64,000 bases of DNA, taken from NCBI GenBank assembly GCA_942159475.1, contig OW804096.1, positions 112,256,194 through 112,320,193 of the forward strand, written 5' to 3'. Shown piece after piece: positions 1 to 64,000 of this stretch. Every line of letters starts with the position of its first letter. The stretch's first letter is position 1. Under the pieces are notes generated by a model. That model was not told the origin of the DNA. It searched no databases and was given only the letters and a program-made list of their open reading frames with translations. The DNA comes from Sthenelais limicola (Eukaryota; Annelida; Polychaeta; Phyllodocida; Sigalionidae). Made by a program: the position numbers and the translations under genes.

Positions 1-1580
1 AATAGTTGCGCGATGTGTAAGTATGAGGCTATATGATGTGTGAATGCACCTAATAGTTTATATATAGGACGCGGACAATCTTATGCTAAAAAAGACCCCT
101 ATTTATGATTTCAAGGAGTCTTGCTTAACACTAACAGTTTTATACGATCAGAATTGACAACTAGGCCATAGGGCATGAACAAAAAAATAGTGAAAAACAT
201 CAACATTGCAATTAAATTTCTGGAATCGACCCTATGCAATATGTATGGGTTTGGTTTTCTTGTGATTTATAATGCTTGAAAAACTCTCATCAAATATAGA
301 TTTCCCCGCATTTCGGGCCAAATATGAAAAGAATTCTCTCTGCTTTGGCTTAAATTCAATGCCCATATATATCAGCATTGAGTGAAACTAAATCCAGTCG
401 GATAACAAGCTATCTTTTTTCTAAATGACTCATTATCATGAAATACAGGTACAGGAACTCTGTCGACGTTTCCTGAGAAGTGCCCATCTCCCCCAGGGAC
501 ACATAATGAATGGTCCTAGAGCTCCCAGCATAACACAAGCTCTCCCCATGGCAAGCGCCACTTAGGATTGGTTGTGTTTGGAACTGTATGTGAGTTCAGC
601 AGATGCTGAGTTAATAATTTTAAATATGGTTATTTGCTGGCAACATCAATTTGTTTGATCTTGAATTCATTGTCAGACATGTTCCCTTCTAGTTTCTATT
701 GATAAAATGTTAAAATAAGGGTGGAAACAAATTAGAAAATGTCGTTCAGGAAGTACTGGTATACAAACACAACCGGAGACCAACAAGCCTTACTACTGCT
801 GGGAGTGTGGAGCAGATGGGCGCAGTAGAAGGAGCGCGCAGCTGGAGAGTATAGTGCAGATGCACGCAGTCAGGGCAGGTGGGTGCACGCGGACTTCATA
901 GTGGGAGACTTGCAAAGTTAAACACACTACAAGTCACGAAAATTGATGACAGTGCCTTAAATCGAATTCAAATATCTTTGCCCCATTCACATTTGCTATT
1001 AACTTCCATAATGGCAAGACAGCAAGCCCGCTTGTGTGACTATAGCTCAAGTGTCCAGCCGTGTTCAACAGACCGGAAACAACACGTTGCTAAACAAGGA
1101 CCGTGGTCACCGGCCCGGAAACATCTAGTTGTCCGCTCTCACATAGTTTACTAGTAAATACCCAGAAATCTCAACAATCCGAGACTAACATGTAATTAGA
1201 TACCTGCACTGGAATACTAAATATCCGTCCATGAATATAAAACAAAGAGATCACGCTCAATTAGTTATACATCATCATTTTATTTGTAAGAAAATATTTA
1301 GTGCTTCATAACATAGGCTTATAAAAGAATCAGACAGTTGTTTTGTGCAACTGAAACCGAGCAGTCCTTAACTTGTAACGGTCATTGTGTAGCCGGACAC
1401 ATTGGCAACTGTCATCACCACAGCTGGCTTGCCTAAGCACCAACGTTTTTCAAAGGAAAAATATTGTAAGCCAGTCTAATCAACGTTAATTTCTATATAC
1501 CATTAGCCCGAATTAACATCTTTATTGTAATTAGAAGCCCTTATCCTAGCAATCTTTATTCATTTGCCCTTAACCCCTCC
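1..1580. other. No gene seen
   Basis: AT-rich non-coding DNA. Open frames here are short and show no recognisable domain or codon pattern. No repeat family could be named. Confidence 0.5.
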
Positions 1581-1589
1581 TCCTTTGTT

Positions 1590-2264
1590 CCCAGCGTGTG
1601 CCCCTAACTGGAATGTGTGGCCGGGATTGGTATGTACCAGTGACCCCTAAGGTCGCTGGCCCGGTAAGAGCTGTTCCTCCCCAGAGATTTGGTCACACCT
1701 TCCATATTTGGAGTGCAGTTCCTGCCCTACTAGCCATGTTTACTCTAGATAGCCACATTCGCCCTATATGTCCCTTATTATGATAATATATAACCCCTTA
1801 TTAGGAATATGCCCATAGAATACTAAGTAGCCCCAGTATATAAGATCCCTGTTTGCCCCTTCTCCATCACTTACTCATCTTATCACCTTACTTGCTGACT
1901 TACTCATCTTATCACCTTACTTGCTGACTTACTGGGGACTTAAGACACTCACTTAGACCCTTTGGATTATACTGGGTTGGGACTCTTTTGCTAGCAAGGG
2001 CTTGCTATAGCCCAGGGATTATTGTTGCCAGTATATGGAATACTGAGGTTTAGACACGTGCAAGGAATTGTTGTTGCACTTTCTATTGCTTTTGGATTGT
2101 AACTGTATTGGATTGGATTTATACTGCATATGTGTTAATAAAACACCAATAGTTCTTTAAACTGGATTACTCTACGTTTTTCCTCCCTCACTACCATAAA
2201 TCAAGTTGAGCACAAGTTATCTTGGTCTAATAGGAGTTAATCTAAATTACTAGAGCTACCATGG
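1590..2264 (+). repeat. Possible solo LTR or LTR fragment
   Basis: The segment has LTR-like order: a short duplicated block at about 1861-1930 (a 28-bp unit, CTTACTCATCTTATCACCTT..., twice), then an AATAAA-type signal near 2138, and then TGGCAAACC just after the end, which resembles a tRNA primer-binding site. No second copy lies in the window, so the boundaries are guesses. Confidence 0.25.
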
Positions 2265-2367
2265 CAAACCGACACCTGAACACCTGACACATGAAATCAG
2301 TGGTAACTTACCAGAGCCGAACAATAACAGTGATTATCTTCCCCCTCCCCCTCCTGATAACAAGATT

Positions 2368-2754
2368 ATGAGGATGATGATGGCAGATTCCTCTGATCTG
2401 ACCCCTAGCATCACACCAATCTCCCTGGAACATGCTAGTGGCAGGCAGATGGCACCTCCAGGTTCGGGCCGGCCGGATGTGAGATCTGGGCACACAACTG
2501 GCACGGGAGTCGCGCTTGACCTTGGCCTGGGGATTGGGCAGAGTGGCGATCATGCCATGCCGCTCTCTCTGGACACCAACCCCCCCAGTTTGGCCGGACA
2601 TAGAAGTATGATGAACCAAGCCAACAATATTATTTGCTTTGTGAGACCATTACTAAAATTCCGCCTATCACATTGGCACCCTTGGATAAGGTCTTCCTGC
2701 ATATTTTCTTCTTGCCATAAATCTTTTTGCATCATAACCGCATCACAACCTTGA
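2368..2754 (+). pseudogene. Gag-like leader ORF fragment (uncertain)
   Basis: An open frame of 128 codons lies directly downstream of the LTR-like segment. It is Ser/Thr/Pro/Gly-rich (begins MRMMMADSSDLTP), and a neighbouring frame near 2640-2720 also looks coding-like, suggesting a frameshift. Position and composition fit the start of a retrotransposon gag, but no diagnostic motif such as a zinc knuckle is visible. It could equally be a chance ORF. Confidence 0.2.
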
Positions 2755-2759
2755 GCTCT

Positions 2760-4500
2760 CCATGGTCTTTATCCATAAAATATATTCATCATAATTATGT
2801 TTGTTCTAGAGACACGCAGCAGCGTTTTGCTGTCATTACCGATCCCCTTAAGATTATGTAATAGTCATGATCAGAATAAGTAATGAGCGGTTAAATATGT
2901 TTCACAAAATATCTTATAAATCGAAGGCTTCCAGGTTTTACTCTTCTATGATTATGCAGGAGTTAATCTTGACTGCGAATCTGAAGAAAATTTCATCACA
3001 AGTAATTTATTATTTATATGTGCTCTGGCGAAACACTATCGGAACATTAATCATTTACTAAACTGTTGCTGATGGCTTTAAGCTGTCAACCAAAATAAAA
3101 CTGACGATTTATAGATACAAAGTAAACCCATGCACCAATTAATTAATAATGCTGATTACTCCAAATTTTGATCACGATAAGCCTGTAAACACATTACATC
3201 AGCTAATTAAATGCATCAGCTAAGATATTATTAAATACTCTTAAAATTATACATTTTCAAGAACTTTTTGATGGCATGGAAATATAGGCCTGGTTTACAG
3301 GGAAATTTCGATTCCTTTTTTTATATACACCCATAGCTGTAAAAGTTTCTATACGCGAATTTAATGCTGTAGAGATGAAAAGGCAGAGGCGATTAATTTG
3401 ACTAAGGAAACGTATATTAAATATATGATTTCGGTATGCTGTCTTTTCAGACGCATCGACGGCGCTGGACAATTTTCCGGAAAGATGAAGAACACAAGGT
3501 AAAGTCCATGGCAAAACTAATTTATCTAATGTTTATTTATGAGAATAACATGATCTTACAAAAGGATGTTAAGGCCAAGACATGAGATTCGAAAGTGAGC
3601 CAGACTTAATAATAATATTTAGTGATAATCTCATCGGCAGCGAATCCTCCCATTGTGTCATTTCAGGAAAAGATGAAACTAATGGAACGACTGCTCGACA
3701 AGAAAAACAGCAATGAACCGAGATGGGGTTCAGCAAACCGTATGGATCCGATGTATGGCTCGTTCTCATAGTTCACACATGTATTCACTCTAGCAATAGC
3801 TAGGGCAACTTCAGTCGCTACAGCCTTTACATTATTACGTACGTGAAATTTAAAAAGGACAGTTCACGAATAGGTAGAAGACAGACTTAGCAGTGGTGAC
3901 TATGCCCCATGCAGGACAGACTTAGCTGCGGGCACCTTCCCCATCAGCTAATACCTTCACTATAGGTATAAACCTTGCCTCCTTATTCTTGGAATACAAT
4001 TTGCTTTATGGCTGGATAGCTGTTCCAGGATTATCAGATCACATGTTGAGAGTAGTTTTGCCTAAGTTCAAGTAGATTTTACTCGCTAGATCTTATAATA
4101 ATAACAACTTTTGTCAAGAGAATCCATCAAAACATAGGGTGAGAAGAAGCATGCACACAGGGATGGATGTGCAGGCAAAGGAGCGGGAGGAATGTACACA
4201 CAGAGACCACACATAGACTTGCAGTATCAAAACCCATGCCTAGTATGCCGGGGTATATATATGTTTAGTCCATTCTGGGTCAGATTTTGGTTATATTTTG
4301 AATGCAATATGAGGCCATATACCATGATGTCATCAAGCTCCCAGCTTATGGCGACTTTGACCTTGATCTATTCGGCTCTGTTAGTGTGTCTAGCGACTTA
4401 AAAAATCTGAATCGGTAGAAATGATTTTAATATAGTTTTACCCTCCGATAGCGAAGTTAAGGCATTTTTGTTGTTGATCTGACCCATTACGGACTAAAAT
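2760..4500. other. No gene seen
   Basis: AT-rich DNA without supported coding sequence or a recognised repeat. Confidence 0.45.
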
Positions 4501-4624
4501 GATTATACCACTCTGGTTATGGCATTCGAATGGTGTATGATCCCATATACTCACTCGGCCTGGCGGCCTCGTGAGTATATGGGATCGTACACCATTCGAA
4601 TGCCATAACCAGAGTGGTATAATC
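4501..4624. repeat. Near-perfect 54-bp inverted repeat (hairpin)
   Basis: The arms 4501-4554 and 4571-4624 are reverse complements over 54 bp with a single mismatch (about 4538). They are separated by a 16-nt loop (4555-4570) that itself contains GGCCTGGCGGCC. As DNA this can form a cruciform and as RNA a long hairpin. It may be a foldback MITE. Confidence 0.95.
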
Positions 4625-4724
4625 CCTAATCAATGGCAGTAGTTGGCCTAGGCGGCACTTTGCCTCATGACTTTGCCCACAATAGATTCGGAAATTTAGA
4701 TATGAAATAGCTATTACTATTACT

Positions 4725-5400
4725 GATATATAAAGTTATGATCCTCCCCATAATTGACCAAACAGAGGTGTTAAATGACTCCCACAGTACAAACCAAACT
4801 CCAAAATTCCAAATTATACGAAACAAGATTTTAAGAACAATTTATAGGTTGCCATCAAGAGCCAATGTGGACGATGTACATATAGAAGAGGACTGTTGCC
4901 CCTCAAACATAGACGAAGGTTACACCTAGCTGCTACAATTGGGCCATCGTCTGGCGCAAGATCCCAGGAATATTGACTTGCGAAGTAATTAACACTAGAC
5001 ATTTTGCAGAAAATTGAAACAAATAATCCCAAAAACAGAACAAATATGGAAATCAGTATTAAACAGAGCAACGCATTCCTGGAACCGGCTACAGACGGTG
5101 GCACATAAAATCATAGACCCCAAAGCATTCAAATGTTATGTGAGAAATAAAGCTATATGGACTGACGATAACTTTATCGATTAAAAGGCGCTAGTATCAG
5201 TTGAGAATATAGAAAATTAATGTAAGATATGCAAGATGTTGATCTTGTAAAGTGTAAGAATGAGAATGAACTATTGCAGAGTATTGTTCGCTTGCTCACT
5301 GATTGTAAGATATGTGACGGGGAGCTTGCAAACCTCCTGAATTGAGGAGAATTGCCCCCCTGACTCAATAAAAAGTTTATCAATCAATCAATCACTCATA
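4725..5400 (+). mobile_element. 5'-truncated LINE, 3' end with (TCAA)n tail
   Basis: Translation from about 4725 gives LYKVMILPIIDQTEVL, the block that follows the reverse transcriptase thumb in CR1/L2/RTE-type LINEs (compare LYKxLILPxxxY). NKILRTIYRLPSRANVDDVH follows. Frames then shift several times through ATHSWNRLQTV and AFKCYVRNKAIW, near the normal C-terminus. The sequence ends in AATAAA followed by a TCAA repeat at 5383-5395, typical of LINE 3' ends. It is dead: only the last part of ORF2 remains, with stops and frameshifts. Confidence 0.7.
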
Positions 5401-5720
5401 CCATGTATCACAGTTTAACTATAAAATAATGTTTGAATTATAAGTGTCAATAAACTTACAGGATCGTTTATCACCCTAGTATCAAACATTACTATACTAC
5501 TTGAACACGAATACAGATAATGTATAAACGCCATAACACTTGGTTATCATATTCCCTATTACATTACAATTTCACATAACAATACTGTCCGATTCACATA
5601 TTTAGCAGAAGAGTAGGCCGAATTATGTTGTGCAAGTACAAGTATTTGTGGTAGTATTTGAGAGTGGAGTCAGGGGGAAATGACTGAAACTATTAATAGA
5701 TTTTCATCCCAAAATGCACA

Positions 5721-6050
5721 TTATTACACCCCTGTGATGTTGCTTCCTATACCTTCAGCATTGTATGTCACACTTGGTCAAAGTGGTGCATAACATGTGA
5801 GTTATGTCACCCTCGGCGCATACAACAAGTAGGTCCACCAAAAACTTAAATTACTTCTTTTATTTTTAATTAATTATATTTTTTATTCATTAATGGGGTG
5901 TAATAAATATGGAACAAAGCTCGGGTGAAGTCTGTACACTTGTTAGTGACCTAGGGAGCGCAGAAGATCTCGGGCTAACGCCCTCTATCTTCCCGCGCTC
6001 CCTCGGTCAATAACAAGTGTACAGACTTCCCCCTTGCTAGGTTCCATCTA
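5721..6050 (+). repeat. 330-bp composite foldback repeat, copy 1
   Basis: A segment of 330 bp is almost identical to 50192-50521, in the same orientation. It opens with TTATTACACCCC, whose reverse complement recurs at 5895-5906, so the first 186 bp are bounded by 12-bp inverted repeats. The rest (5911-6050) is a foldback with arms near 5927-5961 and 5993-6028 around a GC-rich centre. It has no coding capacity and fits a non-autonomous DNA element. Confidence 0.85.
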
Positions 6051-8048
6051 TTTGTTCCTCACCCATGGATTCTGGAACGCGAGAATAATTGAAAGACCAA
6101 CAGAACTAGCCCAGAAAGGAATTTCATTTCGAATACCACATTAGAAAGAATTATTCTTATTCTACAAGTTGTACTTGTAAACATAGCATGAATGCAGTTA
6201 TATAATTATATATAGAAATGGATCTTGCATGGTCACTCAAATAAACATGTATTTCCCCTGCATGTGAAAGTATACACTATTTATAATTCAGATAGTGGTT
6301 AATAATATATGACACCAGTTCACTACAAGATGTATCCATCGATATATCTCTCCGTGTTTTGTGATCAAATAAATCACGTCTCATTGTAGATAGTAGAATT
6401 CAATACTTGCTAACAACCCTTCCCAAAGTGAGATATGTGGTGGTAGGAACTCACAATGTAGGAGGTTGTTTGAATCTTCATGGCCAAAAAAATTATTCGG
6501 AAAATTAAAACTAAAAATTAATACTATATGTTTTGGATGTGATGGGAAGAAAGATATTTGCTCATTGTAATCAATTTCGATATGTTATTGATTTATTTTG
6601 GAACAACATCAACGCGCTGCTCAAAGGAAGACAATGAAAACATTGTGTACATATTGGTTTTCGATTCGTTAAAGAAAATATGAGTAGCACGATTTATATT
6701 GAAGGGTCACTTTGAGTTTTATTTACCAATGACTCTTGGGAGTTATTAAGTTAATAGTTGCGTATATGTGTGGACAGAGACGGGAGTTAATATTCTCTCT
6801 TGATGTGACATACATAAGAAGTATTTAGAATTGGGGTTAAGACATTTAAACGAAGAAAGATATTTGCTCATTGTAATCAATTTGGGATTAAGACATTTAA
6901 GCGAAGACTGGTATGTTGATTGTTATTCCCAGATCATATTGAGCATGGCCATTATATTATGTAACATCAATGAGAACCAAACATTTTACCTCTCCCCTCC
7001 CTACGATATATGTACATATGTTCAGGCACCATGAGCAGACACTCAGTATTTCTCCACCTATTATGGCCATTGAATTGCTCATGAATATTGAAATATTAAA
7101 AGAATGGTCCTTGTTTCGGTTCTCATGGCTTACACATTTTCAATTCATAGCATAGTTTGTAAATATCATCTTTGTATTCATAAACCCACCTAGCCATGGC
7201 TGCAAGACAACTTGAATATAACTTTGGTGATAAATTTATTATGCAAACGCCTGAACGTCTATGCATGTGTGGTTGATAAATAAATGATGGTTGAAGAATC
7301 AAAATCATTTGTCTTCATTCACTTTGTATATTATTCTCTAAAATATGTCCATTATTCATGTATATTTTCTGACTGTGCGATCGCGGCAGTAACAGTAGTT
7401 ACCGATACGTGCTAAACAAAGGAGTAAATGAGCTCTTCAGTTCGGTAGAGTATAAGTTGCTATAGGGTTCAATCTCAATCTATTAATTTTACTTTTTTAC
7501 ACAAACTTTATTCAGGGAATGAAATTTGGCATAAGCCAGTGTTAAATTTTTTTGTACGGCTAGGGAAAACCCTGTCTTCCTCCGCATCCTGAAATTTCAC
7601 AATAAACATTTTAAACAGTATACAATGGTGTTATGTGTCAATTTTTGTGTCATTAGTTTGTAAGTAATGAGTTAATGAGATGGGATGGAAGATGATAATT
7701 ACGAGATATTTCAATTAATATCTATTCAATCTCTCGATCGTGGTCAAAGAATGCTATCCTAACACATTTCAATAGAACTTTAGTCTGAGACTATACCATA
7801 AACCATCAATGAAAATTCTCCTTTTGAGGAATCGATTATTGGGTTTCATATTATATATCACATTCTCCTTGGTTCTTCAAAAAAGGGGTCGATCCTCTTA
7901 GCCAGGTAAAATCTCCTCGTTTTAATAGAAAAAGGGAACTATTTTGGGGGAAAAGTCCTTGAAAAGGGGCTGTTTTTTTAGTTGGGAACGAGCATGGGAA
8001 CCCACTTTGGTTCGTCGAGAGCTTTAATACGATACTCAATATTGTAAG
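6051..8048. other. No gene; possible tRNA-like sequence at 7425-7475
   Basis: No supported gene. Around 7425-7475 the plus strand reads GCTCTTCAGTTCGGTAGAGT and, some 15 nt later, GGGTTCAATCTC. These resemble degenerate tRNA A and B boxes and could be the head of a tRNA-derived SINE. The rest is AT-rich and unclassified. Confidence 0.35.
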
Positions 8049-8485
8049 ATGGTTAAGTGTGACCGTCACCATGGCAAATATATATGGTGCCTCTTGTACA
8101 GGGGTGATGTGGTGTCTACATGTGAATGCAGCAATTGCCAACATAAAAACCAAACGCACAGTCCAGTTCGTAGATTGATTTCCCACTGGTTTCAAGGTTT
8201 CAAGTTTATCTACCAACCACCGACTGTTGTTCCTCGAGCAAAAGTTCAAAGGGCTGTATGCATGTTGAGCAACACCACCGCGATTGCAAACATGTGCAGA
8301 GGCATGGACTCGGCTGGATCACAAGTTTGATCTCATGTATGCTAAAAGGGCTTATGTCGGGAAGGGAATGGAAGAAGGGAGTTTTCTGGAGCAAGAGAAG
8401 ATTTGGCAGCACTGGAAAAGACTATCAAGAGGTTGGCATTGACTCGAGATCTGCGGGAGGCAAGGAACAAGAGGAATATACTTAA
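8049..8485 (+). pseudogene. Alpha-tubulin processed pseudogene fragment (C-terminal third)
   Basis: The plus strand carries pieces of the highly conserved alpha-tubulin C-terminal region in order but in several frames: [67 protein letters not shown], ending near the usual acidic tail with EQEEYT then a stop. Internal residues after TTAIA are replaced or deleted, HWYVGE is missing, and at least two frameshifts are needed. Introns are absent across about 145 codons. This fits a decayed retrocopy. Nothing upstream of the MVKCD block resembles tubulin, so the copy is 5'-truncated. Confidence 0.88.
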
Positions 8486-8489
8486 GCGG

Positions 8490-9030
8490 CCAGACGACAT
8501 CAATCTCCTCAAGAATGTCGTCTAATATTATATTCGCTATGCTCAAAAGACTGGGTTTTGTTGTTCTAGCTTTTGAGCTACCTAGATCTACGTACGCACC
8601 TTGGTAGATACGCTAAATAATTATAGTAGTTTCCGAAGATTAAGCTGCAAATGATTTACATACAGGTTAACTAACAAGTTGGTTGAAGGAGCGTGAATAT
8701 TGCCGACTGCAGAAATGTACAATGAACAACTCTACTCATTTAGGAGCTTCTGCCAAATTACGACTTAAAACTAACGAATAATATGTAGATTCCAATATAT
8801 TCGATATTCTGTTGATTCAATACATCTGTTTGATTAGGTTGAATTGTATTTTAAACGTAGTTTTTGTCTCAAATTTGGGTTAATTTAGAGCATAGGTGGA
8901 AGCGAATTGTCTATTTTCCGACGATTATGTGATTTCCTCCATCGCTTCAACCATTGTCCCCGCCTGTGGCACTTTTTTAAAAAACGCACATAAAACAGGA
9001 GTAATACAAAAAGCTGTTCTACTAACATTC
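8490..9030. other. No gene seen
   Basis: AT-rich spacer between the tubulin pseudogene and the 3' end of the AhpD-like gene. Confidence 0.4.
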
Positions 9031-9036
9031 GACACA

Positions 9037-9042
9037 TTTATT
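9037..9042 (-). promoter_or_regulatory. Candidate polyadenylation signal of the AhpD-like gene
   Basis: AATAAA on the minus strand about 170 nt past the stop codon. Further TTTATT matches on the plus strand at 9080-9120 are alternatives. Confidence 0.4.
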
Positions 9043-9212
9043 AAAAAGGAATAATCTTGTCAAATAATACATGCATGATGTATTTATTTCATGATTTATT
9101 ATCTAATTTATGATTTATTATCGTTCATATGTCAAGTGTCATGATACACTACAAGTACAATGAATGTAGAAATAAGTTTCCCAACTGTATGTATAACATT
9201 CATATACTGTTA

Positions 9213-12200
9213 TTATTTTTTCTCATGCTTTACTTTACCCATTAAATAAAATTCTTCATTGGGACGCATGTTCGTAAGATGAGCCATTCGATTTGATAGA
9301 GCAAACAAAGATGCTATAGCTCCCACATCCCATACATCGTCCATTGTCAAGCCTTCTTTTGTTAATTCCTGAAGTGATATAGAGGGTGGAATTAGTGAAG
9401 AAGGAAATGCAAATCTATGTCTTATTAGTAATGACTTCCATTATTATGTACAAATTACTCTGGTCTGACGATTGGCACTTGAATTCAATCAATATCTCCA
9501 ATACTGAACTAGACACTAGGTGCCTGTTGCATAAGCTAAAGAAAGCCATATTCTTATGGCAATAATCTTCCCCTGTAGGGAGGGAAAAAAATCCTTCATA
9601 TGTATGAAATTCACAGCTGGTAGGAGTAGCCTATATGTACAATCAATGATGGGTAGGAATCGGTATTCCAACCAGTCAAACGAAGGGAAGACAGCGTAGT
9701 CCTGAGTTCCCACAAATAATTCCTTCCTTAGCTTATACAACAGGTCTGCTGCAATGCCTTATTGCCTATATATATGGTAATGACGAAACCAAAACGAAGA
9801 GGAACATTTAACAAATCTAGTATTTATTAATTAAACTGGTGAAACTTCTGCATTAGAAATTAAAATCAACCAAATAGAATATATAGTAGCCTATAATTAG
9901 TAATTAAACCTTAAACAATGAAATACTGAACTAAATACCAGCAAAGCATGTAATCCAAATGTTCTGGCGATACAAACATTGGTAATGCAAATGTGGTAGT
10001 GCCACTATACTGAGGATATGAAAATATAATTGCCTCATTCCCTATCTGGTAATGACGATACGAAAACGAAAACGAAACGAAAACGAAAATTTACAACTCA
10101 AATACTTTTCATGTTTACCTCTAACTTGAAAAGTAAAAGTGACAATCAGGAATGCATGTTTACGGTGCAGGCGGGTAAGTCGAACCCTAATGTGAAGATC
10201 GAAAGAAGAGATCATACCTGGATTTTGTCATCCGAAATAGGATTTGATTTGCATATTTCCATGGCAAAATCAACTATGGCGCCTTCTCGTGAAGAAAGAT
10301 TGGCAGATTCTGGACATGCAGCTATCTATAATTAGAAACGTGATAACAACTGATTGAATTTGAATGTGATTTATCCAACAACATCATAAAACGTATCCAT
10401 TTATTATAGATAAGTTATTCTAATCTTTAAACGAGGTTATAATCCTTTTATAGACTCCATGATACTACTCCATATTGAAATAGATTAATGAAGGAAACAA
10501 ACCTGATCAGCTTTGTACTTGTCTTTTGAATAAATCCTACAATGGCAACTACAATCATCTCTTTTTCAGCCTTTGTCAATGTATCTATAATAGAAGATAG
10601 GCAAACGACATAGCATACGTATGAATATAAGTTGAATATAAAGGGGCATATGCCCATTCATGAAAGGCTGAATACTTTACAAAAATTGAACTGGTGATTA
10701 TGACAATAGGAGTGAAGCTTACCGGGCCCACACATTCAAGAACTCACAATTCATACGAATTGGGCACTCATGACAATTCCTGGACGGGTTCTTAACAAAA
10801 TTGGCCAATTCGCGCGAATTTGTGTTAGTTCTTCGTGGCCCACACATTCCCGAATTGCCTTAGGAATTGTCTTAGCACTTTTCTTAAGGAATTACGATTT
10901 CGTGGTGGGTATTGGAGTTGGGGGAGTGACTCATTTTCCTGTGACACATCATTCACATGTACAAAAATCGGGGATGTACGATGGGGAAATGAGAATTATA
11001 AAAGTGTTTTTTGATACTCCAAAAATTAGTGAAGTTACACACTTTCAAAGTTACCTGTCTCTCAGAATTACTAACATTTTAGTTCAAATCGTAAAATCTC
11101 TTAAGACTTTCGGATATATTCGATTGTTGTAAGGGCCTTAAGAATTGTCGTAGAGTGTATTACGAAATAAATATTTGTCTTAATATAACATAGGAATTCA
11201 CTCTAATTCGTACGAATTAAAAGTGCTCTTCAGAAGATTCGTAGCACCAATTCGGCTCTGAATTCGGTACAGTGTGGGCCACACTTTTGCCTACGAATTG
11301 TCTTAAGGACCCACGATTTGTCGTATGAATTGGAGGTTTATTCGTAGGAAAGCCCACATATTACCAAACTCAAGTAGGTCTTCCTAAGAATGATTTTGAA
11401 TCCATACGTCTTAATGCCCAATTCGGCTCTGAGTTCTTGAATGTGTGGGCCCGGCATTACTCAAAGTTTAGGCAATCCCCGCCAAGAAAATATATCAAAA
11501 TATATATATGATACATTTACTAATGAAAAGTAACCTACAAACTTCCCACCTGAGTCTCTGTCCATAAGTGCATCATAGTAGGAAAAGAAAGCTCGAAATT
11601 CATCTGGTCGATATGTATATGCTTTAAATACATTAGGAAGGAAACCACCCTGGAATAAAAATTGGATCGGATATCTCTGTGACAAATTTCCACATAATTT
11701 ATAATATTTCGTATGGAAAGTCGTGCAAGAAAATCTCTGGACTAAATTTTCTTAAATTACCGGATTCCATTGATATACTGTCTGGGCCAACAGCGTCAAT
11801 ACCGCCTTTTGTTTACAAAAGCAAAGCTTAATTCTAAAACCTTACGAACGATGCCCCATAAAATCGGTTTTACGCTTACACTACCCGGTCACCTACCCGT
11901 ACCATTTTTGTCATTTTCACCGTTTTTTCCTGTTTTTCTGTGGTAACAACTCCCAATCGACATACATGTATCCAATAATACTTGCCTTCAAGGAGTGGCA
12001 TTTCTCCAAATGCGCCGTACATTTAACCATTACCAGTGTTAATGAACCCAAGATAATCCTTGTTGATATGATAGGTAATCTTTTTGTAAATTATTGCTAA
12101 AGTATCCAACATTGTGGGGTTTATCAGCTTTGTTTTTATAAACACGCTATAGACACAAGGGTAGCGCTGACCCCTGTCATGGCGGCCACTGGGATTCCCC

Positions 12201-13133
12201 AGCCAGGCGTGTGACGTCATGCGAAATATGTATATATGCATAATTTAAGTTACTGTGAATCATGACACAACCAGAGAATATAATTATGTCACAAATGCCA
12301 AGTTGACAAAAAAATATATCACACATAATATCATAAATAAAATCGTCAAAAAATAAATACTCATGACGTTTTCTCCCCCATGTCTATGAACGCAAAAATA
12401 GTAGTCCCCACAGGCCTGCCACTGGTGCTGTTGGGTTTGCATTGTTTAGGGTGGGTGGGAAGCAAACAATATTTAAAACATCAACATCACTAAATAATAA
12501 CCTAGAATCTACCGGAGAACTTTATCACCAAAAGATATAATGAATAGTTACATGAAATATAACAAACTCTTTACCAATAAACAAGGAAGTTTCAAGAAAG
12601 AACACTCGATGAAGAGAACAGAATACAATGCTTTGAAATACATATGGCGTTATATGCTCATTGTATAGGAATTATTTGTCACCTTTCTCTCAGCTTCATT
12701 CATCCTTTCTTGTATATCTTGCGGTAGGGTGTGTCTGTCTGGTAAAGGATACCTACTGATAGGAACCTCTTCATGAGGACACTTGTTGTCAGAGGTGTCT
12801 GAAGAAAATTGTCTATTGATAGCAGGACAACATGCCTTTGGTGTCAAATGACCCTGAAGTGGACGCAAATACCTGGATTAATCTATATTCTAAACATGAT
12901 AGGAGTAATTCTGATTAATGTCAATTAAATCATTCAGACGATAAGTACTGTGAAATTAGTAAAAGTGATTGATATAAAATGTTCTCTTGGAGGTAGCCTA
13001 TAGCCTTTTAGGGAAAGAAATAATTATGTCCAAACTTGGTTTGTGATAGTAACAATACCTTAATAACATTCCTCATGATCCTAAGCTGCTGAAAACTGTT
13101 CCATACACCACATCGGAATATGTTTGAAGACAT
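9213..13133 (-). CDS. AhpD/carboxymuconolactone-decarboxylase-like protein, mitochondrial, exon 4 damaged
   Basis: Six exons: 13133-13059, 12853-12683, 11649-11550, 10584-10503, 10325-10218 and 9368-9213 (TAA), all with GT-AG borders. Exon 1 begins ATG (MSSNIFRCGVWNSFQQLRIM), basic and amphipathic like a mitochondrial presequence, with RQFSS in exon 2 as a likely processing area. Then come the family blocks PISRYPLPDRHTLP, GFLPNVFKAYTYRPDEFRAFF, TLTKAEKEMIVVA, a helix ending YKADQ|IAACPESANLSSRE, and DDVWDVGAIASLFALSNRM..MRPNEEFY. Relatives are alkylhydroperoxidase-type enzymes using a CxxC pair. Here the CxxC segment between MIVVA and IYSKDKYKADQ is absent, and exon 4 leaves the frame out by one relative to exon 5. 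Either this allele is a recent pseudogene, the assembly lost bases, or an internal donor in exon 4 restores the frame without the active site. Confidence 0.78.
10503..10584 (-). CDS. Exon 4 of the AhpD-like gene, internal deletion
   Basis: The exon enters in phase 1 and encodes DTLTKAEKEMIVVA. The last 39 nt code, in another frame, for RIYSKDKYKADQ, which continues directly into exon 5 (IAACPES). Both halves are family-typical but lie in different frames. About 17 codons expected between them, including the redox CxxC and following His, are missing. Donors ATT|GTAGTT and ATT|GTAGGA inside the exon would each join in frame to exon 5. Confidence 0.7.
10722..11454. mobile_element. 733-bp terminal-inverted-repeat element in an intron
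   Basis: The ends are inverted copies: CCGGGCCCACACATTCAAGA begins at 10722, and its reverse complement ends at 11454, with about 25 bp matching. The interior is rich in short inverted motifs such as GGAATTGTCTTAAG-like blocks. There is no transposase ORF; the 120-codon frame at 10770-11132 has no recognisable domain. It lies in the intron between exons 3 and 4 of the AhpD-like gene and looks like a MITE. Confidence 0.8.
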
Positions 13134-13397
13134 ATTTGTAGGGATCTGTATGGCAGAAAAATACTTTGATACTGTATACAGGGAGGTATATTAAGAGGGA
13201 GTGGACACAGCCTATTGGCTATAGGCTTTCATGTATGACACAATACCAACGCTGGCCACAGTGGTGCTGCAAAGAGCATATAATAGGCTCATCCAGTCTC
13301 TGGTCACCGACACCAGTATTTTTCCACACGCACATTCTCAAAAAATGTGATTAGCTGAAGTATATAGGCGTTTAAAAAATTTAATTTGATAAAGCAA
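13134..13397. other. 5' flank of the AhpD-like gene
   Basis: This stretch should contain the 5' UTR and promoter of the minus-strand gene. No clear TATA box or CpG-rich core is visible. Confidence 0.35.
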
Positions 13398-14041
13398 TCT
13401 CTATATTAATAAAATAAGGGTTTGGAGCCTTAAACTGCTATCTTCTCTGAAACCGCTGGCCAGATCTCCATTATATTTCACGTGCACATTGCCAAAAATG
13501 GTGCCGAACCATGTTTCATAAGCAATATGTTTCATAAACAAATTAGGGTTGGAAAGGGGTTAGAAATGGGTTTACATCGAGCACCCCCATCCCGGGCCCC
13601 CAGCACTGCCTGAAAACAAACCTATCAGTGCCCCTACACCAGGTTTCTGGGTCACCCAAAGCATGAGCCATGGATAGGTACCATGGCAAGTCGTTGCTTC
13701 ACTATGGGATGGGAGTTGATATATTTCACCATATTTCCACCAAAAGGAACTCAGGAAATGTCCATTGTGGGGGCAGGGGGAGAGGCAATGGGAGGCAGAA
13801 AAACATCTTAACAGAGTTCCATTTGAGGTATATGGGGCAGGGGAGGGAGGCAACAACAATACAACAGTGACAAAAAACATTTTAACAGGGTTCCATTTGA
13901 GGTATGAATGTTAATACAGATACTAACTTACAGAGACAACTTGAAAGAGAAAGATGGTTGGAGAGGGAACAAGGAGAGTGGGAAGATGTGGGCCCCACTG
14001 TCCCACTAGCAAATCCCGTGCAAAGCACGGGTATTTGCTAG
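13398..14041 (+). mobile_element. Non-autonomous Helitron 1
   Basis: It starts TCTCTATATTAATAAAATAA and ends in CTAG, preceded by a hairpin CCCGTGC-AAA-GCACGGG and TATTTG. It sits between A (13397) and T (14042), the normal Helitron target. There is no helicase or Rep coding. The block of about 100 bp before the hairpin is shared with Helitron 2 (CCATTTGAGGTAT...GTGGGCCCCACTGTCCCACT). Confidence 0.88.
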
Positions 14042-14374
14042 TATCTATATAATAGAATAGCGTCAAATCTGTTACTTCCGCTATCTCCTCCTAAACCGCT
14101 GAACAGATTGCTAAGATCTTTGATAGTTCGAAGCCATTCTGCTATGTGTCCAGGGAGTGGCAGCTGCTAGTAGGTGCCTTGCGAATGTAATTTGTATATT
14201 TTTAGGCCGTTTTCCTTGGCACACGGTGAAACATTATTATGGATATTTTGTTTTTCAAATCGCCAGCCTTCCCCGGCCCCACCTAGTGCAAACCCACCCA
14301 CTGTCCCATCCCGGTCATGTAGAGTGACAGCTCTTACACGGCCCAACAAGTAGAGGATGAAAAAATTAAAGCTG

Positions 14375-14450
14375 TCAGTCCCAGGCGAGGCTCAAACTTG
14401 CAACGCGCTACTCTCGAGGTGAGCGTCTATCTAACTGAGCCATGAGAATT
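14375..14450 (-). tRNA. Degenerate tRNA-like sequence (SINE head or tRNA pseudogene)
   Basis: Read on the minus strand it gives TGGCTCAGTTAGATAGACGC (A-box-like), a CTCACCTCGAGAGT region where the anticodon arm would lie, and AAGTTTGAGCCTCGCC (B-box-like). Box spacing is tRNA-like but the stems pair imperfectly. It lies inside Helitron 2, so a captured tRNA-derived SINE or tRNA pseudogene is more likely than a working tRNA gene. Confidence 0.45.
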
Positions 14451-14956
14451 GGTAGTAGCACTGTGGCTGCACATTGCTAGTGATATGATTGGGGCCAATG
14501 CATGCGTAGCGGTGGAAAGTGGCCAAAATCGTAATATTCTATAGTTGTGTGGACATCAGCCCTAAATTACCAGTAGGGTAATAGTCAGGGTATACTGATT
14601 CCGGGACTGGAATTCTTCGTCACATGAACATAAATTCGTTTAAAAGTTAAATGCGATATAGGGGGCCTCCGGTAATGTCCTTGTCTCGACCTTATGGGTC
14701 TGTTGCACCTGCGCCAACTCTCAGGAGAGTTACCTCGACGGCAACTAGTGCTGCCATCTTTTGTGCGCTCTTCGTCAAGAATTTGTTTTGATATATTTGG
14801 GTTAAAAGAAGGTTTAAAACCCCCATCGGAGGAACATGTACATAATGAACTACAGCAATACAACAGAAAACACAACCCTGACTCACTTCTGCCCTCATTT
14901 GTATATGCCCCATCTGAGGAACATGTATAATGCAATTGGATCCCTATGATGGCCCT

Positions 14957-15290
14957 GTAGAGTGAGAGTGAGAGTGAGAGGGAGAGGGAAACAGAGGAGA
15001 GGGAGCAGGAGAGAGAGCGGGAGCAGGAGAGGGAGCAGGAGAGGGAGTGTGAGAGGGAGAGGGTGCAGGAGAGGGAGTGGGAGCATGAGAGAAGCGGGAG
15101 AAGGAGCAGGAGAGGGAGCGGGAGTGGGAGTGGGAGCGGGAGTGGGAGCGGGAGAGGGAATGGAAGAGGGAAAGGGAGAGGGAGCAGGAAAGGGAGAGGG
15201 AGTGGCACAGGGAGAGGGAGCGGGACAGGAAGTGGGACAGGGACAGGGAGAGGGACAGGGAGCAAGACAGGTACAAGGACTGCAGTGACC
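14957..15290. repeat. Purine-rich minisatellite (GGGAGA/GGGAGC units)
   Basis: Variable 6-nt units of the form G-A-G-x-G-G cover about 330 bp near the 3' side of Helitron 2. One strand is almost pure purine, so triplex or G-rich structures are possible. Confidence 0.95.
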
Positions 15291-15611
15291 AAACAAAGCA
15301 TCTTATTAGGGTCCCATTTGAGGTATAAATGTTACAGATACAGTTACAGATTAAATAATACAGATACTAAGTTACAAAGAGAAGTTGAACGAAAAAGATA
15401 GTTGGAGAGGGAACAAGGAGAGATGAAGATGTGGGCCCCACTGTCCCACTAGCAAATCCCATGCATAGCACAGGTATTTGCTAGTATCTATAATACTAGA
15501 CTGAAATATTAAGTCATTCATAGAAGAATAAGTGTTTATTTTTATACTCCCCAAATACTTCACTATAATTACTCACTATGATTAGTTTGTAACCAGACCT
15601 CGATACCTGCT

Positions 15612-16509
15612 TCCATATAATATATAGGAAGAGCGATTTCTATGAAAAGAGGTAGAAAAGAGGGGTTTCTTTGTGTAGAAAAGAGGGGTTTCTTTGTCTC
15701 ACATGTTCTCGGAATTTGTTGTTTTACAAACCGTTTTACTCATCTGTAGAGTTCTGTCCACCCTGTCTGGAGAACATCGTATATGGTTTCTTAAGGTATC
15801 TGGGGTGAAAATGTCATTTTGAAGCCTTTTTTAAATTGGGATCTACACACTCTATTTATAGCCAGGGAAAGCCCCCATGAGATACTACGCCATTGGCCAC
15901 TACATGCAGAGGAGTGGGAGAGTGAAGAAGAGGGGTGGGAGAGGGTGGGGGTATTGGGGAGGGGGAGGGGAGGGGAGGGAGAGGTTGTAGGAGGGGAGAG
16001 TGAGGAAAAGGGAGAGGGTGGGAAAATAGGAGAGGGGAGGGGGAGGGAAAGAAGAAGGAGAGGGAAAAGAGGGGAGGGAGAGGAGGTAGGGGAAGGGAGA
16101 GAGAGCGGAGGGAGAGAAAGGGAGGAGGGGAGCATGAGGAAGAGGGGAAGGAGAGTAAGTTTAATAGAGGAGGAGAGATAAAAGGGGTGAGAGGGAGGGG
16201 GAAGGTGGTGAGGGACAGAGAGCAGAGTGGGATGAGAGGGAGAATGAACATATGAGTGGGGAGGAATCAGATAGGGAGGTGGAGAAGAGGATAGAGAGAA
16301 GAGGGGGAGGGGGAGAAAAAAAGACGGGAGGGAGAGGATGGGGGAAAGTAAAGGGAAGGGGAAGGAGAGGGAGGAAGGTGACGAGGTGAGAGGAGAGGGG
16401 GCGAGGGGAGGGACAGGGAGAGAAAGAGAGGGGGAGAGGCAGGGAGAGAGGAGGAGGGGAGAGAGAGCGAGAGGAAGAGTGACCGTCCAGAGGATGGGTA
16501 CTTTGCTAG
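15612..16509 (+). mobile_element. Non-autonomous Helitron 3 (second family)
   Basis: It starts TCCATATAATATATAGGAAG and ends GGGTACTTTGCTAG followed by T. The subterminal hairpin is of the CCGTCC..GGACGG type, decayed here. The internal part (AGGGGTTTCTTTG..ACATGTTCTCGGAAT.., GGGATCTACACACTCTATTT) is shared with copies at 22951, 51937 (minus) and 53630. It carries a long purine minisatellite before the 3' end and no coding capacity. Confidence 0.82.
15905..16480. repeat. Purine-rich minisatellite inside Helitron 3
   Basis: About 575 bp of GGGAG/AGGGG/GGAGAG units, nearly all purine on the plus strand. Long frames such as the 242-codon minus-strand one (Ser/Pro/Leu only) come from composition and are not genes. 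Confidence 0.95.
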
Positions 16510-17098
16510 TTTCCCACATATAGAAAACGGGCTATTTTTAACCAGTGCGCAGACTGGCATCTACCGAAAAGCGGGCCGCCACAAAGCGACTGCACTAAAT
16601 TGCGACATATATTGTGTCATGCCTCGCTGCTCATGTCTCCCTGCAATCTCCACCACAGGTTCTGTGCAGGATGGTGCTCCTCTCACCAATCTCCACCATA
16701 GGCTTATATAGATGTAACTCAGTAGCTTTTACACCTTCCACTCTCCCCTCTCCTTCTGTGACTCTCCCTCTCCGTCTCTCTCCTTAATTATACACCGTGT
16801 AGGCCTAAATATTAATCTTAATGTAATAGGTATAGTGGGGAGGTGGAGGAAGAGTAGGGGGTGGAAGAAGAGGAAGTGGGTGTAGTAGTTGGTCGGAGAG
16901 GGGGAAAGGGAGGGGGACGAAAGGGGAGGAAGAGTAAAAAAAATTATTAATCAATGAGTCAAAGTCAAATCATAGTCAAAGAGCAGAGCTTTCGAGGGGT
17001 CGGACGTGTCAAACGACGCTCCCACAAAATCACCGATTGCTACCGTTTTTCAAGAACTTTTTCATTCCATAATATCACCAAGGACTTGATATACGTTA

Positions 17099-19033
17099 GT
17101 GATACAAGTGAGATGGGTGACAAGTAAAATCAGTAAGGAATTATACGATTTTTGTGACATTCTGTGCGTAAAAATGGATGGAATCAGCGACATTTCGGAT
17201 ACAGAATTACACGAGAAAGGCTTTCTCACACATGACAAACAGAGGGCTTTATTTAATCCAATAGAAGGGGACCGCGAGGTATGTAAAACACGGCTATGTA
17301 CCTACAGCCAACCGATAGACAATACATATGTGAACAAGGGCGCATACAGGATTACTGCTAATCCGTGCACAATTGAGGATTTGAAAGAATCGCTCGAGTT
17401 TACACAGGCTAACCAAGAGTTGATGAAAAGAAAAATGGATGAAATGGTTAGACGAAAGCAGGAGAATAGTATGGTCATGAAGGAAATTCGATTAGAAAAC
17501 CTCCATCTGAAGAGAGAGTACAGAAATCTTGAAGAAACTCGTTTCGAATGTGAGATTGAGAGGAGAAAAATGAATGTAATACTGTCTGGACTGGAATACA
17601 GACGCAATGAAGACTTGCTAGCAACTTGTGTCAATGTGTGTCGAGATATAGATCAAAACTTCTCCAAAGAAGATCTACTAATGACGGAGAGGATGAAAAC
17701 CTTCCAAAATGGACAGAGACTGGTACGGATACAGTTTGTGTCTAAAGAAGCTAGAGATAATGTCTACTATAACAGATCTCAATTGAAAAACTCCAGATGG
17801 TTTGATAAAGTCTACATAAACGCCGACCTACCGACCACTATCAAAGAAAGAAAAGAAATGCTTTCTACAGTAAGAGCCCAAATCAACGAAAAGGGTACTA
17901 AAAAAGTGGATGGAATGTACAAGGACAGAATTTCTGTTGATGGTGTAAGTCTTCGTTATGATCAACTTGAGGACTTAGATAAAGGATACCGTTTATCAGA
18001 TGCCAGAACGAAAGAAATTAATGGAAGTATTTACTTCAGCTCCGAGTACAGTGTGTTGAGTAATTTTTTTCCTTGTCGACTACGAGCAAATGATATGGAG
18101 TTGATATCTATTGAACAAGCATATCAGTACGCTTGTGCCATCTCTCTAGGGCGCCCTGATGTCGCTAAAGACATATTCCTAAGCAAGGACGCACGAGCCT
18201 CCAAAAGGCTCTCATATTCGGCTAAGAATGATGAGGACTGGGATGCTATCAAAATTAGGGTAATGCGGGTCTTAATCAAATGCAAGTTCAACCAAAACCC
18301 AGAGATGAGGCAAGAGTTGTTGAACACAGAGAAAAAACCGCTAATAGAAGCTACAAATTGCGAGTTTTGGGCCTGTGGGTCTACCCTAAAGTCAAAAAAA
18401 ACCATCGCAGGTCAGCATAATGGATGTAATATGGTTGGCAGAATGTTAGAAGATTACAGAAGTTACGCCAGTGGAGAACTAACCAGGTATGGACTTTTGA
18501 AAGATTCAATTATCGATCATTTTTTAGTAAAGAGCAATATTGATGTGACAGCAAGTGTATTAAATTATTCTTTATCAGATCACCAACCGACCTACATAGT
18601 AATGAAACGAAAAGTAACAGTGAAACCTAAGATAAATATTACTGGGAGATGTTATAAAAACTATTCGGATGAAATTCTACGAGAAAAAATAGGAAAAATT
18701 GATTGGACTGAATTTTATACCATAACTGACTCGAACAAATCATGGGATATCATTTATAAAAATATTTTGAGAATTGCGGATGAAGTAGCACCGTGGAAAA
18801 AGTTTAAAGAAAGAAGAATAAAACCGATTTGGTACACAACCGAATTGACTGAATTGAATAAAAATAGAGAAAAATTATACAAGATAGCTAATCGAACAAA
18901 AAATATCAATGATATTGCAGCTGCCAGAAATGCAAAAAGTATATGTAATAATAGACCTAAAAAGGCAAAATCAGACTATTATAAAAATCTGTTGACGATA
19001 CACAGAAAAGACTCTGACACAGAAAGTTATTAA
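17099..19033 (+). CDS. LINE ORF1-like protein with coiled coil, RRM-like and NADAR domains, fused to the endonuclease tail
   Basis: The frame has 644 codons. Residues about 90-150 form a charged coiled coil (LKESLEFTQANQELMKRKMD). Residues about 155-290 resemble the RRM and C-terminal domain of L1-type ORF1 proteins (MNVILSGLEY..., LVRIQFVSKEARDNVY). Residues about 308-455 match the NADAR/YbiA family (PF08719): SVLSNFFPC, ISIEQAYQYA, SKDARASKRL, DWDAIKIRVMRVLIKCKFNQN, FWACG, NMVGRMLEDYR. Residues 460-505 (SIIDHFLV..., SLSDHQPTYIVM) are the C-terminal end of an APE-type endonuclease, and the rest is linker to the RT. So the endonuclease core is deleted and the flanks joined in frame. NADAR members act on ADP-ribose-linked guanine or riboflavin-related N-glycosides; the role here is unknown. 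Confidence 0.85.
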   Translation: MIQVRWVTSKISKELYDFCDILCVKMDGISDISDTELHEKGFLTHDKQRALFNPIEGDREVCKTRLCTYSQPIDNTYVNKGAYRITANPCTIEDLKESLEFTQANQELMKRKMDEMVRRKQENSMVMKEIRLENLHLKREYRNLEETRFECEIERRKMNVILSGLEYRRNEDLLATCVNVCRDIDQNFSKEDLLMTERMKTFQNGQRLVRIQFVSKEARDNVYYNRSQLKNSRWFDKVYINADLPTTIKERKEMLSTVRAQINEKGTKKVDGMYKDRISVDGVSLRYDQLEDLDKGYRLSDARTKEINGSIYFSSEYSVLSNFFPCRLRANDMELISIEQAYQYACAISLGRPDVAKDIFLSKDARASKRLSYSAKNDEDWDAIKIRVMRVLIKCKFNQNPEMRQELLNTEKKPLIEATNCEFWACGSTLKSKKTIAGQHNGCNMVGRMLEDYRSYASGELTRYGLLKDSIIDHFLVKSNIDVTASVLNYSLSDHQPTYIVMKRKVTVKPKINITGRCYKNYSDEILREKIGKIDWTEFYTITDSNKSWDIIYKNILRIADEVAPWKKFKERRIKPIWYTTELTELNKNREKLYKIANRTKNINDIAAARNAKSICNNRPKKAKSDYYKNLLTIHRKDSDTESY

Positions 19034-20743
19034 GGAAATTGACACTGGAATTACAAATAACATCAATAATATTAATGTGAATGACAAAGTGATCTATGGA
19101 CAAGAAATGGTGAATATATTGAATGAACACTACTGTGAAATAGGTAATAAAATTAATGAGGAAATTGGTACACATCCCACCGAAAGATTTGATGAAGGCT
19201 TTGGCGGAGAGTTAAATACTATAATAATAGATAAAGGTAGCATAGAAACATTAATCAGCAGAATCGAAATCAAGAAGAGCTCAGGTTGTGACTTAATTTC
19301 AAGTAGAATATATAAGGATTGTTTCAAAATAATGATTGATCAATTAGTTGAATTATATAAAAGGTCAATAAATACTGGTATATTCCAGACAAAATGGAAA
19401 TGTGCAAATGTAGTGCCAATACCAAAGGTAACAAATCCAAAAATGGTTAATGACACGAGGCCAATATCCCTCACGCATATTGGAGGAAAATTATTGGAAA
19501 AAATTGTAGTAGAACAGCTGATGGACTTTTTGAGATATAAAGATGTATTAAGTAGTCAACAAAAGGGATACCAAAAAGGAAAATCAACAACAGACGCACT
19601 AGTGGAATTAATAACTGATTTAAACTTATCATGTAATCAAAAGAAAATTACCATTGCGTGCTTTGTCGATTTTAGTAAAGCTTTTAACTCTGTAGTACCG
19701 GCATTGATGTTAAACAAATTACAAGATTTAGGTGTTGCCCCTGGGCTTCAAGCATGGTTTGAATCGTATTTAACAAATAGAAGGCAGAAAGTAAAATTGA
19801 ATGGATTATCCTCGAATGTATTAGAAATGAACTACAGAGTACCACAAGGATCAATACTCAGGCCAATTATGTATTTAATTTATGCTAACGATCTGAAACA
19901 TTTAAATTTAAAATCTAAGTACTTACAATACGCTGATGATACGGTTTTTTATTATACAGGTGATAACCTTGGTGAATGTGAAGAAGCATTGAATCATGAT
20001 ATGAGTCTTTTTTATGAATGGAGTCTAGGTAACAGATTACTAGTAAATAGTAAGAAAACTAAATTGATGTTGTTTGGTTTAAGTAAATATATGAATGATA
20101 ATCGCCCTGATGTTGATGTCAAGCTAGGAGGAGAAAAACTGAATATTGTTAGATCATATATACTTACCTTGGTGTAGCGATAGATGATAGATTGTTGATG
20201 AAGCAGCAATATAATAATGTAGTCAAACAAATAAATGATAAGATTTACACGTTTAGGAAGATAAGAGCTAATTTAACGAAGTCTGCTGCAATATTGATTG
20301 CTAAATCGAAACTACTCTCTCTGTTCGGTTATAGTTTATTCAGCTTATGTCCTCTAACAAACAAAGATCTAGGAAAGCTACAAAAAATACAAAATAGGAT
20401 TTTATGAATTGCACTGAGTTGTGATTACAGAACATGTAATGCTGATATACTGGCATCAACAGGTGTGATGAATATTAAAGAAAGAATGAGGTATAACCAT
20501 TGTATCATAGGACATAAGGAAATATATATTAAGGGAAATGCTATTCTCCCTAATAGAATGACAAGACAAGCTAATGCTCCGATAATGGGAAATTTTAACC
20601 CGAAAAATAGTAGAGATGAAAAATCGCTGAAAAATTGTATTATAAAGGCCTGGAATTGTCTTACATCAGAGTTGAGATTAAAAGGTGACGAGATTGTATT
20701 TAAAACTATCCTAAAGAGAAATATAAAAGAATATTGTACTTAA
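19010..20743 (+). pseudogene. LINE ORF2 reverse transcriptase and C-terminal region, broken
   Basis: After a -1/+2 frameshift near 19010 the frame continues through KVIKEIDTGITNN into the RT. Landmarks: KKSSGCDLIS, RPISLTHIGGKLLEKIV (fingers), QKGYQKGKSTTDAL, FVDFSKAFNSV (motif A Asp present), VPQGSILRPIMYLIYANDL (motif B; usual G-P is R-P here), YADDTVFYYTG (motif C intact), LLVNSKKTKLMLFG. A second frameshift near 20165 leads to GVAIDDRLL..., a TGA interrupts after QNRIL (20405), then AWNCLTSELRLKGDEIVFKT at the C-terminus. These features place it in the CR1/L2/Jockey group of non-LTR elements. It cannot make active enzyme as it stands. Confidence 0.88.
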
Positions 20744-22950
20744 GGGATACAAGCCCCTGCCACCCACTCCTATATATAAAATTTCTCCTTTTCTATCCTC
20801 TCTTCTGCCCTTTCTGAGTCTCCATCCTGCTTCCCCCCCCCCCCTCCCCTGACGCCACCAGTACCCCGACTGTAATTTCCTTCCCACTTTCTAGTGTGAA
20901 GATTTTGTGTATATAAAAATTGTAGTAAATCTCAAGTAAAGTGTCTCATCATGTTGAGAAAAATTAGTTACTATGATTGTATTGTACATACACGTGATAT
21001 GATGCTCGAATGTCAAAATTTCTTTGGAACTAATGTCTTACCCATCTCATCTCGACCTATGACAAGATAATTAATATAGGCAGGAACCCTTTCATTTCAT
21101 CATTTCGTACAACATTCCACCTCATACTTCATCTTTTCTCATCCTTCTTTTCTTTTATAAATGTTCTGTTAATTAGTAGACAAAAGTGGCTTATAACAGG
21201 TACATTAATTTGTGAAATGGCATGAGGTATATATATAATGTAAGGATATTTCTGTTAGATTATTGATACTATATGTACACTCTATCCCTCGAATATGCTG
21301 AATGAAAATCAGGGTGCTAAGAACATCACCTCTGAGGTGACAGCATCAAAAATGTAATATTGAGCCTGAATAAATTCTGTTAAAAAAAATTGTATTATTC
21401 GTCTGTTCACTGTCTAACCTCTATCTCCAACTCCCTCCCCCCCTCCCTCTCTGTCATCTCTCCCCCCCCTCCTCCTCCCCCCCCCCCCTCCCCTCTCTCT
21501 CTCTCTCTCTTTCTTTCTCTCAGAGAAAGAATGTACCCATACACACATTACTCCTCAGTGAATTTATAAAAAAAATAGATGCCATGCCATCCTTTTACAT
21601 GTTCTAATTGTACCATATATACCGTCATGTATTAATATATATATATATATAATTATATTATGTATATGAGTAATTCTCTGAAACGGGCAGCATTTGATTT
21701 CAGCAGGGGATTTTTTTTAAAGAAAAGATTAAATTCGTTGAATCTATATAATCTTTGGTGTACGATTAGAAGGGAAAAAATAAAATTCGTTGAATCTCTA
21801 TAATCTTTGGTGTACACTTAGAAGGGAATATCAGTAGGCCTAATAATGCAGACGAAGTTTGGAAAGTATCATTTTAAAGTTAAACAGCATGTGTATTTAT
21901 AAAACGCATACATGTATGAGTTTTATCAGGGGCGGACCCAGGAGGTGTATGGACTCTCGCGGGGGAGGGGCACAAGCAGTACTCATTCAGGCCATTTGTA
22001 TGTATTGGTTTGCAGGGGGAGAGGGCTAATTAGCTCAATTTTACTGAATAAACAAAGTTGTTAGCAGGCCCAAATATATCTTTGAAATACAAAAGAGCTC
22101 TTCATTTTAAAGGAATAATTCTGGCCAAAATTTAGCTTGTTACAATTAAAGATTTTAGTTGCCTGAATGACACTGAACGACCATTATGTCTCTGGTTATA
22201 TAAATATTAATAAAAAGAAAAGCTGGTAAAAATTATTATTTTGGCTCAGGCTGATCATCATTTAGATTGTAAGTAATGCCCCTGATGGGTAAAAGCCACC
22301 ATATATAGAGGGGCCTAGTGGCATGCTCTCCCGGAAAAAAATAGAGTGCCATTTGAAAACATTCTACTGATTTTACAGGGCTCTGAGCCCCAGATCGAAA
22401 ATTACTGACTTTTTACAGATAATTACTGACTTTATGGACCTTAAAATCGCACAATCGAAATAACTGACTTTATACTGACTGTGGGAATTATATGAGAGTG
22501 TAGTGGGTCCAAGCTACCATCTAGGGGCCTGTGGGGGCATGATCCCCCAGGAATTCTATATTGTGTATTGGGTGTATCAAACTATTTTCACAGTTAAGGA
22601 TATAACATACAATTCTATACAATTTCTATTCACCACCACGTTTTGAGAATTGACAGGGAAAATGTTATTTAAATTTCTAAAAGTGTGTTTCCCGTGCGAT
22701 ATAAACGCAGGGGATGTACATACTTATTATGTACGTTCTGTAGTGTAGGAGTAATATCTCAAATACATTGATGAATTTGAGATTAGGAAAAGTGTTTTGG
22801 AATAAAATATATATGGTTTATTGACATGTGAACAGAGTGCAATATGTTTAATAAGACTAGGACAGAACTACAGAAAGACTTGGGAAATTCTAAAAATAAT
22901 CATGTTAGTCTAAATATAATATATTGCAGTCATTTGTCCCATTGGGACTA
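20744..22950. other. LINE 3' UTR and non-coding DNA with simple repeats
   Basis: Contains C-runs (20836-20850, 21478-21490), a CT microsatellite (21490-21520), a TA run (21637-21655), and two near-identical blocks (AATTCGTTGAATCT.TATAATC at about 21731 and 21784). A piece at 21930-22040 begins with GGGGCGGACCCAGGA, a motif common at the ends of hAT-like MITEs. No gene seen. Confidence 0.5.
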
Positions 22951-23643
22951 TCCGTAAAATATATGGGTAGAGCGGTTTTTACGAAACGAGGTAGAAAAAA
23001 GGGGTTTCTTTTTGTCACATGTTCTCAGAATTGGTTGTTTAACAAACCATTTTTCTTATCTGTAGCTGTAGGTTCGTCCATCCTCTCCGGAGGTCGTCGT
23101 ATGTGGTTTATGAAGGTATCTGGGGTGAAAATGTGATTTTGAAGCCCTTTTTAGTTTTTCTAGTTGTGTTCTATACAACTATTTTTGGCCTGGGAAAGCC
23201 CCTGTTAGGAACTAAAGGTGATTGACGTCATGCCTCTCGCACCGTCTGTGGCAACGTGGGATTCCCTAGCAACGTGTCCTGGAGAGTCCCTAGCAACGGG
23301 AGAGAGAGAGTGGGGGAGAGGGAGGAAGGAAGAGGGAGGGAGGGAAAAGCTTGGGAGAGAATGAAAGAAGCAGATAGAGGGACAGGTTGGGAGGGACAGG
23401 GTGGGGAAATAGGAGAGGGGGACGGAAAAAAGAGGGTGAGGGAAAATTAGAGGGGAGGGTGAGGATGTAGGGGAAGGGAGAGAGGGGAGGGAGAGAAAGT
23501 GAGGAGGGAAGGCATGAGGAAGAGGGGAGGGAGAGGGGAAAATCGGAGGTGGGGTTGGGAGAGGAAAATGGTATGAGAGTACAGAGAAGAGGCGGAGGAA
23601 AAGAGGGAAGTGGGGGAGAGAGGGGGGACGGGTACTTTGCTAG
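22951..23643 (+). mobile_element. Non-autonomous Helitron 4 (same family as Helitron 3)
   Basis: It starts TCCGTAAAATATATGGGTAG after an A (22950) and ends GGGTACTTTGCTAG before a T (23644). The internal block (AAGGGGTTTC, ACATGTTCTCAGAATTGGTT) matches Helitron 3. A purine minisatellite covers about 23297-23630. No coding sequence. Confidence 0.87.
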
Positions 23644-23649
23644 TATATA

Positions 23650-24695
23650 TAAGAAAGATTTGACTATATATATATGAGCTAGAGATTTGACAAATTCTTT
23701 TTCGTATATGTGTGGGGCGGGGCGTGCCCCTCGCCCCCCCCCCCCAATCTGTCCCTGCTTATAACATGTGAAATGACACTGGCATTCAGTGAAAAGGTCG
23801 TATGTTGAAGCACTATCGATACATTTGGACTTAGTATGATTAGTTCGAAGCAAATAATAACATTCATGAACAAGGTCAAGGTCGTGGCTGAGGATTTGTT
23901 TCAACAAATCATATAGACTACGTATTCCCATGAAGAAAGCGTCCATACTATGACCTTAGTATTTATGACCCTTTGATACGTTTTCGGAACATGTATAACA
24001 TACCTAAAGTCTGCTGTGCGAAGGGAGCCGCGTAAATGCCTAACACTTCTAGGGCAATAAACCATTAGAAACTGAGGTATGGCAAGCGTTCTATATTAAT
24101 TTAAACAGTTTGATACAGGTAGCAGCACCCATCATAGTAGTACACTGAATTGCATGTAGGCCTATATGGCACTGCATGGGTCGTTCTAGTAAGTCATATA
24201 TAGGCCTACTACACAGTCACAGCAGAACATTATGGTCAAAAGTAAAATCTGGTGCACATAACGAAACAATTCTCCGGAATAAGTGCCCGGAATAATTATT
24301 TAGCAAATGTGGATAAAGCCGCCACCAAATGTGAATAAACCCAAAAGTTTCCCGCCCCCACGGCAGGTGATGGAGAGTGAGAAACAGACAGAAAGAGTAG
24401 ATATTACCATTGTAATGTGTTTGAGTGATTCCATAGTTCATATATTATAATTATTATAGTGTATGATGATCTTGCTTGAAATATTATGACGAAATATATC
24501 AAGTACAACCTCTAAATAAACCAATTATAAAGTTACATTTTTTTTTCATTTGAGTAGGCCTAATAATGTATTTAAGCCAGTACAGCAATTATGTCACACA
24601 ATTGACATGGTCTTGTTAGTGGCCCTATATTATATAAGGTAAAATATTGTTAAAATACATACATTAAGAAATATATTCATCCACTCAAAATGCAC
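23650..24695. other. No gene seen
   Basis: A C-run at 23737-23749 lies in a GGGGCGGGGCG/GCCCCTCGCC context, which may be the end of a MITE (minus-strand GCAGGGACAGATTGGGGG). The rest is AT-rich spacer. Confidence 0.4.
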
Positions 24696-24699
24696 TAGA

Positions 24700-24870
24700 A
24701 TTCCTAGCACACCTGATGAAGGGAGTGTTTCCCGAAAGCTTGTGAAAGAATAAAATAACAACTACAACACTCGGGGTTTAATTCCTAATCCTTAACGACC
24801 AACATCATTTACCACACCGGCCAACCCGATATACCACGATCTTTTCCCACTCCACTTACTTGTGCACTAG
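24700..24870 (+). mobile_element. Penelope-like element terminal-repeat fragment (possible)
   Basis: CACCTGATGAAGGGAGTGTT followed by CCCGAAAGCTTGTGAAAGAA and a short A-rich AATAAAA run is the arrangement often found in terminal repeats of Penelope-like elements. No RT or GIY-YIG coding lies beside it. Confidence 0.4.
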
Positions 24871-24884
24871 AATTCACCATTTAA

Positions 24885-25015
24885 GGAGTATATATTTTTT
24901 TCAATTTCCCGGGAGTAGAACCCTCCTTGACCTTCCTTTGAGGTCCCCAACATGTGCCCTTTTCTAATACCTGAAACCCCACCCCCTTCATGAAATCCTG
25001 GATCAGCCCCTGATG
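24885..25015 (-). mobile_element. hAT-type MITE end (fragment)
   Basis: The minus strand begins CAGGGGCTGATCCAGGATTT and continues GGGGGTGGGGTTTC, matching the widespread CAGGGGCGGATCCAGGA terminus of hAT-like non-autonomous elements. The opposite terminus was not found nearby. Confidence 0.45.
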
Positions 25016-25387
25016 CGGAAACAACCACCCAGATTTTATCTTCTACGATTGATATCCATATTCCATTGCTGACATGATGTATTGTAAATAATTGAATTCT
25101 CAAATAATTGACTCTAGGAAGAAGTGAAAGAAAATTTAACTAGTGTAAACCCAGTTGGAATACTAGTTAAATGGCAAACATGCCCAAAATATGGCCAGAG
25201 TGATGACATTGCCAAAGAATGGAGAATAGGTATATGCTTTGTTGGCTGCCATGGTTACATCATCAATTTCAATTAATAAAAACCAAATTAAATCTCAAGT
25301 TTGGCTCTGGAATTGCAAGTACATCAAATTATATAACTTATACATTCCGGATTAAAGGGTACACTTGTATATTTATAAGCTAACTTT

Positions 25388-25622
25388 CCTTATACCCTTT
25401 TCACACTACCCAACTGAAGCGAATCGAAGCAAAGCAAATTGAATCTTTGTGAACTGGTTTCTAGAATACGCACCATGCACACTGCAGCAGAAATCGCTTT
25501 AAGTAGATCGGTTCTATTCAGACTACGGTCGATGTACTTTCTCCTATGTTTATAAGCATCTGATCAATATGACGTCAGAAAACGCTTTGCTTCGCCTGCA
25601 TGGGTTCTGTTCACACTAGCAG
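25388..25622. mobile_element. Small inverted-repeat element (MITE-like)
   Basis: The left end TTTTCACACTACC..GCGAATCGAAGCAAAGC is mirrored on the right by GCTTTGCTTCGCC..GTTCACACTAG. About 235 bp, no coding sequence. Confidence 0.5.
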
Positions 25623-26157
25623 AAATAATAACAACTTAATGCATTCATTTCCAAGTAAAAATGAAATGCCACCTGCTAATATTTTTGTGTAGCGGTAGAA
25701 GTAATGTGCCAATAGCACACATTCCGGCTACAAAATTTCAGTTGCTTGCCCCCCCCCCTCCTTATAAAAAAAACGGCCGCAATCCATCGTCATAGTAACG
25801 GGAGGAGTAGTGGGAGTAGTATACTTGGCAGGGCAATGGAACCCACCCTTTATTAAAAAGTTCTAAAGGAGAAAACGTATGGACATGTGTTTTGCTACAA
25901 GTGTCCAAATGTGGAAAATTGAGACTACAAAGCTACGGCCATGATCTGTTGCGTTTTACGTGACCTCCTATATAATGTAGAATCAATATAAAACTGTGAA
26001 GATCAGAAAATTCGACTAAAAAACTATATTTAATTGTTATGCCAGGGTCCTCGACCCATGTTAAACTGCCGTACCTGTTTTGTTCTATATTCCTAGGTTC
26101 CTTTTTTAAAAAAATCAAAATCTTGAAAAGATATCTCATTCAAATCTGCTCAGTGTT

Positions 26158-26167
26158 TTTATTTATT
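26158..26167 (-). promoter_or_regulatory. Polyadenylation signals of the factor B-like gene
   Basis: Two overlapping AATAAA hexamers on the minus strand (26167-26162 and 26163-26158), about 240 nt past the TAA stop, give a compact 3' UTR. They support termination of the gene here rather than continuation into a protease domain. Confidence 0.65.
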
Positions 26168-26406
26168 AACATATGTATATATTCACACGGAAAATCTTCT
26201 TAGTACTTATCTAAATTCATCACAGACATGCAATATGAATGTGAACACTATCATCTGTGCTGATAAGAATATTGAGTCCCTATTTTCTTCTTATGACCAA
26301 TCAAACTTTCCCAAAAATATCTGGCATAAATTTAAACATCTCATTTATATTCCAGTTCCAGTGCAAATGATAATGCGCTATGTTTTCGTCTTCATCTTCA
26401 TGAGAT

Positions 26407-28184
26407 TTAAAGATTGTCGGCTATATCTCTGAGTTCTTCGTTTTCCTTGTGGAAGAAGAGCTGTTTTTCCACTGGGTATGACCTGGAAATTCGAACGCCA
26501 TTGTACAACTCCCATCGGTCCACGCCTCCGCCAATGCCAATGATGAAGAGATTTGGTTGACGTCTCCTTTTGCGTAGCGCCAATGATATCCGGCCCCTTT
26601 GCATCATGACATCTGTAATGATGAAGTATTACATGTATAATGAATTGAATTTGTATTCTGTTATAAAACATACAGAAATGGACAGTCACTTCTACGAGTA
26701 TAAGATGAATATGAGGACGTGCAAGTATATGCTATGGATCAATCAAAATTCTGGAAAACCGTAAAATATTTGGCATTGGAGTCTTTTTTATGGAAATTAC
26801 CGTTCGTTATGATGACGAATGTTCGTTTGGTGCCCCGCTTTTTGAAAGCAAGTTTGAAAGCTTCATGGAAAGAGGTTTTTCCGCCTGCAAGACAAAATAA
26901 GCCGTGTAAAAATGAAAGTAATGGTTATATTTTTTCAGAAACAAAACTTGATAAGCCTTATCTTTTTTCCTATAATAGGATAATAACGATTCCCTAACTT
27001 GAATATGTTCCGCCAAACGGTTTTAACTTATGCTCTGCCGGGTTTTGTGTGTGAAAAACGCCAAAAAGCCAGATTTTATTATCGTTTTTTTCATCAGTTT
27101 TTTTAACCGACTAAGACACAAGGTTTAAAACCCGTAAGGGTAAAATCAAATTGCGGAACACTCACCTAAATTAATGTTTGTGCCCTAAACCGAATTATGC
27201 AATAAGAACATGAATTATAAGCAGAGTACAAAAATGTACTTCTTTTGAAATTATATATTCAAAATTATTCGTATGACTCAAAATTGAAGAAAGGGTTCTT
27301 ACCAAGAGTGTTCACTCGATCGAGGCCTTCCTCAATACTTTCAGTCGATGTCGCAACGATTTCAGCGCTCTCGTTGTATTTAATCAGGGTTATTGGTAAA
27401 GCTGCCAACTGGTAAGAAAATATTCTTTTGCTTATTTATTACAGAAAAAATGATTTTCTCTGAATCTTAGAGGATTTCATAAAATGTTTAAACCTATATA
27501 AATCACCCACGTTCATATAGATGGAAGGGTCTTTTTTGTCATTCTATATAATTATAGCTATTTATCTTAATTTCTAATCTTCCCAGGAAGAGATATAATA
27601 ATAATATGGCATTCTTCCTATTAGCATCATACCTACCTTGGTATTCAGTCGCGAGTAGAAATACTTTTGTGCTTCCAAAAATTCCTTTGACACACTACCT
27701 GATACATCGATGAAAAGGTATACTCCGGCATATTTGGGATCGCCCTCTTTGGCCTTATGATGTAAATACCCAGGGAAGATTGGAAAATGTATAGGAAAGG
27801 TATTAATTAAAAACATATGCAAATGAATTATATCAACTACGGATATAATATATAATATAATATACAAATCAGTGTTTTTGTCTTAATTAATATTAATTAA
27901 TTACCCAAAGTATATCCTACCTGAAATTTATAACTTGTATCTTTTTACTTATACTTGTAAATATGTATGAATCATTTTTATTAATATTAATATTAGGGTT
28001 GGTGCATGAAATAAATTCTTATCATTTCGATTATATAGTTTGATGTTGCCTCCTTTAAATCTTACTCGCAAGGCGATAGGTGTGTATAAAAGTGTTTGAA
28101 TTGTTGAACAACTCACTAGTTCTCCGTCTATCATGTCTCCGAAACTTTCAGCTGTTACCATGGGATCCATGTACATATTTGGAC
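26407..28184 (-). CDS. Factor B-like gene: linker and vWA domain exons, natural stop
   Basis: Five exons: 28184-28117 (linker GPNMYMDPMVTAESFGDMI), 27753-27637 (AGVYLFIDVSGSVSKEFLEA), 27408-27303 (ALPITLIKYNESAEIV), 26884-26801 (GGKTSFHEAFKLAF, RTFVIITN), 26612-26407 (GDVM..., NLFIIGIGGGVDRWEL, FFHKENEELRDIADNL-stop). Beta strands and the three MIDAS loops are complete. No His-Asp-Ser protease follows on this strand before the next element. Confidence 0.85.
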
Positions 28185-31100
28185 CTGCAAGTAATTTATA
28201 ATTCCTCAATCCTCATCCTAAAAAGTGAAGTCAGTTTCCTTGCTCAGTAACATTACATGTATAGTTTGATAGAATGATAAATGTGTCTTACCAATGCATT
28301 TGGGTAAGTTGTCAGACCAAGTACCATCCTCCTGGCAAGTTAGTGATGCACTCCCCAACATTATAAAGTCGTGGTTACAGAAAACTGAAATGGTTCTCCC
28401 TATCCTGAAATCTTTGTCGGAATGATATCCACCATCAGGATGTCCAGGGTCAGGACAGCTGGACTCTTGAAAAAAAAAAATTCAAAATGTATAAGCCTAA
28501 CACAGAAAGTTCAGGATAATCAATACGGTGGTACACACACAGGAAAAGTTGTCGTGTTTCTGTGGGTACAGCCCCTCATCTCATAAATATAAACGAACTG
28601 TTTTTTTAAAATAAACATGCGATATATATGATGTACCACACCGGTTTTTAAAACAAGAATTAGTCCCGTTAATTAATTTCCGTTTCCAAGGAAAACGTAG
28701 AAAGATTTCAGTTACATTTAACGGATAGTCAAGTGGGAGTCTTGTACTCTCAATGCAATTGTTATTATATAGTGGTACTAACGAAAGTTAAAGTCTAATA
28801 ATCGGGGCAGGTAAGGAACACAACAGACAGAACCTATCAGAAAGAAATCTCATTCCACTGCTTGGTGTCCATTGGCCCCATTTAACCATGCAGATGGCTA
28901 CTAGATACACCGGCTAGTATTAGCGGAACGTGTATTACATAACACATGCAAGTGGTGGTGACTGGCAAGCAATATGTGGCCTATGAGGCGAGTGGGTAAA
29001 CTATATAAGATACTTGGTGAAATAACCAGTGACTTAATTTTAATGTACAAACACATCTTATCACCACACTGCATGAAAAGATTTCCTCTTGAGAACTCCA
29101 CCCATTTGGATGATATCTCACCCAAACTAGTGAGAAAAGATCCAAATCTCTGTCTAAAAAAATGCTGGATCTATCCCAGCAAGTGCCTTGAGTACTTACC
29201 TGTTAGTACCTGACAAGTGGCTGGAGAGCCTGACCAGGAGCCAGTCGCCAAACAGGTCCTCCTTTCTGAGCCAGAGAGCTTGAGTCCCTCGTTACACACT
29301 GCAGTAACCACGGCATTTACATTACGATCTGATCCAACCAAGCGGCCGTTATCCATCCACCTCAGCTGCATACAACGCGTATCTGAATATGTTTGAAGAT
29401 ATGATCTTTTATAATGGAGAATTTTCATTAGCTACTGTTCTGTTTGAACTGGGGTACAGAGTTGAAATATATGTTAAAAGTATGTACATGTACAAGAAAA
29501 GCAGAAAAGCCTCTTTACCTTGGAGAACGCTCGAACAATACTTAAAACAGCTTAAATTAAAATGGTCACTGTCTAGTCTAGTTGTTTCTCTTTAGAGCGA
29601 ATTTTATGTTTATGTTATGTTTTAAACCATTAGCTAGATGTCTAACTCACCAAGATACGGCGTTTGCCGGGTAGTTTTTATTCTTTCAATGTAAACCCCC
29701 CTTGGGTCTATTTTTTACCACACAACGCATTCATAGAGCCGTTTATATAATAAGGAAACATAACGATTTTTGTATGACGAAATGTTTAACTTTATTTAAG
29801 CTTCGCAGTTTAGTGTCCAAATCTTGCTCAAGGAAGGAGAGGGTACGATGTATCTGTAGTGTTATCGACCCCGAGAGTAAACGAGAATTTGTTGACAGAT
29901 TGAATAAAAGTATTTTAAAAACAAACAAAAAATGTTTGAAGATATGAGATACAAATTGTTAGTTAAAGTCTCGCCGCAACTAATTTTCGATCCCCAATTG
30001 CTCCTCGATATTTCGATAACAATTCATGGGTATAATTCCATCATGTTTTATTCATATCAAGGAGATCTACTATATACTAACATACCTGCTGGCTACTATT
30101 ATACAAATGTGATAAAATATGCAAATAAACCTTCACAAAGACAGATCATATAGAATATTTGTAAAAATATTTGTTAAAATAAAAGTTTGTCAAAAGTTTG
30201 TTAAAATAAGGTTTATATTTCCCGCAATATCATAAGATCATGGTTACCCTTTTATAAGGGTTTCAACCATTTCTAGTATTTATAATTGAATTGAAGTTCT
30301 CCCGTTTATTAACATGCTTATGAGAACCTGGGGTTCTAGCTGTACCCAGTTCTATCTAGTTCTTGACCCATGGCTAGAGACAAAGGAGCGACCATTGAGC
30401 GGCTATTGTTTTAAGGTCCAACGGCCAGACAGGGAGTCTAGGATTACAATGGAATGCCTGCTGCGTGCCCTTTGTCCGTCTAATTAATATTGGAGTCTAC
30501 CCTTGCTATATGCCCATAGTTGGGATCGAGAGATGCCAGTACGTAAGTTTTAAAATGTCTTTGTCTAAACTGGTTCCTGTATAGATTTATGATGCATGTT
30601 GGGATACCACAATTGCATATGTCGGGATATATGAAAATTGTATGATGGGATAGGGTTGCTCTGGTCATAAAACAGCCAACCTCCCTATCCTCATCAGTCA
30701 TTGCTTGATATTATTCTGGAACGAATACACTTACATATGATATATAAGCTCTGGACTTGGACTTCATCATTTCATCTTCAGCCTATATAAACAAGGCTCA
30801 GAGAATTGTCAGTTTAATAGTTCTTCATTAAGTAATCAGAGAGACATTATTTAATATATTCAACTACTTGGTCCAAATATGCTGGGGTTTTGAGGGGAAT
30901 TCTGTCAAATTTAAATAAGAATCGTGTGGTTTATAATTGGGACGTATCTATTCAAATATATTTCTTATAACAACTACCCACCTCGGCAAACGGGGAAGCG
31001 CCGGTTCCACCCTGTTATCTCCATATCACACGTTGCTTCAGTGTTTCCCAAGAGCTCCAGGTGTTTCTGGTTGCATGAAAAAGAAATGGTGTCGCCATGT

Positions 31101-34100
31101 CGGGAGCTTTCTTTGTATTTCACTTCCACTCCTGGGGGAACCAATGGTTTATCACAACTGTACCCTGTAGGAAAGAAAAATAATAGTCAAGGTAGTTTTG
31201 GGTCTGTGGTGGCAGAAGAGGTCATGTGTAATCATAGATATTTATGTTTTTTTTGTTTTTTTAGAGATATATGTTGGTGCAGGTGGAGGAAATGCCTCAC
31301 TGTCCAAATCGGCATTCAGTGACATACCTGTTGGCCCAGCTGAGATCCCCCTGTCATCAAATTATTATCGTTAAGTTACATCAAGCATGAAGATAACCAG
31401 TTCTAAACTTATTGGTCTATTATACATATAATCAGTTATCACTATGTCAGGAAAAAATACACTGCACCAATGAATTAATGAATAATGAGTCATCTAGTGT
31501 GGAGACTGCTGTATGACAACTGCAGTTGCCACATGCATTGGGTATCCCAACTAGCAATATTAGGACTACGACAATAAGTTCACTCTTTGTTGCGCCAGTG
31601 ACTGATCTTTATTTGAGAATCAGTGATCCTCGTCAAATCTTTTTATTTGAGAATCAGAATCCTCGTCAAATCTTTTCACATAACAGCACTATCGGGCTAT
31701 CGGGCTTGTGCTGCCATGGAAAAGATTTGACTCTGACCCATGCAATCATATTGCTAATAATACCTACTTGTGAGGTTCTATCATACTATACCCCAGTAAA
31801 GGTTTAACGATTATGGAGGCTATAGTGAAAATCATTTGCCTCTAAAGATGGATATATGTAAGTTAGAATTCATAAAACTATATGATCGATGAACAAACAG
31901 AGATTATTCATCTCCGCAATGGTGGGGCTATGGGAGTTTTACGCGACGTGTCCACACAACGTCATGAAACTGATACAGTAGTGCGACTCAAAAAATCGCT
32001 GCCATGGACTACTTACGCTCCCTATTGGTCACACTCTGTGGCTTGCTGATTCAATGGGGGAATTTGCATAGCCAGTGATTGTGAACCTGTTGCTTTAGGC
32101 AATAACAAGGTAACTGATTGTTTATTAGAATCACAAGGAGTAGTAGTGAGGTGTGGTGATGGGATTAGACTGCAACACAGACATACACACACCATTTCAT
32201 TTCATTGACCATTTTTTTCTACCCACTTTTTTTCGACCCACTTTTTTTTCTGACCCACTTTTTTTGACAGGCCTATGTGGGCTCAAGAGGCAAAGCCTCT
32301 TGTACCAATATAAATCCTCCCACCCCTAATTCCCCTCCTATGTTCTGGGTTGACTTCCCTCCTTTGATAGTTAGTCATTTCAAAATCAGTAATATATTTC
32401 AGGTCTGTGTCATTGATACATAAGAAACATGTGTTCGAAATATGAATAAACAATAATTATAATAATCATATCATCATAGAACATAGTGTTCGGTATGCAG
32501 ATCATTAATGCAAGTAAAACATAAAATGAGGTTATGTAATGGGTGCATGATTGTGTGTGAGTGTGTGTCGTGGAGTGTGTAATTGTTTTGTTTGTGTAAA
32601 GAGAGCCAGTGTAATGCAAATGCATTGGCCAATGATCATTAAATGTAACTGCCTCCCTCCCCCCTTCCCCTCTCTAAATTTAAGAAACGTTTCCCTTGGT
32701 AACGAAAATTAGCTACATTAAGTTCACACTAATTAAAGTTGAACTTTATGAATAAAATAACTTTTTACTATTTTCTTGTTCTATACTGGCTTGAAATTTA
32801 AACTTGCTGGACGCTATATCGTTTCAAAGCTCCAACCAATCCACAGCTAGCCTAATGAGAATTTTCTGACTATGCTGCAGGACATCCTTACTTATGCATC
32901 GGGGCATCTCCTTCCTCCAGTTTCCCTGTCCACCACAAATGATGGTACTTTTAGGTCTATCGTTATATTCAGTCATACCGATAATGGTAGTATATCCTTC
33001 TCGGCACCTACATTTAATGGGGAGAAAACAACAATATAGTCAAATTTCTCTATCGTCTTTTAGAAAGATATACATGAAAAATAGGAATAAATATTGTAGT
33101 AATGTATAATTTGATTCGAATTTCATCTGCTTATTTTTAAATTTTACCTTATAGTTATAACATCCCGTGGCAAATATGGTCCTCCTGGTTTTTGTGTAAA
33201 AACATCCGCGTTGTCTGGGAACCGAGGTTCATCACAGACAGGACCTTGAATATTAAAGTTGAGATTGATTTCAAATCATTAGTTAAAACAAAGAATCACA
33301 AAAAAATGACTGCACTGTTGAATGTTGATGTGGAGTGAACCGCAGATTTGTAAGGGTTAGAGTTCTGCATGTAAAAGGGGAACAAACGAAGGTGAATTTG
33401 TTTAGCTGAGGTTTATTACCTACCCAGCCTAGAAATATAAAAACCAGAAAGGATTTCAGAAAGTATTTCAGAACCACCTACCCCCAGAAATGTTACCAAC
33501 ATTTGAAATCTAAAATTGTTGTACCATAGAACCATTGAATAAGTTTATGTATTTACCGTCACTCAACCAGTAAAGGAAGAGGAACTTAAATCTTATTATT
33601 CTTAATCGCTCTGCTAGTCCAGCTAGAGATATGTCTGATGACTGTTTAACCTAAGTTCAGATTTGTAAATCTAGATGTGACCCGGCTGTACTATTCATAC
33701 TATAGTATTAAATGTGCCAACGTCTCAACATCCAACAATGTCTCAACATCCAACAGCAGATGATATGTACTATGAACAACATGAACTATAAACAACGCGA
33801 ACAAAGACCAATATGATCACAATCACAGTAACTATAAACAAGACAAACAATGAACAATATGATCACAGTAACTCCGGAACCAACATCTGAAGGGCTAATT
33901 AATTTTTTACCACATCCGTCTTCATTAAGCTTTATGAACACTAAGAACTATAGTTCCACAATTGGAACAACTCGTATAAATTGTCACAGAAGTTCATTTA
34001 TTTCCATTTTTATTTCAAGGGCACCCTGGAAGATCTATTTGTAGAAGGGGCTCAGAAAAACATCTCAAAGCTACAGTGGTACAGCTTGATTTGAACAACA

Positions 34101-37100
34101 GTAATATCTCAGTTAGCAGGAGTCCCTAGTATCAAGCGAAGGCCCGATCCCCTTGTGAAGCTGGTGTACAGAGGAGGATATCTTCAGTTACAACTGCCCC
34201 AGTAGATATTCCCTTTGCTGCCACTGGTGTTGTGATGGATGCAGCCAGCAGCAATGATGATGATGTCCGCCAAGGCATGAAGGAGATCATGTTATTCCCA
34301 AGTCTGTCATGTATTCAGGCTGGCTTGCACTGCCGCACCAGTCAGGAGGCCTCCACTTCGCCCATATGCCTTGGCCTTATTAGCATTAAAATGCTTGGCA
34401 GACCAGATGACTTGACCCGACTCTAGAGTTGAAGCCTCTACCATGAAATAAACCATAACATGAAATCAATATTAGCAGGTGAGCTTTATTATTAAAGTTT
34501 GACTTTAGTCTGTGTAGGGTGGGTTCCTGGTCCTGTCCTGGTTGACCACACTTCCCGACCCCAGTCGTAGCCAGGTTTTCTGTGTCCACTGACTTAGGAG
34601 AAGTCTCGCAAGACACAGCCAAAGGTGTGCTATATCATACTACGGAATCGGGATGTAATAACCACATTATGATTAATGACCTAAATTAACTATTAACTAT
34701 AATTACTCTAATTACCCTTATGAAATTAATTAATCGCAGTATTAGGCCAGTCTACTAAAGAGGATCAGGTAACAGCAGAGTTTGTCCTTTTCCTGGGCCC
34801 AGTTATCTGAGAACCAGGGAACCTGGGTATCCGCATGACATCTTTGATTGATGTCTATTGGTTCCACATCCACCTCCAGGGTGGAGTTGGTTGGTCAACC
34901 AGGATTAGGCACCACCCGATGGGGCACTTGTCATTGCCAATGGGGTACAAAACCAGAGGTGTTACCACCACTCATCTGCCTTGTGCCAGACACCGCTCGT
35001 GAACCAAGCCACGCCATGGCAGTGCCACAAAACTAGGTCAAACAGACGCCACCTGGGAGCCATAAACCAACATGATTCTCCACAGCTGGTGGTCCAGAGT
35101 CAGATACAGGCACATGGCACAAAGCAATCGACCCAACTAATCAATGATCTGACCCACATAGTGATTTACCCAAACTTCTACACATATGAACGAATTCCTT
35201 TACCCAATATCTGATACAATATACTTCTTACAGTAATATCCTTTTTAACTGAACAGCTCTGGAAAGCCCCTAGCAATTGGAATGGATAAGTAATGAAGCA
35301 CATAGAATGAAAAGCTTTGAAAGCTATGTTTGCATACTGACTCCCCAGATACATTATGACTCCTTTCTGCTTGACTGACTGACCCCTGGGCCAAATTCTT
35401 CTTGGTGAGATTGGTTCAGTGGAAAATTCCTTGAGATATGACACCACTGGTGGTACCTTTTCTCAAGAAGACACAGGTATTGTCTATATAATAGAATATA
35501 CATGGAAAAATCCACAATGTGTTTGTTTCTCACCAAAATTATATTGCACAATGTACAGGCGAAGCCATTCCAAATTATAATAGTTGAATATGCACTCGGC
35601 CTCAAGCATCTTACTGCAGGTCAATAATTAAGGCTGTTGTCAGTCCTGTCAAGGTACTGTCCATTTTTTCCCTCCCTTTTTTCACATTTAATATTTCCCA
35701 CATTATTATGTCATATTGTATATTTTGAGTTTCCTCCTAAAGCTCAGGTTATTTGGAATGGGCCATCCCATTAAGCAACATTATTTTATTTGTTTGAAGC
35801 TTTTGGTGAGTAATATCTACAAACCCAATCACCCACTTTAAATGACCAGGAGCCTGCGTTCAAATCAAATGGGTACCGCACTTGTCTTAAAAGTTCACCT
35901 CACATACTCAAGAGATTTGCATAACTTTTTATCCTCAATGAAACCAGAACTGGAGGAGAAGTCCAGACCATCACCAGGTACACCATGAATTAGATCAACT
36001 GGGGTGTATGACTCAGCACTGAAAGTCTACAGAGTACAACCCATTCTTGCGGTATTGTTATCGTATTATAGGCACTGGCGATGCACGGGATGTATGAATC
36101 CCAGTCATCCATGCCATAATCTGTGTAACACAAGAGCTGTTCTTCTAACCATGATTAAACATTCCACTCACCCATTAGCCTGCGACCTGTATGGGAGCGT
36201 AGTCTGCTTTATCATGTGATAGAGGTTACATAGTTCTTTGAAAAACAGTCCATTAAACTCTGGCCCTCCGTCCATTTGGATCGTGTTTGGTGCTCCAAAT
36301 CGCAAAATAGGATTGCAATAGGACTGCCTCCTTGGCCGTGCTGCTCACATCCATATCTAGAATGAACTGTGGGTAAACCTAGACCAGCATAGACAGCAGA
36401 GTTTTTTTAGTAGCCCTGAAATCCTTATGTGACTCCTCTGTCCAGGAGAGCTTATACCGCATCACTTTTTGCCCAGCCATAGCAGTGTCCTGCATCAGCT
36501 TTACAAGCTTGTTAAAGCTAGAAATGAACTGTCGGTAGTAAGCCACAAAACCTAGGAAAGTTTGAATAGCCCACACTTCAACTGCCTGTGTTTTATCTGG
36601 ATCAGCCTGTATCCCCTCCTTAGATATGATCCGACCCAGATACTGCAACTCCTAACGGATGAGCCTACACTTTTTCAGCTTCAGTTTAAGATTATATTCC
36701 AATAACTGATCGAACACGTTCCCTGTGTTTGTGATAGTCTCCTGGAGGTCCTTACCAAAAATGATCATTATCCAAATAGACCACACAGATCTTATTGTTC
36801 AGCCTGCGTAAGACCTTTGTCATCATTCTCTGAAACATGGCCAGGGTGTTACAAAGACCAAATGGCATAACCTTAAACTGGTACTGACCAGTAGAGGTTG
36901 TAAAAGCTGTCTTTACCTTACTATCAAGATCCATGGCGATTTGCCAATAGCCACTCTCCAAATCAAGGTTACAGAACCAATCCCACCCCCTAGCCCCCTC
37001 AAGACACAACTGTGGCACAACTATTGATAGCCCCATAGGGTTCATGATGGGAAGATTGTGGCACTGAGCAGATATATATATGTATATAGATATATATATG

Positions 37101-40100
37101 TATATATATATATATATATATGCATCGGAACCCTCCATGAATCCATTCAACACTAACCCAACATTCGCACCTGTGTCATAAAAAAATTATCCTCCCATCA
37201 CACCCACAGTAACTGGAACATACCATCTATCCACAATTGCTACCCCATCAATTGGAATTACAGCTTCTGGATCGGCAGACTCAGACTCAGACATTAGGCT
37301 TTCAACCCACAGTAGAGCTTACTGCAAGCAACACCATGTCACCCTCAGGCTTGGCCGTGTTAGCGTATATGCCCTGATTGCAAGGTACAATACTTGGCAG
37401 AACCTTTAGCTCCGCTGTGAACCTCCTTCTGCATAGTTTGGAAGGCGGCAAAATCCTCGGTTAGTGAATCTGTGTCCAATTCGGGATCAGACTGTGCTCT
37501 TGTAGGTTGTTCTGTGTCAGAGACCTCATCCGCAGACAAATCTGAATCTGTTTTCGCCTCTACAGCCGTGAACAGGGCCTTACCTTAATTCCTTCTTATG
37601 ACCATAGAATTTATAGCCACTGGTTTTGAAACCGGCTGAGGGAGCACAATACTTGGCCCAGCACAAGTTTGTGGCCAAGTCTACACAATGTTACATAGAC
37701 CTTGGGCCTTGGTTCTGCCCATGTACTGGTCCTCCAGCTTGGCACAGAAGATATGGATGGATTCATTCTTCATGTGCTCTAGGTACTCACCCTTGTATGT
37801 CTTCTTGCAAAAACTAACCAAAGCTTCCCCATAGTGCTGGAGTGACCCTCCAGGCTGCTGTTTGCAGCCACGGAACTCCTCAATGTGTTCCTCCTTTGAC
37901 TTTGTATCAAGGATGATGCAAAACCTTGTCATGATGTCATTTAGATTCAACAACCCAGAAAGCCCCAACAATTGGTTGACATCGTGTGAAGTAGCCAGTA
38001 TGAGTTCCCTCATAAGCATGTCTTTGCTCCAGCCAAATAGCTGTGCATAATTAATTGCATCCACTAAATACTCTTCCCAATGCTCGCTCTTACAGAAGGT
38101 TTGAGAGACTTTGGCATGTCACTGCAACCAACCTGCTGTAACTGTATAAATAATTTGTGCAGATTTGTCAGCGCCGTAAACGACTTTCGCATCCATTTCC
38201 GGCATCATTGACCTCTGTAACATCCTAGTAGACCATAGTGGCTCAGGCAAGCCCCGAAACCTTTTTCCACTGCACATACAGATATTGACGTGTTCAACCA
38301 GCAGGATTGTTGTGTTTCCAAGGGACATGTTAAGCATATTGCCCTTCACCCCCGGGATAGACTCCACCTGGAAATCGACTTGATGGCCCTTGATACCTTT
38401 CAAAGTCACAGCATGTTGGTTGTTCCGTGACTGCGTCCATATGGACGATGTGTCACTACCAGGAGATCCATGGTTAGACACTATTTGTGAGTAACGCAAC
38501 CGGCTAGTCTGCATCCATGCTGTGACAGAGAGACTTGGGGCACAAGCCATCCTTGGCAAATCCTCTATCCAATTTATGCCAGTTCGGTATGGTGACCTAA
38601 GTACAGAGATCCCATGGTTCATGGAGGTGGTCCACAACCAAATTTATATCTGTATTGTCCAGAAGCTGAAAAGTTGTGTTCCTGCTGGAACTGAGTGTTG
38701 TTTCCAGCTCTAGTAAAAATTACCTTTGCTGCCGCTGGTATTGTGATGGATGTTGCCAACAGCAATGATGATGATGGGCAGACCCACTACAGATGTAATA
38801 TAAGCAAGCATGCATGCATGAACTTATCACATAATTATAATATATATAACATATGGGGGAAGTTTTTATATGATTGGTTGTAATTCTTAAATTCATTCTG
38901 TGTTGCCTATAATACATAATATATGTCGCCACTGGGTGGTCTCAATTAGCAGTATTCTCACTTAAGACAAGTTCATTCTATGCTGCACCACTGACTGGTT
39001 TACGTTTTTTATTATTAAATGAATGGCGACAGATATATGTAATCACCTGGATATGAAGTTGGTGTTGGCTTATCTGATGGAGTTGGTGCGTCTGATGGTG
39101 TTGGCTTATCTGATGGAGTTGGTGCGTCTGATGGTGTTGGCCTATCTGATGGAGTTGGTGCGTCTGATGGTGTTGGCCTATCTGATGGAGTTGGTGCGTC
39201 TGATGGTGTTGGCCTATCTGATGGAATTGGTGTGCCTGATGGTGTTGGCCTATCTGATGGAATTGGCGTGTCTGATGGTGTTGGCCTATCTGATGGAATT
39301 GGCGTGTCTGATGGTGTTGGCCTATCTGACGGAATTGGCGTGTCTGGTGGTGTTGAGGTTTCTGTTGGCGTTGGTGTTGCCATGGTTGTTGTTGTTTCTT
39401 TATCCACTTTCATCGCATAAGAGAAATTGAGATTGTTTACAGTTACATCCATATGATATATGCATTATGTTTGTTGGTATTATTTTTCATGCACCCTGCA
39501 GACTGTTTATTTTGAACAGCTAGCTGTATTTCCACTAACTCATGGGGTAGTATACTAACAAAGCAGTAATTAGATTCACACTCAAATATTGGTATGTCAT
39601 GTATTGGGTCCAATACCAGAACCTGTACATGAATACAAGTGATAGGTAATTTGACCTATTCCACATAAATGTTTGTGGTCCAAATCTATGTGTATGGAAT
39701 AGAAAGCTAATCCCAACAGAAAAGGAACAGTCATATGCATACCCCATTTAATGGCTTATAATTGTAATAAGGTAGTGTATGTTCCCAACATCTGAGCAGC
39801 AGATAAAGTGTTATACCACTAAGATTAGATGGCTGAGAAACCTGGGAGCCTCGCTCACCAGCTCTATAGATCTACACCATGATATGACAAAAGGTGTTGT
39901 ATGGTAAGTTGTATACAGTGTGTGTGTATTTAATATCTATACTTACAAGTGCAGACTTGGAGGTTCCCTGACCATTTGTTATTGCCTAGACATTCTGTAT
40001 ACTTGGCTGGTCCAAGTCCCTGTACCGTTATACAGCTGTAGCAAAACATAAGTATAAACAAATACCATATATATATACGCTAATGTAACAAGAACCAACT

Positions 40101-43100
40101 AAATCAAAATAAACCATTCAAATGGAAGTAAATATATATGCCAGTCCAATATAATATAGGCATATAAATTTCCCCTTCATATTAGCTTACTAGAAATTAT
40201 TTGGTATACAAGACTATGTATGCAGAATATTCCTTCAACATGATGTATACAGTATATAGATAGATATGTAGATCTATATAGATAGGTAAACCTGAAGGTC
40301 AGGACAAGGCCCCTCCTCATGAACGTTGTGCCTGGGTGTATGATGTACTGTGCGTTTTCAATAAGTGGCGCATCACATGTCATCTCTGGAACAATGGAAA
40401 ACTAATTACCAGTTATCAACATTCACATCATGTGTTGAATATAAATTCCTAGAAAGACCTAATTACCACAGCTAAAATACTTATTAGGTTTACCTAACAA
40501 TTAATACAAGACAAATACCCCCAGCTTGAAACCAAGAACAGTAACGTCTATATATATAAAAAAAATGCTGGCTCAAGAATGGACCTAATTACCGACTCAT
40601 TCGAAATATAAATATCATTGGTAGCGCAACAACGTACATCCTACTTCGAAAATAACCATTATAACAAACGTCTTGCAATATACATATTCAGCATTACCAA
40701 AATTACTAATAAAGTAGTTAATATACTCCTTAAAACAGCAAAACAGCAATAGAATGATAAGATATATATTGCAACTGATTCTTGTTCTCTTTCGTTTTTC
40801 CTTACAATCTTTGGATCATTATTCAAACTGTACCTACCTGCTGGAGGCCGAGAAGTGGGTATTATCTCACTTGGGTCTGGAATACACGGAGTAACATAAA
40901 TGGGTGATTATCAGCGATGTCAGTGATATAAAACGGATTTCCGGGAAATTAATCGACATACTTATTTGAATATATTCAGAATGCTGTTCATGGCAATTCA
41001 TTCTAATGTCATAAAATATTAACATCCAAAACCTCTTGTTATTCTTTCTCATCTTATAAAAATCATGGTCTACGATGGTCGTTAAAAAATATGAATGTAT
41101 CTCACAGCAAAAGGGAATTCCATCCCATCCTTCTGCATCTTGTTGACATGTGATTTCTGGTTCTCCGTCCATTTCATATCCAGGCTTACAGGTCAAAATT
41201 ATTGACTCGCCATCATCATATTCCGCTTTCAAACTATCCATTTGATCACAATCTGGGCAATACGGTTTGACGCACTTAAATGGTTCCTCCTGTTGCACTA
41301 GATAAATGGAGAAAATAACAGGTTATATAATGTGTAATAAGATATACGCATTGTTCAGAAGCAAAGGCTAGAAAAATAAGGGATTTATGATCCAGCATGT
41401 ATAGACCTTAACGCAAAGCAGTTGAGTTACATAACTCAAATAATGTGTAATTGTAAAATTTAAACCTGTTCCTAAGTACAACCCATAAGTGAACCTGTGC
41501 ATAACTGGGGAGCAGCTTTGTATCATTACTGTAATTGGTGTTCAGTCAACAATGACTTATCAAGGCTGGAAGAGAGGGAGATCGTTATCTATTGCCCAGC
41601 ATGCGCCGGTCACCAAATTGTCGCAACGACATTGTGGGACAGCGTGCGGTGAGTTGGCGCGCTCTAGGTTTGACCCAGATATAAGTATGATGGCTGCCGT
41701 GGTTGGTGAAATGTACCAAACCTCGGAGCCTCTGTTTACTTTTATCTGTTGGCATTTGCTAGGCTTGGCTGTAGGCATAAGGTATATCTAGCGATTTGGG
41801 AGGAATTTATAATTAATAGTTATGGAAAAGGCCTTATTGGGAGGAAGTGTTCGTATTTTTACGCAATAAAAAGGTGGGACATGATCATGCACTAGATATT
41901 TCCGGAGGTAATCATATCCCTCATCAGGGAAGATAATATTTTCCCGACCTAATAATCACGGGTTTGTACCCTGGAACATATTTACAAGAGAAATAGCAAA
42001 AATGAGTCAGAAACAGCTCGAAAGGCTGTTTAACAAGCAATTTAAAAGTTAAAAATGTACAAAATACACAAATCGACCAGGAAAAGTTCACCCCAGCTGA
42101 GTACGCCAGTTAAGGTGACCCAGGAGGAAGTAACTGCACAGAAGTAGACAAGATTTGAGAATATTTAAAGTTAGAGATAAGGTAAAATAAGGTAAAATAT
42201 CCTTTTTAAAGAAGTTAAATGCTACCGAGCAGTACACAAACTGGGTTTAAAGCCGAAAGGTAGACATTTGCAAAACATGTTAATACAGAAGGAGTAGGCC
42301 GATCAGGCAGCAGCAGTCGGTTGGGCGTTTTTATGTTGTTCCCGTCCCTCCAGACGTGTAGACGTATAGTATAGCTCGATGGTGAATTAAGTTCTTAAGG
42401 TAAAATGTTCTTGGAAATATCCAATATATATTATATTAAAAAAGTCTCTGACGAAAATTCTATGTACGAAGGCATATGTTACAATAGGTCATAACACTGG
42501 AGTGACTGCAATGGTTTCGGATGCTATTTTATAGGGTAAGGATTTTCCAGTCGATATCATCGAATTCTTCATCACACTGAGGAACAATCTAGGATATTAA
42601 CGTTTTCGCCTCCTATGTTTATGAAAACTTGTCTCTCATTAGGAAGGTCAACATTATTTTTCATGACTCTAAGCCACTCTTTTAGGATTGCTCTTGCCAG
42701 CTCCAACTTCTCTACAAATATTGTACCTGTGTCATAATTCACTTTAATTTCGTTGGTTGTCATAAATTTATCCTGTTCGTATACAGGTGCATTTAGGCGA
42801 TATATGACTAATGCTGAAAGAATGGTTTGTTTTTATTTATTTTTATTTGAAAAAGTTTTAATTTCTTTTGAACAGGTGCATCTACTGGTTTTCCCCATTT
42901 TCAGTAGCCTGATATCCATAACATGATACACCCATGTTCATTATTATGAAAAGACATAATATTTATGTAATCGCTAATTTTGAACTATACTAGGCATGGA
43001 ACACATTGTTTGGAATATATGTGCCGCTGTTACGACATATATTAGCTTCAATAACTCAACTTTTCAAATTGATTATAGTTTATTTTCTATATATTTATAC

Positions 43101-44121
43101 TTTTGTAGTGATCTTCATTGTATCTTGATTGTATAAGTATCAATATTTGGATCTCCAAATGAAAAATGGAATACCAGATCAGAAAGTGTGAAGCAGCTGC
43201 TATTCTGTCCTCACACCAGTCTCCATCAGGTTATATTATAAATATCCCTCATATTCACCATATGCCATCTGCAGATCAAATTTAACAGAATTCTTAATTT
43301 TTCATTCTAAAAAATATTTCATGAACTTTGATGTATTGAGTTATGTTGTCATGGCAAAATTAGAATATGCCCTTCTTAGTTCCTATTTCTGCCACCATTT
43401 GCGTGCAATCTTTAGGAGTCCACTACTAATTTAAGGTACAAGTAGTGATCCCTGGGGGTAGGTATGGTTAAAATGACGTAGAACCCAGGTAACAAACTGT
43501 TGCTAGGCAAATACACACGTTGAAGTGATGTTGCTAAGCAACCAGTTGCCCTAGTAACAAGTAAATTACAGCAACAAAATCTTGCGGTCCATTTTAGTGA
43601 GGGTATGGTTGAAATCGAGCTAGGGTCCACTTAAGACATGTTGCTAGGCAAATAAACAATTGGAATATGGCTGTTGCTAAGTAACCAGTTGCCCTAGCAA
43701 CAAACCAATGAGATGGCTAGATTCCTTGGGTTCAATATAGGGCGGGGGGGGGGGGGGTAGGTATGGTTAAAACCGTTCTGGCAGTGATATTCTTGCAGTG
43801 GGAGACAGGATTCCATTATAAAAGAGAGCCATTTTGGAATGGCCCTATGTTCTAAAATATTCTTATGGTCGGTATGTACCACTGTGAGAAGTTTCATGCT
43901 TTAATCATTAAACCCAAAATTTCTTCCCTAATCTGCTCTACTGCCAATGGCATCGTGCTTACGGTGATGAATCTCGTCCAATAAATTGTTGAAAAGGTAA
44001 ATTTGTAAGTCAATGAAAGGAACAAGTTACCCTGTCTGAAACCAAGTTCAACTGGATTGACATCAGCAGCCTGCGTTTCTGTAAGTGCCCAAAGGCACAG
44101 AACCATCACCAAACCCGTCAT
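26407..44121 (-). CDS. Complement factor B-like secreted protein: six CCP, PTS stalk, vWA; no protease domain
   Basis: Sixteen coding exons with GT-AG borders and consistent phase: 44121-44031, 41297-41106, 40876-40838, 40385-40292, 40035-39947, 39406-39047, 33244-33148, 33007-32892, 31164-30982, 29382-29200, 28465-28292, 28184-28117, 27753-27637, 27408-27303, 26884-26801, 26612-26407. They total 2,199 nt (732 residues plus stop). Order: signal peptide (MTGLVMVLCLWALTETQA), CCP1, a 13-residue linker, CCP2, Pro/Ser/Thr stalk, CCP3-CCP6, linker, vWA. The vWA has a full MIDAS: DVSGSVS, Thr in GGKTS, Asp in TNGD. Factor B and C2 use this vWA to bind C3b/C3 via a metal ion. Unlike them, translation ends at IADNL-TAA, just after the vWA, with a polyadenylation signal about 240 nt on, so no serine protease is encoded. 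It may be a binding or decoy paralogue. A downstream alternative exon is not excluded. Confidence 0.85.
28292..28465 (-). CDS. Factor B-like gene: CCP6 exon
   Basis: 58 codons, phase 1-1: SSCPDPGHPDGGYHSD, ISVFCNHDFIMLGSASLTC, EDGTWSDNLPKC. The CPDPG start resembles the last CCP module before the vWA in factor B proteins. Confidence 0.88.
28670..28745 (-). repeat. Dispersed repeat with a GTTTCC..GGAAAC core, copy A
   Basis: CCGTTTCCAAGGAAAACGTA beside TTAATTAA and TTCAGTTACATTTAA matches copies at 32688-32745, 45518-45560 and 60574-60650. Confidence 0.5.
29200..29382 (-). CDS. Factor B-like gene: CCP5 exon
   Basis: 61 codons, phase 1-1: TRCMQLRWMDNGRLVG, VVTAVCNEGLKLSGSERRTC, ATGSWSGSPATC. 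Acceptor CATATTCAG, donor G|GTAAGT. Confidence 0.87.
29430..30980. other. Intron between CCP4 and CCP5: no gene seen
   Basis: AT-rich intron DNA. A plus-strand frame at 29702-29947 (LRSLVSKSCSRKERVRC...) looks somewhat protein-like but has no motif I recognise. Confidence 0.4.
30982..31164 (-). CDS. Factor B-like gene: CCP4 exon
   Basis: 61 codons, phase 1-1: YSCDKPLVPPGVEV, HGDTISFSCNQKHLELLG, EATCDMEITGWNRRFPVC. All four cysteines and the Trp are present. Confidence 0.87.
32212..32270. repeat. Tandem T-run/GACCCAC repeat
   Basis: About four units of a poly-T stretch followed by (C/G)(T/A)CCCAC, in the intron between CCP3 and CCP4. Confidence 0.7.
32688..32745 (+). repeat. Dispersed repeat with a GTTTCC..GGAAAC core, copy B
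   Basis: AAACGTTTCCCTTGGTAACG, then TTAGCTACATTAAGTTCACA. Shares order and sequence with the copies at 45518 and 60574. Confidence 0.6.
32892..33244 (-). CDS. Factor B-like gene: CCP3, split over two exons
   Basis: Exons 33244-33148 and 33007-32892 encode VCDEPRFPDNADVF, VITIRCREGYTTI, STIICGGQGNWRKEMPRC. The internal intron is phase 2 at the same domain position as in CCP2, suggesting the two modules arose by duplication. Confidence 0.85.
36379..37153 (-). pseudogene. Ty3/gypsy reverse transcriptase, broken
   Basis: CNLDLESGYWQIAMD, KTAFTTSTGQYQFKVMPFGL and MTKVLRRLNNKICVVYLDN are RT motifs of the Ty3/gypsy group; the catalytic YLDD reads YLDN here and a frameshift follows. The thumb/connection block LGRIISKEGIQADPDKTQAV..FLGFVAYYRQF is at 36648-36379, after an in-frame stop. 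The 5' half of the RT and the protease are replaced by a TA-rich microsatellite at 37070-37125. Confidence 0.85.
37070..37125. repeat. (TA)n/TATATG microsatellite
   Basis: Imperfect TATATATG/TATATA units inside the Ty3/gypsy RT region. The ORF reading IYIYIYI here is this repeat. Confidence 0.9.
37681..38637 (-). pseudogene. Ty3/gypsy gag remnant
   Basis: Two offset frames. 38064-37681 (DAINYAQLFGWSKDMLMREL, then LQHYGEALVSFCKKTY) has the helical, cysteine-poor composition and the LxxYxxxLxxLxxKTY-like pattern of gypsy capsid. 38637-38119 lies upstream in another frame and could be the N-terminal gag part. No zinc knuckle seen. Confidence 0.6.
39047..39406 (-). CDS. Factor B-like gene: Pro/Ser/Thr repeat stalk exon (coding minisatellite)
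   Basis: A 360-nt, phase 1-1 exon. After DKETTTTMATPTPTETS come eight units of 12 residues (36 bp), of the types SDTPIPSDRPTP and SDAPTPSDRPTP/SDKPTP, then TSYP. It has no Cys or aromatic core, so it should be extended and a target for O-glycosylation. Such a stalk is not part of the usual factor B/C2 layout. The two unit types are grouped (first four TPIP, last four APTP), as expected from unequal exchange. Long frames on the plus strand here are mirror artefacts. Confidence 0.85.
39947..40385 (-). CDS. Factor B-like gene: CCP2, split over two exons
   Basis: Exons 40385-40292 and 40035-39947 together encode 61 residues: EMTCDAPLIENAQY, LVLTFSC, YTECLGNNKWSGNLQVC. The internal intron is phase 2, placed just before the second Cys; the outer borders are phase 1. 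Confidence 0.85.
40838..40876 (-). CDS. Factor B-like gene: 39-nt linker micro-exon
   Basis: Flanked by TATTCCAG and GTAGGTAC; phase 1-1. It encodes PSEIIPTSRPPA between CCP1 and CCP2. Being symmetric and short, it could be skipped without frame change. Confidence 0.7.
41106..41297 (-). CDS. Factor B-like gene: CCP1 exon
   Basis: 64 codons, phase 1-1. Cysteines are in CCP spacing with one extra pair near the start (CVKPYCPDC), then LTCKPGYEMDGEPEITC and GWDGIPFC. The mid-domain GYE and final Trp-to-Cys spacing are typical of sushi modules. Confidence 0.85.
42572..42763 (-). other. Unassigned 63-codon ORF in the first coding intron
   Basis: MTTNEIKVNYDTGTIFVEKL...LARAILKEWLRVMKNNVDL...CSSV-stop has balanced amphipathic composition and looks coding-like, but I do not recognise it. 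It is not in phase-compatible splice context with the factor B-like exons. It may be a transposon scrap. Confidence 0.2.
43490..43710. repeat. Duplicated block with six X-box-like motifs
   Basis: Two diverged copies of a unit of roughly 125 bp each carry GTTGCTAGGCAAA, GTTGCTAAG(C/T)AAC and GTTGCCCTAG(T/C)AAC. A third start (GGTAGGTATGGTTAAAA) follows at 43756. GTTGCTAAGCAAC is a perfect palindromic RFX X-box. It lies in the intron next to the signal-peptide exon. Confidence 0.7.
44031..44121 (-). CDS. Factor B-like gene: signal-peptide exon
   Basis: The acceptor TTTTAG directly precedes the ATG. The exon encodes MTGLVMVLCLWALTETQA, a hydrophobic secretion signal with a likely cleavage after TQA, then ADVNPVELGFRQ. 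It leaves in phase 1 at GG|GTAACT, matching the phase of CCP1. Confidence 0.82.
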
Positions 44122-44639
44122 CTAAAAGCAAGTAATAATACTGACATTAATAACATAAACTTATCCATAACAAAATGCTTACATTTCAGAGTTGGAAATC
44201 GAAAAAAGATTTGAGGGTTGCAGGGTATATTTTCTGAAAATATATATTCTCCTCTCCGAAATCCTAAAGAATTGACACTTTGGCTCAAATATATTCAGAA
44301 ATCTAGAGCCCAAAATAATTATGAGGAAAGGTCATTTTGGCAATTTTTGCGTAGGAATAGCATAGCATAAATTATGTCACATTCGTTACAGATGTACTTC
44401 TCACAAATAAACAATCGTGTAACAATATAAACATAATGTTAATTGATATGACAGGCAAAATAATCCAGGTAGAATTAGTTTTTATACTTATTTTGTCAAG
44501 GCTTTCAAAGACCTACAAATCCAAATAATTCCATATTCAATAATAAACCCTAAAGGGCCGTTGCTTATCGTGACATGCTTGAAAATTTATACTTCGGTAC
44601 CGCCGGGCCTTCAAGCCACTACCAGGACTATGATAATAC

Positions 44640-45130
44640 AAGGAGGGTCATTTTATATAATCATAAAAATTAAAATAATCTAACTAATTGATTAAAATTA
44701 ATCAACTAATCAACCTTAAATCTCAACAGGCCCATACCCCTTCATTCCAAGGGAAATTATACCTTCTTGCAAATCCATGTCCAGCCTATGCTACAGCATT
44801 GCATCATCCACTGCCTTACGCCCCAGGATTAACCGATCTATTTGAAACCTTTATAATCAACCATATTACTTCAGGCTCAAATACTTTACAACCCCTTCAA
44901 ATGAAGGGAAAGATTAAACTAATCTAACCAAGACATAGCATTCCAGGTCCAAACTCCACATATCCCTTCCTTCCAAGGGAAACTAAAAACTTAAACTAAT
45001 CAGCCTTAAATCTCTACTGGCCCAAACCCCATATATCCCTTTATTCCATGGGAAATTAAAACTGAAATTAACCTAGTTTCAACACACCTTCCCTTCACAT
45101 GATCAGCCTACATTAATCCCAATCCCTCAT
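44640..45130. repeat. Degenerate tandem repeat, about 3-4 units
   Basis: Units share TTAAATCTC.AC.GGCCC, then CCCTT.ATTCCA.GGGAAATTA. Located in intron 1 of the factor B-like gene. CT-rich simple sequence (45130-45230) follows. Confidence 0.55.
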
Positions 45131-45517
45131 TCCTTTTTCCCTCATTCCCCTCCCCCACTCACCCCCTCCTCCCCCTCTTCTCTTTTCTCTCTCTCTCTCA
45201 CCACTCTCTCTCTCTTCTCTCGCCTATCCCCTCTAAATACTCTTTACTTGTGGACAAGTTCTCACAAATCGTCATCTGTACAATATGGATGATACTGAGG
45301 GGTTACATTAGACCACGCCATAATACACAACATAGCCAGTGAATCGATATACAAAAATACACTTGTGATTCAGCCAATTATCATACTGTAATCTAAGTTT
45401 AAGTTTTCAAGTTCTAAATTCAAGGTTTTTTTAGGTGAATATTTAACATCTTCAGTCAGAGCATGACTACATCACAGTAACTATAACTTGACATTGGACA
45501 CAAGTAACTGCCGATGA

Positions 45518-45560
45518 GAAAATGTTTCCCTTGGAAACACCAGGTAGTTACATTAAGTTC
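45518..45560 (+). repeat. Dispersed repeat with a GTTTCC..GGAAAC core, copy C
   Basis: AATGTTTCCCTTGGAAACAC, then GTAGTTACATTAAGTTCACA. Confidence 0.6.
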
Positions 45561-46559
45561 ACACTAATTCTAAAGTTAAATAGATCAATAGTTGATAAAA
45601 AGAACTGTTTGCTGAATACTTGTTCTTATTGTTATCGTTCATCTTATGTACACACCACTATGCTTATAATTAAATATTGTAGACTAGGGCTTCTGAGAAC
45701 CCTTTATGGTGGTTGAGTAGACGGTTGTGTCAGCTCACCCTTCCCTTCTTGGGACTGATTGTCACTTGCTGAATAAAGTTCAAGGAGTTAGCATGGAGTA
45801 CTTCTGGATTTGGTGTTTGGTCTAGCATTACGTTAGCCGCTTAAGATCGCGCAGACAATATACATATTATATATATATATGCTCTAGGAGAATAGGCCTA
45901 CTATTTAAAAAGAATCCTTTGAAAGATTTGAGGAAAATACTTTTTTTTAAAATCTTATCGACTTTTGCCAATTTATAGGATACACCAATAAAATAAACAC
46001 TTCGTCTCCTTGCCATTCAATCCTGTCCGCCCTCCCCTCAGAGCGGATCCGTCGCCAATAACACAAAACCACAACTACCCCCACCCATCGCCTGCTACCA
46101 CCACCCCACCCAAAAGTTAAGGAACCACATGCATGGTGGCCGGTAGTGAGTAGACACTTATATAATTGTATCCGCAGAAGAAAAATATATTTGCAAAGGT
46201 AAAAGATCTGTCTGTACATGTCATAATGAGGCTCTATTATTATACAAACTTGTGGTTCCAGCGATATTCGATATTTGGTGATTTACTGTACAACCTATCT
46301 AACTGTGGCCCGCAATAACAAAAATGTAATTCTGTACAATCAAGCATGAAAATGTAATAAATTCGAGGAAAATCGGAGGAAAATGGAAATCGTATGAAAA
46401 AAGGAAAATTAAACAAACGAGTATGTTTGTTTATATTCAGGATCTACAAATAGATGAATACGAAACATTTATATGGGACGGTATAGTAAATTGTAATAAA
46501 ATCGCACTATACTTTCACCCCTATTTATAGTCGCATGTATGTATATTTATTAAACTGTC

Positions 46560-47090
46560 GCCACCTGGTGGTTGTATTGGATGACGCAGCCTATACATCG
46601 AGGACGTAGTGGTCAGTTGGCTGCTGACCGCTGGCAGGACTGGACCAGGCCAGAGAATATTTTCTCTCTACAGACTATATCCTCTCTCCTCTCTCCCTAT
46701 CCCTGCTCTCTTGTGACAGCTCTACACACTATCATCGCTCCTTTTCTCACCATTCATTCAGGCCTTTTGAGCGTATGGCCATGCAGATCGTCCCTCCAGA
46801 AGCTTTCAAGTTTCAGGCGAAAGAGACTCCCCAACAACTGTAAACCTCTCTTACCACTCCCTGTTCCACATCTCAAAGTGTTTACTTCATGCCCTGTTTT
46901 CTTTTCCCCTCTCTTTCTCTTCCCCTTCTATCTAACCTAAAATTGTATTCGAAATGTCTCAATGTTCACTAATCATTGTTATCATCAATCTTTCTAATTA
47001 ACTCATTAATTACCTTTCATTCACCTTATAAACTTTAATTTCAATAAACTCGATTCTCCAAAACTGTCTTCACTTCTTGTTACTAGGGGA
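46560..47090 (+). repeat. Possible solo LTR
   Basis: Starts near CGCCACCTGGTGGTTGTATT and ends with an AATAAACTCGATT signal followed by TTCACTTCTTGTTACT. The layout is U3-R-U5-like. No partner LTR or internal coding in the window, so this is tentative. Confidence 0.25.
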
Positions 47091-47733
47091 AAGCAATGAT
47101 ATAATGTATAATTTATATATTTAGATTCCGTGTGAAGAAGATACTTTTGAATGTAAAATCTAAAACAAGAAACTACATGTAGGTTTTAGCCTAAAAAAAT
47201 TAGTAAAATACGCGTAAGATTTGAGTGTACAAATTATCCAGAATAACTATAAACTAAAAATATGGAAGCGTATAAATAGTACATAGATCTGTATAATGAT
47301 CAATGATAATTCTTAAGCACATTTAAGCACCAGAAGTGTGTTCAGCATTCAGTTGTGTAAACTGATACAGAACCTAGCATAATGCATTTATTTATTTTTT
47401 TATTTATTATTGTGACCAATAACAATTGATGGGATTATCTGTTATATGGATAATCGCTTTCAGTGCTATATATTCTAAATTAAATGTGGAATGTTATTTG
47501 GTAACTTCATGGGTATGATATTTTACTCAACTTAATTGAACGGATTCGAAAATGTAGGTCTACGCATTCAGGAGGAAATTATGTATAGATCTACGCATTC
47601 AAGAGAAAATTATATATATGTATGTTAAGTCTATGAATTTATTAAATCCTTGAATTCAATTTACATATAATTGTTAGATACGCATAGTTCTGGTCTCATG
47701 AAATGAACAACAATAAATGAAGGAAAATCTTAC

Positions 47734-47825
47734 CTCTGAGGGCTGTTGTACTTCCAGTTCGTGTACAGCCGGAGACGGACCTCTTCTGATACTAAATAGA
47801 TGACGGAATCACAGATATATATACC
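47734..47825 (-). promoter_or_regulatory. TATA promoter and non-coding exon 1 of the factor B-like gene
   Basis: On the minus strand GGTATATATATCTG (about 47825-47812) lies roughly 30 nt upstream of a TTAGTATCAGAAG start-like element (about 47789). A short leader then ends CCCTCAGAG|GTAAGATT, a near-consensus donor at 47734. The next exon begins exactly at the ATG (44121), so exon 1 is entirely 5' UTR. The start site is inferred. Confidence 0.5.
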
Positions 47826-47829
47826 ACCG

Positions 47830-50191
47830 ACGGCCATCTATCCTGTATAGTCGCTCCCATTTTCACGTCCACACTGTTGCCACGCAATTTTATCGGGATT
47901 CCCCACCATTCCTTGCCAATCCCAGAGCATCACTAGTGTATCCCTTATCTCGAATTTCGATCATTGGTTATTTATGCTGAAACTTTAAAGGTTCATATAA
48001 TTTGATACTCCAAAATATATAAATATATATCATTGAAGAGCCGGCTAAAGCTAGTAAGTGTCCGAAACGTACAAATGCGTCTTAGTTACCTTTTGATATT
48101 CCTTCTAAATATAAAATCATTCCTTTCTACCGAACCCCCGGACAAAACCACTCCATGGACACAGAGAATTGAGGAAAGAATAAAGAATGATACATTACAT
48201 TTACAATGAAGTTATAAGTACACACATATGATCAATTGGTGTAATAATATCATAGATTATCTTTTCTACCAATGTGAGAGACAATTGCGTTTTAAATTAA
48301 TCCCACTTATAGCAATACTTCATTTAGCTTACCGTAATCCAGACCTTTGTTTTCTAGGGATAAAATTGAGTAGCCACAAATACTAACGACAAACCATAAC
48401 GTTGCACTTGCATTTACGTTTTTATTTGCACATTATTTCGTTATTTTACCTGATATATTAATGGCAACGCATTTCATAAGTGATATGTTTATTATTGTCT
48501 CGATATTAATTAGTCAGACTATATCTCTTCAATATAACTGACTCGTTGTATAAAATATGTAGGTTCTTTATTCTTATCATGTACATGCACCTCGAACGCT
48601 TATATAGGGAATAACACGTTGATCTATGCCGTAACAATGTTCATAATATGGAGAGTTTCCTGGATTTAAAGGCCTGGTTATCGGATTGTTTGGAGGCATG
48701 TGGATCCTTAAAATATCCATGCAGACTCTCTGTGGTGCCTGGACAAACAAGGAAGTTTAACCAACCGCATTGCATTCAGCATCCGGAATCGACAACCTAA
48801 TTCTTGGGTCACCAGTTGGAAGTGACATATTATACTCAAATACAAGCCCTGTCCGTATCGTTGTATCGTTGTCACACCAATGGTTTAAACAGCATACCAG
48901 TAGAATGAAATGGGAATTTCCAAAAGTTTATTCTTAGTTGTAGATTAAAATAATAATATTTATTTTTTAATTTTTTAGATAATAATATCGTGTGACAAAG
49001 TACATGTATGTTCTCTTATGCTTAGGGTTCATCAATATTCCTATTTACCGATCGACACTGTAAGGGCATCAATCAATTCAGAAAACCTACTTCGACAATA
49101 TTTAGTTTGTCTCTAGAAAATATAGTTGTTGTGCTGGTACTGTATGTGGAGAGAGGTGGAGAGCTCCCCCTTACATGGTTCACTGGCCTATTGATTTGGT
49201 TGGAACCTGAATTTAAAAAAAGTAAAAGTAGCCAGAGGGGAGGCGATTTAATTTGCACCTGCAGTCACACGTCATATTTGTTTGTGTGTGTATAGCGCAC
49301 CTGTTTGTTGGGAGACGCTGATAGCAACATTTATATATATATATATCGTTTCAAAAAATATTCATGCTACCTCGCGAACAAAAACTAATGTCATCTTCTG
49401 TAGAAGATCTTTCACAATAAAGTGTCTCATATGGGTGATTTGTATAACTCCCATCGACCATAATATAAAATTGAAGTTCATAGAATCAGTGAACAGTGAA
49501 ATTAGCGCTTATTAATGTAGTTATACAAAATAAGGAATGCACATTCAAATGAGAAAACATCAATGAAGGTTATTTCTGGTACCGCTCGTATGAAAGGCTA
49601 TCAATTAATCTAGTGAAACTGTATTTCCTTCCCTCGTATGTATTGCTATTAAGTCATTTAGTATTGACTAGAGATTCGCGAACGTACACGTAAAGCTATA
49701 ACCTATAAGCTATAAGGTTAAATGGTCATGTAAGCTAATTTCTGTTAAACAGTCGAATCTCCTATTTTGTGGTCTATTCATTCCCTATTCATGAAAGTCA
49801 CAAAAATAGAATATTAAAGGATTCTGACATGTTGTATAGTATATCAATAGGCTAACAAAATTTAATAGTGAAAATTCTGAGACACATTTCAAGGAAGTAC
49901 CCAGTTTTCTCCATTTCCAGTTTTCGAATGCCACTATTATTCACCAGAAGTGCACTACCAGTTTGTATCCTTAAACATCCTTACTTTATACACCACACAC
50001 GCACATAGTTTATTTATATGAAACGTGAGATTGAATATCCGAAATCAGAGACCGGTATATTCATACCATGGAATTGATATCAGAAAATACAATAATGAAA
50101 CCAACCAGATTGTTGTTAAATAACAATAAATTCATCTTGCCATCCTATATATTGTTGCAATATACTAGCCTGTAATAATGTATACATATAT
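47830..50191. other. No gene; possible Penelope-like terminal fragment at 48025-48080
   Basis: Upstream flank of the factor B-like gene. GAAGAGCCGGCTAAAGCTAG followed by GTCCGAAACGTACAAATGCG resembles Penelope-like terminal repeats. The remainder is AT-rich with no supported gene. Confidence 0.4.
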
Positions 50192-50521
50192 TTATTACAC
50201 CCCTGTGCTGTTGCTTCCTATACCTTCAGCATTGTATGTCACACTTGGTCAAAGTGGTGCATAACATGTGAGTTATGTCACCCTGGGGACATACAACAAG
50301 TAGGTCCGCCCAAAACGTAAATTACTTCTTTTATTTTTAATTATTTATATTTTTTATTTATTAATGGGGTGTAATAAATATGGAACAAAGCTCGGGTGAA
50401 GTCTGTACACTTGTTAGTGACCTCGGGAGCGCAGAAGATCTCGGGCTAACGCCCTCTAACTTCCCGCGCTCCCTCGGTCAATAACAAGTGTACAGACTTC
50501 CCCCTTGCTAGGTTCCATCTA
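50192..50521 (+). repeat. 330-bp composite foldback repeat, copy 2
   Basis: Almost identical to 5721-6050, in the same orientation and of equal length, with only scattered substitutions (for example GTGCTG for GTGATG). The foldback half and the 12-bp inverted ends are preserved. Confidence 0.85.
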
Positions 50522-50961
50522 TATATATGGGGTCATCCGGGAGTTTGGAAGGTTATAAGCGCTGACTACATAAATGAAAAACAATGTATATTACTTCTCT
50601 CATATGAAATGAAATCTGAAATTGCCATTTGTCTGCCCTTTCCCGGCCTTCAAGTATACATAATATAGCCTAAATCACTCATAGATGTATCAGAGAAATG
50701 TTCAGACTTGATTCTGAGGGACTTGTCGAAGATAAATTGATTAAATGGATATTTAAATTGGTAAATTGATTATAATTGTAGTCGGTACTCTATACAATCT
50801 TAAGGTTAAGAAGAAATTCTATTTAAACTGTTATATTACTCTGTACATGTATATGTAAAACTGTTACATCTCTACGACGCCATGATTTGGCCGGCGAGTC
50901 AGACACGGAGCGTGAAGAACTCGACGATGGGCTGGAAATTCTCCCTCGGTAACATTAGGCT

Positions 50962-51195
50962 TCAGTAAGATTCTCGTTGTCCTTGATACTTCTGCTTTGC
51001 AGTGCCTTTCAGCATGTCTCCCAGTGCCAAGGTCCTTCTAGAGATGCTCGCCATACTTTGATCTTCAGTCGATTCCATCGCATCGCCTTCCAGCGGAGCC
51101 TCAAAATTGGATGAAATATCCACCATTTCTCGTTGACACACTTTAACAGGTGAACGCCGATTACACATTTTTTTACACTGCTTTTTACATTGCAT
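50962..51195 (-). other. Unassigned 77-codon ORF in a GC-richer patch
   Basis: Begins ATG: MQCKKQCKKMCNRRSPVKVC, then a more acidic part (NFEAPLEGDAMESTEDQSM) ending QKYQGQRESY-stop. The local GC and CpG content is above the surroundings, as in a 5' exon or a transposon. No family recognised. Confidence 0.25.
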
Positions 51196-51509
51196 TTTGG
51201 GCTATTTTGTGTGAGAGAGAAAATCAAAGTACAATATTTTTACCCCAAACCATTGAGGATAAATAATCTAAACATACGATTACATCACTATGTATAATAT
51301 GTCTGTTTGCTCTACTCGCGCTCTAGATAAATTGTTTAGGTATGTCCTAGAATACCCGGATCAAATTCCAGGACATCTCCTAGCTTTTTAGTTTACTTAA
51401 TTACTTTTATAGTTTGCCTTATTATTATAAAGGATTACAACACATCCCCCTTACTCATAAAGCGCAAGTAACAAATATAGTCGCCCCTCATAAAAGAGTT
51501 TTGTCCGTG

Positions 51510-51630
51510 TGTTATAAAGGGCCTAATCCACCAAAAATTACCCGTGCGTTTTTTCCCGCCGCGGTTTTGGGCCGCCTGGCTTGTCCCGCCGCGGGAAAAC
51601 CTGCCGCGGGAGCCTTGTCCACCAACGCGA
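51510..51630. repeat. GC-rich palindromic patch
   Basis: Repeated CCCGCCGCGG and its complement (CCGCCGCGGT, GCCGCCTGGC, CCCGCCGCGGGAAAA, CTGCCGCGGGA) make several short stems in otherwise AT-rich DNA. May be the end of a DNA transposon. Confidence 0.5.
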
Positions 51631-51739
51631 TAACCCTAAAAGTGGTCCATATCTTTTTTCTCTGGCTCAGGTAATCTGGGGAGCATTTTCTGAATTGTTT
51701 CAATATTAACATGGTGTACGACCTCTACTACCTCTACTA

Positions 51740-51937
51740 CAATTTTTATTCAGATACAACTACATATAATGTCCTCCACACAGGGTCAACGGACCTGTAC
51801 AGAGACAAAAAACAGATTGTAAAACAACACATTCCGAGAACATGTGAGACAAAGAAGGGAAGAAACCCCTCTTTTCTACCTAAAGAAACCCCTCTTTTCT
51901 ACCTTTTTTCGTGGAAATCGCTCGTATATTATATGGA
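51740..51937 (-). mobile_element. Helitron 5, 5' fragment (family of Helitrons 3 and 4)
   Basis: Read on the minus strand it starts TCCATATAATATACGAGCGA after an A. It continues AGGTAGAAAAGAGGGGTTTC (duplicated) and CACATGTTCTCGGAATGTGT. The 3' half with the minisatellite and CTAG end is missing. Confidence 0.75.
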
Positions 51938-51949
51938 TTACAGTCAAAT

Positions 51950-53625
51950 CGTGCAAAACAACTCTAATGTCGTACCCTTTAATATGAATAAAATCGATTT
52001 AATTACAATAATATAGGAAAAAATATACCTTTTAAATGCAAACCTTATCTTAACATTATACCCATATTTGGATGTGCAAGTATACACCGGGGACCGTCAG
52101 TAGCGACCGCCAAAGCTGGACATTGGCAGGTGACCGCCACCGCTCTCATATTACATATCAAAATCCATCAAACAGCAAAACTTCATGAGCTTTACTATAC
52201 TATATGGTGTGAGAAAGATGACATCTGACTCTGAGTGTGGTTCACACCTGGCAGTGGCAACATCATGATGCGTGATGGTCAAAAATTGTCTGAGCCCTAA
52301 CGATAAATAACTATAATCAATAATGTAAAGAAGTCAGACCTGGTCATAAGAGTCAAAACCTTTTCTTTTTGCTATTCAAAGAGTTTATCTGTATGATACG
52401 ATAGTGGATATAATAATATACACATGTATACTCGTATAGGAGTTGGAAGTATTAGTACAAGTGTGGGAATGGCGGAAATAAACTGGTCATGGGATGTGTT
52501 CAATTGCCAGAATCTCCATGTCAGTATATTCATAGATCGTATAGCCGGCTATACGATCTATGATATATTATATGATGCCACCCTACAGATAATAAAGCAT
52601 GTCATTTGACATCCCTTAGTATTCTTATACTAGGACTGTTCCTGGCAGCATGGTCAATACTGACCATTCCTCTAAAGATAACAAAATGTTTATTAAAACA
52701 CATAAGGAACATAAGAAGATTAATTTGATTGTGTCTTAGACTATGGCTCAAAATCTATCTCCTGCAACTTTTTAACATTCTTTTTTTACACACATACCTT
52801 TCACACGCAACATATTAACTTATAATTGTATAGGCCTATATTGCTAGTTCTGAAAGAGGAACAATAAAATCGGTCCTCATGGGAATCATAATTTTATTGA
52901 AGTTAAAATATCAATGCCCAAACCCGGTCCCTGGAGGGAGAATATGGATACGTCCTGAGACGGGCGGCTGTTGATAGATGAATAATCAATTTATAAATCA
53001 ATAGATTCATTTAACCTAACTCATAAAAGCGACACCCGCCCATATAAGGATATTGATTCGCCCCTGGTTGACATTTATTCTTCTGCGTGTAACAATCGAT
53101 GTTGGACAAGAATTGGGAGAGTCTTATGTTTTCTCAATGGTGGGTTCTCCTCTGCTCCACAACTACAGCCTTTTATGGTGCAACCAGAAGTAATAATAAT
53201 GATATAATTAAAAAAATATATATAAAAAAAAAAAAATAATATAAAATCCTAGTGGCCCATGAAAGATAAGATTATAGGGAAAATATTTTGCCGCTTATTG
53301 ATTTTCATCACAGTTATTTAAACATGAAAGACTTTGTTAAGAATCGACTTTGATTATTGACAAATATGAAAGAATAAAGTTTCCTTAACCCACACTTGTA
53401 CAGTATACATATTAATCTGTGGGAACCAGTGCCTCCCTTTGTAGATTAATGTGTGGGAGTCAGTGCCTCCCTCTGTATTTTCAACCTCTAACTACCATTG
53501 ACTGCTTAAAGAGCAACACACATAAACTATATTTTTACATTAACAGTAGTGCCTAATGACGGGTCAACCAGGGTTATAAATGGTGCATTCTAGAGCTTTA
53601 TATACCGCATTAGATATAAAGCTCT
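51950..53625. other. No gene seen; tandem duplication at 53410-53480
   Basis: Two units of about 40 bp (ATTAATCTGTGGGAACCAGT and ATTAATGTGTGGGAGTCAGT, each followed by GCCTCCCT) at 53410-53480; an A/T microsatellite at 53210-53240; a 14-bp inverted pair CTAGAGCTTTATAT/ATATAAAGCTCTAG at 53590-53628. Confidence 0.5.
52530..52563. repeat. 34-bp perfect palindrome
   Basis: TCATAGATCGTATAGCC is followed at once by its exact reverse complement, with no loop; the centre lies between 52546 and 52547. Confidence 0.97.
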
Positions 53626-53629
53626 AGAA

Positions 53630-54117
53630 GGTTTTTTTTGTCATGCATGTTCTGGGAATCTGGGATCTCCCCATCTGTCTTTTTGGTCTGACCCGGTCTG
53701 GAGGACATTATATATGGTTTGTGAAGGTATCTGTGGGGGGGGGGGAAGTGATTTTGAAGCCTTTTTTAAATTGGGATCTACACACTCTATTTATAGCCTG
53801 GGAAAGCCCCTGGGAAATGTTATGTCACTTCCAGGGGGCCCTGACTACATGCAGAGGAGTGGGAGAGTGAAGAAGAGGGGAGGGAGAGGGGAGGGGTATT
53901 GGAGAGGGGGAGGGGGAGGGAAAGAAGAAGGGGAGGGAAAAGAGGGGAGGGTGAGAAAGCAGGGAGGGGAGCATGAGGAAGAGGGGGGAGAGGGGGGAAT
54001 CGGAGATGGAGTTGGGAGAGAAAAACAGGTATGAGAGACAGAGATGGGGGGGGGGGAGAGGGAGAGGGGGAGTGTGTGGAGAGAGGGGGACCATCCGGAG
54101 GACGGGTACTTTGCTAG
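53630..54117 (+). mobile_element. Helitron 6, 5'-truncated (family of Helitrons 3 and 4)
   Basis: Shares AAATTGGGATCTACACACTC and the following block with Helitron 3, then a purine minisatellite (53860-54090). It ends with a hairpin CCATCCGGAGGACGGG, GTACTTTGCTAG, and T at 54118. The TCC start is not recognisable. Confidence 0.82.
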
Positions 54118-54119
54118 TA

Positions 54120-55365
54120 TATAATATTTTGGTGACCCCAACAGACTTTGTGTGTCAATATTTACAAGCCAAGGTTTCTTTTTGACATTGTGTTTCATTT
54201 ATTATTGCCTATTTAACCGTGTCTTAAAATTGTATATGCCCAGATGGCAGGTATGTGAATAAAGTCAGTTGCAAAAACAAAAAAAATGCCTACGTATTGT
54301 TTGAGTCTTTTTGGGATGAAATATGATATAGGTATATGAGGACTTGGGGATGAACATATAAAGATAAGTGAATACCTTACATATATATGTTTCCTTACGA
54401 ATGTGAATTCCCGCTGTGTCAATAAAGTAGAAAGAGAGAGTTGTATGGACTGACTCTCCATTTTGTCTGCAGACCATTGGACTTAATATTCTATAATTTA
54501 TGGGCCCTCAAATAGTGTCGTTATTCCAATTTGGTATTTGCTGTGTACGACACTCTGGTGGATGTCTATAGGATCCGCGAAAATAATTTTATTTACGTTG
54601 AAGCTATCCAATTACTTCGAAAGGCTTCCTTCGGATGGCATTTTTTTTATTTGTATATAAAAAACACAAATCTAAAGCATTTCGCCAAACCATATTCATT
54701 ATATAAAATATAAGTATCGAAAAAACAATAAAAACAATAATTTCTATGTTATTAACTACGACTAATTTAAGATTACTTTAAAAAACATGTATACTTAGGT
54801 GCAATAACATAGATATTACAGGTTCATATATATACACCTTAGCATATATGTTGTAAAATTGTATGTATCCATTCACATCAGAAAGACCGCACAATAATTA
54901 GATATGTATAATTAAGACCATACAATGTATGCTACATATTGGCAAGTATAATATTATAATATGTAGAGACAGTTCCAGGCAGTAGTAACATTATATCAAC
55001 TAATAAGGGGTATTTTATTCCCAATCTTTCTGGCTGTGATGAGTTAAGTAATTGTTCCGAGCATACCAGATTATATTCCCTAATAATAATGCGAAACAAC
55101 CACATTTGTTTAGCTAAACGATCTTTGGTGTAATTATTAAAGCGATTCATATAACATGAACACTGACCTATTGATGACCCTAAACCAAAGTAGCAGGGTA
55201 TGAAAAATTGACAGTGCACCAGAAGTATTAGATGCTAATCATAATAGATGTTTTCTAACAAGGTAGTGAGAGGAAACAAAGTACCAACTAACTCGGTTTG
55301 TGTGTAAATATGGTAAGTAAGAAAATAAGACTACTTGGTTCCTTTCTATTTTGCCCCGGCGGTGG
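54120..55365. other. No gene seen; 3' flank of the LRR gene
   Basis: AT-rich. A minus-strand AATAAA at about 55018 is a candidate polyadenylation signal, giving the LRR gene a 3' UTR of about 350 nt. Confidence 0.4.
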
Positions 55366-56991
55366 TCACACCCGTAAAAACGAGTGGATAACAATCAAAA
55401 TAAAAGAGGAATGAGCCAGAAGCTTTGATGTGGCACTGCTTGATGTGTCTTCTGATGTCTGTGGCAGCTGCCAGAAGCAAACAATCTCGTCATTCACTCC
55501 ACTGAGTGTCCCGCATTCTCTCCTCACATCTGAGTTGGACTTAAAATCATCCAACTCTATATCAGAATATTCCGTCGGTGCCGCACACCTACCGACAAAA
55601 GTGGTGATGTCATAGCGAACCACATGGTAGAAGGAACAATCACATGTGACCGGATTTCTAAAAAGCTCCACGCGTTCGAACTGACATTTATTTTCTAGGA
55701 AAGTCATGTTCTTTACTTTATTGTTATTGAGATCAAGAACCGCAGGTGCCCTGAGGCCCTGAAAAGCATTAGCATCCACCTTTACTATCTGGCAGTATCT
55801 CAACGATAAATGTCGTACTGAGATCACTTTGAACACGTCCTCCTTTACTGAGGGGAATGCATTTCCAGAGAGATCCAGTTGATTTAAATTATGCATCTTA
55901 TCAAAAGGGATGAGGGGTAGATTGTTAACGTTCAGATCCAGTCGGGCCAACAGGAGCGTTTCAAGATTGTTTTCTATTCCTGTGAATACATCGGCTACCA
56001 CTTTGAACATATTGCCGCTGAGATCGAGCACTTTTAACTTGCCCAAATTTTCCAAGCATCCAGGTGAAATCTCTGAAATCATCGCATCTGATATTTTCAA
56101 TATTTCAAGATTTGTAAGTCTCGACATGAGTGTGCATGGAACTGACAAAAGGTTGTTTAAGGATAGAGTTAGGGCTTTTAGGCTGTCGGTGATACCCTCA
56201 AACGCGTTGGGGTCGATGAAGGAACTGTTTGGAAGGCGAGAATCACTTAATGTTAGGGTTTCAAGGTTGGAGAAAGATTTAAATGGTTTCCCTTCAATAC
56301 TAGAAATGGGATTGTTATCCAGATGAAGAAACTTCAGAGCTGTTAGTGTGAGGATGGCCTCTGGAATTGCCTTAAGTTTATTGTCTTCCAGTCTCAATTC
56401 AAACACTTGAGGCAAACCAATGAATGCGTTGCTGTCAATAGAATTAATGCCATTTTGTTTCAGCAGTAGCTGTTCTAGACGTGGAAGCTCTCCGAAAACA
56501 GCCGATTTGATATTAGTGAAAATCCCAGTTTTGATCTCGCTGAGATCAAGAGCTTCAACTTCTACTATTTTAGAAGTAAAAACGTGCGGTTCAGTTATAA
56601 GCTGGGTCCTCCTCAAAGATAAATATTTCAAACCTCGAATCCCGGAGAAGGCCTCAGCTGATACGTTGCCTATCGGGTTGTCGGAAAGTTGGATCCCTTC
56701 AACATGCAGCTTTTGGAACGCATGGCCCGGTACTTGAGTAATCTGATTGCGGTCAAGGTAAAGTCTGAATATGGGAGTTCCCTGAAGGCCATCAAGCGGG
56801 GGGATTTGGGCCAACCCCTGCTTCCTACAATCGACAACAAGAGATGATCCGTGGGTAATAACGTCACCCTCTGGGCCCTCTGTTTCTTCATTGCAAATAC
56901 AAGGTGAAGGACAAACGAAGAGACCCGCAGTGTAGGGGACCACACATAGTACGGCCAAAGCTGCCAGAAAATATTCACGACCACGACACAT
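55366..56991 (-). CDS. LRR protein with LRRNT/LRRCT caps and probable GPI anchor
   Basis: 541 residues in one coding exon. The ATG at 56991 is chosen because a splice acceptor (TTTTCATTCCAG) ends directly before it and a signal peptide follows (REYFLAALAVLCVVPYTAG); the longer upstream frame is intron. Then an LRRNT cap (CPSPCIC...VVDC), about 14 repeats of LxxLxLxxNxL type (for example LRLEDNKLKAIPEAI, LKVLDLSGNMFKVV, LNQLDLSGNAFPSV), and an LRRCT cap (NPVTCDCSFYHVV...RCAAP...REC). The tail is a Ser-rich spacer and a hydrophobic end (SKLLAHSSFILIVIHSFLRV) without a cytoplasmic segment, fitting a GPI signal. Layout resembles GPI-anchored receptor-like LRR proteins such as connectin-type or VLR-like molecules. 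Ligand unknown. Confidence 0.9.
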   Translation of the reverse strand: MCRGREYFLAALAVLCVVPYTAGLFVCPSPCICNEETEGPEGDVITHGSSLVVDCRKQGLAQIPPLDGLQGTPIFRLYLDRNQITQVPGHAFQKLHVEGIQLSDNPIGNVSAEAFSGIRGLKYLSLRRTQLITEPHVFTSKIVEVEALDLSEIKTGIFTNIKSAVFGELPRLEQLLLKQNGINSIDSNAFIGLPQVFELRLEDNKLKAIPEAILTLTALKFLHLDNNPISSIEGKPFKSFSNLETLTLSDSRLPNSSFIDPNAFEGITDSLKALTLSLNNLLSVPCTLMSRLTNLEILKISDAMISEISPGCLENLGKLKVLDLSGNMFKVVADVFTGIENNLETLLLARLDLNVNNLPLIPFDKMHNLNQLDLSGNAFPSVKEDVFKVISVRHLSLRYCQIVKVDANAFQGLRAPAVLDLNNNKVKNMTFLENKCQFERVELFRNPVTCDCSFYHVVRYDITTFVGRCAAPTEYSDIELDDFKSNSDVRRECGTLSGVNDEIVCFWQLPQTSEDTSSSATSKLLAHSSFILIVIHSFLRV

Positions 56992-56999
56992 CTGGAATG

Positions 57000-57860
57000 A
57001 AAAGTACAAGAATATGTATGTATGTTCATAAAAAATAATATACAACATGTCTATTTGTTGACTTTGTTGATGTATGCAGTCAGGTCCAGATGGCCACATT
57101 CAGTCTATTCTATTGAGTGTGTCTGACATATGTTGTCAAATTTGAGTAGAGATTTATAGAGTTTATCAGTACTTCATAAGCTCCTAGCCTAAGGCATACG
57201 CAAGGTATAACACATGAGAAACACCAGCGCTAAACTTTTTAATTCAGTTTAACAGAAGTTGATTTCTTTTATAATAGTGTATCATTCTATGGATAACGAT
57301 TTTAGTATGACCCCTATATCTGATACAATTTTCGGTTAAATACAAGAACTAGATATTTATTTCCAATGGGAATTTCTCTTTCATTCTTGAAGCTTATAAG
57401 AGTCATATTTGAACTTGGCACTTTCAAGAAACATTCTAGATTGACTCATTGCATTTGAATCGTTTATATTTTGCTAAATATACTCCTGAAGATAACTTCA
57501 GATGTGTATAAATATTCAACCCATAGCCCTCAAAGTTGGTAGATGTGATGTATTCATGCCATTGGAAGTGCTCACCACCAAAGAATAAAAACATTTTGAG
57601 CAAGGGATTGTAGATAAATGACTGTGAATAATATAAACTCAATTCATTACAACACATCGCATTCTATTGCCCTTGGACATCATAATAATAATGTGTACTG
57701 AACCAAGGTGTACATATTTAAAATGGGTAGAATTAAATAGAAAAATTACCCTTGTTTATTACCTTGAATAAGGGCCCAACTTATGTATACATGTTTAAAG
57801 TTAAATATGTTTATTTGCTGAGATATGGCTATATATATATTGCATACGCATGGTATGCAG
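57000..57860. other. 5' region of the LRR gene
   Basis: Contains the intron upstream of the coding exon and presumably a non-coding first exon, whose donor I could not place. No other gene seen. Confidence 0.35.
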
Positions 57861-57864
57861 AAAA

Positions 57865-58190
57865 GTTGGAAGAGGAAGGGAGAGAAGAGAGGAGAGGAGG
57901 GGGAGGGGAGAGAAGGAGGTAGAAAGGGGGAGAGGGGGGGGGAGAGAGGAGGAAAGGGAGGGAAGAGAGGTGAGGAAAGGGAGGAAAGAGAAAAGAAAAG
58001 AGGGGAGAGGAGAGTGAGAGAAGAGGGAGAGAAGAGAGGAGAGGGAGAAAAAGAGGAGAGGGAGAGAGAAAAGAGGGAGAGGGAGGATGGAGAGGAGAGG
58101 AGGGTGGAAGGAGAGGAGGGGGAGAGAGGAGAGGAGAAGAGAGGGAGAGGGGAGAGAGGGAGGAGAGAAAGGAAGGAGAAAGAAAGGAGT
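57865..58190. repeat. Purine-rich minisatellite (GGGAGA/AGAGGA units)
   Basis: About 325 bp of almost pure purine on the plus strand, like the minisatellites in Helitrons but without a Helitron end beside it. It runs directly into the 40-bp repeat. Ser/Pro/Leu frames on the minus strand are artefacts. Confidence 0.93.
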
Positions 58191-58600
58191 GCACAAAATT
58201 GATTTTGTACACAAAATTGACATTGGGACTGCACAAAATTCATTTTGTACACAAAATTGACTTTGGCACTGCACAATTTTCATTTCGTAAACGAAATTGA
58301 CTTTGGGACTTCACAAAATTCATTTCGTCTATGAAATTGATTTTGGCACTGCACGAAATTCATTTCATACACGAAATTGACTTTGGCACTGCACAATTTT
58401 CATTTCGTCAACTGAATTGACTTTCATTGGCACTGCACCAAAGTCATTTCGTAGACAAAATCCACTATGGCACTGCACAATATTAATTTCGCTCACAAAA
58501 TTGACTTTGGCACTGCACAAAATCCATTTCGTAGACGAAATTGACTTTGCGACTGCACAAAATTCATTTTGTACACAAAATTCATTGCTGAATGAACGAA
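58191..58600. repeat. 40-bp minisatellite with dyad symmetry, about 10 units
   Basis: Unit starts at about 58191, 58231, 58271, 58311, 58351, 58391, 58435 and on to 58555. Each has a (G/T)CACAAAATT head, an ATTTCGT..ACGAAAT hairpin-forming centre and a GACTTTGGCACT tail. The complementary halves stay matched in several units while the bases vary. Confidence 0.88.
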
Positions 58601-59329
58601 ATAATTATTTCATTGACAAAATGAATTGGTAAATGAATAAAATTACATTTTTTTCTTAGAAATAGGGAGAGATGGGACAGAGAGAGAAAGAGGAGAGTTG
58701 AGAGAATGAGGAGAGGGAGAGCGGGAGGGGGCGAGCTAGAAGAAGCCGCACCTAGGTATCTCAATTTTTCCAACATTTTAAAATAAAAGATTAATATTTC
58801 TTTATTTAACAAAAAAATTAATATACAAATGAATTATGATTATTCCTGGTTCATTAATAATATATACTACCTTCAATATAACAATGCATAGAAAACCATT
58901 GTGCCATATACTATATTATATCAAATATTTCTCCCGAAATTAAAGTAAACTTGTGAAAATCTGGTTAATTAACATAATTAATATGCAAATGAGGTGTAAA
59001 TATTCATGATACATGAAAAATGATATTGCCAATTTTTTTCCAATGCTCGAAACCCCACTGGTACCAAATTTCATAAATGTATATCAAATAGTTAATAAAT
59101 AGCAGTTAAATATGTTCTAAAAACCCTCATTATGAAGGTCCATCATTATTTTTTAACTTGATTTTGAAAAGAATAGAGTTCTTGCCCAGCACCGTCATCC
59201 CAAATAACACATTATTATATTCATGTATAACATCTCCATTATCTAGTAGAAACTAAGTAGTCACTGGGAATATAACCAAAGATTTATGTGCGGAAATACC
59301 AATACAATTATGTGTTGAACATAATAACG

Positions 59330-59480
59330 GAGCATAGCGGGCGGCACATAACGGAGCATAACGGACGGTAACGGTCCATAATGGAAGATAGCGGAGAAAA
59401 TGATAAGGAAACGCGTTAACGGAAATCCGCTAAATTACCCGCTAAATTATGTTCCGTTATTTTCATCTATGCTCCGCTCC
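59330..59480. repeat. Cluster of AACGGAGCATA-type repeats, both orientations
   Basis: ACGGAGCATAGCGG, ACGGAGCATAACGGACGG, ATGGAAGATAGCGG on one side; TATGCTCCGCTCCGTTAT on the other, so the patch folds back on itself. Confidence 0.6.
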
Positions 59481-60573
59481 GTTATTAGTTATGAAACGGA
59501 CCCCTGGATATATAAGTATAGTTGTATGCGCCACTGTTATCTATTCCAGAGATTTTAAGGATCACATTTTCCAAACGGAATCACAATGCCATGCTACAAC
59601 AAAGCCCAGCGTCATAATTAAGCCTTCTAAACTTGGCTGACAAGCATATCGTTTTACCAGGCTGAGTTCATTTTTGTCCTCGTCAGTCATATATCGCGGG
59701 TGTGGCAAGGACCGATGCAATAATGTTGATTCGTCCATGAACACTACTAAAGGGCTGATCCGTTATCAAGCCAAGGTAACCCGCCTTGGGGCCCAGTCTT
59801 TAATAGCTTTACCGCATATTATATATATCCATCTGAAGGAATATTCCAATGTCAAGCTTGGATCTCCCGGAATCCAGATCAATTCTTTTTATAACTTAAC
59901 CGCATGCATGGAACAGGGCTGGTGTTCTCGTTTGTGGCACATGTGCGCTTTCCTTATTGATGTTGCCAATGTACGTCAAGCTCATAGATTTATCATATGA
60001 ATATACGGGATATACCTTTTCCATGAATATCTTAGATCCACCTCTGTTACACGCTTATTCATGTCCCCATAACTTATTACGGCAAACCTATATTGATGAC
60101 TTTTTATTATACATATAACACATGGTATATGCCGCTGTTGGTGTCTATATGAAGATATAATAGGAAAAAGGCTAGATAGATTAATTGTTGCTGACCATCA
60201 ATCACGGCATGCAAGTTCATCCTAATGCTCGCCTTAGCCATCCTTTTGATTACATCCAGTTACCTAAAATAGGCCTATCATACAAACTAGGTAACAAATA
60301 GACAAAATGTCCCTACTACATCAACACCGCCCACATCAGTGCACTAGCACTTAAATCATACACATTCCTGCTCAGAATGTTTATCCGCTAAGTAGAGCTA
60401 ATATTTAAAAATAAATTCCACTGATGGAAATACGCAGCTGTATTACAGGCGCCAAGTATCAACTAATTTCGCTCAAGTGAATTTAAAATTGTGGTGCAAA
60501 ATTAAAAACTGTGACGCAAACTTCAAAAGTTATGAAGTGGATTTTCAGTGGATGTTTTCAACTTTACAAATAG

Positions 60574-60650
60574 TGTGAACTTAATTAATGTAGCTAATTT
60601 TCGTTTCCAAGGGAAACGTTTCTCGAATTCAGTTACTTATGTTGGATGCC
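60574..60650 (-). repeat. Dispersed repeat with a GTTTCC..GGAAAC core, copy D
   Basis: GTGTGAACTTAATTAATGTA, then TTTTCGTTTCCAAGGGAAAC. Reverse orientation of the copies at 32688 and 45518. Confidence 0.6.
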
Positions 60651-61624
60651 AAGTGATAGTTACTGTGATGTACTATGACGTAGTTACATGTACAATTTAA
60701 TATGATAGATTAAAGATAAACACACAGTAAAATGGTTACCAGAGGCCTGAGACATGCCTCTACCTTTCTCCCTCCTCCCATGTCGCCTCCCTGTTTGCTA
60801 TTACACTTATTACGTAATAAGACAAACTTGCATGGCCAGTCTATGTCTACACACATGCTGCCATGCTTCAATGATAATCAATGAATCACATCTCCATGTA
60901 ATTAGATAACATCTCATCTGCCGACGGAGTATGGGAGGGCTGTGGCAAATATTTCTATTCCTCCACCTATATGCTTCAGATACCTCCATTTTTGCCTATT
61001 CTTTTTTTCCTTATTTCATCCATATTAATGCAGATTTATAAAATAACAAGACAACACACTACTGCCCAATTGCTATAGTATCTTTCGATACTAGGAGGGT
61101 AGCCCAGCTGATTTGCCTAACTGCTATTTTCTTTTGCTTCTAATTTTTAGTATATAGTTCTTTTTTTGTATTTCTTTTTTTCGTATTAATTTGTGGATCA
61201 TGCGATTGTTGGGTGTTCCATTGGATTGCTCAGTTGAACCTGTGCTCCTACCTCTATCCCATCAATACCCTACAATATGAAAGTATAAGAAGTATGTAAC
61301 ATTTACAGCTAGACTGTAAACTAAATCACAAAACTAAATCACTTTGCTCATCTCATCTCACTAACCCTCATTGCCATGAATATGACTCCACATGGATGTT
61401 GTCATGGCAACCATCACTCACTTCCAAACCTGGCCTCCTCCACTCTGGGCCACAATCAGCAGGAGGCATATCACAGTGATGTTACACTTCAGTTACATAA
61501 CTTATCTGATGATCTCCTCAGATATTTCCTCTCACTGAAATCAGTTGACACAGATGTACAGATGACAGTCTACAGATCCAAAGATAAAAATCTTACAGGA
61601 TGTAGCTTGTAAGATCACACTTGT

Positions 61625-61805
61625 AGGCCTGGCCTAGTAGGAATGCCTAGTAGCCAACCCCCTGCCTAGTAGCCAACCCCCTGTCAATCACAGCCAACAG
61701 GACAGCCAACAGGCTTCACTCACTCAGTCTGTATACCTCCCTCCTTGTCACTCACAGCACTCACTCAGTCTGTATACCTCCCTCCCTGTCACTCACAGCA
61801 AACAG
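61625..61805. repeat. Two adjacent tandem duplications
   Basis: CCTAGTAGCCAACCCCCTG occurs twice (61645-61685), and a unit of about 43 bp, CACTCACTCAGTCTGTATAC..CTCCCT..GTCACTCACAGCA, occurs twice (61716-61800). Confidence 0.8.
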
Positions 61806-62513
61806 GCCAAGCCAATACACTCCTCCACTTAACAGCACCAGCCAACACAGTCAAAACAAACCCATGTGGCCACTGACAGGCCACCCCTCCAATTTAGACT
61901 AAGCCAGGGGTGCGACAGAGGCTTCAGTATAGAGTATACCTTTCCTATAGTGATACTAAAAGGAGGCTGCGCCCATTCAATCGAAATACAACTTAAAACA
62001 GAAAAACACTTAGAGGCTACCCTCCTAATAATCTCAGGTGAATTACCCTCTCTTGAAGGGTGGCCAATATGTATTTGTATTTAAGATTTTTATTCAGACA
62101 AAACATTATGTACAAGTACAGTATTCTCAGAATTCGCTGATTTCTAGTAATTTCTATATATTTTACAGAATCGAAAGATTTTTAGTGGCAATAAGTTCAC
62201 ATAAATTTACAAGTACTTTAAAATTAACATAAGATATGGGTATATCGATAATTAAAACGTAGTCACCTATGATAGATGTATATAAAAACAAACACCTGCA
62301 CTTTGTTCAAATCATGACAGTCAGTGAAAGTTTTTCTAAGTTCATTTAAACATTATTGAAGATAGAGTATAACACATGACAGATAGATGGTGTCTGCTAT
62401 CTCAGATCTCAGCCATGCCTCAGCCCTACATGCCAAGAGATTCGATCTGATAAAACAACACAGATTAGATCCTATCGATTGACAAATCGCTCAACAACAG
62501 CCTGATCATATCA

Positions 62514-63030
62514 ATGATTGACAATTTTCAGGGTGTTCCACTGATTCGACAATTACGTAATAGTATATTCCGTAATTCTCGAATGAAAAGAGAAGAAATC
62601 ACTGTCATCACTGTCTCAACACCTACCGTATTTGTACACGATGAGGGTAAAGTGGGATTCAGAGGTTTCAGTTCATAATATACTGGTTCGGTCGCAACAG
62701 CAGTCAGTAAAGCTGTAGACACATATTCACAATTTTGCAAATCATACGATTTCATGTTCTACGACAAATTAGGGGCTCAGATCATGATGATTTTAGCTGA
62801 AATCGGCTTGTTTTTACCCGCACACATTGGATTTGAAGCACGATTTGGGTTGGGATCGTGAGTCTAGGTCGCACGATTTGGATCACCTCAAATTATATGG
62901 TGATTTCGAAAAATTGAGAAAAAAGGTAGAAAAAATAAATATATCATCACAAGATTTTAACATACTTGAGACAATATGTCTAGGCATGTCATGTAAAAAG
63001 AAATCTTCACGATCCATAAAACATACGTGA
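62514..63030 (+). other. Coding-like frames of unknown origin
   Basis: Three successive plus-strand frames look like pieces of a decayed protein: 62514-62678 (MIDNFQGVPLIRQLRNSIFR...), a methionine-less frame at about 62690-62860 (SQFCKSYDFMFYDKLGAQIM...), and 62827-63030 (DLDHLKLYGDFEKLRKKVEK...). They lie just upstream of the GIY-YIG unit. I do not recognise them; a mobile-element remnant is likeliest. Confidence 0.3.
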
Positions 63031-63167
63031 ACATATAGTTGTTCAAATCATCCACGACTTTCCACCACTATGGAAAGACGTAGCACCCACCCACGCTTGA
63101 TCGTGCACCTACCATTGGTGCCTATGACTAACCCTGGCCGGGTTACCGCACACAATCACAATTCCTT

Positions 63168-63792
63168 TTAGGAACGTGTTGGGAAAAATTCTCAATTTTT
63201 TGGTGAGTTAGTCCAAAATGCTCAGTCTTTGGTCACAGGAAAAATCAAAATCTGAGAGATCTACTAGTCAAGGCGTCGACAATACCACCAAGGACCACAC
63301 ATGTGACAAAAGAACACAAATGCAAACGTCCAAATCATTGTCGATACTGCCCTCTGATGAACACCTCAGGCACACTTTGGATCAGAACCCTGCAACGGAA
63401 CGTGCGCAGTCACAAGCATGTCAATTGCAGAACCAACAATCTGATCTACATTATCACCTGTAAAACCTGCCAAATACAATACGTTGGACAGACCAAGAAC
63501 AATATTGTAACTAGATTTGGCGCACATCTCTTCGACATTGAGAAGAACAATGATACCACGGTTGCTAGGCATCAAAACCAAGCACACCCGGAAATAGGAG
63601 AGAAAGGAAACAACATCTCTATTTCTATACTCACTTTAGTCAAGGCAGAAGCGTCAAGCGATGCTGCCAGAGAAGTAAGAAATCGGGAAGAAAAGAGATG
63701 GATTTCCAGACTAAAAACTCTGGTACCTACGGGACTGAACATTTTGGACTAACTCACCAAAAAATTGAGAATTTTTCCCAACACGTTCCTAA
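63168..63792 (+). mobile_element. Penelope-type GIY-YIG unit between perfect 53-bp inverted repeats
   Basis: 63168-63220 and 63740-63792 are exact reverse complements over 53 bp (the left begins TTAGGAACGTGTTGGGAAAA). Between them one frame runs from the left repeat to a stop inside the right repeat (63750-63752): CSVFGHRKNQNLRDLLVKA, a CxxxxxxCxxC block (CKRPNHCRYC), then the GIY-YIG nuclease (NLIYIITCKTCQIQYVGQTK, TRFGAHLFDIEKN, VARHQNQAHP) and a C-terminus REEKRWISRLKTLVPTGLN. This is the C-terminal part of a Penelope-like retroelement protein. The RT is absent, and no ATG lies at the frame start. Confidence 0.87.
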
Positions 63793-64000
63793 TTGATTAT
63801 CCCAGAAAAGTCAGTATACAAGGCTACAACTAGAGCTTTTCTAGTTTGGACCAAGGTCCTACCACAATTCTACCTTCCCCAATAAATGCCACTCCCACAT
63901 CAACCTGGGAGCAGACATTTGATGATTACTCCAATCATACATGGGATCTCAGCCTTTAAAAAGCTGAAAGCTCTACCTAACTCCACCTCGTCAATCTTGG

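Follow-up and report, generated by a model that had tools for sequence, protein, structure and literature searches.

In bacterial conflict, the reversible attachment of ADP-ribose to bases of DNA and RNA is established. NADAR domains have been shown to remove ADP-ribose from guanine in DNA (PMC11543638) and to reverse guanosine ADP-ribosylation in RNA (PMC11833690), so the chemistry that an earlier sequence-only reading of the locus described here had invoked is sound. In the toxin-antitoxin pairs DarT1-NADAR and YarT-YbiA the NADAR is likewise a guanine-ADP-ribose eraser, but it sits in a bacterial operon with its own writer (PMC11543638, PMC11125620), and the role of animal NADARs remains open (PMC11125620). 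Among RNA-based replicons, nidoviruses, hepe-like viruses and picornaviruses of invertebrates carry a NADAR of their own, although as part of a virus polyprotein with an RNA-dependent RNA polymerase (PMC9503650). A retrotransposon-borne NADAR conserved in its lineage has been reported in Ectocarpus Gypsy, which differs in being an LTR element with the domain N-terminal in Pol and with no RNA chaperone joined to it (PMC12477816). The closest case is that of Crassostrea gigas, where several Tx1 LINE families carry, according to Repbase, a YbiA-type NADAR in ORF1, for which a role in the processing of RNA intermediates was suggested (PMC12477816); the sequence-only reading, which was not aware of any characterisation of the association, is to be amended in this respect. 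We recognised no other report of a LINE NADAR in the literature, judged by titles and the beginnings of abstracts, with subscription papers and preprints mostly outside the scope. The Crassostrea account is a short passage drawn from Repbase hits to Tx1 LINEs, whereas the elements described here have GVPQGS(I/L)LGP-like reverse transcriptase (RT) motifs, form many families and were analysed for selection and structure. The present analysis establishes the identity and fold of the domain, its distribution over many families, the conservation of mutationally important positions, purifying selection and a correlated divergence of NADAR and RT. ORF1 proteins of types II and IV in the Jockey superfamily also have a coiled coil, RRM and C-terminal domain (CTD), with an SGNH-type hydrolase in some (PMC4120745, PMC3905857), but the word NADAR is absent from the text of PMC4120745.

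The locus lies in a 64,000-nucleotide stretch of the genome of the annelid Sthenelais limicola, hereafter the window. A Pfam profile search of its open frame gave a significant match to PF08719 (E 3.3e-22, 79.9 bits), and the AF2 model together with PDB and fold matches showed the YbiA fold, confirming the domain as a NADAR of the YbiA subfamily inside a LINE ORF1-type protein, as the sequence-only reading had proposed. The L1-type coiled coil and RRM-like region predicted to precede it were also seen in the model and in matches to 2ykq, 2w7a and 2ldy, and a CTD was recognised in addition (Table 1). The succession of coiled coil, single RRM and CTD places the protein among type II (L1-type) ORF1 proteins by fold, because Pfam transposase 22 (PF02994) gave no match up to E 1 in the window frame or its ORF1 part. 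ORF1 presumably starts at the ATG of MDGISDISD, and MDGI(S/N)DISD is the common start of the window copy and its relatives L069, L070 and L072, which also share the motif of the endonuclease (EN) remnant. ORF2 of the window copy is frameshifted near 19.0 kb according to the frame table and its RT frame stops early, with DNA homology to relatives extending past the end of this frame to about 20745-20758. No convincing target-site duplication was found around the copy; an 11-base A-rich match (16935-16945 / 21381-21391) was not counted.

Table 1. Features of the LINE copy in the window (window coordinates).
Feature	Position	Strand	Basis
LINE copy	16972..21389	+	extent shown by homology with other genomic copies
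LINE copy, 5' limit	16972 (minimum)	+	reach of the alignment to L071
LINE copy, 3' limit	21388 or 21389	+	homology stops there in 7/7 relatives examined
AATAAA	21369-21374	+	precedes the A-tract that forms the 3' limit of the copy
ORF1 remnant	17174..18478	+	from ATG (MDGISDISD) to the deletion junction
Coiled-coil helices of ORF1p	17372..17566	+	AF2 model, helices 67-93 and 99-131
L1-type RRM	17567..17827	+	model and PDB matches 2ykq, 2w7a, 2ldy
L1-type CTD	17828..18004	+	model and PDB matches 2ykq, 2w7a, 2ldy
NADAR domain	18005..18475	+	Pfam match 18041-18460, PDB and fold matches
Deletion junction	18478..18480	+	ORF1 just past NADAR fused in frame to the EN C-terminus
APE-type EN, C-terminal remnant	18480..18613	+	45% identity over 183 aa to ORF2 of the L029 element, residues 205 onward
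RT, in another frame	18996..20177	+	RVT_1 19431-20072, E 6.9e-27

The surroundings of the element contain several features of their own. Purine-rich (GGGAG-like) and pyrimidine-rich low-complexity tracts flank it at 14585-16540 and 21400-21520, the purine-rich ones giving rise to long, spurious-looking open frames, and immediately downstream, at 21722-21825, a 52-base unit occurs twice in tandem with 90% identity. Farther away, the minus strand at 55366-57099 holds a 577-codon open frame for a leucine-rich-repeat protein (LRR_8 E 2e-46) that resembles an exon of a host gene.

The LINE copy in the window has decayed and lost an internal part, and it cannot be functional. Its own genome (1.13 Gb, 161 contigs) was searched at the DNA level with 17099-20740 as the query, scoring 40 of 372 first-look candidates, and 44 matches were listed. 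Matches of the family break at query position 1380 (1373 in one) / 1382, with the two blocks 2.3-2.7 kb apart in ten other places and about 4.3 and 6.2 kb apart in two further ones, and among the matches listed the window alone spans the 1380/1382 join, so that about 2.46 kb is absent from it relative to its relatives. Four relatives were retrieved around the break point. L069 and L070, which match the window at about 79% DNA identity, have an open ORF1 of 693 codons with a tail past NADAR, followed by a 255-codon frame with SGNH-like motifs and by an ORF2 that starts with EN; L072 is organised likewise except that a stop interrupts its ORF1, and the ORF1 of L071 is broken. In the relatives ORF1 runs about 225 codons beyond the point of the window's junction. 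The NADAR-EN fusion was rejected as a normal element protein since its join occurs in no other listed copy. Two copies about 97% identical to the window element start only near 19.2 kb, which is consistent with 5' truncation during target-primed reverse transcription.

The domain is far from restricted to this copy. The PF08719 search of the same genome yielded 5561 first-look candidates, and all 150 that were scored lay above the cut-off, 148 of them with no stop inside the match; 110 were in open frames of at least 500 aa, 86 of at least 600 aa and five of less than 200 aa. These 150 places are a lower bound because the window's own place, at 79.9 bits, is not among them. All fall on contigs C1-C9, which hold nearly all bases of the genome, suggesting nine chromosomes. 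The best 30 loci of the 150 form 11 groups at 80% or more ORF1 identity, with NADAR at the same position within ORF1 in all 11, and their ORF1 identity with the window copy is 27-42% over the parts that align. The groups have multiplied recently, since pairs within them reach a DNA identity of 99.84% where both copies lie on one contig (L043-L044) and of 99.75% where they lie on different contigs (L044-L045).

Elements with ORF1-NADAR followed by EN and RT were also found. An EN-RT ORF2 lies downstream of all eight loci examined, open over 948-1002 codons in six and broken in two (L046 and L052, assigned by eye); the direct NADAR-EN join in the window is a deletion product. RVT_1 matched in 6/6 full ORF2s scanned, and EN families of Pfam were above cut-off in four of the six, just below in L048 and without a match in L049. 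With an APE-type EN and RT in ORF2, and AATAAA followed by an A-tract at the 3' end, the organisation agrees with that of Jockey/CR1-type LINEs. The RT motifs GVPQGS(I/L)LGP and YADD, which we take to be typical of this type, would also place the element in the Jockey/CR1 superfamily, the clade assignment depending on that assumption. Among PDB structures the window RT is closest to human L1 ORF2p (8e-10), but we know of no Jockey/CR1 RT in the PDB.

Active-site residues were numbered on the Phytophthora NADAR (8bau), as in PMC11543638. Across the 30 loci E43, K75, W89, E125 and W133 are always retained, position 50 is K or R in 29 (Ile in L025) and position 130 is D in 24 and N in six; this is an upper estimate of conservation because the loci are the best-scoring of 150. 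Two ADP-ribose contacts of 8bau are not kept, with Arg in 0/30 loci at position 79 and in 2/30 at 93. The window NADAR has E43, W89, E125 and W133 and a Cys at position 50, where L069, L070 and L072 have Arg, and the region around D130 differs throughout its family. In six database proteins aligned (P0004 was left out), E43, W89 and E125 are present in all, W133 in five (Phe in P0003) and K/R50 in four (Gln in P0006 and P0007). E43, K50 and E125 correspond to E88, K95 and D171 of the E. coli C7 NADAR, in which changes of K95 and D171 cost activity and E88A had a minor effect in vitro, while mutants of all three failed at cell rescue (PMC11543638). Most catalytic positions thus appear to be retained in the LINE NADARs aligned.

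Nei-Gojobori counts for 44 pairs within seven sets of loci also support purifying selection on NADAR in the LINE lineages, as judged from codon comparisons. In diverged pairs with unsaturated synonymous sites the dN/dS of NADAR is 0.03-0.08 (0.04 for L018-L028, 0.08 for L025-L031, 0.03 for L017-L029, dS 2.2), similar to the 0.04-0.12 of the part before NADAR and below that of the ORF1 tail, which is 0.25-0.55, or 0.14-0.25 in certain pairs whose tail dS exceeds 2. Between families, many comparisons are saturated. The most recent pairs hold too few changes, so their ratios scatter, with NADAR values of 0.39 (L025-L026) and 0.37 (L038-L039), and L023-L041 has one non-synonymous and no synonymous change in the domain. 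For the family of the window, NADAR gave 0.03 between window and L072, and between L069 and L072 it has 16 non-synonymous against 69 synonymous differences (dS saturated), with 0.05 for EN, 0.05 for the SGNH-like ORF and 0.09 for the tail. Such low ratios show that the lineage of active copies makes use of the domain; they do not tell its function. The proposed recruitment of a NADAR by the LINE therefore stands, as it recurs in related elements, is kept by selection and retains most catalytic positions. Neither observation that the sequence-only reading had named as refuting it, a missing PF08719 match or a domain confined to one copy, was made; counter-defence, raised in that reading as a possible purpose, may be the reason for the recruitment.

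Amino-acid differences among these RTs reach 73%, which suggests an old association with NADAR. Across nine elements the NADAR and RT distances correlate (r 0.785; one permutation in 20000 gave as high a value); here the NADAR and RT rows of 'L037' come from two copies of one family, the RT being taken from the L036 element, whose DNA is 98.7% identical over 3 kb, and for L023 and L036 the RT entered as a partial frame. Two kinds of ORF1 carry NADAR, since the database proteins include, as judged by eye, coiled-coil-type ORF1 with NADAR (P0002, P0003, P0006, P0007, P0010) and CCHC zinc-knuckle-type ORF1 with NADAR (P0005, P0008, P0011 and the shorter P0004). Some animal NADAR entries in databases may be transposon proteins and not host genes. 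The 473-aa database protein P0009 has two matched NADAR stretches.

In 7/30 loci (L020-L023, L029, L030, L041) ORF1 is followed by a DSRG-containing frame of 124-236 codons, and L052, located downstream of L036, holds another of 260 codons; no DSRG-type frame was found in the other loci of the 30, including the groups of L018, L031, L038 and L043. Among the residues invariant in six sequences, P0014 included, are D21, S22, G43, G70, N132, D190 and H193 (numbering of the L023 frame), and the DS, G, N and D..H residues among them would correspond to the SGNH blocks with their catalytic positions. The label 'SGNH-like' is based on motifs with these presumed roles because support from Pfam is weak or absent: PF13472 gave E 0.16 for L052 and 2.4e-7, just below cut-off, for the fused P0014, and no match for the frames of L023, L029 and L069, with L020 and L030 outside the scan. 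SGNH esterases occur in ORF1 of CR1 and L2 LINEs (PMC4120745, PMC3905857), and in contrast to these type IV ORF1 proteins several families here have the SGNH-like frame as an ORF of its own behind ORF1-NADAR. The pairing is echoed by P0014, a database protein of 852 aa that combines NADAR and a GDSL-type lipase match. NADAR, alone or before a separate SGNH-like ORF, joins the repertoire of LINE ORF1 modules.

Coating of the element RNA by ORF1p is known for L1. If ORF1p of the living members does the same, a NADAR hydrolase would be held along the ribonucleoprotein, where it could strip ADP-ribose off guanines in the RNA and, during target-primed reverse transcription, in the new cDNA, and the template would be kept readable. 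We lean, though not far, towards such an erasure of guanine ADP-ribose from element RNA and new cDNA as the role of the domain; its catalysis, its substrate and the origin of that substrate, in host defence or in other base ADP-ribosylation, are what we infer. Against it count the loss of the contacts R79 and R93, the altered D130 region in the window's family and the missing K/R50 or W133 in P0006, P0007 and P0003. Part of these same observations, the lost arginines and the replacements in the three database proteins, would suit a non-catalytic module that binds nucleic acid or a ligand for assembly or localisation of the ribonucleoprotein, any chemistry being incidental, and other LINE ORF1s do bear accessory modules of unclear role, PHD and esterase (PMC4120745, PMC3905857). 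We consider this rather unlikely, as E43, W89, E125 and W133 persist in 30/30 loci of 11 groups whose ORF1s are 27-42% identical to that of the window, as expected of an active site.

Alternatively, the hydrolase could target small molecules or RNA-repair products (ADP-ribose derivatives, NAD-derived signals) and not element nucleic acid. YbiA is an N-glycosidase on riboflavin intermediates (PMC9303266, citing earlier work) and soluble ADP-ribose derivatives were proposed as substrates of phage NADARs (PMC9503650), but for NADARs of eukaryotic RNA viruses the latter source prefers macromolecular targets, and fusion to a presumably RNA-coating protein, as opposed to a free enzyme, would favour a substrate bound in nucleic acid; action on small molecules or repair products seems improbable to us. 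Capture of a NADAR gene by chance in one LINE copy, with no meaning for the family, is hardly credible: the window copy alone, with its NADAR-EN fusion, would look like that, but no support was found, and the same ORF1 position in 11 groups, the purifying selection and the presence in at least 150 genomic places rule out a single-copy insertion.

Under the preferred reading, erasure from element nucleic acid, a host enzyme could be the writer of the mark. The animal enzymes known to write guanine ADP-ribose are clam CARP-1 and butterfly pierisins. N2-guanine ADP-ribosylation of DNA was found in six edible clams, from one of which CARP-1 was cloned (PMC11209040), and that NADAR erases the marks made by CARP-1 or pierisins is assumed in PMC11543638 and not tested there. 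The Scabin/pierisin-like profile PF22596 matched neither in the S. limicola genome nor in 14 control genomes, a search therefore without a working control, and no ADP-ribose writer was recognised in the LINE frames read. We would tentatively extend the proposal, as a possibility short of an expectation, to a LINE radiation in a host that marks invading or new nucleic acid with guanine ADP-ribose and whose LINEs carry the eraser in their RNA-coating protein. This would be the retrotransposon counterpart of phage and RNA-virus anti-ADP-ribosylation and would suggest that animals defend themselves against retroelements by ADP-ribosylating nucleic acids, in a manner so far undescribed. A selected-for NADAR in many LINE families of one animal is in any case a natural place to seek a substrate and a writer enzyme.

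Lastly, a NADAR tree of 34 sequences was built with 11/30 loci and 11/15 viral loci, omitting P0004, P0007, P0012 and P0013. The viral contigs hold 15 NADAR loci, which are without exception short (140-181 codons) and were regarded as phage NADARs. In the tree the phage NADARs group together with a support of 100, whereas deep nodes among the remaining sequences mostly have supports of 23-46. P0006 and P0010 (support 92) join L073 (support 80), a grouping that hints at more than one NADAR acquisition, as far as this phylogeny goes. L073 (C1:94853700-94857200, minus strand) is a stand-alone NADAR ORF of 162 codons (PF08719 E 3e-31) adjoining an ORF of 223 codons that weakly matches a phage endonuclease (phrog_13076, 1.4e-6). 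Neither ORF1 nor EN-RT was seen next to L073, a 162-aa NADAR frame occurs at three places on C1 among the scored matches, and the locus is perhaps another mobile or viral element.
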